Assembly: GCA_963971425.1 (NCBI GenBank)
Contig: OZ020516.1
Span: 36,630,199 to 36,694,198 of the forward strand
Direction: 5' to 3'
Length of the DNA: 64,000 nucleotides
Origin: Bryoerythrophyllum caledonicum
Lineage: Eukaryota > Streptophyta > Bryopsida > Pottiales > Pottiaceae
Shown piece by piece: positions 1 through 64,000 of the stretch; the first letter of the stretch is position 1, and every line of letters starts with the position of its first letter. Made by a program: the position numbers and the translations under genes. Below the pieces are notes generated by a model. It was not told where the DNA came from, searched no databases, and was given only the letters and a program-made list of their open reading frames with translations.

Positions 1-672
1 TGCCAAGATGAACCTTTTGAGAATGTATTGTAGGATCTTCTTTTAAATTCAAAAGATATGATGTGATAAAGCAATTTGTGATTTTTGACCATACGGTTTA
101 AAAGATAGCTGCAGTCGAAGTGAAATTTTTTGTCCCCCAAACGGACACTTGGTTAAAATCTCACCTACCTTTGCTCTTTTCTTACTCTTCAGATAGGATT
201 TTTGGCAAAACTTGGATGAATGTTGTGTGGAACTGGGTACAACTTCGACATCAAAGTTGAAGAATGAGAATTGTTCCAATGAAGATGAATGCCGAGGAGC
301 TGAGTACACTAAGCATTGAATATAATGTGGATGCATTGGTAATGTGAACGACATCAATTTTGATTATGGAACAAAATGAATGGGGACACATTTCAACATG
401 TGTACCACCACTCATTGCCACCTCACCACCACTCACTAACAAATATCTTTCACTCCCTACCGCTTCCGCCACCTTTCCATCAATCCGCATTAATTGTGTA
501 TCATCAATTTTGAAACATCCCACACTATTTTCAAGAGGTACATTCGGATTTGATGTAGATTGATAATCGAGGGGGACCACTATGATTTGCTTATACAGGA
601 ATTAGTCGATGTATCTTAAAGTATTATGGCCCACATTATATGGAGTGTTTGGTGTAGCGTGCTCGACTTGGA
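1..672. other. intergenic, no gene seen
   Basis: Only short overlapping reading frames on both strands occur here, with no recognisable domain, RNA gene or repeat. Treated as intergenic. Confidence 0.5.
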
Positions 673-676
673 TTAA

Positions 677-973
677 CCCTTTAATGATGAGAGGCCCATA
701 GGTGGTCATTTTTGGAGTAACTTGCAAATTGGTGGACTCTTATTTCATATCTATTTAATCCGCAGCGTGATATAAGTTCATTAAATCCCTGCGCTTCCAA
801 CGAATGCCGTGAAAATGTGCACGAGAGTCTGACGAGCAAACTACAATGATGTTTGTAGTGACTAGTCATAATGAAATGTACCCACTATGTAAATGATGTA
901 GTGATTGGCCGCACTGAAATGTACCCACTCGTAGCATCTCCCACGCTTGGTCGCATGTGTCGTCCTGAAAGGG
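677..973. mobile_element. short TTAA-flanked TIR element (piggyBac-like MITE)
   Basis: About 297 bp flanked on both sides by TTAA (673-676 and 974-977). The ends are inverted: the left begins CCCTTTAATGA and the right, read on the other strand, begins CCCTTTCAGGA. TTAA target duplication with CCC-starting ends is the hallmark of the piggyBac superfamily. There is no transposase, so it is non-autonomous. The TIR match is short, so the family call is inference supported by several similar elements in this window. Confidence 0.55.
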
Positions 974-1014
974 TTAAAGTTGCAACATGCTAAAGAAAAC
1001 CCATCCTGAAGAAG

Positions 1015-1590
1015 CTGCACTGAAGAGGAGAGAGGAGGAAGAACACCGGTCTCTAACATGAAAAAAATGTCTATTTGTTCCACCACTACAACATTGCCCA
1101 CTGGACAAAGAATTAGGCAGCGCTACAGAGGAGGAGGAAGAACACCGGTCTGCCGTGTGATCTATTTGTTCCACCACTAAAGCGACACCCACTGGTCCCA
1201 AGATTAGGCGGAAGGAGGAAAAACACTAGTCTGTAACGTGAAAAAAGTGTCTCTTCATTCCACCACTATAGCGATGCCCACTGGACAAAGGATTAGGCAA
1301 CACTAAAGAGGAGAAAGGAGGAAGAATAGCGATCCCCGGCATGAATAAAGTGTCTATTTGTTCCACCACTAAAGTGATGCCACCGGCCGAAGGATTAGGC
1401 AGCATTGAAGAGGAGGAAGGAGGAAGAACACCGGTCTACCGTGTGATCTATTCATTCCACCACTAAAGCGACGCCCACTGGACCCAAGATTAGGCAACAC
1501 TAAAGAGGCAGAAGGAGGAATAAAGTGTCAGTTTGTTCCACCACTAAAGTGATGCCACTGGCCAAAGGATTAGGCAGCACGGAAGATGGC
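1015..1590 (-). repeat. diverged tandem array of a LINE 3'-tail unit
   Basis: About six units of roughly 80-105 bp follow one another. Each contains the landmarks GAGGAAGAACACCGGTCT, then TGAA(T/A)AAAGTGTCTATTTG, TTCCACCACTA, GCCCACTGGACAAAG and ATTAGGCAGC, all on the plus strand. The same landmarks in the same order occur once at the 3' terminus of the large minus-strand LINE (55688-55790). The array therefore looks like repeated copies of that LINE family's 3' tail, in minus orientation. Units differ by substitutions and small indels, so the array is old. It encodes nothing convincing. Confidence 0.75.
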
Positions 1591-2427
1591 AGGTCGAAAG
1601 ACGAAAAACGCTACTCCGTCCGGAGGCCGAAATGCGAATGCATGGCACGTTAGACGAGGACGAGTACTTGGCAGACAGGTGGGCACATTGAGCCTGCAAG
1701 GAGACTGAAAGCACTAGGTTAGCATGGGATCCGAGGCAGTAGCTTGAGCTTGAGAGGGCGTGCAATAATTCCAGAGATGCCTGACACAAGCGGGCGAAGG
1801 AGAATCGCCGGGACGTTGATCAGGTCAACAAGCCTTTTGAGCAAACAATTAGTACTCTGGCAGCTCGCCATCATGCGCAACGTGGTTGGGATTCAATGAT
1901 GCGCAGCACTTGAAACCAGTTACGGAACAACTGATAGAGCTGCCAGGTCCACCACCAGCTACCGTCTCGTTGGATTCCTCACTTCATTCGCCGAATATGT
2001 CCGCCCCTTTGGATGCTCGCTTCTGAAGCCGACACTTTGGGAGGCCTTTCGCGTCGACAGGTTTGTAGCGAGCTGAATTGGTATTTGTTGCGCGATTCCT
2101 TGTTTCAGCTCCATTCGAGTTGAATTGGTCCCCGTTCGCCGTAGCATCGACGATCCGTGACTTGTGCGAGGGTTGATCAGACAGCTCATCACGTTGATCA
2201 GACAGGTGATATTTCTAGTCTTGTATGTTGACAGAACCAGCATTTCGCTGCTACTTGCGTGGTGAAGAGAGTGGAGTCGGAGAGCGGAGAGCATCGACTG
2301 AGAGGCGCTTGTGCACGTTGCTAGAGGTTTGACGATTGACGACAGAGATAGGAGAGTGGTGGATGTGAGGGTGTCGGATTCTTACCTGACTGTGAGGTTT
2401 CGGTGCGTTTGGCAGGAGCGGTTTGAG
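1591..2427. other. upstream region of the LRR gene
   Basis: Non-coding sequence between the tail array and the LRR gene. It presumably holds the promoter and 5' leader of that gene, but no TATA box or other site can be picked out with confidence. No other gene is supported. Confidence 0.4.
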
Positions 2428-3162
2428 ATGGAGGGCTGCACTGCGCGACTGGTGGTGGCGCTGGTGGTGGCGCTGGTGATCTCGGGGTGCCAGGCGTGGG
2501 ACTGCTCCGTCGCGGACAGGGCGATCTTGCTGAACTTCAAGAACAACTTCGTGGACAACGCGGGCGTGTTCGGGACGTGGGACATCGCCAACGAGAACTG
2601 CTGCACCTGGAAGGGCGTGACGTGCCGCGAGAGCGACGGTGCGGTGCTGGAGCTCGCCATCGTAGGGTCGTCCGGCGCGAACCAGCAGTCGTACGCCAAC
2701 GACGACGACGTGGGCTCGGGGCTGGTGGGGCTGGTGCACCTGCAGAAGCTAAAGATCCAGTGGGTGCTCTTCAACGGCGAAATTCCCAATGCGTGGAGCG
2801 CGTTCTCCAGCAACCTGGTGGCGATCACCATCAACAATGCCAACCTCCGCGACGACATCCCGTCCAGCCTCGCCCTCATTCAGAGCCTGCAGACCCTCGA
2901 TCTCAAGTCGAACCACCTCACCGGCTCCATCCCCTCGTCCTTCTGCTCGCACGCGAAAATCAACTACATCGACGTCTCCTACAACGACATGAACTACATC
3001 CTCGTGCCCGCCTGCCTCCAGAGCAAGAACATCACCATCATCGCCGGCAACCAGGGCCAGAGCACCAGCCCCGGCGTCCCCGGCGCCGGATCCATCCTCA
3101 CCGTCGCCTCCTCCCTCGTGCTCGCCCTCGGCGCCCTCTCCTCCGCCGTCCTCTTCATCTAG
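2428..3162 (+). CDS. small secreted leucine-rich-repeat protein, probably GPI-anchored
   Basis: A 244-residue protein in one exon. Residues 1-23 form a signal peptide (MEGCTARL, a valine/alanine-rich core, then SGCQAW). An LRR N-terminal cap follows: WDCSVADRAILLNFKNNF, then the paired cysteines of NCCTWKGVTC. Three to four leucine-rich repeats follow, including LQTLDLKSNHLTGSIPSSF. The C-terminus is a small-residue site followed by a hydrophobic tail (VASSLVLALGALSSAVLFI) with nothing after it, as in GPI-anchor signals. There is no kinase domain, so it is a receptor-like or cell-surface recognition protein, not a receptor kinase. An earlier in-frame ATG at 2311 would put about 39 charged residues before the signal peptide, so 2428 is preferred. 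Partner and ligand are unknown. Confidence 0.8.
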   Translation: MEGCTARLVVALVVALVISGCQAWDCSVADRAILLNFKNNFVDNAGVFGTWDIANENCCTWKGVTCRESDGAVLELAIVGSSGANQQSYANDDDVGSGLVGLVHLQKLKIQWVLFNGEIPNAWSAFSSNLVAITINNANLRDDIPSSLALIQSLQTLDLKSNHLTGSIPSSFCSHAKINYIDVSYNDMNYILVPACLQSKNITIIAGNQGQSTSPGVPGAGSILTVASSLVLALGALSSAVLFI

Positions 3163-3382
3163 AAACCCCCATACCTCAAGAATTTTGCCACCATCTCTCA
3201 CGATCTGGCTAATAACGCAAGTGATTCCAGATCTCTAGAGAGAATCGGAGGAATACTAGTAGTACATATACTAGGCTGTTGTGTGATCCGCACTCTGTTA
3301 TAGTACTAAGCTGCCATGGTTTTCTCTTGGCATGTATATTAGTAGGTGAACGATGATCTGAAGTTGCAGCTCTCAGTTCAAG

Positions 3383-3388
3383 AATAAA
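3383..3388 (+). terminator. possible polyadenylation signal of the LRR gene
   Basis: AATAAA lies 221 bases after the LRR stop codon and before the next plus-strand gene. The position is reasonable for a plant 3' UTR, but the motif is short and common. Confidence 0.35.
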
Positions 3389-3689
3389 ATCACAAACTAT
3401 CCACTCTTCATCTTTTGCAAATGATCGCCGAATGGCTTGCGCAAGTCGAGAGAGAAGCGAGTGATGCACATAAAGAATTCAGAAATAAGGAACCTTCGAT
3501 CCCGGAACGGTATGAACGACGGAGATAAACATTTCAGGAGTGCTCACAACATCGAGGATTAGTGGCCTCGATGTCGTCACAGCTATAGTGTGGATGCGCG
3601 CTAAACGGATGTGCTTTGTCCATTTTGAGATTGAGAAGTACGAGCGTTTGTCTAGGGTTTGGTGCGGGAAGGTAGGGTTTGGTGGCAGG

Positions 3690-5182
3690 ATGCTGCGCGC
3701 GGCGGGGTTGAGGGTGGAGAGGGCGAGGGGATTGGGAGGAGGAGGTGCGCGTCCGCTGCGGGTGGCACATACGCGATGGAAGGGGGTGGTGGTGGTGAGC
3801 GCCGCGGCGAAGGCGAAGGTGAAGCCGAGGATCATGAGGCTGCGGCCCGACGAGATCTCGCAGGTGCTGCCGTGGACGGGATCGGGGGAGCAGCGGCTGC
3901 AGAAGCTGGGTAAGCCGGCCACCTGGCTGACGCGCCTGGCGATCTCGCTGGCGGCCTCGGCCATGTTCTACAACTACAACACCATGGCGGCGGCGATGGC
4001 GTCGCTGTACTGGGCCTGGGACCCGCTCCTAAGCACCACGTTCGCCAACACTTCGCTGCGGCTGCAGTACCCGTACGCCGGGCTGTGGCGCGCGCGCGTC
4101 CTGTCCGCGAAGGTGGTGAAGCCGGCGCCGCGGCCACGGACGGACGACGTGTTTCAAGAGATTTTCGAAGCGCAGGCGTCTGTACGCAAGCCGTTTCTGA
4201 AGCTCGTCATCGGCGACGGTAGCCCCGCGACTCTGGAGGTTGGCGCTCGTCTTCTTCCCCTTCCTCTTAGTCCTGAGCGAATTCTGATTACCTAATGTGC
4301 AGATGAAGGTGGCGTTGCCGGGGAAGAAGACCCAGGTGCAGGTCGGAGAGACCGTGGAGGTGCTCGTCTTGTCCGACATCAAGAGCCTGTCGCGGTTCAT
4401 GGCTGTGCGCGACGTCTACTTCCCGGAGCTCGGCGTCTGGGTCTCCGAGGAGCCGTGCATTGAGAGGCCCGTGTTTGAGGAGCTGATCGAGACCTTGAGG
4501 GCGGGCGCTTCGTCGACGCCGGCGGCTGCGCAGGTAACCTTGAGTGCCTCGGGTCACAACTGCCAGGGTTTTTCTTAAGCTAGGACTGATGTTGTGCTAT
4601 GCGCAGGGACGAGACGCGCAATCTGTGAAGGCCAGGTTGCCAGATTCCTTGGACATGACACCTGCGAGCGATTTAAAGCGGCCGACTGCGAAGAGGTGGC
4701 GCGTGACGCAGCTAGATTACGAGGAATTCGACAGCTCTGTGGACGAAGATCCCAAGTTGCAAGCCTTGCGAAGGCTGAGCCAAGCGCAAAACGATGGTCC
4801 GCGCAGGCAATACATGGAGATGCAGGGATACAGTTCCGATTCGGAGGATTTCTGGGAGCAGGACGAGGATGATGCACGAGCAGCTGAGAGTAATTCTGAG
4901 GAAGAGCCCAAGGTGCAGCCTCCGAGAACAGTAGGTCAGGAGCCCAAAAACCTGGAGCTGCAGAGAATCCTGCAAGCCGATGCTTATGGCCCTCCAATGC
5001 AATACATGAGGGTGCAGGAATATGGTTCCGAGGTGGAGCAACTGAAGGAGCCAGAGGCGTTGGTACGTGATGCACAGGTGCCTGATGAAAATGCGGCTGA
5101 GCAGCTGACCACAGTTGATGAGTTTCTCGGGAGTGAAGTTCAAAACAAGGACGTCGAGCTCGTTCAAGAGGAAGAGTTCTGA
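3690..5182 (+). CDS. predicted chloroplast protein of unknown function, three exons
   Basis: Exons are 3690-4238, 4303-4533 and 4607-5182. Both introns are short (64 and 73 bp), GT-AG and phase 0, and joining them gives about 451 residues. The start at 3690 is chosen because it opens a typical transit peptide (MLRAAGLRVERARGLGGGG..., rich in Arg, Ala and Gly, with VVVVSAAAKAKVKPR near the likely cleavage site). Earlier in-frame ATGs at 3594 and 3609 add residues of unlike composition. The middle has one or two possible membrane segments (LAISLAASAMF and AAAMASLYWAWDPLL), then a compact hydrophilic domain across the first intron with GKKTQVQVGETVEVLVL. The C-terminal third is acidic and probably disordered, with two related units (QALRRLSQAQNDGPRRQYME and LQRILQADAYGPPMQYMR). 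No named family is recognised, so the function is left open. Confidence 0.7.
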
Positions 5183-5984
5183 ACATGTCGACAATGGTTT
5201 TGTGATCGAACAAGTGTAGGGAGCTTTCAACCTCAGAATGCATGAGCATGAGAACGTAGCCCTCGAAGGAGAAAGACATCATTTGTGTCAGTTTGCTTTT
5301 CCTTCCTGCTGCTGGAGGCTTTAGAAGACATATCTCGTGAGCAGGAAGCTCTAAATTCCTAGGTAGGATGGCTAGCGATGGAGGTATCTGAAGAGAGGTT
5401 TGTGTGCAACTCATCCTACAAGGAGATGCCTACTTTCGAAGACACGAGGTACGATGGAAGCCGTTCATCAAGGCTGCACACCCTACTACGCAATGTTTGC
5501 AGGTAGAAAGTTTAGTGCTGGCAGAAGTGAATATTGTTAGGGACCATTCTAGTGTGAAGGTAGAATGCCTTCCGATGTAAGATAATTTTGTATGTAATAC
5601 AGTGATGACATTTTTCTGAGCTGATTTGCAGAAGCTGAAGTCCTTCTAGACGGAACGAGTTTCTCATGGTTTGTGGAGCCTGATGATGTGCATCTAGAGA
5701 ACTTGACTTACAAATCGCTCTTTGATACCCTGCCAGTGAACTGAGAATTTCATTAGCATTGGGTCAATTACGTGTGTGTATGCATTTTGGTTCATATATG
5801 CAGGTTGCTCTCTCGGTGTGTGTCAGACAACAGAAACTGAACTCTTGATGTGTGATGTGGTGTTCATTGTTTGAAGTGTGTGGATAGCATTCCGAAAACC
5901 TGACCAACTCTTGACAATTTTTTTGTTACATTTACTCATGTACTGCTGCGCTACCGATCTCAAACCCTAGTTTCTCTCTTTTTG
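5183..5984. other. convergent 3' region between two genes
   Basis: This stretch separates the stop of the plastid-protein gene (+) from the stop of the LOB-domain gene (-). It should hold both 3' UTRs. No additional gene, repeat or clear polyadenylation signal is evident. Confidence 0.5.
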
Positions 5985-7176
5985 TCAGAGTAGAAGCAGC
6001 GGTTGAGAATGCTCACAAGATGGTGGGCTCTGAGGTTGCCTTGCTGATGCTTCCTGTTCTGATGTTGCAGTTGGGTCCAGCTCAGTGTTCTCACCTTGAG
6101 GCGACAGGAGAGCCGCCATCAACAGAGGCCCGGGCGCGGCGCCATTGGTTGTGGAGGTGGAGGCCGCAGCAGCAGCAGCAGCCGCCGCCGCCATCGCCAT
6201 CGTCTCACGCAGCCTGGTAATCTCTGAGGTCGCCAGCGCCAGTTGCGCCTGCAGGTGCGCGACCTGTCAGGCCCCTCCTGCGTTCAACATTCTCTGCTAC
6301 GTTTCTTTCCCTTCTTTAGTCCATCTCTCTCCCTCTCAACCATTTAGTAATGTATTTCTTATCAGTAGTTTTGATAGACCGAGACTTCAGTAACCGCAGT
6401 CAGTTATGTTACTAGAATGTTGGATTTTCAGCAGGTCATGGCGTGTGTCCTTTTACCACCAGAAAACTTTCTGCCGACGCTTGGCAAAGTAGTTATGAGG
6501 TCCACGAGAATAGCAGCTGAAACCAGTGAAAGTGGTTAATGGAACTACACTCGCACCGCCTCCAGCTGCAATGCAAGTGAACCCTCTTCACCACCACTTG
6601 GGATAGGGTTTTGTGAGCCTCGCTGTTCAGGGGAGATGAGGGGAGTACCTGCTGCTGGAGGACGGAGATGGAGCCAACACAGCCATACACAGGATCTTGG
6701 ACTCGAGCATCGGCCTCATAAGCAAGCGAATTGACGCAGTCTTCACGGTGGGGAGGCGGCAATTCATGCAGCATCTTGGTAACATTGGCGACGCCAAACA
6801 CCTACCACCACCTTCGAATTCTCAGTTTCCCAAACAGAGACGAGACCAGTTTTCTCCTCACCTTGAATGTTTTCTCTTCAAAACATAACATCTTGGTGTG
6901 AGATCAGCAAACAGGGGTCCCTATGAGATGATTCCTCTGTAGTAGTATAACCTAATTTGGGATCTGAACACCGTCTTCTCATGTGCCCAGTAGTAGATTT
7001 GATGTCTGATCATCATGTTAGATTGTGTGGAGAGAGCGCACCTTGTGGACATGAGCGAATTTCTGAGGTTGGTCCGGAGGGAAGTAAGGAGCAAACAAGC
7101 ACTGCGCGGTGCACTTGCGGCGCAGCACTCGGCAAGCTGCACACGCCGATGTTGAGGTCCCCTGCGCCGACGCCAT
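5985..7176 (-). CDS. LOB-domain (LBD/ASL) transcription factor, class I, three exons
   Basis: Exons on the minus strand are 7176-7042, 6801-6649 and 6263-5985, joined by GT-AG, phase-0 introns, giving about 188 residues. The LOB domain is complete. It has the zinc-finger-like C block ([15 protein letters not shown], spacing C-x2-C-x6-C-x3-C), the GAS block ([18 protein letters not shown], then [10 protein letters not shown] across intron 1), and [16 protein letters not shown] leading into a leucine-zipper-like heptad ([18 protein letters not shown]) across intron 2. These are the class I features, and the family binds DNA and regulates organ-boundary and lateral-organ development. The C-terminus has a run of about eleven alanines followed by a Ser/Thr/Pro-rich tail. 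An alternative upstream ATG at 7215 would add 13 residues. The gene lies tail-to-tail with the plastid-protein gene and upstream of nothing it obviously works with. Confidence 0.9.
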
Positions 7177-7838
7177 CGCTATGCGCAGGCGCCGGTATGG
7201 ATGCTGCTGCAGCATCTACTCCCTCCTCCTTCCCTTCTCTTACATTCTCTTCCTTCCGCACCGATCTCCTTCATCACTCACCATCCTCTTCTCCCTTTCA
7301 TCATCTTCTGCACCCCATCTTGCCACTGTGCTCTCCAGCCAGCCCAGGCTTCTTTCGTTTTTGCTTCTTTCGTTTTTGCTTCATTCCTTTCACTTTCATG
7401 TGACTGCGGCGTCTACGTATTTCGGTCTCTTCTCCATTGGCCACCTGGGCTGGCGGTTGATCAACGGCTGTTCCCTCTCTTTCTCTCCCTCTCTAGATCT
7501 CAGTGAGACCCGTCCATTCATTTTCTGAACCTTTTCTGGGGGGGGGATAAATTTTACCCAAATAAAAGAGGACGGAGCTTGCCATGTCTCATCCCCAGTT
7601 TGGAGTTAGCCTCCACTTTTTCCATGCTTCATTCGACCTTACTTTCTTATTCATTTGGCATTTGATGTTGGAGGAGTATTCAACCATATTTGAGTCCAAA
7701 GAAAGAGTAGTTCAACGATGAAAGTGTAGTTAAAGATACGAAAGCTTTGATTCACACTGCTAGAGAGAGTCCACTACAAAAATACAGGTTGTATAATACA
7801 CAGGTGTACAAGCAGAAGTCCGTTCTACAATACATGGA
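7177..7838. other. LBD upstream region and PTC52 3' flank
   Basis: On the minus strand this is the 5' side of the LOB-domain gene and the 3' side of the PTC52 gene. On the plus strand, 7215-7400 is strikingly pyrimidine-rich (CTCC/TTC runs), that is, a GA-rich tract in the probable LBD leader or promoter. There is a G9 run near 7540. No gene is supported. Confidence 0.45.
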
Positions 7839-10714
7839 TCAGTCGATCTCAGAGTGCACGTAGTCCTTGAAGATGAAATTCTTCTCGGCCGCCTTGAGAG
7901 TGTACGCCAACGCAGCGCAAACCAGAGCTGCCGCGGCCATGATCGCCCGGACAGAGATCTCCGGCGGGACGCCCGCGCCAGCAGCCAACGCAATGGTACT
8001 CCCCCACAGTATCTTCTGCCACAGCTGGAAATCCTTCTGCGCCTTTCTGCACGAGGAGCAGACGAGCGTGTGCTGCTCGGCCCGGTCCAGCATCTGCGAG
8101 GACAAGAGAGCACGGATGAGGTCGACCCACTTGGACACAATGGAGAGCAAGAATGAGGTGAACAATCCTTCAATCCAACAGAGTTATTTGTGAAGTCGCC
8201 CATAGTTTGAATGAGCTCCTCCCTCTTTTTACCACTTTTTCCTCACTCTAATTGATTACTAGATCAATAGAAGAGCTTGGTGGTCTCTAAACTCAAAGTA
8301 CTTGTAGCCGACTGAGAGTAAGGAAGAGAGAGTTCGCATGAGAAATCTTAGCCGCCTCTCTTCCTTAGGTACTATTCAGAGGTGAATGAAAAAAAGGGGG
8401 TATCTTTTCCGAACATCAGGTGACTTTACATGTTTCAACCAGGGAGGGAGAGGAGGAGGACCTGGCGCTTGGAGAGCACGGTGGACGGAGGAGGTTGGCC
8501 AACTCTGGCTTCCGGAAACCACTCCGGGCCGCCCTTGCCATGCCGTTTCAGCCAGCTGCGGAAGGCAAGGACAAACCGGTCGGCCTGGGTGGGCGTGAAC
8601 GTCAGCTTGGTGTACTCCGCATTCACGTCCCCGTTGTGCGAGAGGAAACCCTTCTCCTGGCCTTGGAGCACAATCATGTCGCCGTCGTACACCAGGTTCG
8701 ACGTCCAGTGCTCGTACCATCGCGGAGTAAGCTGTATGCATATGCCGAGCGGAACATCAGACACCTATGTTTGATCACTTATTTGTAAAGTCACCTGAAA
8801 TTTCAGTGAGATAACCTCCTCTTCTATTATACTTCACTCTAACCAGTTACTGGATCACTAGACGAGCTTGGTGGTCTCTAGACTCAAGTCAAAACAGCTG
8901 CCTCTGAGAGTGAGAACAGAGTTTAGACGACCTGATGAATGTTAGCCACCTTTCTCTCCCTTGTGCCGAGTTTGAAACTATTTTGAAGCTGATTTGAACT
9001 GAAAAAAGAGGGGAAATCTTATTGAGACTTTGGGTGACTTTACGATTGACTCTCACGTCCATTACCTGCCACCATTTATTGCCTGGCATGGTGAACTGGA
9101 AGAAGTTCCGAGCGCTGCAGACAATGGACCTCGTCTTTCCAGGCGCCATAGGAATGTTGAAGGAACAGATCAGAATCTCCCATTTCTGGTCCCCTAGAAC
9201 AGGAAGCTTGACAGGAAGCTCAATCCTGCAACATCAATTTCTCTGATCAGAACCTCTCATAGACTTGCCAAAGCTTCAAAACGGGTATCAGGTGAAAGAA
9301 ATAACGTGACAGGAAGTTCGATCCTGCGATGGGCCCTCCATTTCTAAGATCAAAACCCATTTCTACCATCATAGGCTTGACATAGAGAAGGTGTGCGACG
9401 TACTTGTTGTAGTAGTAGCAGGGCGGATAGAACCCGGAGGAGATGGTGGGACTGTCGTTGTTGGCGCCGGCAAATCCCCACGGCCCACTCTTGTGCACCT
9501 TGAACGGCAACGGCTTCGCGCGGTCCCGCCTCCCGGTCACCTTGTGATGCGCAAAGTCGATGTGCGAGGGGTCGGAGACGTTCTCCATGAGCGTGTCGTA
9601 CCCGTAAAACAAGTCCCTCTGAATCGTCACAGTGGAGAATCTCTCGTCGCTGAACTCCGCAGGCAGCCTGCCAGAAACGAAGATCAAACAACCACCAGCG
9701 GTTGCAAACTCAGACTCTGTGATGCGCATTCTTATTGCAGCAATCGAGATGAGAGAAAAACAGCAGTTGGAGCAGTGATGTACATAGGAGGTGTAGCCTT
9801 TGATGCTCTTTCACCTCCCTTCTCATCAGGCCACACGAAGAGGAGGCCCTGGGAGACGCGCGTGGGGTAAGAGGCCGCGCAAGCGCGAGGGGAGAATCTG
9901 GCTTTGGCCTCCGGACCCTCCTTGGCCGCCTGTGGAATGGCGCCGCAGGAGCCGTCTCCGTTGAAGGACCACCCGTGGTAGGAGCATTGCAACATCCCTG
10001 ACTCGTCCAACCTCCCTTCCTGCTCATGACCATGAAACCATTATGCAAAGAGCGAGTAACAGGAGATGCAATCTTCAAAAGAGAAGTTACGGAGCCTGAA
10101 TCAGACTTCCATGACCAAAACCTCAAGTTCGACGATGACTGTGATACCATTCAAATCCGGTTGATGACTATGATCCACATACAAAGAGATGGTGACGGGA
10201 ATTGCAATCTACAGAGAAGAAACGGAGCCGGGGTGAGGTCTCAGGAAACATGCAAAGATGGAAGACTTACAGAGAGCGGGGCGAGGCGATGCGGGCACTT
10301 ATCGAGGAAGACGCGCCACTCGCCTTGGGCGTCCTTCCAGACGACGAGCTCGCGGCCCAGGAGCTGGTAGGGCGTGGGCACGGTGGGATCCAGATCCTCG
10401 ATCAAGGAGACCGGGTACCAGTGATCGCGCCACGAGAACGCCTCCTCGTCGCGCTTCTGCTGCGGCTGCTCCTGCGTCTCCTGATTCAGCGCCGCCTCCA
10501 TGCCCACACTCGCCTCGCCGTCCTCCTTGGCGGTCTCGGGCTCCACGGGCGGCCATGGCGGCGGCGCAATGGTCGCCACTGTGATCGCCACGCGCTGACG
10601 CCTCCTTCCCTGCTGCACCTTCAGCTTCCTGGATCGCACGAACGGCGAGCTCGCGGACGCGTGCCGATGCGCGCACGCCGGGCTCGCCCATAGAGACGAC
10701 GCGGTTGTCGCCAT
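7839..10714 (-). CDS. PTC52: chloroplast Rieske mono-oxygenase, PTC52 / ACD1-like, six exons
   Basis: Exons on the minus strand are 10714-10271, 10019-9784, 9667-9404, 9225-9066, 8731-8462 and 8093-7839. All junctions are GT-AG and keep frame, giving about 542 residues, close to the usual length of the family. Order: a transit peptide (MATTASSLWASPACAHRHAS...), a Rieske 2Fe-2S centre (CPHRLAPLS in exon 1, CSYHGWSF in exon 2), the mononuclear-iron motif NVSDPSHIDFAHH in exon 3, the conserved block MAPGKTRSIVCSARNFF, and near the C-terminus a CxxC pair (CSSC) before two hydrophobic segments that anchor the protein in plastid membrane. It ends KNFIFKDYVHSEID. The CxxC plus C-terminal anchor groups it with PAO, TIC55 and PTC52. 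The HKVTGRRDRAKPLPFKV and YEHWTSNLVYDGDMIVLQ stretches point to PTC52, an envelope protein tied to protochlorophyllide metabolism. The substrate is known only from the family. Confidence 0.92.
8190..8429. mobile_element. MITE copy 1 in PTC52 intron 5
   Basis: About 240 bp within intron 5 (8094-8461). The ends are inverted: GTGAAGTCGCC on the left and GGTGACTTTAC on the right. The interior shares GAGCTTGGTGGTCTCTAAAC and flanking blocks with the copy in intron 4. There is no coding capacity and no clear target duplication, so the superfamily is not assigned. Confidence 0.6.
8785..9043. mobile_element. MITE copy 2 in PTC52 intron 4
   Basis: About 259 bp within intron 4 (8732-9065). It is bounded by GTAAAGTCACC and its inverted partner GGTGACTTTAC, a perfect 11-bp TIR. 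It is collinear with the intron 5 copy, including CACTCTAA, a GTTACTGGATCA-type block and GAGCTTGGTGGTCTCTAGAC. Most of the intron is this element. Confidence 0.65.
9208..9356 (-). repeat. tandem duplication of the exon 4 splice-acceptor region in PTC52
   Basis: Two related segments of about 50 bp, 9305-9356 and 9208-9256, lie roughly 97 bp apart. On the minus strand both run from GGTT(T/C)TGATC, through AGAAAT, to GCAGGAT(C/T)GA(A/G)CTTCCTGTCA. The downstream copy is the real acceptor and start of exon 4 (9225). The upstream copy lies in intron 3 and retains an AG acceptor plus the first codons of the exon in the same phase, then runs into a stop. It looks like a partial exon duplication. 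Confidence 0.7.
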
Positions 10715-13700
10715 AGCTCAACGAAACCCCCTACACCCTAATCTAATTGCATACCCGCCGAAACTCTTCAACCCCAATTGCGGCAAACTTTGTAATCGGA
10801 ACAAGAATTCACGCATCAGCTTCGACAACACACCTGGAGACCGGATCGACCATCTGTTGGGGAAAAGCCGCAAGTGGCTCCGTCCGAGTGCGCTGGACGC
10901 TTCACGTTCGTTGGATGGATGTGGGCCTTGCGCTTGAAGCTGAGCTGCAGTGCGGCGCTTCCAAAACCTGGAGCTGCAGTCATGTCTCACAAACAGGGCA
11001 CGGTAGATCATTGGATCCATTGTTTCACAAAATTGTAAACGTCCGCAACGAGATCGATGCAGTTCCACTTCTCATGAGGTTTCCAGGGAGATATATTGGT
11101 TTTTGCTGGGACGTCCTGGGAGAGTGAGTGGCAGTTGCTGTTCATGTCTTCGCTTCTAGATCGGCGTTTCACCATGGATTTGCTGAAATTGGGGCTGCGG
11201 TTAAGGACAGTTACATCGATTGCAGTGCCTGACATTCTAGGGTGTGTGTACCCATGGCCTTTTGGCGGCGGGAGAGACTGGTTGCATGCGTTTAACCTTG
11301 AATTGGAAATGTCGTGTTGCGAACCTGTTTTTCTGGGGCACCAATCGAACCAAGGTTCAAGAGCCAGAAGACGGCGGTTGCGCAGATTCTTTTTCCTCCT
11401 TTGCAGAATAGCGGGACAGAGATATCTTGCAAAGTCATCGTCGTCTTGAGTTGGCATTTGGAGTTCGCTGTGGGGTTCCGATATAGCAATTTGCTCGGGG
11501 GGTGGTGAGTGCATGACCATCGGAGCCTATGTTTAGAGCAAAGCGCGTCGGAGTGCAGATCGATTCGAGGGTGCGCGGTATATTTCGAGCATTATTCCGT
11601 AGGACGATCAGGGCGTGCTGCGGCCACTCGCACGTCGTCGCTTCTCCGCTGTTTCCAGGGGCCAGGGCCACTGCACGCCACCATGAATGTTGTGCAACTG
11701 CTCGTTTCCCTTGCATCGGTCAATTATAGGCCCGTGCCGCATAACTTAGATGCTCCTTGCTATAAACAGATGGTATGTGCGCAACTTCTCGTTCGAGATC
11801 TGCTCTTATTTTTGGGGCTACAAAATTACAACACCCCGAGGGAAAATAATCATATTTTTGGATTGGATCTCTTTGGCATTCTCAAATGATTGCGGATGCG
11901 CCGCTCTCCGCTTGTTGCTTTGTGCAGAATTGGCGTCCAAGCAAGCATCGTGTGACCCAAGTGGTCATTGGCTCCTTTTTGCTGTGAAGGACAATGTGCG
12001 TCATTTGTCAATTAAGGCTCGTCGCCGCACTTTCCGATGAACAACGCTGAACTGCACTCTCGAGGGCGTCATCAAGATCAGCAGGGTACACACGCCAATG
12101 CACTCATCTATTTCCTCTGAAATCAAACCTAGAGTTCCAGCCACAACTAAAAGTAACTGTCCCTCTCACCCTCCAATTCTACAAAGATTCCTGTGAATGA
12201 ATGGTTACTGACTGAAACGAATGTGAGAATTATCAGGTCGGGGTTGCTCATGCAGCGTACAGTTGATCAGGAAAGGTACCGAGACTTATCGATCAATGAC
12301 CCAGATCCATTCCAGTATGCCTGTTGCACGTACGTCTAATTCTTCAACCTAAGCTGGTCTAGGACTCCATCCACGCTCTTCATCAACTGATCATAGAGGT
12401 TGTGGATTTCAAGCTGATCAAATGGCGATATAAGACGCTAAAAGACGCCTTTTAACGTCATTGAGAGACGCCAGCTTGATCAGTTTGAAAGACGTTTCCA
12501 TGCCCACCTTTGACATGAAACTTGTGTATTCTGGATGGGATTGAATGCTTCTAGAGCATGAGGAGAACAGGGGTTTGCGGAAGTCACAATGCTTGCTTCT
12601 TCTGACTTTCGGCGACGTGGAAGCTGTAGTTTTTGATCTCCTTTGCACTTATGGCTCGTTAAATGCAACCCTCTTTCGCAACAACTTAATTAGTCTGTAA
12701 GCTTTTGACGCAGGTCATGAAGGCTGGAAAAGAGCCTGGCCTTCAATGGGGTAAGTCAAATGCACGTTTTGCCCGTTCCAGTTGCACTGTTTCTCTTTCA
12801 CAGATGATTGGAGTCGGCGGTTATAATCTCATTATGAGAAAACTTATCACAGTTCCGTGTGACGCAGCTGAGACCACGAAAGCGAACTAGACATATCCTA
12901 ATTGGTTTGCGGAGTAATGAGGCCTCAAAGAGGAAACTCATTACACACGTATCTTTGCAGGCATGGTGGCAGGCGTGTATACTGGATTTGAGTACGGTAT
13001 GGAAAAGGCCTGCATGATTGGATAACTTACCACTAATTGCTTCGGAAGCATCGACCGCTTATCCCAATTTCCCAAGCTTGTAGAGAGACCCATGCAGGCG
13101 TCACTTGAATATAGGGTGGATGTGCCTTTTATAATGATGAGTCTGTAAGAAAGTGATGTGCTACAGACACTTTTCACATGAATGCTATGGTGTTGTGCAG
13201 AAAACCGCTGCAGTTGGAGTAATTCTGTCTCCTGGATGGAAGCGTTAGGGTAGATAAGATGATCCGGACTGCAGTTGATAATTGTGAGAGAAAGCAGTTT
13301 TCATAAACACAAAGAGCTGTACAGTCTTGCCATTAAATTGAGGAGACAGGGGTAAGGGACGACCCAAACACACGGCCGTAATCAGATGCTGAACTACAGC
13401 AAATCCTACAATACTTACTACCTAGAGCTGGCTACTAGGAGCTAGACTAGAGGTTCGTTTCAGGTAATATTACACTCAACAAGTTCTGAAACTTAACTGG
13501 CTAGGGTCCGTGTCTCTACAGGAGAGACTTCAATATACAGATACTCCGGATGTAGTGGGAACAGAAGCAGGCCACCAACACGATAAAAAAGGACGCTTGC
13601 CCAAAAAGGGGGTGAGAATCCGACAAGCGCTCGAAGGCGAAAAGAACATATCATGGAGTGAAGAGTCACAAAGAATGCCTAACTCCCCCTTGTCGTACCA

Positions 13701-13989
13701 TCCCTGGTTTTTACCAGCAGCGGCGAGGTCAGTCCGCCCATGGGGCACACACTTGAAAATTTGTACATTCATCCTGCAGACTCGCCTCAGCTGGTTCGGT
13801 GTGCCATAGTTGGAGGTCTCGTCCACTGATACCCGAAACGAGAGAATAAAAACGCCAAGAAGCATGCTGCAAGATATCGTCACATCACAAGTAACCTTGT
13901 GATGCCTTCACGTCTTCACATCTCAACCTTCATGTGCCCCACTGGAAGTTGAGCTGCAAGAACCAAAACCAGAAATCCTCAACACCAAA
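10715..13989. other. intergenic between bHLH 3' end and PTC52 5' end
   Basis: Both neighbours are on the minus strand, so this 3.3 kb holds the bHLH 3' UTR and the PTC52 promoter and leader. Reading frames of 100-170 codons occur on both strands but show no domain and no consistent codon preference. No repeat with clear ends was found. A small unrecognised gene cannot be excluded. Confidence 0.4.
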
Positions 13990-16139
13990 TCATCCGAAAC
14001 ACAACCAGAAAACGGACTCGATCGGAGTTCGAGACTTACAGTGAAGGCCGTCCGATCCAAAGCGACCGAATCCCATCTGATTCACGATGCTTTGAAGCTC
14101 CCCATCCCATCCAATGGACTGCAGAAAAGCAACCAAAGCGGATCAGAACCGGTGAGACATCCCAACAAGGAGATGGAAGCTGAGCAGATCGGATCAGAGC
14201 CCTACCGGAGACATGTCGTCACTGAAGGTATCCACACTGGTGAGCCCCGAGGCCGCCACATTGATGGGCGCGCTGCTGGAGCGGCGGAGGTAGCTGTCCA
14301 TGCCCGAGCAGGAGCCCCCCATAGACCGGAAATCCAGTCCACAATGGCCCAGCATGGAGTTCTGCTGGTGCTGCTGCTGCTGCTGCTGCTGGTGTTGCAG
14401 CATGTTGAAGGTAGAGGACGCCTCTGGTCCACCGAGCGATGAGCCGCCGCCGAGCCGGCTCTGAAGAAGCTCCTTGTTCAGCGCGGTCTCGAAGCTGTAG
14501 TCGATGCGACCCGCCGCGGGGCCGGGGTTCACCGACGCCAGCTTCATCGACAGATTCTCCACCTGCCGCTGCAGCGACTGCACGTAGTTGATGATCTCGT
14601 CCAGCATCACCGCCTTCCCTGTCACCTTGCTGCAGCCGGGAACCAAGTCCTGGAGATACTTCATCCGCTCGCTGATCTTCTCCCGACGCACCTGAAACAG
14701 CAACGCATCAGGGTCAGATATGCTCTCAGGGACACTGGTTTACTTGCACACATGAGATGAGAAGGAAGGCTCACCCTCTCGGCCAGGCTGTGGCTATCTG
14801 TGGCTTGGCCGCGGCGCGCCCTCACGTGGATGTAGTCCTGCTTCGAGAGGTCTTTCTGGTTCTTGTGGCTGCCGGTGCTCTCTTTCAGCGCGCGCGGGGA
14901 CCCGGAGTCCTCGCCCGAGTTGTCACTGCAGCTGCGCTCCGCCTTAGCTTTCCCGCCCTCATCGTCCGCTTTCTCGTTCTTCAACCGCTTCGGCTTCGAG
15001 TCCACCACATCCACGGCCTGCATTGCACACAACCGTTAGCACCCTCACGCTTCAAAAACTTGCAACCACATCTGATCGTGGCGGGCGCTGACCTTGTGCG
15101 TCTTCTCCGTGTTACTCTTCCGCTTGCGCCGCTCGCTGTCGTCGCTGCCGGAAGGCGATCTCGCCGGCGACGTCGCGGGGGAGAAGGATCCCCCGCCGCG
15201 CGCTTGCTCTCCAGAACAGGAATTCGTAGGTTCCCGCGCTGCAGGCACTTCGACCTCATGGGCGCTACGCTCCACGGCGGCCAAACTTGCTCCCTCAATG
15301 GCTTCCAACTCGGGCTGCGCAGGCGCAGAACCGGGCGGACTCCTCTCATCGCTACCAGTATTCACTCTGTCCACGTTCATGTCGGCGGAAGATCTCTCCG
15401 CGGCAGCAGCAGCAGCAGGAGAAGGCGCCGAAACACCGCCTTGCTCCTCCACCGACACGCCTCCGCCGAGCTTCTTGCAGTTGCTTGACGCCCGCGTCGA
15501 GCGCCCGCTGCTCTCCGCGGATCGCGACCGCGCCTTGCACCCGCCGTCGTTCACAGGCAGCGGCAACGCCATCTGCGGATACTTCCCGCTGCCGAAGCTG
15601 GAAAATTTCGCCGCGCGCTCGGCGAACGCAGGATCCGACGTGAACTGCGCCAGACAATGCGAGGTGGCCAACCCGACGCCCTGCAATGCCAGCCCGCCCT
15701 TACTCGGGTCCACAGTTATCCCCGCCGCGTCCACTCCCGCCCACGCCTTCGCCCCCGCCCTCCCGCCTGCCGTAAGCATCTCCCTGATCCTCGCGTTCGA
15801 CTCCATGATGCTGGGGCGGGGCGCCGGCTGGTGCTTGAACGGCGCCTTGGTGTCCAGCAGCGCCTGCCAGTCGCTGCTCACCATCCCCGACCCCAGCACC
15901 TCGCCCGGCTGCAGCATTGCCGCCATGTCCGACCCCCAGTAGCTGGACCCCGTGGGGCTCGCCGTCGCCGACCGCGACGCAAACGACGACATGATGCTGC
16001 TCCCACTCCCACCCCCCGCCACCCCCGACTCCCCAGGCATGCTCATCGTCCTCCCCAGCCCTTGATCCGGCGCGGGCGCCATGAACGCCATCCCTCGCAC
16101 CCCTTTCTCACCCCACCTCGCTCCTCGCCCACCCCACAA
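13990..16139 (-). CDS. bHLH transcription factor (CIB/bHLH49-62-74 type), four exons
   Basis: Exons on the minus strand are 16139-15093, 15017-14775, 14691-14206 and 14118-13990. Introns are GT-AG and phase 0, and the product is about 634 residues. The N-terminal half is low-complexity (Ser, Ala, Gly) with a conserved-looking patch [15 protein letters not shown]. The basic region and HLH cross intron 2: [20 protein letters not shown], then [20 protein letters not shown] and [20 protein letters not shown]. The H-E-R residues for G-box/E-box recognition are present. A run of seven glutamines lies at about 14376-14400. The last exon supplies the family's C-terminal signature [14 protein letters not shown]. 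The stop at 13990 assumes the final exon reads through a GTAAGT at 14035-14040; if that is a donor, another small exon follows. A start at 16091 ([10 protein letters not shown]) is also plausible. Confidence 0.88.
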
Positions 16140-16966
16140 AATTCAGCTCCCCCGTCGCGAATCCAATTCCCGATCACTACTCCCGCATCTCAAAACAAAC
16201 GTCGAGTAGAGCGAGAGCGAGACGAATCGCGTCGTGGGCAGTGCTGATCAGCGGAGAACGAGAGCTGGAAAAGAGCAACGCTAGCGTTCGTAGGGAGAGT
16301 AGAGCAGTGTGCCAATTTCTGCCACTGACGCTGCTGCTGCGCTGCCGGTCGCCGCTGCTTAGTACTGGCGCACTCGCACCAGCCCTTTCGCGGGCCGGGC
16401 CGGGCCGAGCCGGGCCTGGCGCGGGCTGGACCCGGGATTCAGCGTTCACAAGCCGGGCACGTGAGGCTCTGTGGCTGTTGCCCTCCTTTGGGGGCCCCAT
16501 TGGCCACTTTCCATCTCTTTTTCAGATTTCTGGATTGTGGGTGGGAGTGTGGGGGTTTTTGATTCCCCTCTTGCTTTCCCTTTTCTATGACCTTTTTACT
16601 CCACCTTGGGCTACAGTCCCCTAATCAAGATATTTAGTGTGTATCACACTAATTTCGTTATAAATGCTATCAGTTTTTACTCTTGATGGATGCTTTTAGT
16701 AACTATGTTAACGGTGATCTTCTCTTTAGGTAGTGTAGATGAATATTAGCGTAGTGGTTGATTTTTCTTTCCATGTTAGTTGTAGGGTTTTTTTTGGAAA
16801 TATTTTTTGTGTCTTTTTTTGTGGAAGTAGAGGAATTTTATTTCAATGTAGCAGAGTTACTGTATACCATGATTTCTTATCTCTTTTGTTATTTTTATTT
16901 TCATCTTACCGAGGGCAAAAAGGTGGCTGAGATTCGTGGTACGACATGACATTTGCTTCTCCATTC
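16140..16966. other. 5' region of the bHLH gene and intergenic DNA
   Basis: The first 350 bp (16140-16500) is GC-rich and likely the bHLH leader and promoter, with a repeated CGGGCC motif near 16395-16430. Beyond 16500 it becomes AT-rich intergenic sequence. No gene is seen. Confidence 0.45.
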
Positions 16967-16969
16967 TTA

Positions 16970-17364
16970 GAGCATCTCCACTACTGGCGTGGAATTTTCC
17001 ACGCTGGGGCGGAAAGACTTCTCCCCGCTAGGAGTGGTTTAGCTTTTGACATTTGGTTGCCTGCACCGCAAGTAGGGAATTTTTTTTCAGTCAAATGCTA
17101 TCACCGCACGATGCCGCAGAGCTGTGAATAACCTTTCGCCACCAATGATACAACGCCACGTGTCGTGAGGGGATGGGTGTGTAGCCAACAACAAAAAAAA
17201 ATGGCGCACTCCCCCATCCAAGGAGATTTCTCTGTGCCCTGCACCAAAACTTCTAAAATGAGAGAACGGTTCTCTGTTTTGAGGCCTCGGGTGCAAATTT
17301 TTGTCCCTCCAATACCCCAAATTCGTGGAATGTTCCGGTTCTCTGTCTTGGGGTGGAGATGCTC
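16970..17364. mobile_element. PIF/Harbinger-like MITE
   Basis: A 395-bp element with inverted ends GAGCATCTCCAC and GTGGAGATGCTC (12 bp, perfect). It is flanked by TTA direct duplications at 16967-16969 and 17365-17367. TTA target sites with GAGCATCTCCA-type ends are the standard pattern of Tourist/Harbinger MITEs in plants. The interior has no transposase. Confidence 0.85.
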
Positions 17365-17367
17365 TTA

Positions 17368-18640
17368 GAGGAGGCTAAATCTATCTCCAACTTGAGTTTT
17401 GAGACCGTCAAGCTCTGTACAACATAATAAGGATATTAGTTGAAGCTTGACAGGAATTTTAAAATAAAAAGAGTAGGGAAATGTTGGTGACGTTTACATT
17501 TGTTGTTGGTTTTGTTTTGGGAGTGGAGCTGGGTTGTTGTTTTTTTTTTTATGTCTCTGGATTGTGAAGGAACATAACAGTTGTGACAGCAGGGGTTTAT
17601 GTACTTTCTGGTGCCCATGCAGGTGGGCCGTGGTGTCGACATCCTTTGTCTAGATTTTATGTTTGTGCAATGGGTCAGGGTTGGATGAGTTGATGTACTT
17701 TGCACAATTGTGCTTTGAGGCATGTGAGGTGGGGATATTCTCGTGCATGGATAACAATTGCCAGTGATGAGATGAAGAGAAAGGGCACCCTATTGGCGAC
17801 TTTTCTGGCTATGGTAATTTCAAGAGGGACTAGGTAGGGTAATAAATGACCTTTTTGAGGAAACATTGTGCGATTTGTCAAAATGGGAATAGTTGACAAA
17901 CTTGGTCAGAATTCACCCGGCCATTCATTGGCCGCGGTGTAAATGCAGCAGCTCTGACTGGAATCATGATTGCCGTTTGACAATAGGCACACTCCGTGAA
18001 AATTAGTTTTGACTGGCTGAACATGAGCATTACCCACTTCAACATTGGCCAGCTAACATCACAAAACTGAGATTGGTGATCAGGGGAAACTTTTCCTATT
18101 GCCTTTGCACTTTTGAATTACATTAGGAAAGGAGCCACTGATTATGCACTGCATGTCTGTGCAGCTTCATTGGTGGACCATCAGAGAGGTCAATGGTTCT
18201 ATTAAACCCTGCTCTCATATCTGTTCTTTTCGGGGGAAAAGAACAGATTTTCTGTCACTTTTGTTTGCTACTTACAATGCCTGGAAGCAGCATGAGATTT
18301 CCATCAATTGAAAGCGCTCCCTACAAAGTAATTTGATTAGGTACTCGCTTGCTTTTCTTTTCCTCAAATTCAATCCATGGCAGCTTTGGCATAGGTACGT
18401 CCACTACTGTAGTATATTAGTTGTCAATCTCGCTTTGTTCTCTCAAGCCTGACTGATACAGAATCCACTTAAAAGGGGTTCAATGTACTTGGTGAATTGA
18501 TGTACTTGGCATATTGATTAGCAAGCATTGACAAATTTGAGAACAATCTACTGAGTGCAGAAGTTCATTGGTGTACAAGAGGAGTGGCTTGTACCCAACG
18601 TGGTGGTGAATCCCCCCTTCTCATTTCCCGTCCAGGTCCA
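17368..18640. other. AT-rich intergenic DNA
   Basis: No gene, TIR pair or tandem array was recognised apart from a short perfect palindrome at 18219-18248, listed separately. Confidence 0.4.
18219..18248. repeat. perfect 13-bp inverted repeat with GGGG loop
   Basis: ATCTGTTCTTTTC is followed by GGGG and then its exact reverse complement GAAAAGAACAGAT. It could form a stable hairpin in DNA or RNA. No gene lies beside it, so a function is not claimed. It may be the centre of an old foldback element. Confidence 0.6.
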
Positions 18641-18649
18641 TGTGGATCT

Positions 18650-18880
18650 CCTAATTCACCCTGATCCAGCGTGGGCCGGGCTTGGGTGGGACCATTTTTT
18701 TGGCCCGGCCCGATTAAGGGTTCTAGAGGTTTATTTGGTTTTTCTTTTTACAAAACTAGGACTTGCGGCCCCAAATTTCCCGCTGGTGCCTTCCCTTGGA
18801 TCAAATAGGGCCCCCCTCCAACTCAAAATAGGGGCCGGATTTGTCCCTACCCTCTCCCATCCTTCAAAGCCTAAGGCTTG
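18650..18880 (+). repeat. dispersed repeat family N, copy 1
   Basis: Shares ordered blocks with 23485-23700 and, inverted, with 46060-46250: a GGCC-rich start, TTCTAGAGG(C/T)TT, a gap, TTCCCTT, then AAAATAGGGGCC and GTCCC(T/A)C. The family looks like a short non-autonomous element. Clear ends are visible only in the 46-kb copy. Confidence 0.5.
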
Positions 18881-19146
18881 GTGCAACGCTCGACTGGGGT
18901 ATTTAGGCAAATCCGGTCCATGTGAAGTATTCAACTAATTGGAAAAAGGAAAAAATCAAAATCAAAATCAACAGGATTGTGTCTTGCATGCAGCACACAA
19001 AAAGATACAAGCCAAATATTACAAGGGTATTGCCAAAAAACATCATTTATTTTGCAGAAGCACCACATTGTTAATTTGCAACGCATTAGTCCAACCATTC
19101 TAATGTAGCTATTATATAACAAACTATTAAAAAAAAGGAAGGTAAC

Positions 19147-19290
19147 ATGATTCACTGTAGGGATGACTGCACAATTAACTCTGCGGTTGATTGCGCAACT
19201 AACTGCGCGATTGACTGCAACGTTTCTGTAGTTCACTGCACGGTTGGCTGCGTGGTTGATCGCTGCGCAATTCATTGCGTAGATTATGAT
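19147..19290. repeat. degenerate short tandem repeat (about 12 bp, TGCGCNNTTGAC)
   Basis: Imperfect units such as GCGGTTGATTGC, GCAACTAACTGC, GCGATTGACTGC and GCACGGTTGGCTGC follow one another for about 140 bp. This is a decayed minisatellite. It leaves open frames on both strands only because of the repeat period. Confidence 0.7.
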
Positions 19291-19458
19291 TTTAGTAGTA
19301 TGATGGGTCCACAGTACACATTGTGCAGCTCTTGGTATTCAAAGAATGACACCGATTTCCAAGTTTTCTAGAGCAGAATCGTTGGAGTTCAGACGAGCGC
19401 TAAACAAAAACCACAGCCCAGATTTTCCAACTCACACTCGGGTTGTAGCTTCATTTAA

Positions 19459-19683
19459 CCCTTCAACGTCACAAGGTGCCGCTGGTGGCCACCGTATCGT
19501 ACATGTACGTTGTCGTAGTTGAACATGATAAGATTCAGATATTGAAATGACTTCCAAATGAAAGATGTTAGTTGAAGATTCTTCAATCCAAGGTGTAAGT
19601 CTTGCTAAACATTAATACATTTTCTGTATTCTGTAGAGTAAAATATGGGCCTGTGTATGCAGTTCCCGACTAACGTTTAAGGG
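19459..19683. mobile_element. TTAA-flanked MITE (piggyBac-like)
   Basis: A 225-bp element between TTAA at 19455-19458 and TTAA at 19684-19687. The ends are inverted: CCCTTCAACGT on the left, and CCCTTAAACGT when the right is read in reverse. The interior is non-coding. Confidence 0.65.
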
Positions 19684-19689
19684 TTAATG

Positions 19690-20760
19690 TAAATGAATTC
19701 AACGCTTGTGCAACCCTCTATGATGCCACTTGATCCACTTCTTGTAGATCGTCATCAAGAACACAACCTACCTTATCCGAGAATATTCAATAACCTCACC
19801 CTTGCTCCTGGTCACTTGTGTGCATGCATGCACATAACTTATACAAGTTTTGAGTCACAACATAACTGATTAGCGAGCAGTAAAGTGCCCTCTTATCCAC
19901 ATTGGATAAACCTATGCCCCAGGCTTACTATTCCCTGGATTAGTCCTGGAAAAAATGCAATTACATACTGTAACTGAAAAGAATAGTGGATTAATGCTGT
20001 TATTCCTGACAGATACTGATTTCAGGGGTCTTCTTTTCAAACAAATATGAGGGCCAGTCTAAATCAACTTTCCATGTTGTAATTTTTGTGTTCACTAGAC
20101 AGTGATTTGAACCAACCAGTCCACATGCTAACCCCTCAAAGGACAATGACTGTGGACCATAACCCCCCCCCATTAAGATGAGATGTAATGCAAGTGATTC
20201 AAACGATATTGCATACTATATTCATACTATTTTCATCCGTAGGATCTTAAACTTTTACTACTAATAAAAGATATTCAAACAAATTGTAAACTTTTGCCGT
20301 GTGGATTGTTAGATACATGCATTTGAAGAGTGCAATGTACTTTTTTTGCTTCCCTACGAAGGTATGGTCAACATACTTTGACTAAAATTATTACTATGCT
20401 TCTTGACTTAATTGCATAAGTTGTATGGATTTATGTTCTACCTCAATTTAAATCATTGCAGGCCCCAAAAACACAAGTAATGGAGGGTTTCAGTATATGG
20501 AGAACATTAGACTTGTATTGTAAGGGGTAACAGAAGTGGTCATTTTGTAGGGTTTAGGGTATACATTTTTTAATTTAGATAAATGATAATTAGGTTTAAA
20601 AGCAGAAAGGTAGATGAAATCATTTTGTCTTCTTCTAATAGGTGGGAAAATATGGAAAAAAATATGAAACCCTTGACATAGAAGCATTTTTCATAAACTA
20701 ATGAATGAGGGTTGCTAAGAGCTTTCTTTGACTACAACCACCTCAAAAAATTGCACAACT
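19690..20760. other. AT-rich intergenic DNA
   Basis: No gene or element with recognisable ends was found. Confidence 0.4.
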
Positions 20761-20773
20761 AAGCTCTATAATA

Positions 20774-20806
20774 GAAGAAGAAGAAGAACGCCGGTCTCCA
20801 AAGGAG
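20774..20806 (-). mobile_element. extremely truncated LINE insertion (33 bp) with 13-bp target duplication
   Basis: Thirty-three bases, beginning (GAA)n then CGCCGGTCTCC on the plus strand, sit exactly between two copies of AAGCTCTATAATA (20761-20773 and 20807-20819). The inserted bases equal the last part of the large LINE's 3' tail (55688-55720), including the terminal hairpin and the (TTC)n end in minus orientation. This is what a target-primed reverse transcription event that stopped almost at once would leave. Confidence 0.85.
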
Positions 20807-20819
20807 AAGCTCTATAATA

Positions 20820-22560
20820 CTAATATTTAGCTCTACAATACCTTGCCCAATTGCCAAGCATCCAACTTTTGATGTTTGAAGCATTATAACCTTTTTGTTG
20901 TAATATTTTCTAAAAATAAACCTTTTGAAAATACCTATTGACAGTGAAATTTTTAAGAAATTAAAATTTTTGGAACCTATTCAAATTTTCAATAGCCTCC
21001 ATGGTGAAGAATTGGTACCTTGGGGGGTTAACCTTTAAAAGATCCACATTGGGCCTAGGCAGTTTTTTGTGGTCTCAATTATCAACAATTACCGCTTAGG
21101 TTTTCATTTTAGACAAGCACTTCTAAAAGTTCTGAGGAAGTATAGTTTTTTAAACCAAGATTTGACCCAAAAAATTAAATTAAACAATTACGTTTCCCTA
21201 TGAATTATTTTTGGAAGGCGGGCAGTTCCAATAGTTTATCAAGTTTCTTTAAAAAATTGAGATCTTGTACAACTAACCAATGTGACTTCATTTGAGATTT
21301 GAAAAATATAAGAAAGTTATAATAAACAAAAAACTTCTACATTGCAAAAATCTCACACCAAGGGGAGTCAAAGTTTTTAGGCTTTAATTATTTGACATAG
21401 ATAGATAGAAATTTTGAGATCTTGTACTTTATTTTTCCCCCTTATTTCTACTTAAAGAAAACATAAAAATCTTTATATTTAACATTTGGATTGAGATTTT
21501 ACATAAAACCAATATCACAAAAATATATAGTGTATTTTGTGTGATTTTGGACCTATTCTTGTTGCAAGATTTGTAGTTGGTATGTTAAATACCTTTGATA
21601 GACTTGGATTTTTTTAGACAAGTACCTTATATCATATAGATTGTGATGGTTAAGTGTGGCAACTTTATGTAGTCAAAAGTTTCATTTCATAAAAAAACTT
21701 AAATTGTTGACCATATAAGATCACGGTGCAAAAAGACCATGAAGTTTGTATTAAATGCTATGATTTTCCAACCCATGAGGTCAAAAATGGTATAAAAAGT
21801 TTCATATAAAAGTTCTTTGAGTAATACTCAACAAGTCCTATGGTTAGAAGTGGGATGAGATCATTATTTGTGAATGTGTTATAAAGACGATGTGTTATGA
21901 TAGTTTCAAAGTTATTTTTTCCCTGAACACAATTGGGTTTTTCAAGGATTATTGTACTCAAGGGTCGGATATGACCCCAAAAAAATCTGAAAACGACTGC
22001 CAATTTTTTTGGAGATTCTTCACAAGAACATTTAATTTTTCTACTTGGGGAAAAAACATATTTTGAAGAATATAGTATCTTCAGAATTATGTCAAACTTC
22101 TCTTTTACAAATAAATAATTATTCCGCACAAGAATGTCAAACTGACCCTTGGGTACGGTAATAATATCATCATTGGGCAAGTTGGAGGTTGTTGTGGACC
22201 AAAACTACTTGACATCCTTGACAATGCTTTGAAAGGGATAAAGTTTCAGTTGCAACTTGTTTCATCAACTAACTTAAAGATGCCCATGGCCAGAACGAAA
22301 CAATATTATTTCCAGACAAGCGGACATTGGATTTGCTTGAATTGCCAGCGACACTTGTCAAGTGGAGTACAGGTTTTTGGCACCAAGGTGTTATGAAATG
22401 GTATACGGTACTGTACTGGAGTGTTGGACTCAGCAAACAAATATATCTTCAAATAGATACCGAGATGTTTGGATGTCAATTTTCAAATAAAATTTGCCTG
22501 GTGAATATTCTTTGCTACGAGATAAATAAATATTCAGCATGAACAGTGTTGAATCCTACC
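20820..22560. other. AT-rich intergenic DNA
   Basis: Very AT-rich with a few long but unconvincing frames (for example 140 codons on the minus strand near 22 kb) that show no domain. No element ends were recognised. Confidence 0.4.
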
Positions 22561-23746
22561 CTTGAAGGACCAAGTGTCCCCTCATATTGGCGAATTGACC
22601 CCCTCGTTTGTACTTACCCGAGGTGGGACTGTCTTAACCCCTATAGTTGAAATCGACCAGAATGTGGTCGATCTGACTCTGGTCAGGCTCTCAGTTACTA
22701 AATTTAGATCGTATGAAGTTCAACTTATGGTAGGTTGTAGAGTTTTCCCATACCTTTAAAATGACACCATTCATGCTTCAAAATTCCTCATACTTTAGGA
22801 GATATTCACGGTCAAAGTTCGAAAACACTGTTAGGGCATGCTGAAATCTGCCCAAAACTGCGGTATATGCTCATTTATTCTCAAAATCTGCCCAAAATCA
22901 ATTAGATCGCAGTAACTTCAAAAATTCACCAAAAATTGAGATTTTACTTTTTTCCGAATTTTGTTTTTCTTACATGTAAAAGAGGTAGTAAAGCATGATC
23001 TCACCGTTTGGATTTTCAATCCAAATTTTTTTTACATGCCTTTTTAATTGTTGAAAATGGGCATTTGTATTTGTATTTCAGCATACCTCCATGTGAAAAA
23101 TTAAGCATTTCTTTAGGTTTTATAGGTCCTATGAGGGTAAAAATTATATGGACATATTCCTTACTCACATAGGAACAAGAATTTGAAGAGCCTCATGTCA
23201 AATTTCCTTTCAAAAATGATTTTTTTGGCCCCCAAAACATTAGTTTTCCATTCTACAACAAGGAAAAAATCTTTTTTTTCAACTTTGAACATTACGATCT
23301 CACAAATGGTGAGGAATTTGAATCTAAGATTCGGTACACATGTACATGTACAAGCTAGGTACTAGATCTTACGGTTACTTACTCAAAAATTTGTCAAAAG
23401 TTTAAAAAATCCACCTTGCATTGAAAGAGGGCAGTTTTGAGGGTTTTTGGCAGTTTTGAGGGCTTTCGACTTTAGGGGTTAATTGCATGGGGTCATTTTT
23501 CTGGCCCTCTTATTTTGGTGTTCCAGAGGCTTTTTTTGGATTTTTGGGACAAATTTGGGGCCTATGGCTATTGTTTACCGAAGGACCCTCCCTTGCTATA
23601 AGTAGGGACCCATCCAAAAACAGAATAGGGGCCAGGTTTGGTCCCACGGGCCACCACCTCCTGGCCCCCTCGGGTAAGTACAAACGAGGGGGTCAATTTG
23701 CCCTGGGCGATATATCAACCCTTGAAGGACCAAGTGTCTCCTCATA
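22561..23746. repeat. composite repeat: 26-bp direct repeats enclosing 31-bp inverted repeats
   Basis: A 26-bp sequence starting CTTGAAGGACCAAGTGTC occurs in the same orientation at 22561-22586 and 23721-23746 with one mismatch. Just inside, a 31-bp sequence starting AATTGACCCCCTCGTTTG at 22593-22623 is perfectly inverted at 23668-23698. The enclosed DNA is about 1 kb, AT-rich and non-coding, and its right part contains a copy of repeat family N. It is probably a mobile element bounded by TIRs, but the superfamily is not clear. Confidence 0.65.
23485..23700 (+). repeat. dispersed repeat family N, copy 2
   Basis: Shows the family blocks GGTGTTCCAGAGGCTTTTT, TTTTTGGGACAAATT, GCTATAAGTAGGGACC, CCATCCAAAAACAGAATAGG and GGGCCAGGTTTGGTCCC. 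It matches 18650-18880 in the same orientation and 46060-46250 in the opposite one. It lies inside the composite repeat described above. Confidence 0.6.
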
Positions 23747-23886
23747 GGACCAAAAAATTCACTTTAACTACAATTATCCTTGAATAAGTACGCTCATAAT
23801 TCACATGATGTTTACCACATCATCTCATATAAGTTTAGAAGATCTGACGGTTACATTCTCGAAAAATTCATCTTGGTAGTCTTTAA

Positions 23887-24688
23887 CCCTGTAAAGGACC
23901 ATTTGTACCTGGGAGGTATAAATCAATTTTGGGCAGGTTTCTAAAAATCTATTTTTGAAGATAACTTCTTGAAAATTTTAGTGAGAATAGGAATACGAGT
24001 TATCTTTGTAGGATTATTTTTTAATATTTTTTTTGGACTTCTAGAAAAAAAAGTTATGGTGCTTCAAAAATATAAAGGTGGACTCTTTTGGCAGCTGGGC
24101 AGGATACTATAGAAATGATGAGTGCTACTATAGAGTTGACAATTGCACTTTTTTGAGGTGGGTAGTAGTGAAGGAAAGTTCTTGGCAACCTTCATTGTTT
24201 TCACTTTAAAACGCATAGAAATTAAGGATTTTACTTTATTTGATTTCTTTTCAATTCTCTTCACCATTTGGATTTTAGATCCAAAAATGATTTCTCTATT
24301 TAAAAAAGAAAATTGCTCTACTACATACCTAGCAAGTGGCCCAGCAACGTGTAACGTGTAACTCATGGCCTAAGTTTATGCATAAAGTGGCCCTGAGTTT
24401 ATGCAACGTGTAGTAGAAAAATATGCCATTATCTTGAGTCAAAGTACGTTGGCCCTGTCTAGGCATAGTGGAAAAAAAGCAATTTTGCACTCTTGAAACG
24501 CATATAGTTATCGATCTGCATGGTCAAAGTTAACAAAAAATTTAGGGTGTCTTCTTGTAGTAGTTAGCTTGAAGATCCAACGGTTGGAAATATTTTAAAA
24601 ATTGTTTGAAGAAGTCTCATTATATCATATCTCGAAGTGGTTGTTTTGGGGTGGTTTTGGTGAAGCACAAGGCACGGTCCTTTAGGGG
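23887..24688. mobile_element. TTAA-flanked MITE (piggyBac-like), 802 bp
   Basis: Flanked by TTAA (23883-23886 and 24689-24692). The ends are inverted: CCCTGTAAAGGACC and, reversed from the right, CCCCTAAAGGACCGTG. The interior is AT-rich without transposase and not clearly related to the 26-kb element except at its ends. Confidence 0.7.
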
Positions 24689-24798
24689 TTAATCACCGGA
24701 GTAGAGATACCTTAAAAATGCCTTCAGGCTTTAGTAGTTAATCAATTGGGTAGGAATTACTCTACAATGTCATTGATCCTTTAGTGGTGAACATCTTA

Positions 24799-25249
24799 GG
24801 GCCTCTTTACACTAGAGGCGAGAGGCCGCGAGGAGAGAAATTTCAGCCAATGGGTGACGTAGAAATCGAGAAGACCAAAGAATGTCACTTTACACCCGAT
24901 TTTTTCAGTCCAACGGACGAAAGAGGAGAAAATGACATGGACAACACTTTTGTCCTCCGTGGCAACAAAAGTGCATAATAATGAGGGCCCCTGGAATTAT
25001 AGTTAGGCCTACCTCAAGAGGTGGGCCTAACTATAAATCCGGGGGGCCATTGGCCAAAAAACTCACAACCAATCATTTAATATATTTAAAGATGAATTTT
25101 GAAAAAGCTCAACATTGGAGCTTTTGGCCTTCTCTCACTTTACACCACACCCAAAGGCCATGGCTTCTCAACGATTTGCCTCTCAAGAATGTGCCATGGC
25201 CCAAGTGGAGTTTGGCCGGAGGCTTCTCGTTTCTAATGTAAAGAGGCCC
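24799..25249. mobile_element. PIF/Harbinger-like MITE, 451 bp
   Basis: Inverted ends GGGCCTCTTTACA and TGTAAAGAGGCCC (13 bp, perfect) are flanked by TTA at 24796-24798 and 25250-25252. Subterminal GAGGC-rich sequence also pairs roughly. The interior carries a strong foldback at 24983-25054. Confidence 0.85.
24983..25054. repeat. foldback (long hairpin) inside the Harbinger-like MITE
   Basis: Two arms of about 31 bp with few mismatches are joined by a 2-bp centre. The core ATAGTTAGGCC(T/C)ACCTC pairs with GAGGTGGGCCTAACTAT. The outer parts GAGGGCCCCTGGA and TCCGGGGGGCC also pair. It may be a smaller foldback element nested in the MITE. Confidence 0.75.
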
Positions 25250-25541
25250 TTATAGAGGGTGGGAATCACCATGGGTTTCAATCCACGGCTCCACCAAGGT
25301 CTACCTTCATCAAACATGTATTGTGTGAGTGGTACTCAGTACATGTGAAGAAGTACCATAGCAGAGAACTTGGGCATTCTCCAGAGTCCAAATCCAACTT
25401 TCAGGGATCCCTTTGGTCAAACCCTCGTTGTGTTCCCCTCCATCCCATACTTGGCAAGTACTTTTCCAAGGAGCTCATACCATAGCACCAAGAAACTTGT
25501 CCTAGGGTGATGTGTAAGAGAGGTTCAAAAAGTTGTTAAAG

Positions 25542-26019
25542 AGCATTGCCAACACTACAACGCGGAACTGACGCAGTACATCCCTTTATCGTGTCAGTTT
25601 GCGTGGCATGGGGAAAGATATGGCGGGGCGAGCTAGCTGCTCCAACAACAACACTCTCTACTTTCAACGCGGCACATAAGTGCAAGCTGCCACGTCATCA
25701 ACGAGCTACCACGTGCAAGAACGAGAAACACAATTGCCTCTGTTCCTCCTCAAAAAAAATCTTTCCCTTCTTCACTCTCCCGCCATCCTCACAAACACTG
25801 TCTATTTCAGCCATAGTCAAAAGTTGACCAACACACAGGCATGGTACTTCCTCATTCTACAAACCCCCCTTTTCGCCGTTCATTTGTGAATGTGTTGTGG
25901 AAAACTGCAAAAAATTCAAGTTACAATGGAGATGCTGGGGCTATTTTCTGGCCGAAAAGCAACGGTACTTTTTCTGATACCGTTGCCGTGACCGTTACGG
26001 CGCTGTGCTGGCGATGCTC
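25542..26019. mobile_element. diverged Harbinger-like MITE
   Basis: The ends are inverted with mismatches: GAGCATTGCCAACAC on the left, and GAGCATCGCCAGCAC read in reverse from the right. A TAA lies beside each end (one extra A on the left). The end sequence resembles that of the 17-kb MITE (GAGCAT). Interior reading frames have no recognised domain. Confidence 0.6.
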
Positions 26020-26155
26020 TAATGTCACTACACACATTACAACAACAACAGAATTAAAAATAGATGCGATCTTTGGTGCTAAAATTGTGACCCGACAAAC
26101 TCATGATGTGAGTAAATTATCAGTGCATACATATCATTCTCCGGTTGTCGGTTAA

Positions 26156-27076
26156 CTCCTAAAGGACCACGACCTATTTCGCTCTAAAACCAGTGCAAAA
26201 CTGCCACTGCCAAAAAGACACATGAAAATCACATTTTAAAGTGAATTTTGGATTTTCAACCGTAAGATCTTAAAAATAGACTTCCATATAAACATGCTAT
26301 CAAATTTTGGTTGCAATCCACTGCACGGATTGATAGATTTTAGTGTTTGAAGTCAAAACAATGGTTCATTTTCATCCCTGCGTTGAGTAGATCAGCTGAC
26401 TTTGACTTCACTTTGTATCAAATTTTTGCATTGTACAAGGTCTAAATCTTTTACCATTTTCTTAAGCATGATGTTATTTCCCAACACACCAATTTTTAGA
26501 GGTAAAAAAGGGGTGTAGCATATTCAAAACAAGTTTGCAAGGAGTGGAGGTTCAAAAATTGCCATTTCACGTTTTATTTTTTGTGAACTACGTATGTATT
26601 TGAATGATAATCCAAACAGTCAGTAAGAAGGTTTTCACCACATATTGTTGTTGAAAAAATAAAAAGTGAAAAATATGAAGATCTCTAGGTTTTATGTAGA
26701 AAAGATGAAATTTTTTTCCCCCGTTGCCCGACAATGTGAGAAAATGTTTGACTTGGAATAAAATGCCTTTTTACACTAAAGACAATAATTTTTTTTGAAA
26801 ATATCTAAAGAAGGAAATATTCTTTATATGTGTGAAAAATCTCAATGTCAATAGAAACTTTTGCCAAAAAATTTGGAGGTGCCCGGAGTCCCACTTTTGG
26901 CTTTAAGTGGTACTAACTTTCAAACCACAAACCCAAAAAAAAATAAAAATCTCCACGAAGCTCTTATCAAATCCTATCTTGAAAAAAAAAATTAATTAAA
27001 AAGGATTTTTTTTCGAATTGTAGGTACATGCCCAAAATTCAAAATGACCCCGGGGGGACGTTTGGTCCTTTAGGGG
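26156..27076 (+). mobile_element. TTAA-flanked MITE family A, copy 1 (921 bp)
   Basis: Flanked by TTAA at 26152-26155 and 27077-27080, with inverted ends CTCCTAAAGGACCA and CCCCTAAAGGACCA. Interior landmarks CAAAACTGCCACTGCC, CACATTTTAAAGTGAATTTT and GTAAGATCTTAAAAATAGAC recur in the 54.8-kb copy. Two partial inverted copies lie at 43.6-44.3 and 53.0-53.7 kb. Confidence 0.8.
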
Positions 27077-27080
27077 TTAA

Positions 27081-28794
27081 ACACTTGGCCTATATTGGAG
27101 TTATCCTGAAAGTCACCAAAATACATTGGATAGGTACCCCGAATCTTAGGGTCTTATGTCAGTAACCAGGACCACATGCACATGGTGTCTTGGCTTGGGA
27201 AAGGTTTGGGGGAACTATTGGTCAATCCTTTGAGAACTTAGGGTACTATGGGCGAGCTTTAGCTTGCATGGGGTAGGGCCCTAGAACATTGATTGCAAAG
27301 CATTTCATTGGTGCAGAAAAAGGCGATATGAAATTTCCTCATGCTCTTTTCCTTTCCGTTTATACATCTCATACTATCTCGCACCATGTTCGTCCTGACT
27401 TGTCCCTTCAGGAAGCACTTCCAGGAAAACTCTATTCTCAACCCGTAACGGTCGAAGTGTCCGTTCGTGGATTTTTCATTTCGACTGCAAAGCTTTTTGG
27501 TTCTCGCAGTCATTTTTTTTTAATTTAACCACATCATCTCACATAAGTTTAGAAGAAAATCCTATGGTTACAATCTTAATAAGTTAATCTTGACAAAGTT
27601 TTAATCAATGAAATAGAGATTCCTCTAAGATGTCTTGATCCTTCATGGGATAACTTCAACTAAAAAAAATTGGGCACATTATAGCAACATGTGTGTGTCA
27701 AAACAAAACAAAAATAAAAATAAAAATGAAAAAATGAGAAATGAAAAGATTTATTTAAAAAAAAAACTTCAGTTTTTTTGGGTAGATTGGAGAGGAAGTG
27801 GAGTAACATCATTTTTTTTGTTTTTTTTTGTTTTTGTTTATCGTGGTACTCGGTGAAAAATGTTGTGCATGTAAATAGCTCTTTGTCTTAAGCGTGAGAT
27901 ACACTACACTAAACAAAATACCTAGTGTTACAAATTGCATTTGATTTACAGTAATAATTATAAACAGTCACACTATTGTCGCCAACACTGATATACCACA
28001 GTATATTGGTCGGGCTAACAAGATACTATATGAGAAATGTGTCACCAATGTAGAAAAATAACATAAGCTCCTGTTCGAGTTTTTAGTGTGCCAAAAAGAA
28101 ATAATGGCACTAAATATCATTAAAACAATTAAATCAGTTATGCTAATTCTTGGTTGCATAAGATCTTTGCACATGATTTTGAACACCAAAAATTGTTGAG
28201 TGTACTATTTCTTGTCTTCTTGTGGGTGTCCCAAATTTAAATTATATTTTTAGAGGATATTGTTCTTGCCAATTGCAAATCAGCTCTATTGCAGGACAAA
28301 AGGAATACTTCCCCACAATTGTGTGTAAGGCAAACTAGGTGTGATTGTTTGCAATGCCCAGCTGCAAATACACAAACAAGAAGAATCTGCTTCGAATGGA
28401 ACTTCTTCAAATAAAATGGAACCTGTGCAAACAGAGCCTTGGTTTGTCAACATTATACAAGGTTTTTTTTTTGTTTTTTTGTTTTTCCCTCCCCTCTCAA
28501 AGAGAATCATTTCATTGTCCTGTTGCCACTTCTCAAACCTGGCGCCTCTGAACCAAAAATCCACATTGTTGGGAGCGCCCTAGAAACGTCTATTCCATCA
28601 TTCACAAATCTATATAATCAATTGCAATTATATCCCGGTTTAATTTTAGTAAAAAAAATTAGTATCATTTAAAAAAAATTGAATTGATATGTAATGCAGA
28701 AAGAATAATTATACTTTCTATCAAACAGGTTATTTCTCCCTCTGACACTGATAGCAAATAAACAACTTTTTGTGAATGCCGTTCAATAATCATC
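27081..28794. other. AT-rich intergenic DNA
   Basis: Holds low-complexity A- and T-runs (27690-27840) and nothing recognisable as a gene or complete element. Its right edge carries the first copy of the target-site duplication of the LINE. Confidence 0.45.
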
Positions 28795-28811
28795 GACAAC
28801 AACAAATATTC

Positions 28812-29680
28812 GAATTTATTGTGGTTGGGGGGGCATGGCTCCGCCTCCGCGGAATGGAGAAGTGGATCACTTTTTGAAGGCAGAATGGATACAGATTGAC
28901 GATCTTGGACATTAGGCAATTAGATCCACTTAGTGCAACACAGATCTGGTTTCTTAAGAGTAGGGTGTAGTTACACTGTCCTGATCTGATCTAGGAACAG
29001 CAGGAACTCTTCAGATCGGATCTAACACGGTTTTGCCCTAACTCGATTTGGTGTTACAGATTACAGGATACAGGTGTTCGGGGAGGACTGTGCGAATTGT
29101 ATACACGGCTCCGAGTGAGTCTTAACCAAAAGGCGAAGTCTGAGGGAGGCGGTCAACCTGGTAGGACCAGATCCCAAGACCTCTGCAGCTATCGTGCGTT
29201 TATTGGGAGCGGGAACATCAGACTTACTCGAGAAACGAAGGACACAGCTTGCGATAGGCGCCAGAGGGCTGGTACAGCGAACTTGCTCGACGCGCGTATT
29301 GGGAGCGGTACTGTATCCACGATTCCAGGCAGGCGCTCAGTAAGGAGCATTTTGGTGGAAGCGCGACATCTGGGAGTGAGAGCATATTGGAACCCGCAGT
29401 GAAGTCCGTTTCGGGAGCGGAGTTGACGGTCGGGCAAGGGAGGGCCTGGTGCCGAAGATTGGTCTTGCGGACTTCAGCAGGTAAGCCTCGGTCTCTGTGC
29501 ACTCTCCTGAATCCGAAACCTAGTGGTGCTTCTCGCCTCAACATCTGCAGCGCCCGACCCTGAAACAAAGGCAGTGGCTAGGTGATTGACGTCCTGAGAG
29601 TCACATCAGCGTTTGAGTCGACCTACAGACAGGGGCGACACAGACTGGTTAGGAGCAATTTATCAAGCCTCTCTGGAAAG
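28812..29680 (+). promoter_or_regulatory. LINE 5' leader, probable internal promoter region
   Basis: Non-coding sequence between the 5' target duplication and ORF1. Autonomous LINEs carry their promoter inside this leader, so promoter activity is expected from the family. No specific motif is identified. It is more GC-rich than the surrounding intergenic DNA. Confidence 0.5.
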
Positions 29681-31850
29681 ATGGCTTCGTATGTAGAAGT
29701 CCTAAGGAAAGCCGCAGCGATGATTGAGGAGGCAGAGGTAGAGGCAGGGCGCCAGGTACAACCAACAGCAGCACCATCGGACGTGCAACAGATTCTCAAT
29801 GAACAAACAACCAGCGCCAGCGGTCTCCACCTTACCAAGGCTAAACCCGGAGAGGAACTCCCACCGGGATACAAACGAAGTTACGCCGGCTACCTCCTGA
29901 AAGACACAAAAAGAGAAATTAAAGTCAACCAAGAAATCATCAAAAATGAGACCCAATTCCTGCAGCAGTTCAGTTCTATTGCATTCTTCTTGGGAGGGAG
30001 ACCGACAGAGGTCCGGCTGAAGCAATGGTGCGAGGCCCTGAAGAAAAAAAATTGGCGGTAATCTGCATCTTGGTCGCCACCTTGGTAAAGGTTTTTTTCT
30101 GATCAAGGCAAACTCCATAGAACTCATCAGTAAACTCCTACTACTAACACCATACAGGACCACTGAAGGCATCTGTATCTTTCAACGCTGGATCCCAGGC
30201 TTCGACCCATATAACGAAGAGTTCAACCTTGCGGGAAACTCGGGAGGAATCTCGAGTAAGATGAAACTACCAACCTGGATCACTTTGAGGCACATACCTG
30301 AAGATTGTCTGGGAGTTTCTAGGGAGATTGCGGAAGGGCTTGGAGAAGTACTTGGAGAGGATAAAGGGGGATCCGACCACCGCTTCTGTATTGCAATGGA
30401 CTCCGGAGAAGCCTGGGAACCCTCCATTATCGTCACCAACGAGGAAACAGGTACCCGTCACACAATCCTCATAGACTATAACTTCCTCCCTATTAGATGC
30501 AGGTACTGCATGGATACAGATCATAGCCTTAAGGACTGCCCACAAAAACCAGGAAATAGGACAAAAACGAGCAGAAAGGAGCAGGCAACCACAGAGCAAG
30601 GAAAAGAGCAATTGGTGACCGCAGGAAAGGAGGTGCAAGCGGGAAGGAACGGGAAAGGACCAGTACAGGAAAACGAAGAGGAAGGGTTCAAAACCCAGAA
30701 AACAAGAAACAAGCGGAAGCCCAGGGAGTTACCTACGGCCACCACCAGAAACGAGAGACCCCAAAGAGGCCGCTTTGACGTCCTCAGGGAGGAAGACGGA
30801 GGAGACCAGATGGAGACAGAAAACGGGCTAGAGGAGCCCTCGAACTTCGAGAAGAGAGTTAGGGAAGCGAACTCCTCTCCAGCTGCCGAGATGGAGGTGG
30901 AGGCACTGACAAGGGACGAGGCTCCAGCCGAAGAAGACCAAGCAAGGGTCGAGGAAGTGGAAACTAAGGCAGTACTGTCCGAACCAGAGAGTAACCACAA
31001 CAAGTCTCGGAACTGCCGGGAGGAAGCGAGAGGAGGAAGAGGCCCGCTTGAGGGTCCAAACAGCCCCGAGGAGGCGAGAGCGGGAGGAGGACTGCCTGAT
31101 AGAGAGCCACACGGCCCTGAGGAGATGAGTACGAGAGGAGGACTGCTCGAGGGTGAGCCAAACGGCCCCGAGGACAGTTGCTCGTTGGGGTCTCAAGGTC
31201 TACTCGCTGAGATATCAGAGAGGCCAGGGGAGGCGAGAGAGAGAAGAAGCTCAGTTACGGCAGGAGGAAGCCCCGAGGAGGCGAGAGGGGGAGGAAGCCC
31301 GCTCGAGTCAACAGGGGAGGACTCTGGAAGCGACGCGAGGACACACCAGGCACAGCCTGAACTCGCGGCCCTGGAACTGGCGAACGGCCAGTATGACGTG
31401 AATATGACGGTTGGTGCAGACTCGGACCCAGAGATAATTGAAAGTACCTTTGATGCTGACAAGACTAACCGGTTGAGGGAAGGCCCAGACCTCAACGTCT
31501 CCCTTTCGGAGACTAGTGATGATGGTGGAGTCCAAGGGGCTTACATGAATGAAGAAGAGAGGGCAGCCCACTATATGACCCTCAACTGGACTCCAGACAG
31601 AGTAAGTGTTTCTCCAAACCTGGAAGCAAGGGACCAGAGAAGAGGAGAAGTCCCTCAAGTCGAGCCTATGAGTCTGGCTCAGAGAACGAAGAGGCAGAAA
31701 TCTATCGATGGAAGGAAGACAAAGGAGGCGCTCAAAGCACAGGCTGGAGTCTCCAAAAATAGGATTGTCAACAAAACTAGCGCCAGGAAACTCCAAATAT
31801 GTGAGTCTCTCAATAACCCTAGCTCCCAATCTTCTTTACCGCAAGTATGA
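29681..31850 (+). pseudogene. LINE ORF1 (DUF4283-like RNA-binding protein with CCHC knuckle), one frame break
   Basis: The frame opens at MASYVEVLRKAAAMIEEAEV (29681) and runs to 30061. The same protein resumes one frame over and continues to 31850. The switch falls at a run of eight adenines (30044-30051), so one extra A accounts for it. The N-terminal part resembles the DUF4283 region of plant LINE ORF1 proteins. A zinc knuckle CRYCMDTDHSLKDC lies at about 30509-30550. After it comes a long charged tail with repeated units of the GPEEARAGGGLLE type (31010-31310), a low-complexity region rich in Glu, Arg and Gly. The protein should coat the LINE RNA. An earlier ATG at 29582 is in frame. Confidence 0.8.
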
Positions 31851-34800
31851 ACCTACAAATCCTATCTCACAATGTTCAGGGTTTGAACAATCCTGGAAAT
31901 GTAGCTAGAATTAGGAATTATTTAAAGCCTATCTTGAACACATTAGATATTCTCTGTATTCAAGAACACAAGCTTAGGGGTCAAGGCATTGATTCCATAA
32001 ATAAAAGCATTTGGAGACAAGCCTATACTTTTCACTGCGAGGCACTTGAAGCAAATCAAACCAATGCAGGTTGTGGGGGACTAAGTATGCTAGTCTCCCC
32101 CAAAATCAAACATCTTATCATGGACCAAGGACATTCGAGGGGGCACTCAGCCCAATGGATTATACTTAAGGGCAACTCTGGAAGAGACCTAGGCATTTTA
32201 AACATATACGCCCCGCATTCCCCGTCGCAGAGAAGCCTTCTATGGTTAGAGCTTATGGAGGTTTTAAACCCAAGCTGCAACTGGATCTTAGGTGGTGATT
32301 GGAATTTTGTGGAAAATGCTAGAGATAAATGCTCCACATCAGACAGGAGTATCTCGGCAAGGGAAAGACTGGACTTTAGCCTCTTTAAGGACTTCCTCAA
32401 CGTGCAAGACTATTTTGACTTCAACCAACAACTATTATTCACTTGGGATAACCACCGAACGGGTCCAGAAAGGGTTCTAGAGCGACTTGACCGTTTTTAC
32501 GTTTTCCCTTCCCCCTGTGGTGAACCAAAGGCACATGTCAAATCCTATAAGATCCTAGGGAATGGTAGCCACTCAGATCACCTCCCAGTTTATCTATGGG
32601 TGGAACTAGAGGAGGCAAGGCCTAAAGGGGCCAAGTATAAGATGAACACCTTCTATCTAAATGACGAAGGAGTGGTTCAAGAACTAAAAGAAAAGTGGTT
32701 AAATTGCCCCCCTTCTCTAAGGTTTTTTGGAAAACTCAGGAGGGTCATCAAATGGTATAAGAACTTCTGCAAAGAGAAAGCCAGAGAGAGAAGGCTTAAG
32801 GAAGAAGATGCAAGAAGTAACTTGGAAAAGGAAAGAATCTGCCTTCATTCTAACCCAAATGACGAGCAAGCTCAGAATAGGGAGATCAGAGCTAGAGACA
32901 TCTTAACCAAGTGTGAGGATTGGAAGCTAGCTGGACAGCACATCAGGGGGAGGACAAAATGGAGGAAAGTAGGGGATAAGCCCACGAAAGAGTTTTTCCA
33001 AGCTTACAAACAAAGAGAAACTCAAAGCAGGATCACGGAACTACAGGATGAGCATGGGGATATTCATACTAGTCAACCAGCCTTAGAATCAGTTGTTTTC
33101 AATTTCTACTCTGACCTCTACTCCTGTAGGACAAGGCCAGAAAGTTGTGAAGGAGCTCAACAAGCCTCTCTATCAGGGCCAATCTCTAAACTCTCAAGTA
33201 AAATGCAAGAGATTTTGAAGGTAGAATTAACCCTGAGAGAACTTTCCTCTGCGGTGGATCAATTGGCTTCTGGTAAATCACCAGGACCAGATGGCATTGC
33301 AGCAGAGTTCTACAAGAAACTTTGGGGGGCAATTGGCGCAGACTACCTCGAAATGGTAAATGAGGCCCTAGGGAAGGGTAGCTTCCACAAAGGTGTCACA
33401 GAAGGATTAATTGCACTAATTCATAAAGGGGGAAGTAGGGGAAGCCTCAATAATTGGAGACCTATTACCTTACTCAATGTAGCCTACAAAATTTATGCCA
33501 AGGCTCTACAAATTAGACTACAGCCAATCTTAATGGACTTGATAAGCCCTGATCAATCAGCCTTTCTCCCTATGAGATACATCCTGGATAATATTTTTCT
33601 GACACACGAGACAATCCACCATGCTAAACTCTCTAATCAACCTCTATTATTCCTTAAGTTAGACTTTTCTAAAGCATACGATCGTGTAGATCTTAGTTTC
33701 CTTTTTCGTGCCATGGAGGCTATGGAATTTCCAAAGGAATTCCTTGACATGGTTGCTTTGCTCTTTAGGAATGCTAAGGCTAGAGTTAGCATCAACGGGA
33801 GAGTAACAGAAACCTTTTCCATCGAACAAGGAGTTAGGCAGGGGTGTCCCTTGGCGCCATACCTCTTCCTCATTATAGGAGAAATCCTTAATAGGTGTTT
33901 CAAAAGGGAGGTTGATAGTGGAAGAATCAAAGGTATAAATCTACCAGGAGCAACGGAGCCACAGGTCCTCCTACAATACGCTGACGATACCTCACTGACG
34001 GTCTTAGCGGAGGAAGAAACTGTAGCAAAGGTGATCGAGACCCTAGAAGAATTTGGTAAAGCCTCAGGTTTATTGTTGAACAGAGAAAAATCGGCAGCTT
34101 ACTTCTGGGGACAGAACAGACAACCCCGACCTCGGTGGACACAGAGGCTAAATTTTAAATGGGCAGAAGAGGGAGAAATCTCTAAGTTGTTGGGAACAGC
34201 CTTTGGACTTGACCTCACAACGGAGAATATAGACCTCTTCCTTCAAGGAAAAATTGATAAGAAACTGGAATATTGGACAAAAGTCAGAGCAAACAGCATG
34301 GCCAGGATCATTATTGGCAATAGCATCCTTATTTCTACTACTTTGTTCTACCTGGCAATTTGGGGAGGTAGTAACACCGGGGTTAAAAAGGTCACAGCTA
34401 AGATTCGCAACTACATGTGGGCTGGTACCTCCCAACCCTCTAGAGCTAGAGTGGCTTGGAGTTCAATTTGTCAAAGAAAAGAACTGGGAGGTCTTGGGGT
34501 GGTAGACCCCAAAGAAGCCATGACTGCTTTAATGTGCAAATGGATCATTGCTGCGTGCATGCCCAACCAATCAAACTTCACATCTCTAATTCGAAATAGA
34601 CTGGAGCACTGTCAACCCGCTACAGGACCGAGGTGGCCACCCAACCTCTGGTGGTTCACGAGCAAAGGTTTTCAAAGCTCAGGTGGTTCCAAGCTCTGGA
34701 ACAAGGCCAAACGATCTTGGCGCAGTCTAGTTAACGAACTTACCATTAACCCACCGAACTCTATCGAGGAATGGCTCAGTTCACCACTTTGGACTGCTAG

Positions 34801-36121
34801 AGGTTTACTTATGGAAGGTTTTCACCTATCAAAACAAAGGAAGGCAGCCCTGGCAAGGAATGGGATGGTCTACACTAGAGACATTTGGATTCAAGAGGAG
34901 AACAGGTTTATTGTTACCCAGGAAGCTGTGGGTAAGTTTGGATTGAGAGAAGCAGAATCTGAGGTATGGGAGGACTTTCTTCAACGGCTCAACCCGGTTA
35001 GCAGATACTGGACCATGATTCGACACCATCCCCCTAAACAGAGTGACTGGCTTGGAATTTTTGAACTCAACGGTGATTCCTTACCTATCTGGGTTTTTCT
35101 CGGGCAAGAGTTGAAAGGAAGAGGAGAATTAGGGAGGTATGGAGCTTGGCAAGTCAACGCTAGCGGTGGACTCTACTCTGTCGCCGGAAAGGCTAGTATT
35201 CTCCTCAAGAGTCCTACGGCAGTGAGTATCAGTACTATTACTGTCTGGGGAAAACTTGAAAGGGTGAGAGTGGTTAATTTTGTTAAAGAGAAAAAGGAGA
35301 AAGGAATTCTCCTTTACTATGGCAAAATCAGCTCGCTTATATGGGACCCGGGACGCATCATCTGGCCTGACAAGAAGCAGCCAATCTCCTTCATGAATTA
35401 TTCCACCAAGCATGGGAGGATGCTTCTTCGTGCTCGCCGCCCACCACCGAATGTAGTTCAGAAGAAATGGAGTCAAGTCCTCCCCCACAATTTCAAACTC
35501 AGATGGCGCAATGTTTGGGATAAGGAGAGAAGTGGAAAAGAAGCGGGGCTCATTTGGCAACTATGGCAGAAAGCGGTTGCGGTGAATCTTTGGAGGAACC
35601 GCGCCTCCCCTCGCATTGATGACAGTTGCACTGTTTGTAACACAGGAGACCAAGAGAGTATCCTTCATAGGTTTTGGAGCTGTAGTCAAGCTAGTAGATC
35701 GTGGGTGTACGTGAATGAGATTCTCAGGCGCCTCAGTAAAACCCCCCATTCCCAATGGGGAAATGTTAACTTCAAGCAGGCCCTCTTTGGTAGCAGGCCC
35801 CCTCGGAAATTTGCGACCTTCAGCAGAATTTGGCTCCTTCTTAGAGGGATTACTCTTTGGACTCTTTGGATTGCCAGGAATGATTGGGTGTTCAACCAGA
35901 ATAGGTGGAATCACTACAAAATTGAGAATGTCATTTGGCAAGGCCTTACGGATTACGGGAGGATCGCCTGGGGCAGAGTCCTCACTGCCAACACTGAGGC
36001 TAGTAGAAACAAGGCGGCTAACCTTTTCGACTCCACTTGGGGTTGTCATGAGTTGTTGTGTAGCGTTCAAGGCGACCACATTGTCTGGGTCAAAGAGTTT
36101 CATGCTAGTCCGGAGTCTTGA
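31847..36121 (+). CDS. LINE ORF2: APE endonuclease and reverse transcriptase
   Basis: An intact 1424-residue frame. Residues 1-230 are an APE-type endonuclease (HNVQGLNN near the start, IQEHKL, GGDWNFVEN near 148, SDHLPV near 243). The reverse transcriptase follows, with NNWRPITLLNVAYKIYAKAL, LKLDFSKAYDRVD, GVRQGCPLAPYLF and the catalytic YADD near residue 710. Near 1258-1276 is the zinc-binding C-terminal motif CTVCNTGDQESILHRFWSC (zf-RVT). No RNase H is seen, as in most plant L1 elements. Its ATG overlaps the ORF1 stop as ATGA, suggesting translation by termination and re-initiation. All catalytic motifs look complete. Confidence 0.95.
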   Translation: MNLQILSHNVQGLNNPGNVARIRNYLKPILNTLDILCIQEHKLRGQGIDSINKSIWRQAYTFHCEALEANQTNAGCGGLSMLVSPKIKHLIMDQGHSRGHSAQWIILKGNSGRDLGILNIYAPHSPSQRSLLWLELMEVLNPSCNWILGGDWNFVENARDKCSTSDRSISARERLDFSLFKDFLNVQDYFDFNQQLLFTWDNHRTGPERVLERLDRFYVFPSPCGEPKAHVKSYKILGNGSHSDHLPVYLWVELEEARPKGAKYKMNTFYLNDEGVVQELKEKWLNCPPSLRFFGKLRRVIKWYKNFCKEKARERRLKEEDARSNLEKERICLHSNPNDEQAQNREIRARDILTKCEDWKLAGQHIRGRTKWRKVGDKPTKEFFQAYKQRETQSRITELQDEHGDIHTSQPALESVVFNFYSDLYSCRTRPESCEGAQQASLSGPISKLSSKMQEILKVELTLRELSSAVDQLASGKSPGPDGIAAEFYKKLWGAIGADYLEMVNEALGKGSFHKGVTEGLIALIHKGGSRGSLNNWRPITLLNVAYKIYAKALQIRLQPILMDLISPDQSAFLPMRYILDNIFLTHETIHHAKLSNQPLLFLKLDFSKAYDRVDLSFLFRAMEAMEFPKEFLDMVALLFRNAKARVSINGRVTETFSIEQGVRQGCPLAPYLFLIIGEILNRCFKREVDSGRIKGINLPGATEPQVLLQYADDTSLTVLAEEETVAKVIETLEEFGKASGLLLNREKSAAYFWGQNRQPRPRWTQRLNFKWAEEGEISKLLGTAFGLDLTTENIDLFLQGKIDKKLEYWTKVRANSMARIIIGNSILISTTLFYLAIWGGSNTGVKKVTAKIRNYMWAGTSQPSRARVAWSSICQRKELGGLGVVDPKEAMTALMCKWIIAACMPNQSNFTSLIRNRLEHCQPATGPRWPPNLWWFTSKGFQSSGGSKLWNKAKRSWRSLVNELTINPPNSIEEWLSSPLWTARGLLMEGFHLSKQRKAALARNGMVYTRDIWIQEENRFIVTQEAVGKFGLREAESEVWEDFLQRLNPVSRYWTMIRHHPPKQSDWLGIFELNGDSLPIWVFLGQELKGRGELGRYGAWQVNASGGLYSVAGKASILLKSPTAVSISTITVWGKLERVRVVNFVKEKKEKGILLYYGKISSLIWDPGRIIWPDKKQPISFMNYSTKHGRMLLRARRPPPNVVQKKWSQVLPHNFKLRWRNVWDKERSGKEAGLIWQLWQKAVAVNLWRNRASPRIDDSCTVCNTGDQESILHRFWSCSQASRSWVYVNEILRRLSKTPHSQWGNVNFKQALFGSRPPRKFATFSRIWLLLRGITLWTLWIARNDWVFNQNRWNHYKIENVIWQGLTDYGRIAWGRVLTANTEASRNKAANLFDSTWGCHELLCSVQGDHIVWVKEFHASPES

Positions 36122-36228
36122 GTCCTTGGTGTGACCGGAGCTGGCACACTTGTCTGTACTGGTTCTTTTTTGCAATCAACTTGGTTTTGATTTGTTTCAA
36201 AAAAAAAAAAAGACAACAACAAATATTC

Positions 36229-37740
36229 TCACTGAATATAAAATTCAGTAAACAACTTGCTTGTTGTATGTTTTCAAAAATTATATTAAAATAAGTTACT
36301 GGTACTTTGTACGTGCTCAATACATGGGTCAAGAATGAGGGACTTTTTCCTTCATGTACCCAAACTAGTTCAAGCTGTATGGCAATTGAAATAGAATTAA
36401 AAGTACTTTTGTTTTTGCTAAACCCCTGCATAGATATTTAAGTAATAATCAACACTTTTGCAGTCATGGATCCTCATCGACACTAGGGCCCCTATAAACA
36501 CGATAGCTCTCAAGGACACTTTTGTATACAAAATGTTGTTTTTAAGGGACATGAGGAAAAAACACACTTTCTTACTTTCCCAAAAGCGTAAAGCAAAAGT
36601 TACACGACATGATCCCGAGAATGTCCCCTCCCCCCAAAAAATTGAGAGCCCTAATGGCCTCCCTCCAAAACACTTTAAAAAGAGGGAAATTGTTTTGTAG
36701 CAAACACACCATCTAAATCAGGCACCCGGGTTCAGGGACCAAGGACCAAGGGGTTAAAGTACTGTAGGACTATGTATAGGAATCAGCTTTAGGAATATCT
36801 GGAATGTAGTTAGCAGCCATACATATCTTGGAACCCTCCTTGAAAAAATGGCTTTAAAAATAGCATAGAGCGAATGGAACCATCCTTACCACATAATCAC
36901 TGACCCCCTAATTCCTCCCTTATTTTGGGGGGTGAAACCCCGGATCACCTCTGCGAAACTTTACCTTTTTCGTAAAGATAGTCACCCCCTGCAAATGTCA
37001 GCATGACTGACGGCCGCTCTATTCACTTCCTCTTGTCCGGTACTCAACCCCGGATTTTTTCTTCCTTAATCTTTTCATATTTGATATCTTTGATTTTTTT
37101 AATCTGTTTGATTTTTATGGGAATGAGAGTAATTTGTATCGTCACCCAGAGTCTTAATAGGATACCCCTCTTTTTATGATAGTACTCATTTCTCACTCAT
37201 AGCTGCTAATAGGTATCAAAGAGCTTTGTGGTCTCTAAATTGAGGGCCGCTTCTCACCAAGAGCAAGGTTGAGAGGCCGTCGAATTCCACCAATGGGATT
37301 GTAAGAATGACCAAAGTTTGGCCTCTCCACCTTCGAACCAACGGCCAAAGTCCATAAGCCAACACCCTACAATGTGCCTACATGGCAACACTTTTTGAGA
37401 CTTTGGTGCCAAAACAATGGCTTCTCAATTACAAACTTGGGTTGTCGTTTATTGTCAACCCAAACTTCTCTCAATCTCCTCCAATTTGTATCATTTAATG
37501 TATTTTTTAACCCAAAAGTTGGGCCTCTCCGCATTCTTTGGGTTGAAATTTTGACGGTCGACTTCTCGACTTGGCTTGGTGTAAAGCCAGAGTGAAGATT
37601 GATGTTGTTTTGTTTTGCCTTTAAGAAGGACAAAGAGGTGGTCATGCTGTACTTTGAATATAAGTTGTTCTCTACCTCTTTCATATCGACTACTCGAGGG
37701 ATGCTGTGAGATGACCAACCAATATACCAAATGACAACAA
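36229..37740. other. intergenic DNA with a possible relic of the PTC52-intron MITE
   Basis: No gene. Around 37180-37260 the blocks CTCACTCATAGCTGCTAATAG and GAGCTTTGTGGTCTCTAAAT resemble the interior of the MITEs in the PTC52 introns, so a third, decayed copy is likely. The remainder is unassigned. Confidence 0.4.
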
Positions 37741-38145
37741 ACTAAGGTAGAGGCACCCAATTCCGATCACTTAAGCCAGTTGGGGACTCAAATGATATTG
37801 TATGTCAAAAACATTTATGTAGAAAGATGCGGAATTAGGAATGAAACTCAACAAATATTATTTCAGATTTAATCACAAAGATTTGCAATTGATATAGAAT
37901 TTAGAAGCCCAGAAACCACCGGAGCCCATTATCATATTGTAGAGTTGGTGAGATTTGGTGCCATCCTTTGTCCAATGCCAATAAGTTAGAGTGAGTAAAA
38001 AGAGAGAAGACATGCCCTGAATAACCAACTCATGGAGTTACCCAATGTTGATTGGCCTTGTTCGACTTTTGAGGCAAGGCCACCAACGAGAGCTCAATTG
38101 AGATGGAGCAACCCAAAATTGCACATTTCATGACCCAATACTGGT

Positions 38146-38393
38146 TGTTGAGATAGCACGAGATTCCTCTAGCTACTCTAGGGTTTGTCATTTATTAGTC
38201 AGTAGTTAAGAGCCTAACTACCTCACCTACCACCGATACACTCATTAACCAACCACTCATCAAGGTGGTTAGAGATGTAATCAATGGTTACCACCCACCA
38301 CGTGGTAACCCTGGGTATAAAAACCTGGCCTAACCAAGCCAAAACCATCTCTCGTGCATTAGACTTCGTCATGCTCAAGTCTCTACCTTAACA
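38146..38393 (+). repeat. 5' LTR of the copia fossil
   Basis: 248 bp, begins TGTTGAGATAG and ends CTTAACA. Nearly identical to 43089-43336. A TATA-like sequence lies in its last third, the expected promoter position. Confidence 0.92.
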
Positions 38394-38599
38394 CGTTATC
38401 AGCACGTTTTTGCTCGATACCCTGATTTTTTTTTCCTCTTTCATTGTTAATTCATTTTTTTCTTTTCTTTTACTCTGATTTTTTTTTGGTGTCCATAGTC
38501 TTTCTCATCCGTAGCTCAGACCTTGCACAGTTTTGACTCACATATACACACCTTCGGGTAGAGGTCAGACTTGCGCTTACGGGTATTAGGGGAAGGGTG

Positions 38600-41500
38600 T
38601 CGGATACAAATCACGGCAACCAGCTAGAATTATAAAAGATAGAGATGACAGTCATGGCGACACACGCACGCACACGGGACACCCGCATACAGCCGCTCTT
38701 CTTCGATCCTCTTCAACCGGACGGGTCGAACTATCTCGGGTGGAACGTGGACATGAGGACGTACCTCTGCGCGGAAGAACTGGACGCGACGTTGGAGACA
38801 GAGCCTGAAAAGGAGATCCCAGCGCCGTACATGTGGCAAATCTTACTGATACTGCGAAGACACCTCGATGCATCTTTGCGTCAATAGTACATCCAGGTGG
38901 AAGACCCGGCAGAACTGTGGACAACATTAGAGGCGCGCTTCAAACATGAGGAGACCATCTTCTTGCCACAAGCACGCAGCGATTGGATGAGCCTCAGAGT
39001 CCTCGATTTCCCGAACTTTCTCGCCTTCAACTCGGAACTCCATTGGATCGTGGCGCAACTCAGGCTATGCGGCGACATCATCACCGACATTGACATGATA
39101 GATAAGACGCTCTCAACCTTCCCACCAGCTTGTGCAATTCTAGCGTAGCAGTACCGCAATATGAAGTTCACCCAACATTCAGAGCTTATGTCTTATCTTC
39201 TCCTTGCGGAAAAGCAGCAGCAGATGGTGTTGAAGAATGCCGAAGCACGCCCCGCCAAGGAGATACACGCGACCGAGATGAAGGAAGGGAAGCAGTCGAA
39301 CTCTACGCCAACTCCGCCACCGAAATCAGGCAATCCCAATAGGGAAACTCACGCTTCGGAGGCACCACGGAGGAAGAGCAAGGGAGACTGGGGCCCAAAA
39401 CATGAATGGAATCATTCAAACCAAAACCCCAGGTACAAACCCAGACCCTACAAGTCGTCTAGCTCGTCACAATCATCGGGCAAGGTATCGAAGGGATCAT
39501 GTCATAAGTGTGGTCGTCAAGGGCACTTTGTCAAGGAGTGTAGAGCGTCTCAGTATATAGTTGACATGTATCGAGAGCTGAAGTCACTAAGAGATGGAAA
39601 AAGGGAAACACATACCCTTGATGCCCCCTCTCTTACACTTCATGGGTTGGATCCTAAAAACTATATGGTCCACTATGGGTCACCTGCAAGCAAAACGAGA
39701 ATAGCTTTGTTTGATAGTGCGTCCACCCATACGATACTCCAAGACCAGGCATTCTTCGAGTTTGGAACTCGAAATGAGCCGTGGCAAACATTTGACGTAG
39801 TCACGATAGCAGGCAAGCGAACTCTTAAGTTTCGCGAGGGCCGGGCAAATATAGTCTTGCCCGGGGGAGCCCCCCTCACCTGTGAAAAGGTGATGTACGC
39901 CCCGGATGCCCCTCGGAGCCTGATCAGCTACCGAGACCTTAGGGCCGATCGTATCCACGTCTCCACTGCGGTGGGAAATGATGAAGAGGTTCTGGAGCTC
40001 AGGCGAGGGCAGAGACTCCTCGCCACCGCACATGCGGGAGACAACGGCCTGTATGAGTTACCCTTAATGGGAACTATACCTAGCCCCGCCTGCAAAGGTG
40101 AGGAAGAGGGTGGCGGACAAGATTCCCCACGTCTACCCCTGGAGGGTGTCCAAATGTCATTTATGACCACGAGCGCCAAGGCAGATCTCTGGCATTGCCG
40201 GTTGGGACACCCTGGGACTACCATGATGAGGAAAATGGTTCCAACACATTGGTTACGACCTATGTACAAGTGATGCTGAGCGGGTCGAGGAGTGCGCGAC
40301 GTGCATACAAGGCAAACTCATACGCCAACCGTCAAGATGGCGACTCCCGACCGAGATGCCAGCTCCGCTACATCGCTTGCACGACGACATATGCGGACCA
40401 ATCACTCCCAAATCAGGTCAGTTTCAGTATTTCTTTGTTCTTGATGATGCTTCTGGACGACATGCTGAGGTGTCACTACTTACGACACGGAACATGGTGT
40501 TCCCGAAAATCCTAGCGATGCTTATCCGGTTTAGAAACCACTTTCCCGATAACCACGTAAGTTTCCTTCGCATGGATAATGCCATGGAATTCGAATCCCA
40601 GGCCTTTGAGGATTTCTGTGTCGCGTCACGCATAGAATTGACCTATTCGGCTCCTTATGAGTATTCCCAGAATGGATTAGCCGAAGCGTACATTAAGAAA
40701 GTTCAGCTCATAGTTAGACTTCTCTTGATACACGCAAACTTAGCACCCAGTTTTTGGGGACATGTTGTCCTTCACGCAACTGTTCTCTTACGTCTCAAAC
40801 CTACCCTGTTATTGACTCAGTCACCTCTAGAGATGGCTTCAGGTAGAACCCCCCACGTAGCACACCTCAGGACATTCGGATGTGAGGTGTGGATCCCGGT
40901 ACCTGAACCAAAGTAGAAAATAGTCACACCCCACCGGCAACGAGGGACATACCTCGGGTATGATTCCCCGAGCGTCATTAGGTACAAACTACCGCATAGT
41001 GACGACATACACAAAGCCCGATTTCAGAATTGTAGATTCGTAGAAAACAAATTCCCTAGCTCACAGTTCAAGGAGGATCACTCAAAATTAAATTTTAAAG
41101 CCATAGAGACGCTTACCTTGAACCCTGATCCGCGTACAGCATTAGCCGATTCCAAGGTGAGGAAGTTAATCAATCTTCAGAACCTGGCGGATAAAATCCC
41201 AGATGGATTTCATTCCGGCTCCCGTATCATTAGAAGTCCAGTTCTTGGATCGGGAAATCCTGCCCCTCCCGAGCCCGCTAAGAAAAGGAAACTGAACCCT
41301 ACCCCTCGCCCCAGGGCACGTACGGTGCTACACACCAGCCTTACCTCTCACGACACACCATGGGATGATGTCGCAACGTTTCTATCTAGCCTAGCAACCA
41401 TAGATACATATCCAACCTCGTTAGTACAAGCTCAGAAAAGCATTGACTGGCCCCATTGGGAAAAAGCCATAAATGCAGAGTATAACTCGCTTAGAAAACG

Positions 41501-43019
41501 CGGTGTATTTGGGCCGCTTGTGAATGACCTAATAGACAAACCCATTGGCCACAAGTTGATTTTTACCCGCAAGAGAGACGAACAAGGGAATGTACTCAGA
41601 TTTAAGGTTCGATTAGTTGCTCAGGGTTACACACAAAAACCGGGGATAGACTTTGAACAAACTTACTCACTGGTTATGGATAGCACATCTTTTAGATATC
41701 TCCTCAGCCTAGCTGTTCAATTATCACTCGAGACTCAACTCCTAGACGTTGTCACTGCCTACTTATACGGTGACCTTGATACCGATATTCATATTAAGCC
41801 GCCCCCTGGTTTTATTACAAACCAAACCCCACCAGTACATGGGAGATTCTCCGGATTAAAAATCCGAAAAGCCCTATATGGACTTAAGCAAGCGGGGCGC
41901 GCATGGTATCATCACCTGAAATCTTTTCTCCTATCCCAAGGGTTCACGAATCACCCGGCACTACCATGTGTCTTTGTCCTGAAAGATACAACAGGATTTG
42001 TTATTCTAGCGGTCTATGTTGATGACCTTAACTCAATAGGGACATTAGCATCGAGTAAACAAGTAGAAAAGATGCTTACTAACAAGTTTGAGATGAAAGT
42101 TTTAGGCCGAACAACATACTGTCTTGGTCTCCAAATCAAGCACTTTGCAGATGGAAGTTTGTTACTCCACCAGCAGACGTATGTGAAGAAATTGTTGAGT
42201 ATATTCAACATGGCCGATGCAAACGCACTCTCCGCTCCGATGATTGGAAAGAGCAAAACTGAAGATGACCCTTACCGCCCTACCGAAGAAGACGAGGAGG
42301 AGCTTGACAGAAGTAAGTACTTGGCGGCCGTGGGAGCACTTTTATACCTCGCCACCAACACACGCCCGGACATCGCATTTGCAGTCAGCGTATTAGCTCG
42401 CCACAACCAAAAACCAACGGAACGGCATTGGCGCGGCATCAAGCACCTTCTCCGCTATCTTCGCGGCACGGAGGACCTCGGACTTCACTACCGCAAGAAC
42501 ACTATCAGCAGCATCACTGGCTACGCAGATGCCGGTTTCAAGAGTGACACAACAAACGGGAAGTCACAGACGGGCTACATCTTCACCAAAAATGGAGCAC
42601 CCATTTCCTGGAGATCAACAAAGCAGACCATCACTGCGACGTCAACAAATCATGCCGAGCTTTTAGCATTTCACGAGGCGTCCCAGGAGGCAGTTTGGTT
42701 ACAAACAATGCATCACACCATCTCTCAGATGAGCGGAATACCGATCAAGGAGGAGCCCATCACAATTTTCGAGGACAATGCGGCATGCATTGAACAAGTA
42801 TCCTCAGGCTTCATCAAAGCCGATCGGGTAAAGCACATCAGCCCACATCTATTCAGTTACACACAGGACCTCATGGAAGCAAAGCAGATTCAAGCAAGGA
42901 AGGTCGCATCAGCTGAGAATATTGCTGATATGCTCACAAAGGCTCTACCAGCTCACCAACATCGCAAGTTGATCAAGACAGCTGGTATGCGAACCCTTAC
43001 AGAATTAGGAACGGAATGA
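38600..43019 (+). pseudogene. copia gag-pol remnant
   Basis: Recognisable parts in order: gag with a CCHC knuckle (CHKCGRQGHFVKEC near 39500), an aspartic protease region (FDSAS near 39710), an integrase with its HH-type N-terminus near 40190 and core to about 41.0 kb, then reverse transcriptase (YVDD near 42020) and RNase H up to about 43.0 kb. The order with integrase before reverse transcriptase identifies copia rather than gypsy. It is broken in about four places and treated as a fossil. Confidence 0.9.
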
Positions 43020-43088
43020 TAACTTCACTCTTTTTCTCCATAGCACACGGTAGTTTTTTAACGAGGAAGCATATCATTCGAGGAGGAG

Positions 43089-43336
43089 TATTGAGATAGC
43101 ACGAGATTCCTCTAGCTACTCCAGGGTTTGTCATTTATTAGTCAGTAGTTAAGAGCCTAACTACCTCACCTACCACTGATACACTCATTAACCAACCACT
43201 CACCAAGGTGGTTAGAGATGTAATCAATGGTTACCACCCACCACGTGGTAACCCTGGGTATATAAACCTGGCCTTACCAAGCCAAAACCATCTCTCGTGC
43301 ATTAGACTTCGTCATGCTCAAGTCTCTACCTTAACA
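43089..43336 (+). repeat. 3' LTR of the copia fossil
   Basis: 248 bp, paired with 38146-38393 with about six differences, and followed by the CTGGT target duplication. Confidence 0.92.
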
Positions 43337-43565
43337 CTGGTAATGATTTTGAGTTATCGGTTTAGGGTTGCTTCATGCACCACTTCATGCATTTACCATT
43401 TCCATGCACCATTCCATGCATACTCTACTCATTGAAATTGGGTGGCCGGTCGGAATTGGGTGCCTCTACCTTACTAAAAGATTTTTGTAGGAGTCCAGTT
43501 TTTTCCATAATCCGACATTTTATGAAAAATTTATAGGGTTTTGAAGTTGAAATGAGGAGAGCAGG

Positions 43566-44304
43566 CAGGTGGGACAACTTCAAAAACTTTTGCTAGGACA
43601 CTCTATTGAATGTGAGATTTTCAATGACAACAAACAGTATCATTTCCCTTCATATTGTTAAAAAAATCTCTTGTCTTTAGTGAAAAAAATACATAATAAT
43701 CCAAGTCAAACATTTTCACACATTGTCACACATTGTTGGGCAAGGTACCAAAAAATCTTCTTCCTTTCTACATAAAACTTACAGATCTTCATCTTTTTAA
43801 CTTTTTGTTTTCCCCGTGGCATAATGTGGTGTAAACCTTTTCATTGACCATTCGGATTCTCATTCTAATACTTATAAACTTCACAAAAAAACAAAACGTG
43901 AATTAACAAGTTTTAAACCTCCACTCCTTGCACAATTTTTTTGAATATGTTACACCCTTTGTTTATCTCTAAAAATTGGTGTACAAGGAACCAATATCAT
44001 GCTTAACATGGTGATAATGAATTTAGACCTTTTGTAGTGCAAAAATTGGACACCAAGTGAAATCAAAGTCTGCTGATCCACTAAACGCTTGGAAGAAAAT
44101 GAACCCTTTTTGTACTTCAAACACTTTAATCTTTCAATCCGTGTGGTCAAAGTTTATGAAATTTTGTGAGTATGTTACTTAACAAGTCTTAATCGATTTT
44201 CTATTGTTAAAAATATAAATATAAGTCTTGGTTTCAATCCTTACTCATTGCACTAAAACGAGCAATTTTGAAGTGGTTTTGGTTTGAAAATGGCTTTCAG
44301 GGTT
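43566..44304 (-). mobile_element. MITE family A, partial inverted copy
   Basis: Read on the minus strand, it follows the 26156-27076 element: an end block near 44300 with TTAACCCTGAAAG, an interior with CACTTGGTGTCC and the Cys-poor AT-rich core, then AATCTCACATTCAATAGAG and GTTGTCCCAC near 43570. One terminus is missing or too diverged to place. Confidence 0.6.
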
Positions 44305-44367
44305 AAAAGTAAAAACTTATAACATTTACATGTCATTTAATGTACATAACACTAAATACCAAAATCA

Positions 44368-44930
44368 GTGTACACTAAAATTTATGTTTAGTGTGGTATA
44401 CACTAAATGCGAACCCATACACCAATTGCGAACGAGGCATTTAGTATATAGTGACAAAACCCTACACTAAATGCCAACTACTACACTATTTGTCAATTTT
44501 AGTAAAGATTTCAACATAATTTTGTTCACTTGTGCACATTTAGTGTATCAATAGTAGAAGTATAAAAAAAGGTCCAGCAGTCGAGGGTTGTGTGAGAATC
44601 TCATCAACAACTTTCAATTGGCCACAACTCATTCAATATAAACCCGAATTGGACATATGAGGTGTTTTTGGGCATCTACAAAAAATGTAGATGCTAAAGA
44701 CAACCTCATTTGCCCAATTTGGACAAGTTTTGAATGAGTTATGACCATTTGAAAGTTGCAAATGAAGAGAAGCATGGGCTGGAATGATTGGGATTTGAGT
44801 GAAGGTTACATTAATGACATTGGTAGCTAACACCAATTGTCAACTCCTTTACAAATAGTGTACTAGGGTAAGTACACTATTCGTACCACTACACTAAACA
44901 TAAATTTTAGTGTAGTGTAGTGGTAGATGC
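44368..44930. mobile_element. CACTA-like TIR element with repeated TTTAGTGTA motifs
   Basis: TIRs of about 28 bp: the left contains ACACTAAAATTTATGTTTAG and the right is its inversion (CTAAACATAAATTTTAGTGT) ending in TAGTG. CACTA transposons start with CACTA and end with TAGTG and carry short subterminal repeats. Here ACACTAAATGC and TTTAGTGTA recur several times. The interior is non-coding, so it is non-autonomous. The target duplication was not resolved. Confidence 0.65.
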
Positions 44931-45215
44931 GACTCATGCCGCCTTTTGCCGCTGTGCCTAATAAGCCAACAGTGCGAAGTTGAGCTGGTTTGGCCCAATC
45001 CCGAGAGAATCTGTTCACACGCACATGACAGAGACGTTGAATCTCTTAAATTGCTTGGATCCTCATAATCAAGGCCACTACAAGAGTAGGTTTGGTTGAT
45101 GGTCTGGCACTGAGTTCGTCAGCTGTTTTAGTAGGGATTAGTGGGCTGGTTAGCCAACTTACTTCGTTGTGAGGTGGCAAGGTGCGCTTTTGAATAGTAG
45201 TCACTTTGGTTACTG

Positions 45216-45570
45216 AGCTGATTAGTTGTTCAGCAAACGCTTTGATGGAAGTCTTCTAGTAACACAGGCGAGGTTACTGGAATTTGGAATCATGGTCAGG
45301 ACGCAAAACAACAAGAAATGGCTTTCAAACAAGACAGAGAGGGGGCATGATTTCAGCTCGGCTTCTGAACAATTGAGATTGCGTGAATCAGACACTTGTT
45401 TAGTAAGCTGATTAGTGAATAGGAACGACACGACAGTGCATTAGCGGCTTAACTGGAACTAGGCAATCATGGTTAAGATACATTCTACATTAAAAACAAG
45501 CATGAGTTTTCCTCACGGACAGGAAAGGGGGGCATGATTTCAGCCTCGGGAGCTGAAGAATTGATGACGC
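45216..45570. repeat. diverged tandem duplication, period about 190 bp
   Basis: 45216-45405 and 45406-45570 share AGCTGATTAGT, a TACTGGAA/AACTGGAA block, AATCATGGT and GGGGGCATGATTTCAGC in the same order and spacing. No coding content is apparent. Confidence 0.7.
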
Positions 45571-45689
45571 AGACGATATTTTTGCGCTACTTGGGTCCTA
45601 CAGATTATTGATTATGGGTCCTACACATTATTTGCAAGGAAGTAACCGGTCCTACACATAATTGTTTAGTGCTAAGCTAGATCTTCAGG

Positions 45690-46019
45690 CTCTCTGACAG
45701 TGAGCCTGTAGTCGTTGCATGAACCCACCCTCCACTTGTAGGCAAGCCCATTCAATGCTGCCCCACCGGTTTATCCATTGCTGTTTAAAGCCCTTGTCAT
45801 TAGTTTCAAAACTAACATTAAAATTTAATGGTTGTCGCCCAAAAACAAGCTGATAGGTTTGAGCAATGATGGCAGATCCCTCTCGAGCGTTTTTAAAGAA
45901 TTCTGTCCAGGTTTTGTGACCTAACTGTGTGGAAATACCTCCGTGTGTTTAGTTGATTGATGAGTGTCATTCTATTCTTCTCTGCACACCACACGAGGTC
46001 TTGCATGAGGCTTACAGCG
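45690..46019 (-). other. decayed coding-like stretch
   Basis: On the minus strand one frame reads LVWCAEKNRMTLINQLNTRR followed by YFHTVRSQNLDRIL, and nearby frames read FGRQPLNF and INRWGSIEWACLQVEGG-like segments. The composition is protein-like and interrupted. It may be the remnant of a retroelement or host pseudogene. No family is recognised. Confidence 0.3.
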
Positions 46020-46305
46020 AGGGGTAGTGGGATCTCAATAAATTGGTTGCTCGAGCCATTGGAGGAGAGGGGTGGGGTAAAACCTAGCCCCTATTTTATT
46101 TTTGGATGGAGGGCCTATTTATAGTGGATAGGGCCTTGGAGAGTAAATTGCGGCCGGCATGCCTCAAAATTTTCCCAAAAAAAACTTTAAAAAGCCTCTA
46201 GACCCCCGAAAATGAGAGGACAAGAGAAATGAGAGGGTGCCAGTAAGACAGGGCCTACCTCCCCGAAATGGTTCGAGCAACCACAATATTGAGATCGGAG
46301 GTGGT
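46020..46305 (-). mobile_element. MITE with long TIRs, repeat family N copy 3
   Basis: The left arm contains GATCTCAATAAATTGGTTGC then TCGAGCCATT; the right arm (46266-46300) is its inversion with few changes, giving TIRs of about 35-45 bp. The interior, inverted, matches 18650-18880 and 23485-23700 (GGGGCTAGGTTTTACC, GGGTCTAGAGGC). The ends seen here suggest family N is a foldback-type MITE. Confidence 0.65.
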
Positions 46306-46671
46306 GGCGAGCCCTTGATTATCCGAGTTTGCCACAATGGCTCCAAGGGTTTCGAAGGCGCGGCAATTTTGGCTGCTCAGACATTATTCAGGGAGGAAAC
46401 AAGTGGCCTCGGAGGCATTTCAGTCAGAGAAATGTGACAACATGTATGAAAAAAAACTAAAAACGAAGCGGCGAAGCGGCAAAACAATTTTTTGAAAGGA
46501 TGATTTGGCGGCTACAGAGAGGTGAAAAAGTGCATTTAGGCGACTCTGAAATATTGCAAATTCCAAGAAGAGGCGATCAACACAAAAATCAGGCCTGAAC
46601 TTGGCTACAAGGGTGACAATGATATCCAAAATCACACCTCAAGTTGGCTACGCTTGCAAGTTGCTACAATG

Positions 46672-46810
46672 GAGCTGACAATCTCTCCCTAAGCTGGCTA
46701 CACTTGTATTTCAACACCTACACATGCATTTCAGTACCTTCACATGCGTTTACAACAGCTACACAAGCGTTTCACTACCTAGACATGCATTTCAACACAA
46801 TACAACACCA
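46672..46810. repeat. 20-bp tandem repeats within the hAT region
   Basis: Units of the type TACACATGCATTTCAACACC repeat imperfectly here. The same motif occurs at 47585-47680 and 48206-48240. It appears to be part of the non-coding portions of the hAT element. Confidence 0.6.
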
Positions 46811-46949
46811 CAAACGGAAGTTAGAAAACAAAGAAGAACAAACTAAAGAAGAGAAAACAAGTAGCATAATGATCAAGTCTTAAATGTCATGGTCCATGAC
46901 ATGTGAATTAAAACCTCCATGCAAGGAAGGTAAACAAGGATTGAAGGTA

Positions 46950-49130
46950 AAGTACCTACTCATCCGTGCCATAGCGGGTCCCATCATCAACCCTATGCCA
47001 TAAATCAAAAGCTTCATTGTACAAGAAGTTGTAAACTTCACACAGCTTTTGGGAATACATCCCCACGGCCACTCCACGGTTGTTATTGAGAAAGTTCCAC
47101 AACCTATTCTTCAAAAACGTCAAGGAGCTGAAAGTGCGCTCATCTTTGACGCTCCCTAACACCATGAGTACAACAATCTCAACCAATTTCATGTAGGTTG
47201 AAAAGTGTCCAGCCAATGGAGTGTTTGATTCTGCAACTCTTTAGATCCTTGTGAGGGGGATTGAAATCAAAGGGCTTCATACAAGCGGTCTGGAAGTTGT
47301 TTTGCATGAATAACTTGAACAGACTTTGCTCTACATCCAAGTCATATCAGCTTAGTAGAGGGACACATCCTTCTTTCCAACGTCTTCCTCGGTCACAATT
47401 TCCTTCGACTCGCAAAAAAGCCTCTTGATCACCTTAAAGTGGCAGAGGAAAGTGTCCAAACAATTGTGTTGTGTCCAATACTAAGGATATAATATTCCGA
47501 GGGCATTTAAGATATCTACGGAGGAAAACCTGTCCCACAAGGCTAAGTTAAGGTGTTCGGCAACATCTGCGTGTAGCACGACACAAATACATGCATTTCA
47601 ACAACTACACAAACATTATTTCACCTATACAAACATTTCAGCACCTACACATGCATTTCAATACAATACAACACCGCACATGAATAAGTCAGTTGACCTT
47701 ATAAGGCAAACATATACACTTAGAGTTAAGAACATGTGAAAGAGAGGAAACATCACCTTTACAATGAGCCTTGATGCCTTCAGCCATGGCGGCAAAAGTT
47801 GCTCCGTCGACTGTCTTGGTCTTGTAAATCGCAGGCACTTCCTTGCCATGTAAGCACCACATTACGTTTTAACAAAAAGGGGCGTACATCCCATGGATTT
47901 GAGTTGACACTCCGTTGATGCAACCTTGGAATACCGGTGCACCATCCGCTCCAAAGCTAATCAAGCGGTGCTCTATGGTGAAACGACTCACGCCGCCGCA
48001 TTCCTTTAAAGCCTTGATCAATATGGGCAACACAGTGAGCAAGAGTGGGATGTGTTGCCAATCCTCCATGACATACACGTGGATGGATATCCATGACGTA
48101 GTGTCAATGGCAGTCACCTCATTGCAGGTGAGTGCAACAACCTCGCCCCTTCGATCTTGGTCTTGATATGGTCTTTTACCTACGAAGACCATGAAAAAGA
48201 AAGTATGCACTTACACAAGCATTTCGGCACCTACACAAGCACAAAAATACAATGTGGAGCAACAAAAAAATTAAAAATTGGTGATATATCATGGGCGGTA
48301 TAATTCTGACTACCTCGTACATGGCCAAAGCCATGCACCACTCGGACGTGTGCGCCCAATGCATCCTTGGAATATTCGGGAATTCTAGGAAGTTTTAGAG
48401 TGCCTCACGCTCACAAAATTCCAACATTGGAGTCCCGTTAGCTAGAATCTGGAAGATGGTGACAAATTGAATCCTCTGTTCCATAACTTTGTCAACACGG
48501 TTCAGCTACTAAAGGACGGTTGCAGGCCGCTTCTTTGTCAAGACTCAACAACCGTGCATTCTGTTGATATTTACAATCCTTTGCATTGACCAAGCTCCCT
48601 TTTTATCCCCTTCTTCAGCTTTCCTTCTTTGCTTGCACCTCAAGCCACCAAGTCCATAAGAACATTCATTAATATTACAAAAAAATACTGCGATGAACCA
48701 AATAGTCCCTTCTCTGCCCCTCATGCTTGACAAGGGTATCAGTTTTCAGCGTCAACAACTTATCCTTCTCCTCAAGTGCAGTACATATTATGCACCGCAT
48801 ATGCTGCTTTCCCCCCACCTTGACACCTTTAGCCCATGAAATTGTACAGTCCATTTGTTGTGGTAGCATCGGTTAAAATCGTATTGAGGTGCCCGCCCCT
48901 TGCGTGCACTTGGAATCCTCTTGAACTCGGAATTGGACAACTCACTACATCCATCCTCCGAGAGCACCTGCAAACAAAGACAAATATAAATTAGAAGTTT
49001 GTGGAATTCTAAACCATGCATGTACAACCCCCGTCCCACATCCACCCATCCCCTGCCGTGTTGCACAACAGAGTCCAGACCTTGTGCATTGCACAACATG
49101 ACATCACCTACCCTTGGCAAGTGTCCGTAA
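46950..49130 (-). pseudogene. decayed hAT-superfamily transposase
   Basis: Pieces in minus-strand order: a BED-type N-terminal finger region near 48850-48720 (CTISWAKGVKVGG, MRCIICTALE, LKTDTLVKHEG), a central block at 48210-47870 (EVTAIDTTSWISIHVYVMED, LISFGADGAPVFQGCINGV), and the C-terminal hAT dimerisation motif near 47150-47080 (ERTFSSLTFLKNRLWNFLNN). The pieces are in different frames and separated by stops and possible introns, so the gene is dead or at least not readable as is. The transposon ends were not located. A GC-rich frame farther upstream (50564-51226) may belong to it. Confidence 0.75.
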
Positions 49131-50563
49131 TGGACACCTACACCCTAAGCAAATCCCCTCCTCCCACATACAAGTGCTCCTCCCATTGCACATGAGTAAA
49201 TGAGTAGCACTTTGTTTGCAAGCTGATTATAAGTATATTAATGATTTCATTAATTATTTTTTATGTGACCACTCCAATTAATTCAAGAATATTATAACTT
49301 TTCACTTTTGATGAAGAACATTATTGAGAGCACGACTATCTTCAATATTCAAAGACAAACATAGAACTTAGTAGAAATATTTATCAAGAGTTAAAACTTA
49401 TAGCATTTATATTTCAATTACTACGGTTAACACCAAATATCAAATTAATGTAGTGTGCCCAAAAGTCCACAAAAGCAGAGTGATGCATTTCTCCACTTTT
49501 AATAGTTAAGATACATTGTACATGGCTTCAAGAAACAAAAGTGAAAATGCAATGTGTAGAGTATACCGACACTTATTTGGTGCCTACTTCAAACAAAACA
49601 TTCTTTGTCAATTGCAGATGCGTGAGAGAAGACACGCATCAGCCAACAACCGTTGAGGAAACCTAATCGTTGCAGGAATTGCAACCGAATGCGGACCCAA
49701 GCATGAGAGGCGTCATCGCTAAGAGGAATATTGAATTGCGAACTGATGAGAGGAAGAGTACGAGTCAACAAACTTGGCTAATTGCAACACTGCACCAGAT
49801 GAAGCGTTGCGAAAGTGAAGAGAGACTGCAAACTAAGTTGAATAATTATTACAACTAAAAGTCTAGTTGCTCTTTCAGTATGAATACTAACCATGGGAGG
49901 GAAAGTGGAAGAGCGTGCCATATGGTTATTTTAAACTTACTGTGATAATATAGTAATGGAGTGAATGTGGGTCACTTTGTTTTGACAAGATAACAATGGA
50001 CTGAATGTGGATCACTTGATCTCAACGAGAGCGACTACAGTTGCATATGTGGACAAAAAGCACGCTACAAAGATAGACCTCAACGAGAAAGACGATCTTA
50101 AAGTGTTGTGAAGACATGCAAAGTGAAACCTCTTCTGATAATAAGAAAAAACACTAATAATAAGAAAACCTTGACCGTTGGGACCAAGTGTACTACCTCG
50201 ATGAACTCACCATGAAGAATGATGCAACTACATGAGTGCTATCAAAACTTCTGCCATCCCAAACAAATTCCCATGAATCACCACCTATTACATTACATAA
50301 AACATACTTGATCCACTATCCTCATGCACTCATCAGAAAACCTAAACCCTATCACCCAAACCTCAAAGTCACTACAACTAAATACATACATGAATAGGAG
50401 TTGCTGCTGTCAATGTGGAGCCTCCGGAAGAGGCTGCAAGTTTTGTACGCTTCGTCCTAGGCACAGGGACGAGCGGCCGCCTCCCCTTTGCATCGAACAT
50501 GGTTGGGAGTAGTTGCATCGCCGGATTGCTCCGCGGGGGAGTAACGGACAAGAGGACGGTGTT
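49131..50563. other. AT-rich DNA upstream of the hAT remnant
   Basis: No gene is evident. Near 49950-50010 a 30-bp segment containing GGACTGAATGTGGATCACTT is duplicated in tandem with changes. This may be interior of the hAT element. Confidence 0.35.
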
Positions 50564-51226
50564 TTAAGTTGAAGTTCGAGCCGCTTCCGTCTCCCGGAGC
50601 ACACCATCGCTAGTCCAACAAAGCGGGACATTACTGAGCATATTCCTTGAGGACTGAAAATAAATGTTTAACGTCAGTCCCACCTTCGCTGCCTCCCTCG
50701 CAGCTGCCTCGGACTTTCGCAGGGACCCTCGCTTATCTACTGCCACCTTCAGAGCCTTTTTCATGTGGCGTCTATGCTCCTTCCTGAGGCAAGGGCATTG
50801 TCCTCCCGAGGCAGTCACGTTGGCGTTTCCATTAGTGTCATCGCCATGCACTGGATCAGGCCGGATGCGTACAACTTCGTTTCCACCAACTTCGTCTTTA
50901 CTACCTAAATCTGAGCGATGGAAGTATCCTCCCATGAATTCAAGGACGGCGCCAGCTGCAAGTGGTGTGGCAGTACCCTCTCCTCCAGTACTGTAGGTGG
51001 CATTAATCTCCAGCCCTCCTGGCCGGTTGCCTACTGCGAGGAGAGTGACTTCTCTACAGCAAACAATAACACCGTCCACCGGAGCCCCGCCCTCCATACT
51101 TCCCGACGCGTCGCTAATGAGATCTGCGCATATATAGCTGTCTCCGAGACCCAACGCGTCACTACGCTCACAAGCAGCTTCCACAAGGTGACCAAAAATG
51201 TCTTGCTTCATGGCGGAAGTGGACAT
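50564..51226 (-). CDS. hypothetical protein, possibly first exon of a hAT-associated gene
   Basis: An open frame of 220 codons, GC-richer than its surroundings. The N-terminus is MSTSAMKQDIFGHLVEAACE. A basic, helical segment (RKEHRRHMKKALKVAVDKRG and KSEAAAREAAKVGL) lies in the second half. No known domain is recognised. It has the same orientation as the hAT transposase remnant 1.5 kb downstream, so it could be an upstream exon or second gene of that transposon, or a captured host fragment. Confidence 0.35.
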   Translation of the reverse strand: MSTSAMKQDIFGHLVEAACERSDALGLGDSYICADLISDASGSMEGGAPVDGVIVCCREVTLLAVGNRPGGLEINATYSTGGEGTATPLAAGAVLEFMGGYFHRSDLGSKDEVGGNEVVRIRPDPVHGDDTNGNANVTASGGQCPCLRKEHRRHMKKALKVAVDKRGSLRKSEAAAREAAKVGLTLNIYFQSSRNMLSNVPLCWTSDGVLRETEAARTST

Positions 51227-52985
51227 TATAATGCCACAAACCTACGATTACAATAAGTTACAAGGAAAAAGTTCAATCAATCTTAAACCAAATTCATTGA
51301 GCTCACAAATCATGCACTCCAAATTCATTCAGCTCACAAATCACACACTCCAAATTCCCCAATCTCAGAGCTTTCAAACACGTCAACATGTACACAAAAA
51401 AAAAGTTCACAGATCTACAATTTACAGGTAGAGGTTTGAAGCGACACATGTTTGGTCATTCTCTTAAAGAACCCATAACCTGGCGTCCCCCTCTAGGCTC
51501 TCATGGCGCAATCCTCTCGTCCACTAAGTACGCCATCTCCAGATTCTCAACTAATTGCAACAATTTCAACAACTAACACGCCAATATGAAACATGCGTGA
51601 TCTACAAGCGTTGGTCTTTGGCAAGTTGGCATCAAAGTTGTTAAGAGAAACCTAGTTGACTCACAACTTGCTAAGAGAAACTTATACCTATGTAAGAGAA
51701 ATCTCGGTTGGTGCAGAGGTTGCACAAGGCAGATCGCATTCTCTTGGTACAAAGGTGCAAGCAAGCAAGCGCAGGCAGAATTTTTGCATAGTCGCACGCT
51801 CTAAGGCGCAGGCTCTCAATCGCAAGCGCACATTCTCACGTGCAAGATTTCTAACATTGGCTCCCAAATACATGTGCGAGTTCCTCATGCGCAGACTTCT
51901 AGGCGTGGGCTCTAAGCGCAGGTGCGAGTTCTTGCGCAAGCTTTCAGGCTCGCAGGCGTGCATGCTCTTAAGGTTGCAAGCTCGCAGGCATGCGAGCCCA
52001 AACCCTAGGCTTGCAAGAGAAAAAGATTCAGGCTCATAGTGCAAAAATGAGTCAGGGAAAGGCAGAGCAGTGCGCTGAGGCAAGACACTCACACAGAGCA
52101 GTGAGCACGAAGTGAGGAGCTTGAGGCAATGGTCGCCAACACAGGCGATTGAGGCAAATTATCTATGTACCCCGCATGGAGAGAGGCTATTATTGGAGGG
52201 AGAGGGTGGACAAACAACCAGCATTGAAGCGTGGCGCTTTGGCGCTCCTCCTATAAAGAATTTAGGAAACGTGGTGCTGACAGGCGACAGTCTATTTGCG
52301 ACTATAGCAATACATCACTTGACTTAGCCTCTCAACTACCCGCCCTCATCGCCATCTGGCTTTGAACCCATCACCGCATATCCACATTTGGCTAATTCTC
52401 TCAGAACTTCCTGATTTTTAACCAAAGGCGTATTGCCACGTGTTATTCTTTTTTTGTTTTTTAGCATTGCATCGACAAAAAAATTAAGGCTGCTAGTGGC
52501 CCACCATCCCTGCATTTTTTTGTTTTTTAATTTTTTTGGTGAAACAAATTAAACCAGAATTTAATTGCATAGAGTAACAAGAAAAAAAGAATTGTGCATG
52601 GACGGGCCACGTGCCAAACCATAAGAAAACCCACTAGAGATAATCTCTAACCCAAGTCACTTGGTCACCTTGCCAAATACACACAACCTCATAATGACCC
52701 CAATTGGCGCCAAAATGGGTGGTGGTTTTGATCCTACAATCCATGCATTGTTCCATTACCTCACCCCCCCTACTCATGAACCATATGTTACATCTCAAAT
52801 GAACAATTTCCTTGACCCTTAAATGATAAAAGTCTAGAGGTGGGCATTTGCAAATTTCGGGCACGTTCACATGGTTGCAATTTATATTCATTATTTTTGA
52901 AATTTTGTATCGAGATGCATGAAGACAAGAGGTACATGGGAAATATATTTTTGTTCTCATCGGACCACTGGACAAAAGGTTATGC
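51227..52985. other. intergenic DNA with a 31-bp tandem duplication and GCAAG-rich tract
   Basis: Two 31-bp units starting CCAAATTCATT(G/C)AGCTCACA abut at 51288-51318 and 51319-51349. Around 51750-52020 short GCGCAAG/GCTCGCAGGC motifs recur irregularly. No gene is supported. Confidence 0.4.
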
Positions 52986-52989
52986 TATC

Positions 52990-53706
52990 TTAAAGAGAAT
53001 TTTTTGGTGGGGCACATTGGGCAACTCCAATTTTTTTTGCTAAGACACTCTATTGAATGTGAGATTTTCAATACAAACAATTAGTATTATTTCCTTTCAT
53101 GTTGTAAGAAAAAAATTCTTGTCTTTAGTGGAAAACAACATTTTATCCCATGTCATACATTTTCACTCAATGTCACACATTGTTGGGCAAGGTACCAAAA
53201 AAATTCTTCTTTTGCACAAAAAACTTTGAAAATTTCATATTTTTATTTTTTATTTTTTCTACAATAGGATGTGGTAAAAAAATTCTTATGGATGATTTGG
53301 ATTTTCATTCTAAAACATATCAAGTTCACAAAAAAGTAGAACGTGAATTGGCAAATTTTGAATCAATTCCTTGCACAATTTTTTTGAATATGCTACACCC
53401 CTTCTCTGCCTCTAAAATTTAGTGTGCCAGGAATTATTCTGATGCGTAACATAGTGGCATAAAATTTAGACCTTTTGTAGCGCAAAAATTTGACACCAAG
53501 TGAAGTTAAAGCTTGATGATCCACTGGGTGCAAGGAAGAAAATGAATTGTTTTCTCTACTTCAAACATTATAATCATTGAGCCTGTGCTATCAAATTTTG
53601 TGAGTACGTTACTTGATAAATCTTAATTGAGATCTTATGGTTAAAATCTTAGTCATTGTACTAGAATCAGAAGTTTTGAAGTGTTTTTGGTGTGAAATGT
53701 CAAAGA
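52990..53706 (-). mobile_element. MITE family A, second partial inverted copy
   Basis: Collinear with 43566-44304: TAAGACACTCTATTGAATGT, CTTGTCTTTAGTG, TCACACATTGTTGGGCAAGG, TTGACACCAAGTGAA. Both termini are unclear. On the minus strand it follows family A. Confidence 0.6.
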
Positions 53707-53821
53707 AATGTAGAGGTCAAGCACGGGCTAATTTTGGCAAAGCCAGACTTGTCAAAAAATTAGTTTTCTTGACCTCTTGGTAGTTAGGTGGGAAACTTCA
53801 AAATTCTTGAAAGAAAAGAAG

Positions 53822-54202
53822 AATACTACCGTAGGTGAACCTCTGGTTCGGCACCTTAACGCCGAATAACTAATCAAAGTGAAAAAAAATGACATTTGGC
53901 ATTCAAAATAATAATAATGTAATTTTTGGCAAGAAGTCATAGACTTCTGTATTTTACCTACTTTGATGTCCATGGGGATTGAACTCAAGACCTTGGGATT
54001 CCAAACCCAAGAGTTTATGCATGAGGGGCCATGAATGAAGACCTTTCCTAACCTTAATACCCTTTGATGTCTCTCATTGCGACAAAATCTGTAAATATAC
54101 ATTTCCAATAAATTTGGCATTTTTTTAAAAAAAAATTCCACTTCATTTGGCATGGACTTTTTTAATTATTTTAAGCCGAACTAGAGGTTCACCTAGGGTA
54201 TT
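53822..54202. mobile_element. MITE with 28-bp TIRs
   Basis: The left end AATACTACC then GTAGGTGAACCTCTGGTTCG is inverted at the right (GAACTAGAGGTTCACCTAGG, GTATT). The length is about 381 bp. On the minus strand at roughly 54050-53960 lies a tRNA-like segment (TTGAGTTCAATCCC resembling a B box), possibly a SINE remnant inside it. No target duplication was resolved. Confidence 0.65.
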
Positions 54203-54796
54203 GTTGGTCAGGAATGGTAAACTTATTCATTATAAAAATCAACCAACACCCTACGAATGGTCAATTTTGTACATAGTTAATTCAAAATGAGGATTGTCCA
54301 ATTTTTTTGGAAATTTCAAGAGATTTGTCCCAATGATACCCATGAAATGCCAAGGTGCTATCCATTATGTTTGAACCACTATAATAAAATAAAAAAAAGT
54401 AGTTTGACAAGCAGTGTCCAAAAGCGACCACTTGGTATGGTATGTTGAGATTGTGGTAATAATGGTGAAAGTGGCAAGAAGGATACCGGTGCAATACAGC
54501 ATGTTGTTTTGTAGTAATTTGGGGTGCAGAAATGTGTTATCCTCTGGTGCAAGTCAAGCCTGTGTTGCATCGGTCAAAGCTGCGAGCGTGACTGGAATTT
54601 TGCAGGAGCTGTTGGCGACAGGATGTTGGGCAAGTCAGTGACAATGCATCCGCACACCGTGTTCACACCCATGAAAGTTGTGCAGTTCTCGAGGACATGG
54701 AACTGGATGAAGCAATTCACTGGCCAATGCCCTGGCGGGATGGAGCAATCCCAGGATCGATTTCTTAAAATTAACAGAAATGCAACAACCTGGACT
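54203..54796. other. intergenic DNA
   Basis: No gene, tandem array or element end was recognised. Confidence 0.4.
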
Positions 54797-54800
54797 TTAA

Positions 54801-55376
54801 CCCCTAAAGGATCAAGGAATTTTTGAGGAAAAAGCCAGTCCTAAACTGCCACTGTCCATATAGAGGCATAAAAATCACATTTTAAAGTAAAATTTTGGGC
54901 TTAAACCATAAGATCTTGAAATAGACTTCTATATTCTGTGAACATACCATATATTTTTTGGTTGCAATCCACCACACGGATTTGAAGATTACAACGTTTG
55001 AAGTGCAAGAAAAAGTTTTTTCCCCCCTTGCTTGACAATGTGTGAAAATGTTTGACTTGGGTCAAAATGCTTTTAACACTAAAGACAATAACTATTTTTT
55101 GGCATCTTTAAAGATATTAATATTCTTTACATGAAAAATCTTGATGTTCATAGAAACTTCTAGCAAAATTTTGGAGTTGCCCGGAGTTTCCACTTTGCGC
55201 TTAGAGTAGCATAACTTTCTTTTAGAAGGTCCGGTGAAAAAAGTTATATTCCCACAAAGCTACTATTGTGCCTCATCTCCATTAAAAATTCCAATAATTC
55301 ATGATCAAGATTGAGATCGTAGGAATGTGCCCAAAATGGAAAATGTCCCTCCAAGGAGAAAATGGTCCTTTAGGGG
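54801..55376 (+). mobile_element. TTAA-flanked MITE family A, copy 2 (576 bp)
   Basis: Flanked by TTAA (54797-54800 and 55377-55380), with ends CCCCTAAAGGATCA and, inverted, CCCCTAAAGGACCA. It shares AAACTGCCACTG, ATCACATTTTAAAGT, CATAAGATCTTGAAATAGAC and TTGCAATCCAC with the 26-kb copy, with internal deletions relative to it. Confidence 0.8.
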
Positions 55377-55687
55377 TTAAAGGAGTTAAGTAAGCTATTC
55401 AAGCACATAATTGAGGAGACACCTAGGCCACACCCTGCACTATCCATGATATATTACCTAAATGATACCCTATAATATTCATGCTATATCTATATGATGT
55501 CCATAGATATCATCTCAAAGGTGGCTAAATACTTATGATGCTTGTGAGCATTCTAGCTAAATTTCATTTATCATTTTCAATATTTCACACTGTATAATTA
55601 GCAACCCAAATTTTCTCATAGTTTTTCAACTAATTTTATCCAGTTTCGAGATCGTTAGACCGCTCTGCAACAAGAACCTACTTACAA

Positions 55688-56006
55688 AGAAGAAGAAGAA
55701 CGCCGGTTCCCGAAGGGGACCAGCGTGAATAAAGTGTTTGTTCGTTCCACTACTAAGACCATGCCCACCGGACAGGGAATTAGAAAGTTGGAACTACTTC
55801 CTCCTTTCGAGGGTATACACTTTGTAACGGGTAGCCAGAAACTCCCCAAGCAAACAACCAACCAATTAACCAACCAACTAACCAAGCGAGTAGTCAAAAA
55901 TCACAAACCAACGAAGCAAGTAACCAAAAAACCACAAAACAAACCAAGCAAGTAGCCAAAAACCACAGAACTAACCAATCAAGATAAATCAAGGCGAGGG
56001 AAGAAA
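55688..56006 (-). repeat. LINE 3' UTR with terminal hairpin and (TTC)n tail
   Basis: Follows the last stop codon. The last 100 bp, read on the minus strand, contain TTAGTAGTGGAACGAACAAA, CACTTTATTCACGC, then the hairpin GGTCCCCTTCGGGAACC and CGGCG(TTC)n. The 33-bp copy at 20.77 kb keeps a hairpin here with paired changes (CTCCTTTGGAG). The upstream 3' UTR has a repeated AACCAA/AAGCAAGTA-type pattern (55840-55980 on the plus strand). Confidence 0.8.
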
Positions 56007-58088
56007 TTAGGGGGGGTCTTGCGTATCGGGAAGGGCTTGGTTGTTTTCAATTTTGAGTTTATGTAGTAAAATGGACATGGCATATTGAGTAGCGATGGTG
56101 TTAATGTTTTTAAAGGTGGTTTTAATTGTTTCAATGGGTATTTTGAAGGCATCTTCAAGAGTTTTCATAGATGGGATAAAGGTGGTGGCACGAGCGCCAT
56201 ATGTGATTACAATAAGGGGGTCCACATTCCATCCGAGGGCAATGATGTCGTCAATAAGGGGTTGGTATTTATCTATTTTATTTTGTGTTGTTTCCGGAGA
56301 AAATCTATCGTTGCAATATGTGAATTCAATGAATTGAATGGTGTAGTCTGGGTCAATGTGATCGGGTGGTGGATCATTGTATGGTAAACCTTTAACACAA
56401 AGGATGTCTAGTTTTAGCCGAGCATTGCAATGGCATCTTTGGGTTACACATGAGCATGGGAGTAGCCAAGGAGGGACTGTATTTTCTTGTGGATTGTTAT
56501 TAAAGGTGCCGGCGTTTATTAATATAAAACATCTCGATTTGTTGTAGGAGGTGATTAGTTTTCGGACTTCCCAAACCGCTTTATTTTGTCTTTTAACTAT
56601 TAGAGAGTGTATGTGGTGGTTTCGGCATTTGAGTAGAACATGAAGCCATGAGTCAGGGTCCGTTGAGGGGCATATGGGGCATGTTATGGATGGGAATCTT
56701 TCTATTCCGAAGAAGAGTTGTTTGCGAGCGTTACCCATATATTGACCAGTATGGAATTTGATGAGGCATGTTATTTGTGAGTCTGAGATGATGGGGTTTT
56801 TCCAAAAATTTGTAGAGAGTTCATTGTCTAAGTTGTTATTATTAGTCCATTTTTCTATGTTAGGAATATTTTCTAAGATTGTGTCAAGGTTGTTGTAGAG
56901 GTCTTGTTTTTTGAGATATTTGCCCAAAAATCTAATCTGGCCTTTGTCCGGGGTATCTTCTTTGGAAGGCCAATCTTCTTTTTGGAAGTAGTATGGGGTG
57001 GCATGGGCATGTTCGTGTGGATCTTTGGCATTTTTGTGTGGATTTTCTCGGCCTTCTTTTGCTAATTTGTCTGCTTGTTCATTACCATCAATGTTGGCAT
57101 GGGCTCTCACTTTGTGGAGGGTTGTGATTTGTGTTCGGTTTTGTAACATTTGGACCATTGACGTTAATATGGTTTGGTCGGGGTGGCTATTGTGGAGGGT
57201 AGGGTGTGTTATTTGGGTGTTTAGTAGGTAAAGTGCATTTATACAATCGGTGAATATATGTGCAGGTTCATTGTTGTATTTTGTTGTGATGATTTGTAGT
57301 GTTTTGTGAATGGCCATGAGTTCTGCTCTAAGGATATTTTGTAGTCCATGAAGTCTTTTGGCTAGTTTAATTTCCTTGGTAGAATTATATATGCCATAGC
57401 CAGCTTTTTCTCTGCGCCAAGAGCCCGGGCTAATTTGTTCTGGTGGTTTAAAGGAGCCATCGGTGTAATAACTGTGTGCGGGGTTAAATTTTGGTGTGGT
57501 ATGAGTTGGATAATTTGGAAGAGGGGGCGGTGTGACGTAGTAGTTTAATGTATTATTGATATAGTTTAGTTTTGACCAGTTTTTACTACGGTTTACGGGG
57601 GTCTGTATAGGTGTCGGTGGGGCTGGTTTTGTATATAATCTGTGTATGTTTAAATTGTCTGATATGGAGGTAAGTTCGATAAGTTGCTCTAGGGTGCCAA
57701 GGGTTTGATTTTGATGATGGACACATAGTATTTGTAATGTAGATGGCTCGATTCGGGGTTTTTTTAGCTCGGGTGGAATCATAGGTTCTATGTATGGTAT
57801 TGAGTCTGCCTCAAATATTGCAATGATATGGGAGTCTGGGAATGAATTTGAGTGTTGGCTGTTGTTTTGGTACCAATTGTTGTTTGGTGTGATGATGATT
57901 GTGCTTGTGTTATTTGGGTCATGTTTGGCGGCAAGTCGAGCCCAGTGTATTGCTTGTTCCATTTCCTTATCGTTGTGGGGGTGAGCTATCCCTTTACCGG
58001 TCCATTTGTAGTCAAAGGCCTTTCCTAGGGATCCGAATATTTTGTCTCTTTCATAGGTAAGTAGAATTTTTTTTGTTTGGTAGAACAT
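56007..58088 (-). pseudogene. polyprotein part: RNase H, Cys/His cluster and C-terminal nuclease-like domain
   Basis: A 693-codon uninterrupted stretch. RNase H occupies about 57480-57050 with all four acidic residues visible: YYTDGSF, LRAELMAI, IFTDCINALYLL and GNEQADKLAKEG. Then CPICPSTDPDSWLHVLLKC followed by RNHHIH (about 56690-56620) forms a CCHC-like cluster. After an Asn-rich spacer comes LKLDILCVKG, then YTIQFIEFTYCNDRF, NKIDKYQPLIDDIIALGW and LIVITYGARATTF (about 56420-56170). This arrangement (D, then E in a beta strand, then a K-x-x-K-Y helix) resembles the restriction-enzyme-like endonuclease fold; the assignment is by pattern only. The N-terminal 190 residues are unrecognised. 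Confidence 0.7.
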
Positions 58089-59902
58089 GTGACCGGAGAA
58101 GAAAAATATGATTGTTCGATGTTAAAGGATGAAATTAGTGAGTCTAAAATGGGTGTGGGTATTGTGTATTGCGCATTTTTTAGGGGGTCATTTTTAGGTA
58201 TTCGGTATTTATACCTTTGGTAGAGCGAGATTAGTTCGGTTTCAAAGGGTTGGGTCGTTGGTTCAATGTTTGTAGAAGTTTGTAGTTTTGTATTGTATTG
58301 ATTCCACAGCCATTGGAGTCGAGTAACGGGGATAGTGTGCAAATGTTGGCCATTTTCTTCATATAGATGTGCTTGATTGTTGTCCATTTTAATTGTGTTT
58401 GAGAATGTAAGGATATCATTTTCGGAGTTACATTGTGATGTATGGATTTTTAAGAGTGGAATAATTATGGGTGGTGTTACGGATCTTGAGTCTCGGAATT
58501 GTTCTTGGGGGTGGTGGGCTAGAATGATGTCCGAGTAAATTTTGTTTTGAGTTTTTTGATAGTATTGTCTTAATTTTTCAATGTTGTGTGTGGAGGTATT
58601 GGTGTCGTGTCGTGGGAAAAGGGCTCTTTGGGGGAGCCATTTGTTGTATGTATTATCATTGTGTTGCCACTGGCATAGATATTTTGTGTAGGTATTTTGT
58701 ATATTATTTGTGTATGTGTGTTGGATATGTTTATGGTGTATGATGTTATTAATGGGATATGTGTTGGGGCTTTTGGGAATGTATGTTGGGGGACGGGGAT
58801 GGTATGGATGTGGGGAGTTAGGGGGATAGATTGGTAGGGGGATATTCCTTGGAGTGATGCAATTGTTGATGGTGGTGTATGGGTCTTGAAGTATGTAGGA
58901 GTATGGGTGTATGTTACAAGGGGTATGACATGTGGTGGGGCATGTTTGGTGGCAAAAAAGTTGTTTAGCAATGTCTAGAGCACTTTTTAATAGTTTGGAT
59001 GGGGTGAAGTGGTGGGCTTTGAAATCCTCATTGTTCATAATGTGTGTGCCGTTAGGTAAAGTAATTTGGTTTAGTTCAAAGATATTTTTTGAGAGGAGTT
59101 TTTGTAGAAGTTTTTGGGAGAGATGGGCATTGATTGTGTTGTGATTTAGTGTTTCTTGGCGCCATAGTATTTCTAGTGGTGTAGGATTAATGAGGAAGTT
59201 TGGGAGCGTCCTTTTAAGGTGGATTTTAGCTATGTGTTTTAATAAGAAGAATGTTCGTGTTATCGGTGATCTTATGCAGTCACTTGTTTTAATTCTGGGT
59301 ATGTTTTTGGCGCCACCGTATTGGACAAGGACATAATGAGTTAGTCCATTATATATTTTTCCAAGTCTACCTTTATCATTTAAGGCATTTTGTAGTTGTT
59401 CACCTATACATCGGAGATATGCGTTTTTGAGGGAGAAAGCTTCAAGCCCAAAGAGGTTATCTGGGAGTTGGGTTATTGCATTTGACATACATTTTGGTAA
59501 TCCACATATGGTTTTTTGTATGGCTATTATTTTTTTATCAAGTTTTTTGATGGCGGGCATAGAATATGGTACACCATAGAAATTGTATGCCACACCTGGG
59601 CGTAGTACGGTATCAATCATTTTTATTTTTTGTTTCATGGTGTCCTGACATGTTGTTAGTTCATTACATTGTTTGATGAGTTTCGTTGTTGTAGTGTGGA
59701 TTTGGATTTTCCATTTTAGTGAGGGAACAAGATTTGTACCTACGTATATGCATGGTTCATTTTGGTGTAGTATGGGGATTGGTTGATTGCGGTAATTGAT
59801 GTTGGAAGCTTGCATTAGGGCTTTGAAAGTGGTAGGGTTCATTTTGGATTTATTAGGGCATCCGGTAGCGGGACACCTACGACCATTCCGGTCCATGTGC
59901 AA
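58025..59902 (-). pseudogene. polyprotein part: linker between RT and RNase H
   Basis: A 625-codon open stretch that continues the RT reading after a frame change near 59840-59900 and passes into the RNase H part by another change near 58030-58090. The first 250 residues resemble the thumb and connection of RNase H-bearing LINEs (MNPTTFKALMQAS, VAYNFYGVPYSM, LFGLEAFSLKNAYLRC). A later stretch is low-complexity, rich in Pro, His, Ile, Asn and Thr (about 58830-58680). No catalytic motif is recognised. Confidence 0.6.
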
Positions 59903-60789
59903 TATCTATCAATTTTATTGAGTTGTATTTGGATAGATTTAATTTTGTTAGTTATGGCGAGGTCATCTGCGTATGCGGCAGAGTTTATTGTGACTTGTAA
60001 TGTGCCAAAAGTATACCCATTGTTGCCACGTTCTGGCCATCTGAGTAGTGGTTCTAAGAATATAATAAATAGGTATGGGCTAAGGGTATCCCCTTGTATG
60101 GTTCCTCTTTGGATGGGTATAGGTTTTGTTTTCCCGAAGTGTTCACCGATATAGCAAGTGGATGATTGAGAGTAGATGTTTCCAACAAGTGTAGTTGCAT
60201 CTTTTGGGTAACCGAGGTCCGTCATTATTGCTAGTAGTTGGGCATGGTCTATTGAGCCAAAGGCATTTTTAAAATCAACGTATAGTATGTATATATCTTG
60301 GTTTGAAAATCTTGCGTCTTCTAGTGCGGCTATTATAGTTTGTATTTGTCTAGCGGTACTTCTTTCCGCTCTAAATCCTTCTTGACTATCGTGTAGGATT
60401 TTGAATTTTTCACCGTATGAGGATAATACAAATGTGAGTGTACTAGTGAAGAGTTTATATATTGTGTTAGCTAGTGCAATTGGCCTATGGTTGGGTAGTA
60501 TAGATGGATCGCCTTTTTTGTATAGTAGTATTGTTGTACTTAATTTCCATGACGTTGGTATTTGTTTTTGTTTATAGCAGTGAGAGAAGAATAGGAATAG
60601 TAATTTATGGAATCTTGGGGGCATGTTTTTGAGTATTGAGTTTGGTATGCGATCTGGGCCTGGGGCTTTGTTGTTACCAAGGTTCCGGAGGCATGTGTCG
60701 TATGTGGCTATGTTAAAGCATTTATGTAGTGGGATTTCTGGTTCGCCTCGTTTGTCGAGGGTAAATCCATCTAGGTCATGCCATGGGTA
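59839..60789 (-). pseudogene. polyprotein part: reverse transcriptase
   Basis: RT motifs in order: NNKAPGPDRIPNSIL (about 60680), STTILLYKKGDPSILPNHRP then IALANTIYKLF, QEGFRAERST, YILYVDFKNAFGSIDHAQLL, IQRGTIQGDTLSPYLFIIF and the catalytic AYADDLAI (about 59960). All core residues are present. An in-frame stop at 60790-60792 separates this from the preceding part in the same frame. The RT is of the non-LTR type with RNase H downstream. Confidence 0.85.
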
Positions 60790-61770
60790 TTAGCGTACTG
60801 CACATGTACATTCAATTGGATGTTGTGGTTGGTACTTACATGTTGGCACTGTTGGTCTATTGCTTTTTGTTTGTTGATTGAATATTTCATTCGCAATGTC
60901 TTCTGGGCTAGTTAGGATATTATTATGTTGATCTGTGATACAATCCATCGGCGGGGATTCCAGGTTTTTAAAGACTTTTCTGTTAAATTTTTTGGGGCTA
61001 ATTTCGTATAGTTGTCTGTATTTTGAGATGGCTTTCTTGATGTTGTCTTTGGCGTATTTTGAGGTTATTTTTCGGGCTTGTATGTTGGCGTTTTTTGCAA
61101 TTAGTGCGATATCTATTATCCATGTATCATGGGGTAAATCCGGAGGCGGCGGGGTAGGAATTTGGATGTGTTGTAGAGTTAGTAGTTCATTGCATATGGG
61201 GTGGTTACGCCATTGAGGTTTGTTTTTAACAATTCTAATGGTTTTTCGTATAACAAGGTATGTAGTTAGGTGTTGTTTCCACATTTTAGAAAGTTTGCGG
61301 GGTAAGTAACCACCTTGTTGGGAAGTTTTGTTCGTCATTTGAGGTATTGGGTGAGCTCTACAAGTTTGTTCTAGTGTGTCAGAGATTGTATTGATGAGTT
61401 TGTCTAGGGTGTGGCATGCTTCTTGCCATTGTATTTGTGATAGTTGACAATGATTTATAAGAGTGTTTATGAGGGAGTCTATTTGTCTGGAGTTTTCTTC
61501 AAAGAATTTTGTGTTGAATTTTTCTATATTGTCTTTTGGGATGGGGTTGAGTATGCGTATAGTGTCATTGTTTGTGATTGTAGGGGTTCTATTAATTAGT
61601 GTGTTATTTGGGATGTGCAATCTTATAGGTGAGTGGTCCGAGTTGAGAATAACATCTTTATTTGTTGTAGAGGTGTATTGTGTATTGTTGTTTGTATTTA
61701 TATAGAATCCATCTATTAGACTCCAATCACTATAGTTATAGCTACCTTGTCTAGAGAATTGTGTGTCGGT
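60790..61770 (-). pseudogene. polyprotein part: end of APE domain and linker to RT
   Basis: Begins with YSDWSLIDGFY and NSDHSPIRLHI (about 61740-61610), the last endonuclease motif (SDH), in a frame different from the preceding part. It then runs about 270 residues of linker (ARKITSKYAKDNIKKAISKY, KKFNRKVFKNLESPP) to a stop at 60790. It has no domain of its own. Confidence 0.65.
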
Positions 61771-62400
61771 TTTATGTAGTTGAGGTTTAAATTTTTTGTG
61801 AAGCGGCGCAATTGGTAATCAATGTTTTGAGGGGGGGTGTTATTATTTCCGTTTTGGCGACCGATTAAAGCTATGTCTCTGTTGAAGTCACCACATAGTA
61901 GGTATGTGTGATTGGGATTATTATTAATTCGGGATGTAATAGTGTTTTGTATGTCTATAATAAATCTAGTATCTTCGAAGTGAGATGGCATATATATGTG
62001 AAAGATTAACCATGGTTGTAATGGATGATTAGTAACTTTGATTATTTGAATGTACGGTGATATGTGCATTGGTATAGGAATTTTGTTGATGTTGCCCGAG
62101 AAGGCATATTTTTTGTATATTAGTGTATGGAGGCCTCCGCGGCCTGGTGTGTATGGTCTCCTTTGTTGAATGCATCTTGTAAATGCATGTGTATTATTAA
62201 AAATGAGTTTATAGTCTTGAAATATATTTTGTATATATTTTGTAGATTTTGTGGCGGATAATTTTGTTTCTTGTATAACTATGAGGGCTGGTGGTGTGTT
62301 TGTGTGTGTGACCAGAGTTTGTAAGCTAGGAAGGGCAGTGTTAAGGGAGGAGGCATTCCATGTGATTATGTGTGTATTTTCTTGATTTGTTCTAATGTTT
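61716..62400 (-). pseudogene. polyprotein part: APE-type endonuclease
   Basis: Readable in one frame from about 62400 down: HIITWNASSL, ALIVIQETKL, PGRGGLHTLIYKKYAF, PWLIFHIYMPSH and YLLCGDFNRDI. These are the ordered motifs of the exonuclease-III-like endonuclease of LINEs (N, QE, RGG, Y-P, GDFN). The D and H of the final SDH lie in the next piece after a frame change near 61770. Confidence 0.8.
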
Positions 62401-62429
62401 TGATTTTGTGGATGGATGTAGGGAGGTGG

Positions 62430-63320
62430 TGGAGGTGGGTGGGTGTATTCTGGTATAGGGTCTAAATATTTCAGTGATTTGTTGATAAGAGTATTGGGGA
62501 GGTAGGGGAATTTTAGTTTTATTGTTTCATTTGAGGGAGATATGGTTTGACTATGTAAGAAATCATATAGTTCCTTGTGTATTGAGTTCTCATGGTTTAT
62601 AATATTTTGGTTGTCTTCAAGAAACTTTATATAAGGGTGCGGAGTGTGAATGTGTCGTTCCGGTGGGTTTTGTAGGTTTAGTTAAGTTTGTAGGATTGAA
62701 TTGGTCCATGTAATTGTGTTCAAATTTTGTGGATTTAGGAGATGATTACACTCATCTATGTGTAGATGTATAGTGACTGTTAGTGCATATAGAATGTGGG
62801 GTGGAGGATGCATATTTTTTTGGTGTATGTATTGAGCAATGTTTTGGGTATGTAGTGTTATGTGTGTGGTGTAATGTATGTGTGTTTTTTAAGAAAGGTG
62901 CGAAGGATTTTGCTATGTGTTCGTATTCCGGTTGTAGTTTTATAGTATTAGGTATGAAGTATTTTTTGGCATTTTTCTTATGTGTTGTAGGGTGTCTTTT
63001 AGTATATTAGGCATGGGTCCTGGGTTGGTTTCAATGTCTCCTCCTAGAAGTAGTAGGAGTTTGTGGTATATATGTTTAGTATTGTATTTTAAAGGCTTTG
63101 TTATGTTATTAAAGTCTTGTTGGTTTGGGGGTAGGTGGATGTTTGTATTTTGTGTGTGGGTGGTGAATTTATTTATTTTTATAGTGGGTGTAATTGTTTT
63201 TGTCATTAGCTTATTATGTGTCCATGTGTTTATTTGCGTAGTTGTTTTTGTTTTAATGATGTGTAGATGTGTATATGTTTGGTTGTATTTTTTCGTGGTT
63301 GTTTTTGGCCATGTGTACAT
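62430..63320 (-). pseudogene. polyprotein N-terminal part: leader, 2A motif and proline-rich region
   Basis: From MYTWPKTTTKKYNQTYTH (63320) about 92 residues of Thr/Lys/Asn-rich leader lead to KLLLLLGGDIETNPGPM. After the 2A motif the frame holds about 24 more residues and then stops. A second readable stretch around 62680-62430 (FLEDNQNIINHENSIHKELY, KLKFPYLPNTLINKSLKYLD, PIPEYTHPPPPPPYIH) leads toward the endonuclease, so at least one frame break lies between. No ORF1-like RNA-binding domain or zinc knuckle is seen. Confidence 0.6.
63015..63038 (-). other. 2A ribosome-skipping motif (DIETNPGP)
   Basis: The minus strand encodes GGDIETNPGP preceded by five leucines, matching the consensus D-(V/I)-E-x-N-P-G-P. 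In viruses and in some non-LTR retrotransposons of trypanosomes and animals this makes the ribosome skip the Gly-Pro bond, so one reading frame yields two proteins. Here it would release a leader of about 101 residues from the polymerase. The activity is inferred from the motif only. Confidence 0.85.
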
Positions 63321-64000
63321 GTGATTATTATGTTTAAGAATATTTGTATGTGGGTTTATGTTGGTATTTAAGGTGGTATTTAAGTCGTTTTTATATGCAG
63401 TGTTAGTATATACTTTGGGATTTATACAAGTGTTTGTTTTGATGTTTGTATTAGTATGTATTTCAGTATTTATACTGGTGTTTATACTCGTGTTTGTATT
63501 TGTATAAGGGTCAGTATTATTTTCCAGTATAGTATATGCATATGTATTTATATTTATATTTGTATTTGTATTTGTATTGTATACACATTTTTGGCATAAT
63601 ATTTGTATTTATTTTTTGTTTTAGTACAATATGGGTATATCGTATGTAGTCTATATAGTGTATACTCTATGGGATACATGTCTTTGTATACTTTTATGTA
63701 TTCTAATATGTATTCTATTGTATATATCTCTATATATACGGTGGATAATACTATGTAGATACTACAAAAAACTAGTAGTATTTTGTGGTGTATTAGTAGT
63801 ATTTTTTAGTATAGGGTGTTTAGTATTGATATGGTTTTGTAGTATGTAGAGGTATTGACTAGGTGTATTCTACTACGGTCGTATTTTATACAATACGGGT
63901 GGGGTAAAAAACCATTGGCCTTGAGGTTGTTGTTCTTCACATTTTTGACGAGTCCTCTTCAATCGAGATAGGTGGTTTGGACCCCATGATGTTTTGCAAC
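63321..64000 (-). repeat. AT-rich region 5' of the 2A-LINE reading frame
   Basis: On the plus strand 63360-63600 repeats GTATTT/TTTATA/TTTGTA hexamer-like units, a degenerate microsatellite. 63600-63900 is very AT-rich with many TAGTAT motifs. After about 63900 the composition becomes mixed, which may mark the edge of the element. No gene is supported. Confidence 0.45.

Follow-up and report, generated by a model that had tools for sequence, protein, structure and literature searches.

The minus strand of the analysed 64,000-nucleotide stretch of DNA (the window) carries, at 55688..63608, a LINE copy that is very probably the decayed remnant of a non-LTR retrotransposon of Dualen/RandI type in plant DNA, in which a PCIF1/CAPAM-like domain lies between the reverse transcriptase (RT) and the RNase H. 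This domain is a larger novelty of the element than the combination of a 2A motif with two nucleases. The visible extent was drawn from reading frames, homology, an A+C-rich strand and the 3' tail; the low-coordinate end is the 3' end, whereas no 5' end was found in the 64-kb window and the copy may extend beyond 64000. From 5' to 3' it contains an N-terminal part rich in Thr, Asn and Lys, the 2A motif, an APE endonuclease, the RT (YADD), a long connector, the RNase H and a C-terminal domain. A sequence-only reading of this DNA had named motifs of 2A, APE, RT, RNase H and the C-terminal blocks, and all of them were located, in that order. Its domain order was correct as far as it went and had missed the PCIF1-like domain and a chromodomain-like stretch between RT and RNase H. 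The idea of a single reading frame did not hold: guided by relatives, the reading shifts frame five times and hits two stops, and the copy is therefore dead. The last frame ends at a stop codon at 56007..56009 (minus strand). The motif set can nevertheless be taken as more than chance, because relatives conserve these blocks too and 2A is present in 13/13 proteins reaching the site. Rfam gave no match in the 64-kb window at gathering scores, and NCBIfam only matches far below their cut-offs.

Protein searches were performed with three parts of the element: the last ORF retrieved 68 proteins among 8,000 scored, the APE-RT read-through 126 among 5,430 (120 listed), and the RT region taken from the full read-through 157 among 2,947 (120 listed). 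Named members among the RT-region matches listed were Haematococcus lacustris and Pleodorina starrii and, further off, the oomycete Globisporangium splendens and a Cordylochernes entry. P0150 and P0155, found in the APE-RT search, come from EukProt. P0001 and P0070 share a source with each other and lie on contigs of equal length, 13,377 bases, which we take to be one contig. The relatives encode an N-terminal protein and 2A, then APE, RT, a chromodomain-like stretch, the PCIF1-like domain, RNase H, CCHC and a restriction-like endonuclease (RLE), and the longest of them carry the post-2A and the preceding domains on one polypeptide. RT, PCIF1-like domain and RLE stand on one polypeptide and in the same order in 69 of the 72 relatives having both RT and RLE, and ten proteins, four of them from Haematococcus, also include 2A on that polypeptide. 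Pattern-matching stretches at related loci (36 and 6 in viral contigs, 41 in genome contigs) were considered and none was confirmed.

The RT thumb and connector of the window copy (58061..59860, minus strand; homologous to P0001 and P0058) end within the first half of the PCIF1/CAPAM-like methyltransferase-fold domain, which spans about 57765..58375 on the same strand and is split by a frame break at ~58061. The two halves flanking the break match Pfam PCIF1_WW (PF12237) at 2e-4 and 0.07, each below the curated cut-off; the relatives match PCIF1 in both fold and sequence. That Pfam family is described as a methyltransferase resembling CAPAM rather than as a WW domain (PMC7641849). The relatives agree in fold and motif register with PCIF1/CAPAM, a cap-specific adenosine N6-methyltransferase, the likeness comprising the helical part, the methyltransferase core and the FASPLN and FGS motifs. 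In contrast to PCIF1/CAPAM, the domain is here embedded in a LINE polyprotein, and the place of NPPF is mostly taken by AHPHN (~57972-57986 in the window copy), with NPEY or other forms in relatives. In the fold comparison the VIA rows cover mainly model residues 389-866, with the chromodomain-like part outside, and the assignment in Haematococcus P0246 rests on our own iterated profile, not on Pfam. PCIF1 was found in 0 of 30 other LINE proteins, a weak negative control because most of these proteins end too early: the domain begins at least 461 residues past the RT in relatives, and only 12 of the 30 extend at least 400 residues past it and 4 at least 600. No PCIF1 in a LINE was found in the literature, where partial coverage makes this weak evidence of absence. 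The neighbouring chromodomain-like stretch (about 58550..58762, minus strand) is weak in the window family and clearer in the relative P0147, with Pfam Chromo E-values of 0.2 in the window frame and 3.4e-4 in P0147, both below the curated cut-off. It consists of strands and one helix in the P0001 model; a PDB sequence search with it returned no chromodomain, the one match (0.44) being to a protein named mS70.

Judged from its sequence, the PCIF1-like domain is a homologous domain and not a PCIF1 enzyme, and in the window family it probably no longer methylates and acts as a binder. A purely structural spacer that binds neither RNA nor cap would agree with a catalytic motif that is highly variable across the clade, yet it seems rather unlikely for a domain that is kept at one position in those 69 of 72 relatives and whose model is confident, with 10-residue pLDDT means mostly above 80 over P0001 residues 390 to 870. 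It is likewise unlikely that the domain is still an active methyltransferase that marks the RNA of the element itself, with m6Am at the cap or m6A internally. Fold and motif register fit PCIF1, and some relatives retain NPEY, SPPF or NPP in the catalytic position; against this, the 45 domain rows of the nearest relatives (P0001-P0068) hold 24 AHPHN, 5 AHPHT, 5 gaps and otherwise other forms, NPPF being absent from these rows and from the window copy, and the Haematococcus rows read WNVPAD or WNVPAE.

For the binder role, a function at the cap is a tentative suggestion. In the mechanism that we envisage, the ribosome would skip at 2A and so free an ORF1-type, RNA-binding N-terminal protein, and the downstream enzyme would be translated from the same frame. 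The enzyme would bind the 3' end of the RNA (hairpin and TTC repeats) and copy the RNA at a nicked target, presumably by target priming; the two strand cuts may be divided between APE and RLE, and RNase H would remove the RNA. The PCIF1-like domain might grip the capped 5' end of the element RNA and so favour full-length RNA. It is conceivable, if doubtful, that dual-endonuclease LINEs captured a PCIF1/CAPAM-like cap methyltransferase before the sampled algal and plant lineages split, and that it recognises or marks their own capped 5' end. If so, the element would possess a built-in check that full-length RNA is copied, with the enzyme kept in some lineages and made into a reader in the window plant family. 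A PCIF1 homologue between RT and RNase H, together with two nucleases and 2A, would make two steps of the LINE cycle directly testable: the preference for intact, full-length RNA and the completion of second-strand synthesis.

The 2A/StopGo motif HKLLLLLGGDIETNPGP lies at 63015..63065 (minus strand) and agrees with the consensus D(V/I)ExNPGP in a hydrophobic upstream context. In a census of proteins P0069-P0158 (n=90), 18 matched the pattern for the block after 2A, and all 13 of these that reach at least 45 residues further upstream carry the motif at the site, which reads GDIExNPGP in 12 of them and GDIQPNPGP in P0083, so that the earlier identification of 2A is borne out by its conservation. 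Seven further proteins hold GD(I/V)(E/H)xNPGP; P0116 and P0135 have it twice, with H for E at least once. Among long relatives whose RT starts at residue 1,000 or later, 2A was found upstream of the RT in only 20 of 55, and downstream of the RT start no 2A motif occurred in 231,832 residues of relatives. The 2A-bearing LINEs of trypanosomes and animals are reported to be APE-type (Odon 2013), and the window element differs from them in having RNase H, an RLE and a PCIF1-like domain as well. The presence of D(V/I)ExNPGP in a LINE is itself shared with those elements (L1Tc, sea urchin elements), from which 2A is known (PMC4981915).

The APE endonuclease (61624..62369, minus strand) contains a frame break at ~61746 and matches Pfam PF03372 at 2.3e-5, which barely passes the cut-off. 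The QE, RGG, GDFN and SDH motifs claimed for it were located, with IQETK in 62279-62256, RGG in 62147-62130, GDFN in 61901-61875 and SDH in 61644-61624, and these motifs, together with SLIDGFY, are the same in relatives. The RT (59878..60789, minus strand; Pfam RVT_1 2.9e-23) has the expected YADD within AAYADDLA at 59979-59956, and its nearest PDB sequences are R2 RTs (4e-25), followed by L1 (2.5e-16 for an 832-residue chain, no better than 5e-16 for full-length ORF2p). For the RT tree, 212 sequences with an RT match were available, 183 near full length, and 92 were hand-picked for breadth; the tree was rooted at midpoint for drawing only. In the 92-sequence tree the window RT falls in a 10-row family (100/99). 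This family joins with P0189 (96/88) within a clade of 52 rows (100/99) shared with the volvocalean algae Haematococcus and Pleodorina; the algal rows bear no Dualen label, and the tree is without a Chlamydomonas reference. R2, L1, a jockey-like RT and the Globisporangium elements lie outside this clade.

RNase H (57048..57473, minus strand; Pfam 4e-13) is complete in its D-E-D-D residues, from 57473, 57335, 57260 and 57086, as had been proposed. It is followed at 56010..56681 on the same strand by a CCHC knuckle, the RHN position and the RLE, with IEFT and K..KY; the CCHC starts from 56681, LKLDIL lies in 56420-56400, QFIEFTY at 56336 and KIDKY in 56282-56259. Alignments of this C-terminal domain show almost no variation in the zinc ligands and RHN; the PD has P in 88/91 and D in 91/92, the acidic residue is E in 88/91 and D in 3/91, and the residue two past the acidic E is K in 35, G in 28, T in 26 and A in 2 (n=91), with T in the window family. 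CCHC, RHN, (R/K)PD, D/E and the downstream K are thus all present at family level; the window copy departs at RHN and PD, with RQN for RHN and LKLD where relatives mostly have RPD or KPD, as expected because the copy is decayed.

An RLE profile of 14 C-terminal domains was compared with 177,635 distinct PDB sequences and gave 11 matches, of which the first five are R2 proteins with modest E-values (0.0021 to 0.021); two of these five, named solely RT-like protein, we take to be R2Bm. In 9nl3, 9dou and 9nl2 the alignment takes in the CCHC/RHN part followed by the PD...K part, and in 8gh6 and 8ibw the match is restricted to the CCHC/RHN part. Profile-profile comparison of the C-terminal domain with two R2 endonucleases gave a probability of 97.8% (E 1.2e-12, 164 columns), in contrast to 0.6% for the PCIF1-like profile against the same pair. 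The domain that the sequence-only reading had taken for a PD-(D/E)XK nuclease thus matched a nuclease family, and it is of R2 type. Pfam gave a weak L_protein_N match on this region (0.006, below cut-off), presumably another PD-(D/E)XK nuclease. The RLE was found in 0/30 control LINE proteins, which is not proof of absence: the profile misses P0168, a distant LINE where simple pattern matching had picked up an RPD...K..KY stretch.

Given the strongly A+C-rich coding strand of the element (A 0.40, C 0.27), which differs from the remaining window, and the fact that the element reaches or passes the window edge, we considered contaminating or misassembled algal or protist DNA as a source other than a land plant. 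This is very improbable, since parts of the element recur elsewhere in the same window. The 3' UTR (55688..56006, minus strand) has a ~31 bp internal repeat at 55876-55983, a terminal hairpin at ~55702-55725 and a (TTC)n tail at ~55689-55700; the predicted hairpin is non-significant (z -1.4, with 20/200 shuffles folding equally well). Its final ~100 bp are homologous to a degenerate tandem array of ~102 bp units at 1031..1577 (minus strand), with six nhmmer matches (E 1.3e-7 to 0.012), of which the last falls outside the inclusion threshold, and a tandem repeat called by TRF at 1239-1520. At 20761..20819 (minus strand; nhmmer 0.0082) there is an insertion of 33 bp that shares the 3' end and (TTC)n tail of the element, the piece itself lying at 20,774-20,806 between two copies of the 13-bp direct repeat TATTATAGAGCTT. 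These 3' UTR repeats at 1-1.6 kb and 20.8 kb tie the element to the surrounding genome, and the 33-bp piece and the array suggest target-primed insertion with a short duplication. For the main copy no target-site duplication was found, just a shared 7-mer. The other window frames match LRRNT_2, bHLH, Rieske and DUF4283, which looks like land-plant sequence and argues further against contamination. For Chlamydomonas, a published table pairs SINEs with RandI/Dualen elements as tail source (PMC3747384).

The assignment to Dualen/RandI in a plant rests on APE and RLE in the same element, on RT and on RNase H, and the name itself on architecture and named algal hosts, because the comparison set was without a labelled Dualen reference. 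With R2-clade LINEs the element shares the C-terminal CCHC, RHN and PD-(D/E)XK endonuclease and an RT closest to R2 in the PDB; we know of no R2 element with APE, 2A, RNase H or a PCIF1-like domain, and since APE is present the window element is not an R2 element. Dualen/RandI elements encode APE and a PD-(D/E)XK endonuclease (PMC3636483) and have been credited with RNase H (PMC4640811), so that the RNase H part of the novelty claimed earlier shrinks. A 2015 listing places them in green algae only (PMC4438587), and they are reported from relatives of Chlamydomonas (PMC8226300) and, in 2025, from cryptophytes (PMC12747079); dual-endonuclease LINEs would thus extend to an apparent land plant. 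The window element differs from these in its apparent land-plant host and in its 2A and PCIF1-like domain, neither of which is mentioned in the Dualen literature consulted.

2A, APE, RT, RNase H and a C-terminal PD-(D/E)XK nuclease are genuinely combined in this element, and the novelty of the combination stands in part: in the literature consulted we found no report of this architecture in land plants, while the order APE-RT-RNase H-RLE with 2A already exists on single polypeptides in Haematococcus lacustris P0246 and in metagenomic relatives such as P0227. P0227 (3,299 residues) has 2A at 310, OTU at 428-528, APE at 937-1155, RT at 1596-1876, PCIF1 at 2520-2649, RNase H at 2798-2940 and RLE at 3059-3298; P0246 has 2A at 145, Josephin at 350-494, APE at 694-917, RT at 1331-1602, the PCIF1-like domain at 2282-2461, RNase H at 2567-2698 and RLE at 2815-3009. 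That an APE-type LINE and an R2-type element were nested or joined by chance and read as one, as a window copy readable only across several frames might suggest, is refuted at family level by such single-polypeptide relatives, P0227 and the 69 of 72 with a shared order among them, and is exceedingly improbable.

Additional modules across the relatives' retroelement group include PHD, C5 DNA methylase, OTU, Josephin and Ulp1, and one retroelement group would thereby show accretion of chromatin and RNA modules. Josephin and OTU gave no match in the window frames, P0070 or P0134; Josephin occurs in many Haematococcus rows.

Two further sequences in the window share the 3' end of the LINE, a decayed copy that is probably of Dualen/RandI type. 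A 33-bp insertion at window 20761-20819 on the minus strand terminates in the LINE 3' sequence followed by TTC repeats, and a perfect 13-bp direct repeat lies on both sides of it. At window 1031-1577, also on the minus strand, a degenerate tandem array with units of ~102 bp has homology to the tail of the LINE 3' UTR; this array is possibly a SINE-like or satellite relative.

The coding strand of the LINE (window 56007-63608, minus strand) is strongly biased in its composition, with A at 0.40, C at 0.27, T at 0.22 and G at 0.10. Thr, Asn, Lys, His and Pro seem likewise to be enriched in the proteins of its nearest relatives.

The relatives P0116 and P0135 contain two motifs each that resemble 2A, the putative ribosome-skipping signal of the family, and in at least one of these the usual E is replaced by H; such motifs are perhaps decayed or tuned skipping sites. 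A SAYRPRHK-like motif recurs upstream of the 2A in P0134, P0111, P0106, P0093 and P0070, with four copies in P0134; within the N-terminal protein it may serve as a repeat that binds nucleic acid.

Additional modules, namely Ulp1, C5 DNA methylase, PHD, OTU and Josephin, were observed across the dual-endonuclease relatives P0195, P0202, P0203, P0227, P0246 (Haematococcus lacustris) and P0278. One relative, P0031, is a piece of this eukaryotic family that is labeled in the database as an RNase H family protein of a Candidatus Nitrosocosmicus MAG, which looks like contamination of the archaeal bin.

Other transposable elements of the window, both on the plus strand, include a plant-type L1 at 30042-36121, with a DUF4283 (ORF1) frame and a stop-free APE-RT-zf-RVT frame of 1,432 codons, and a Copia element at 39149-43019, distributed across several frames.
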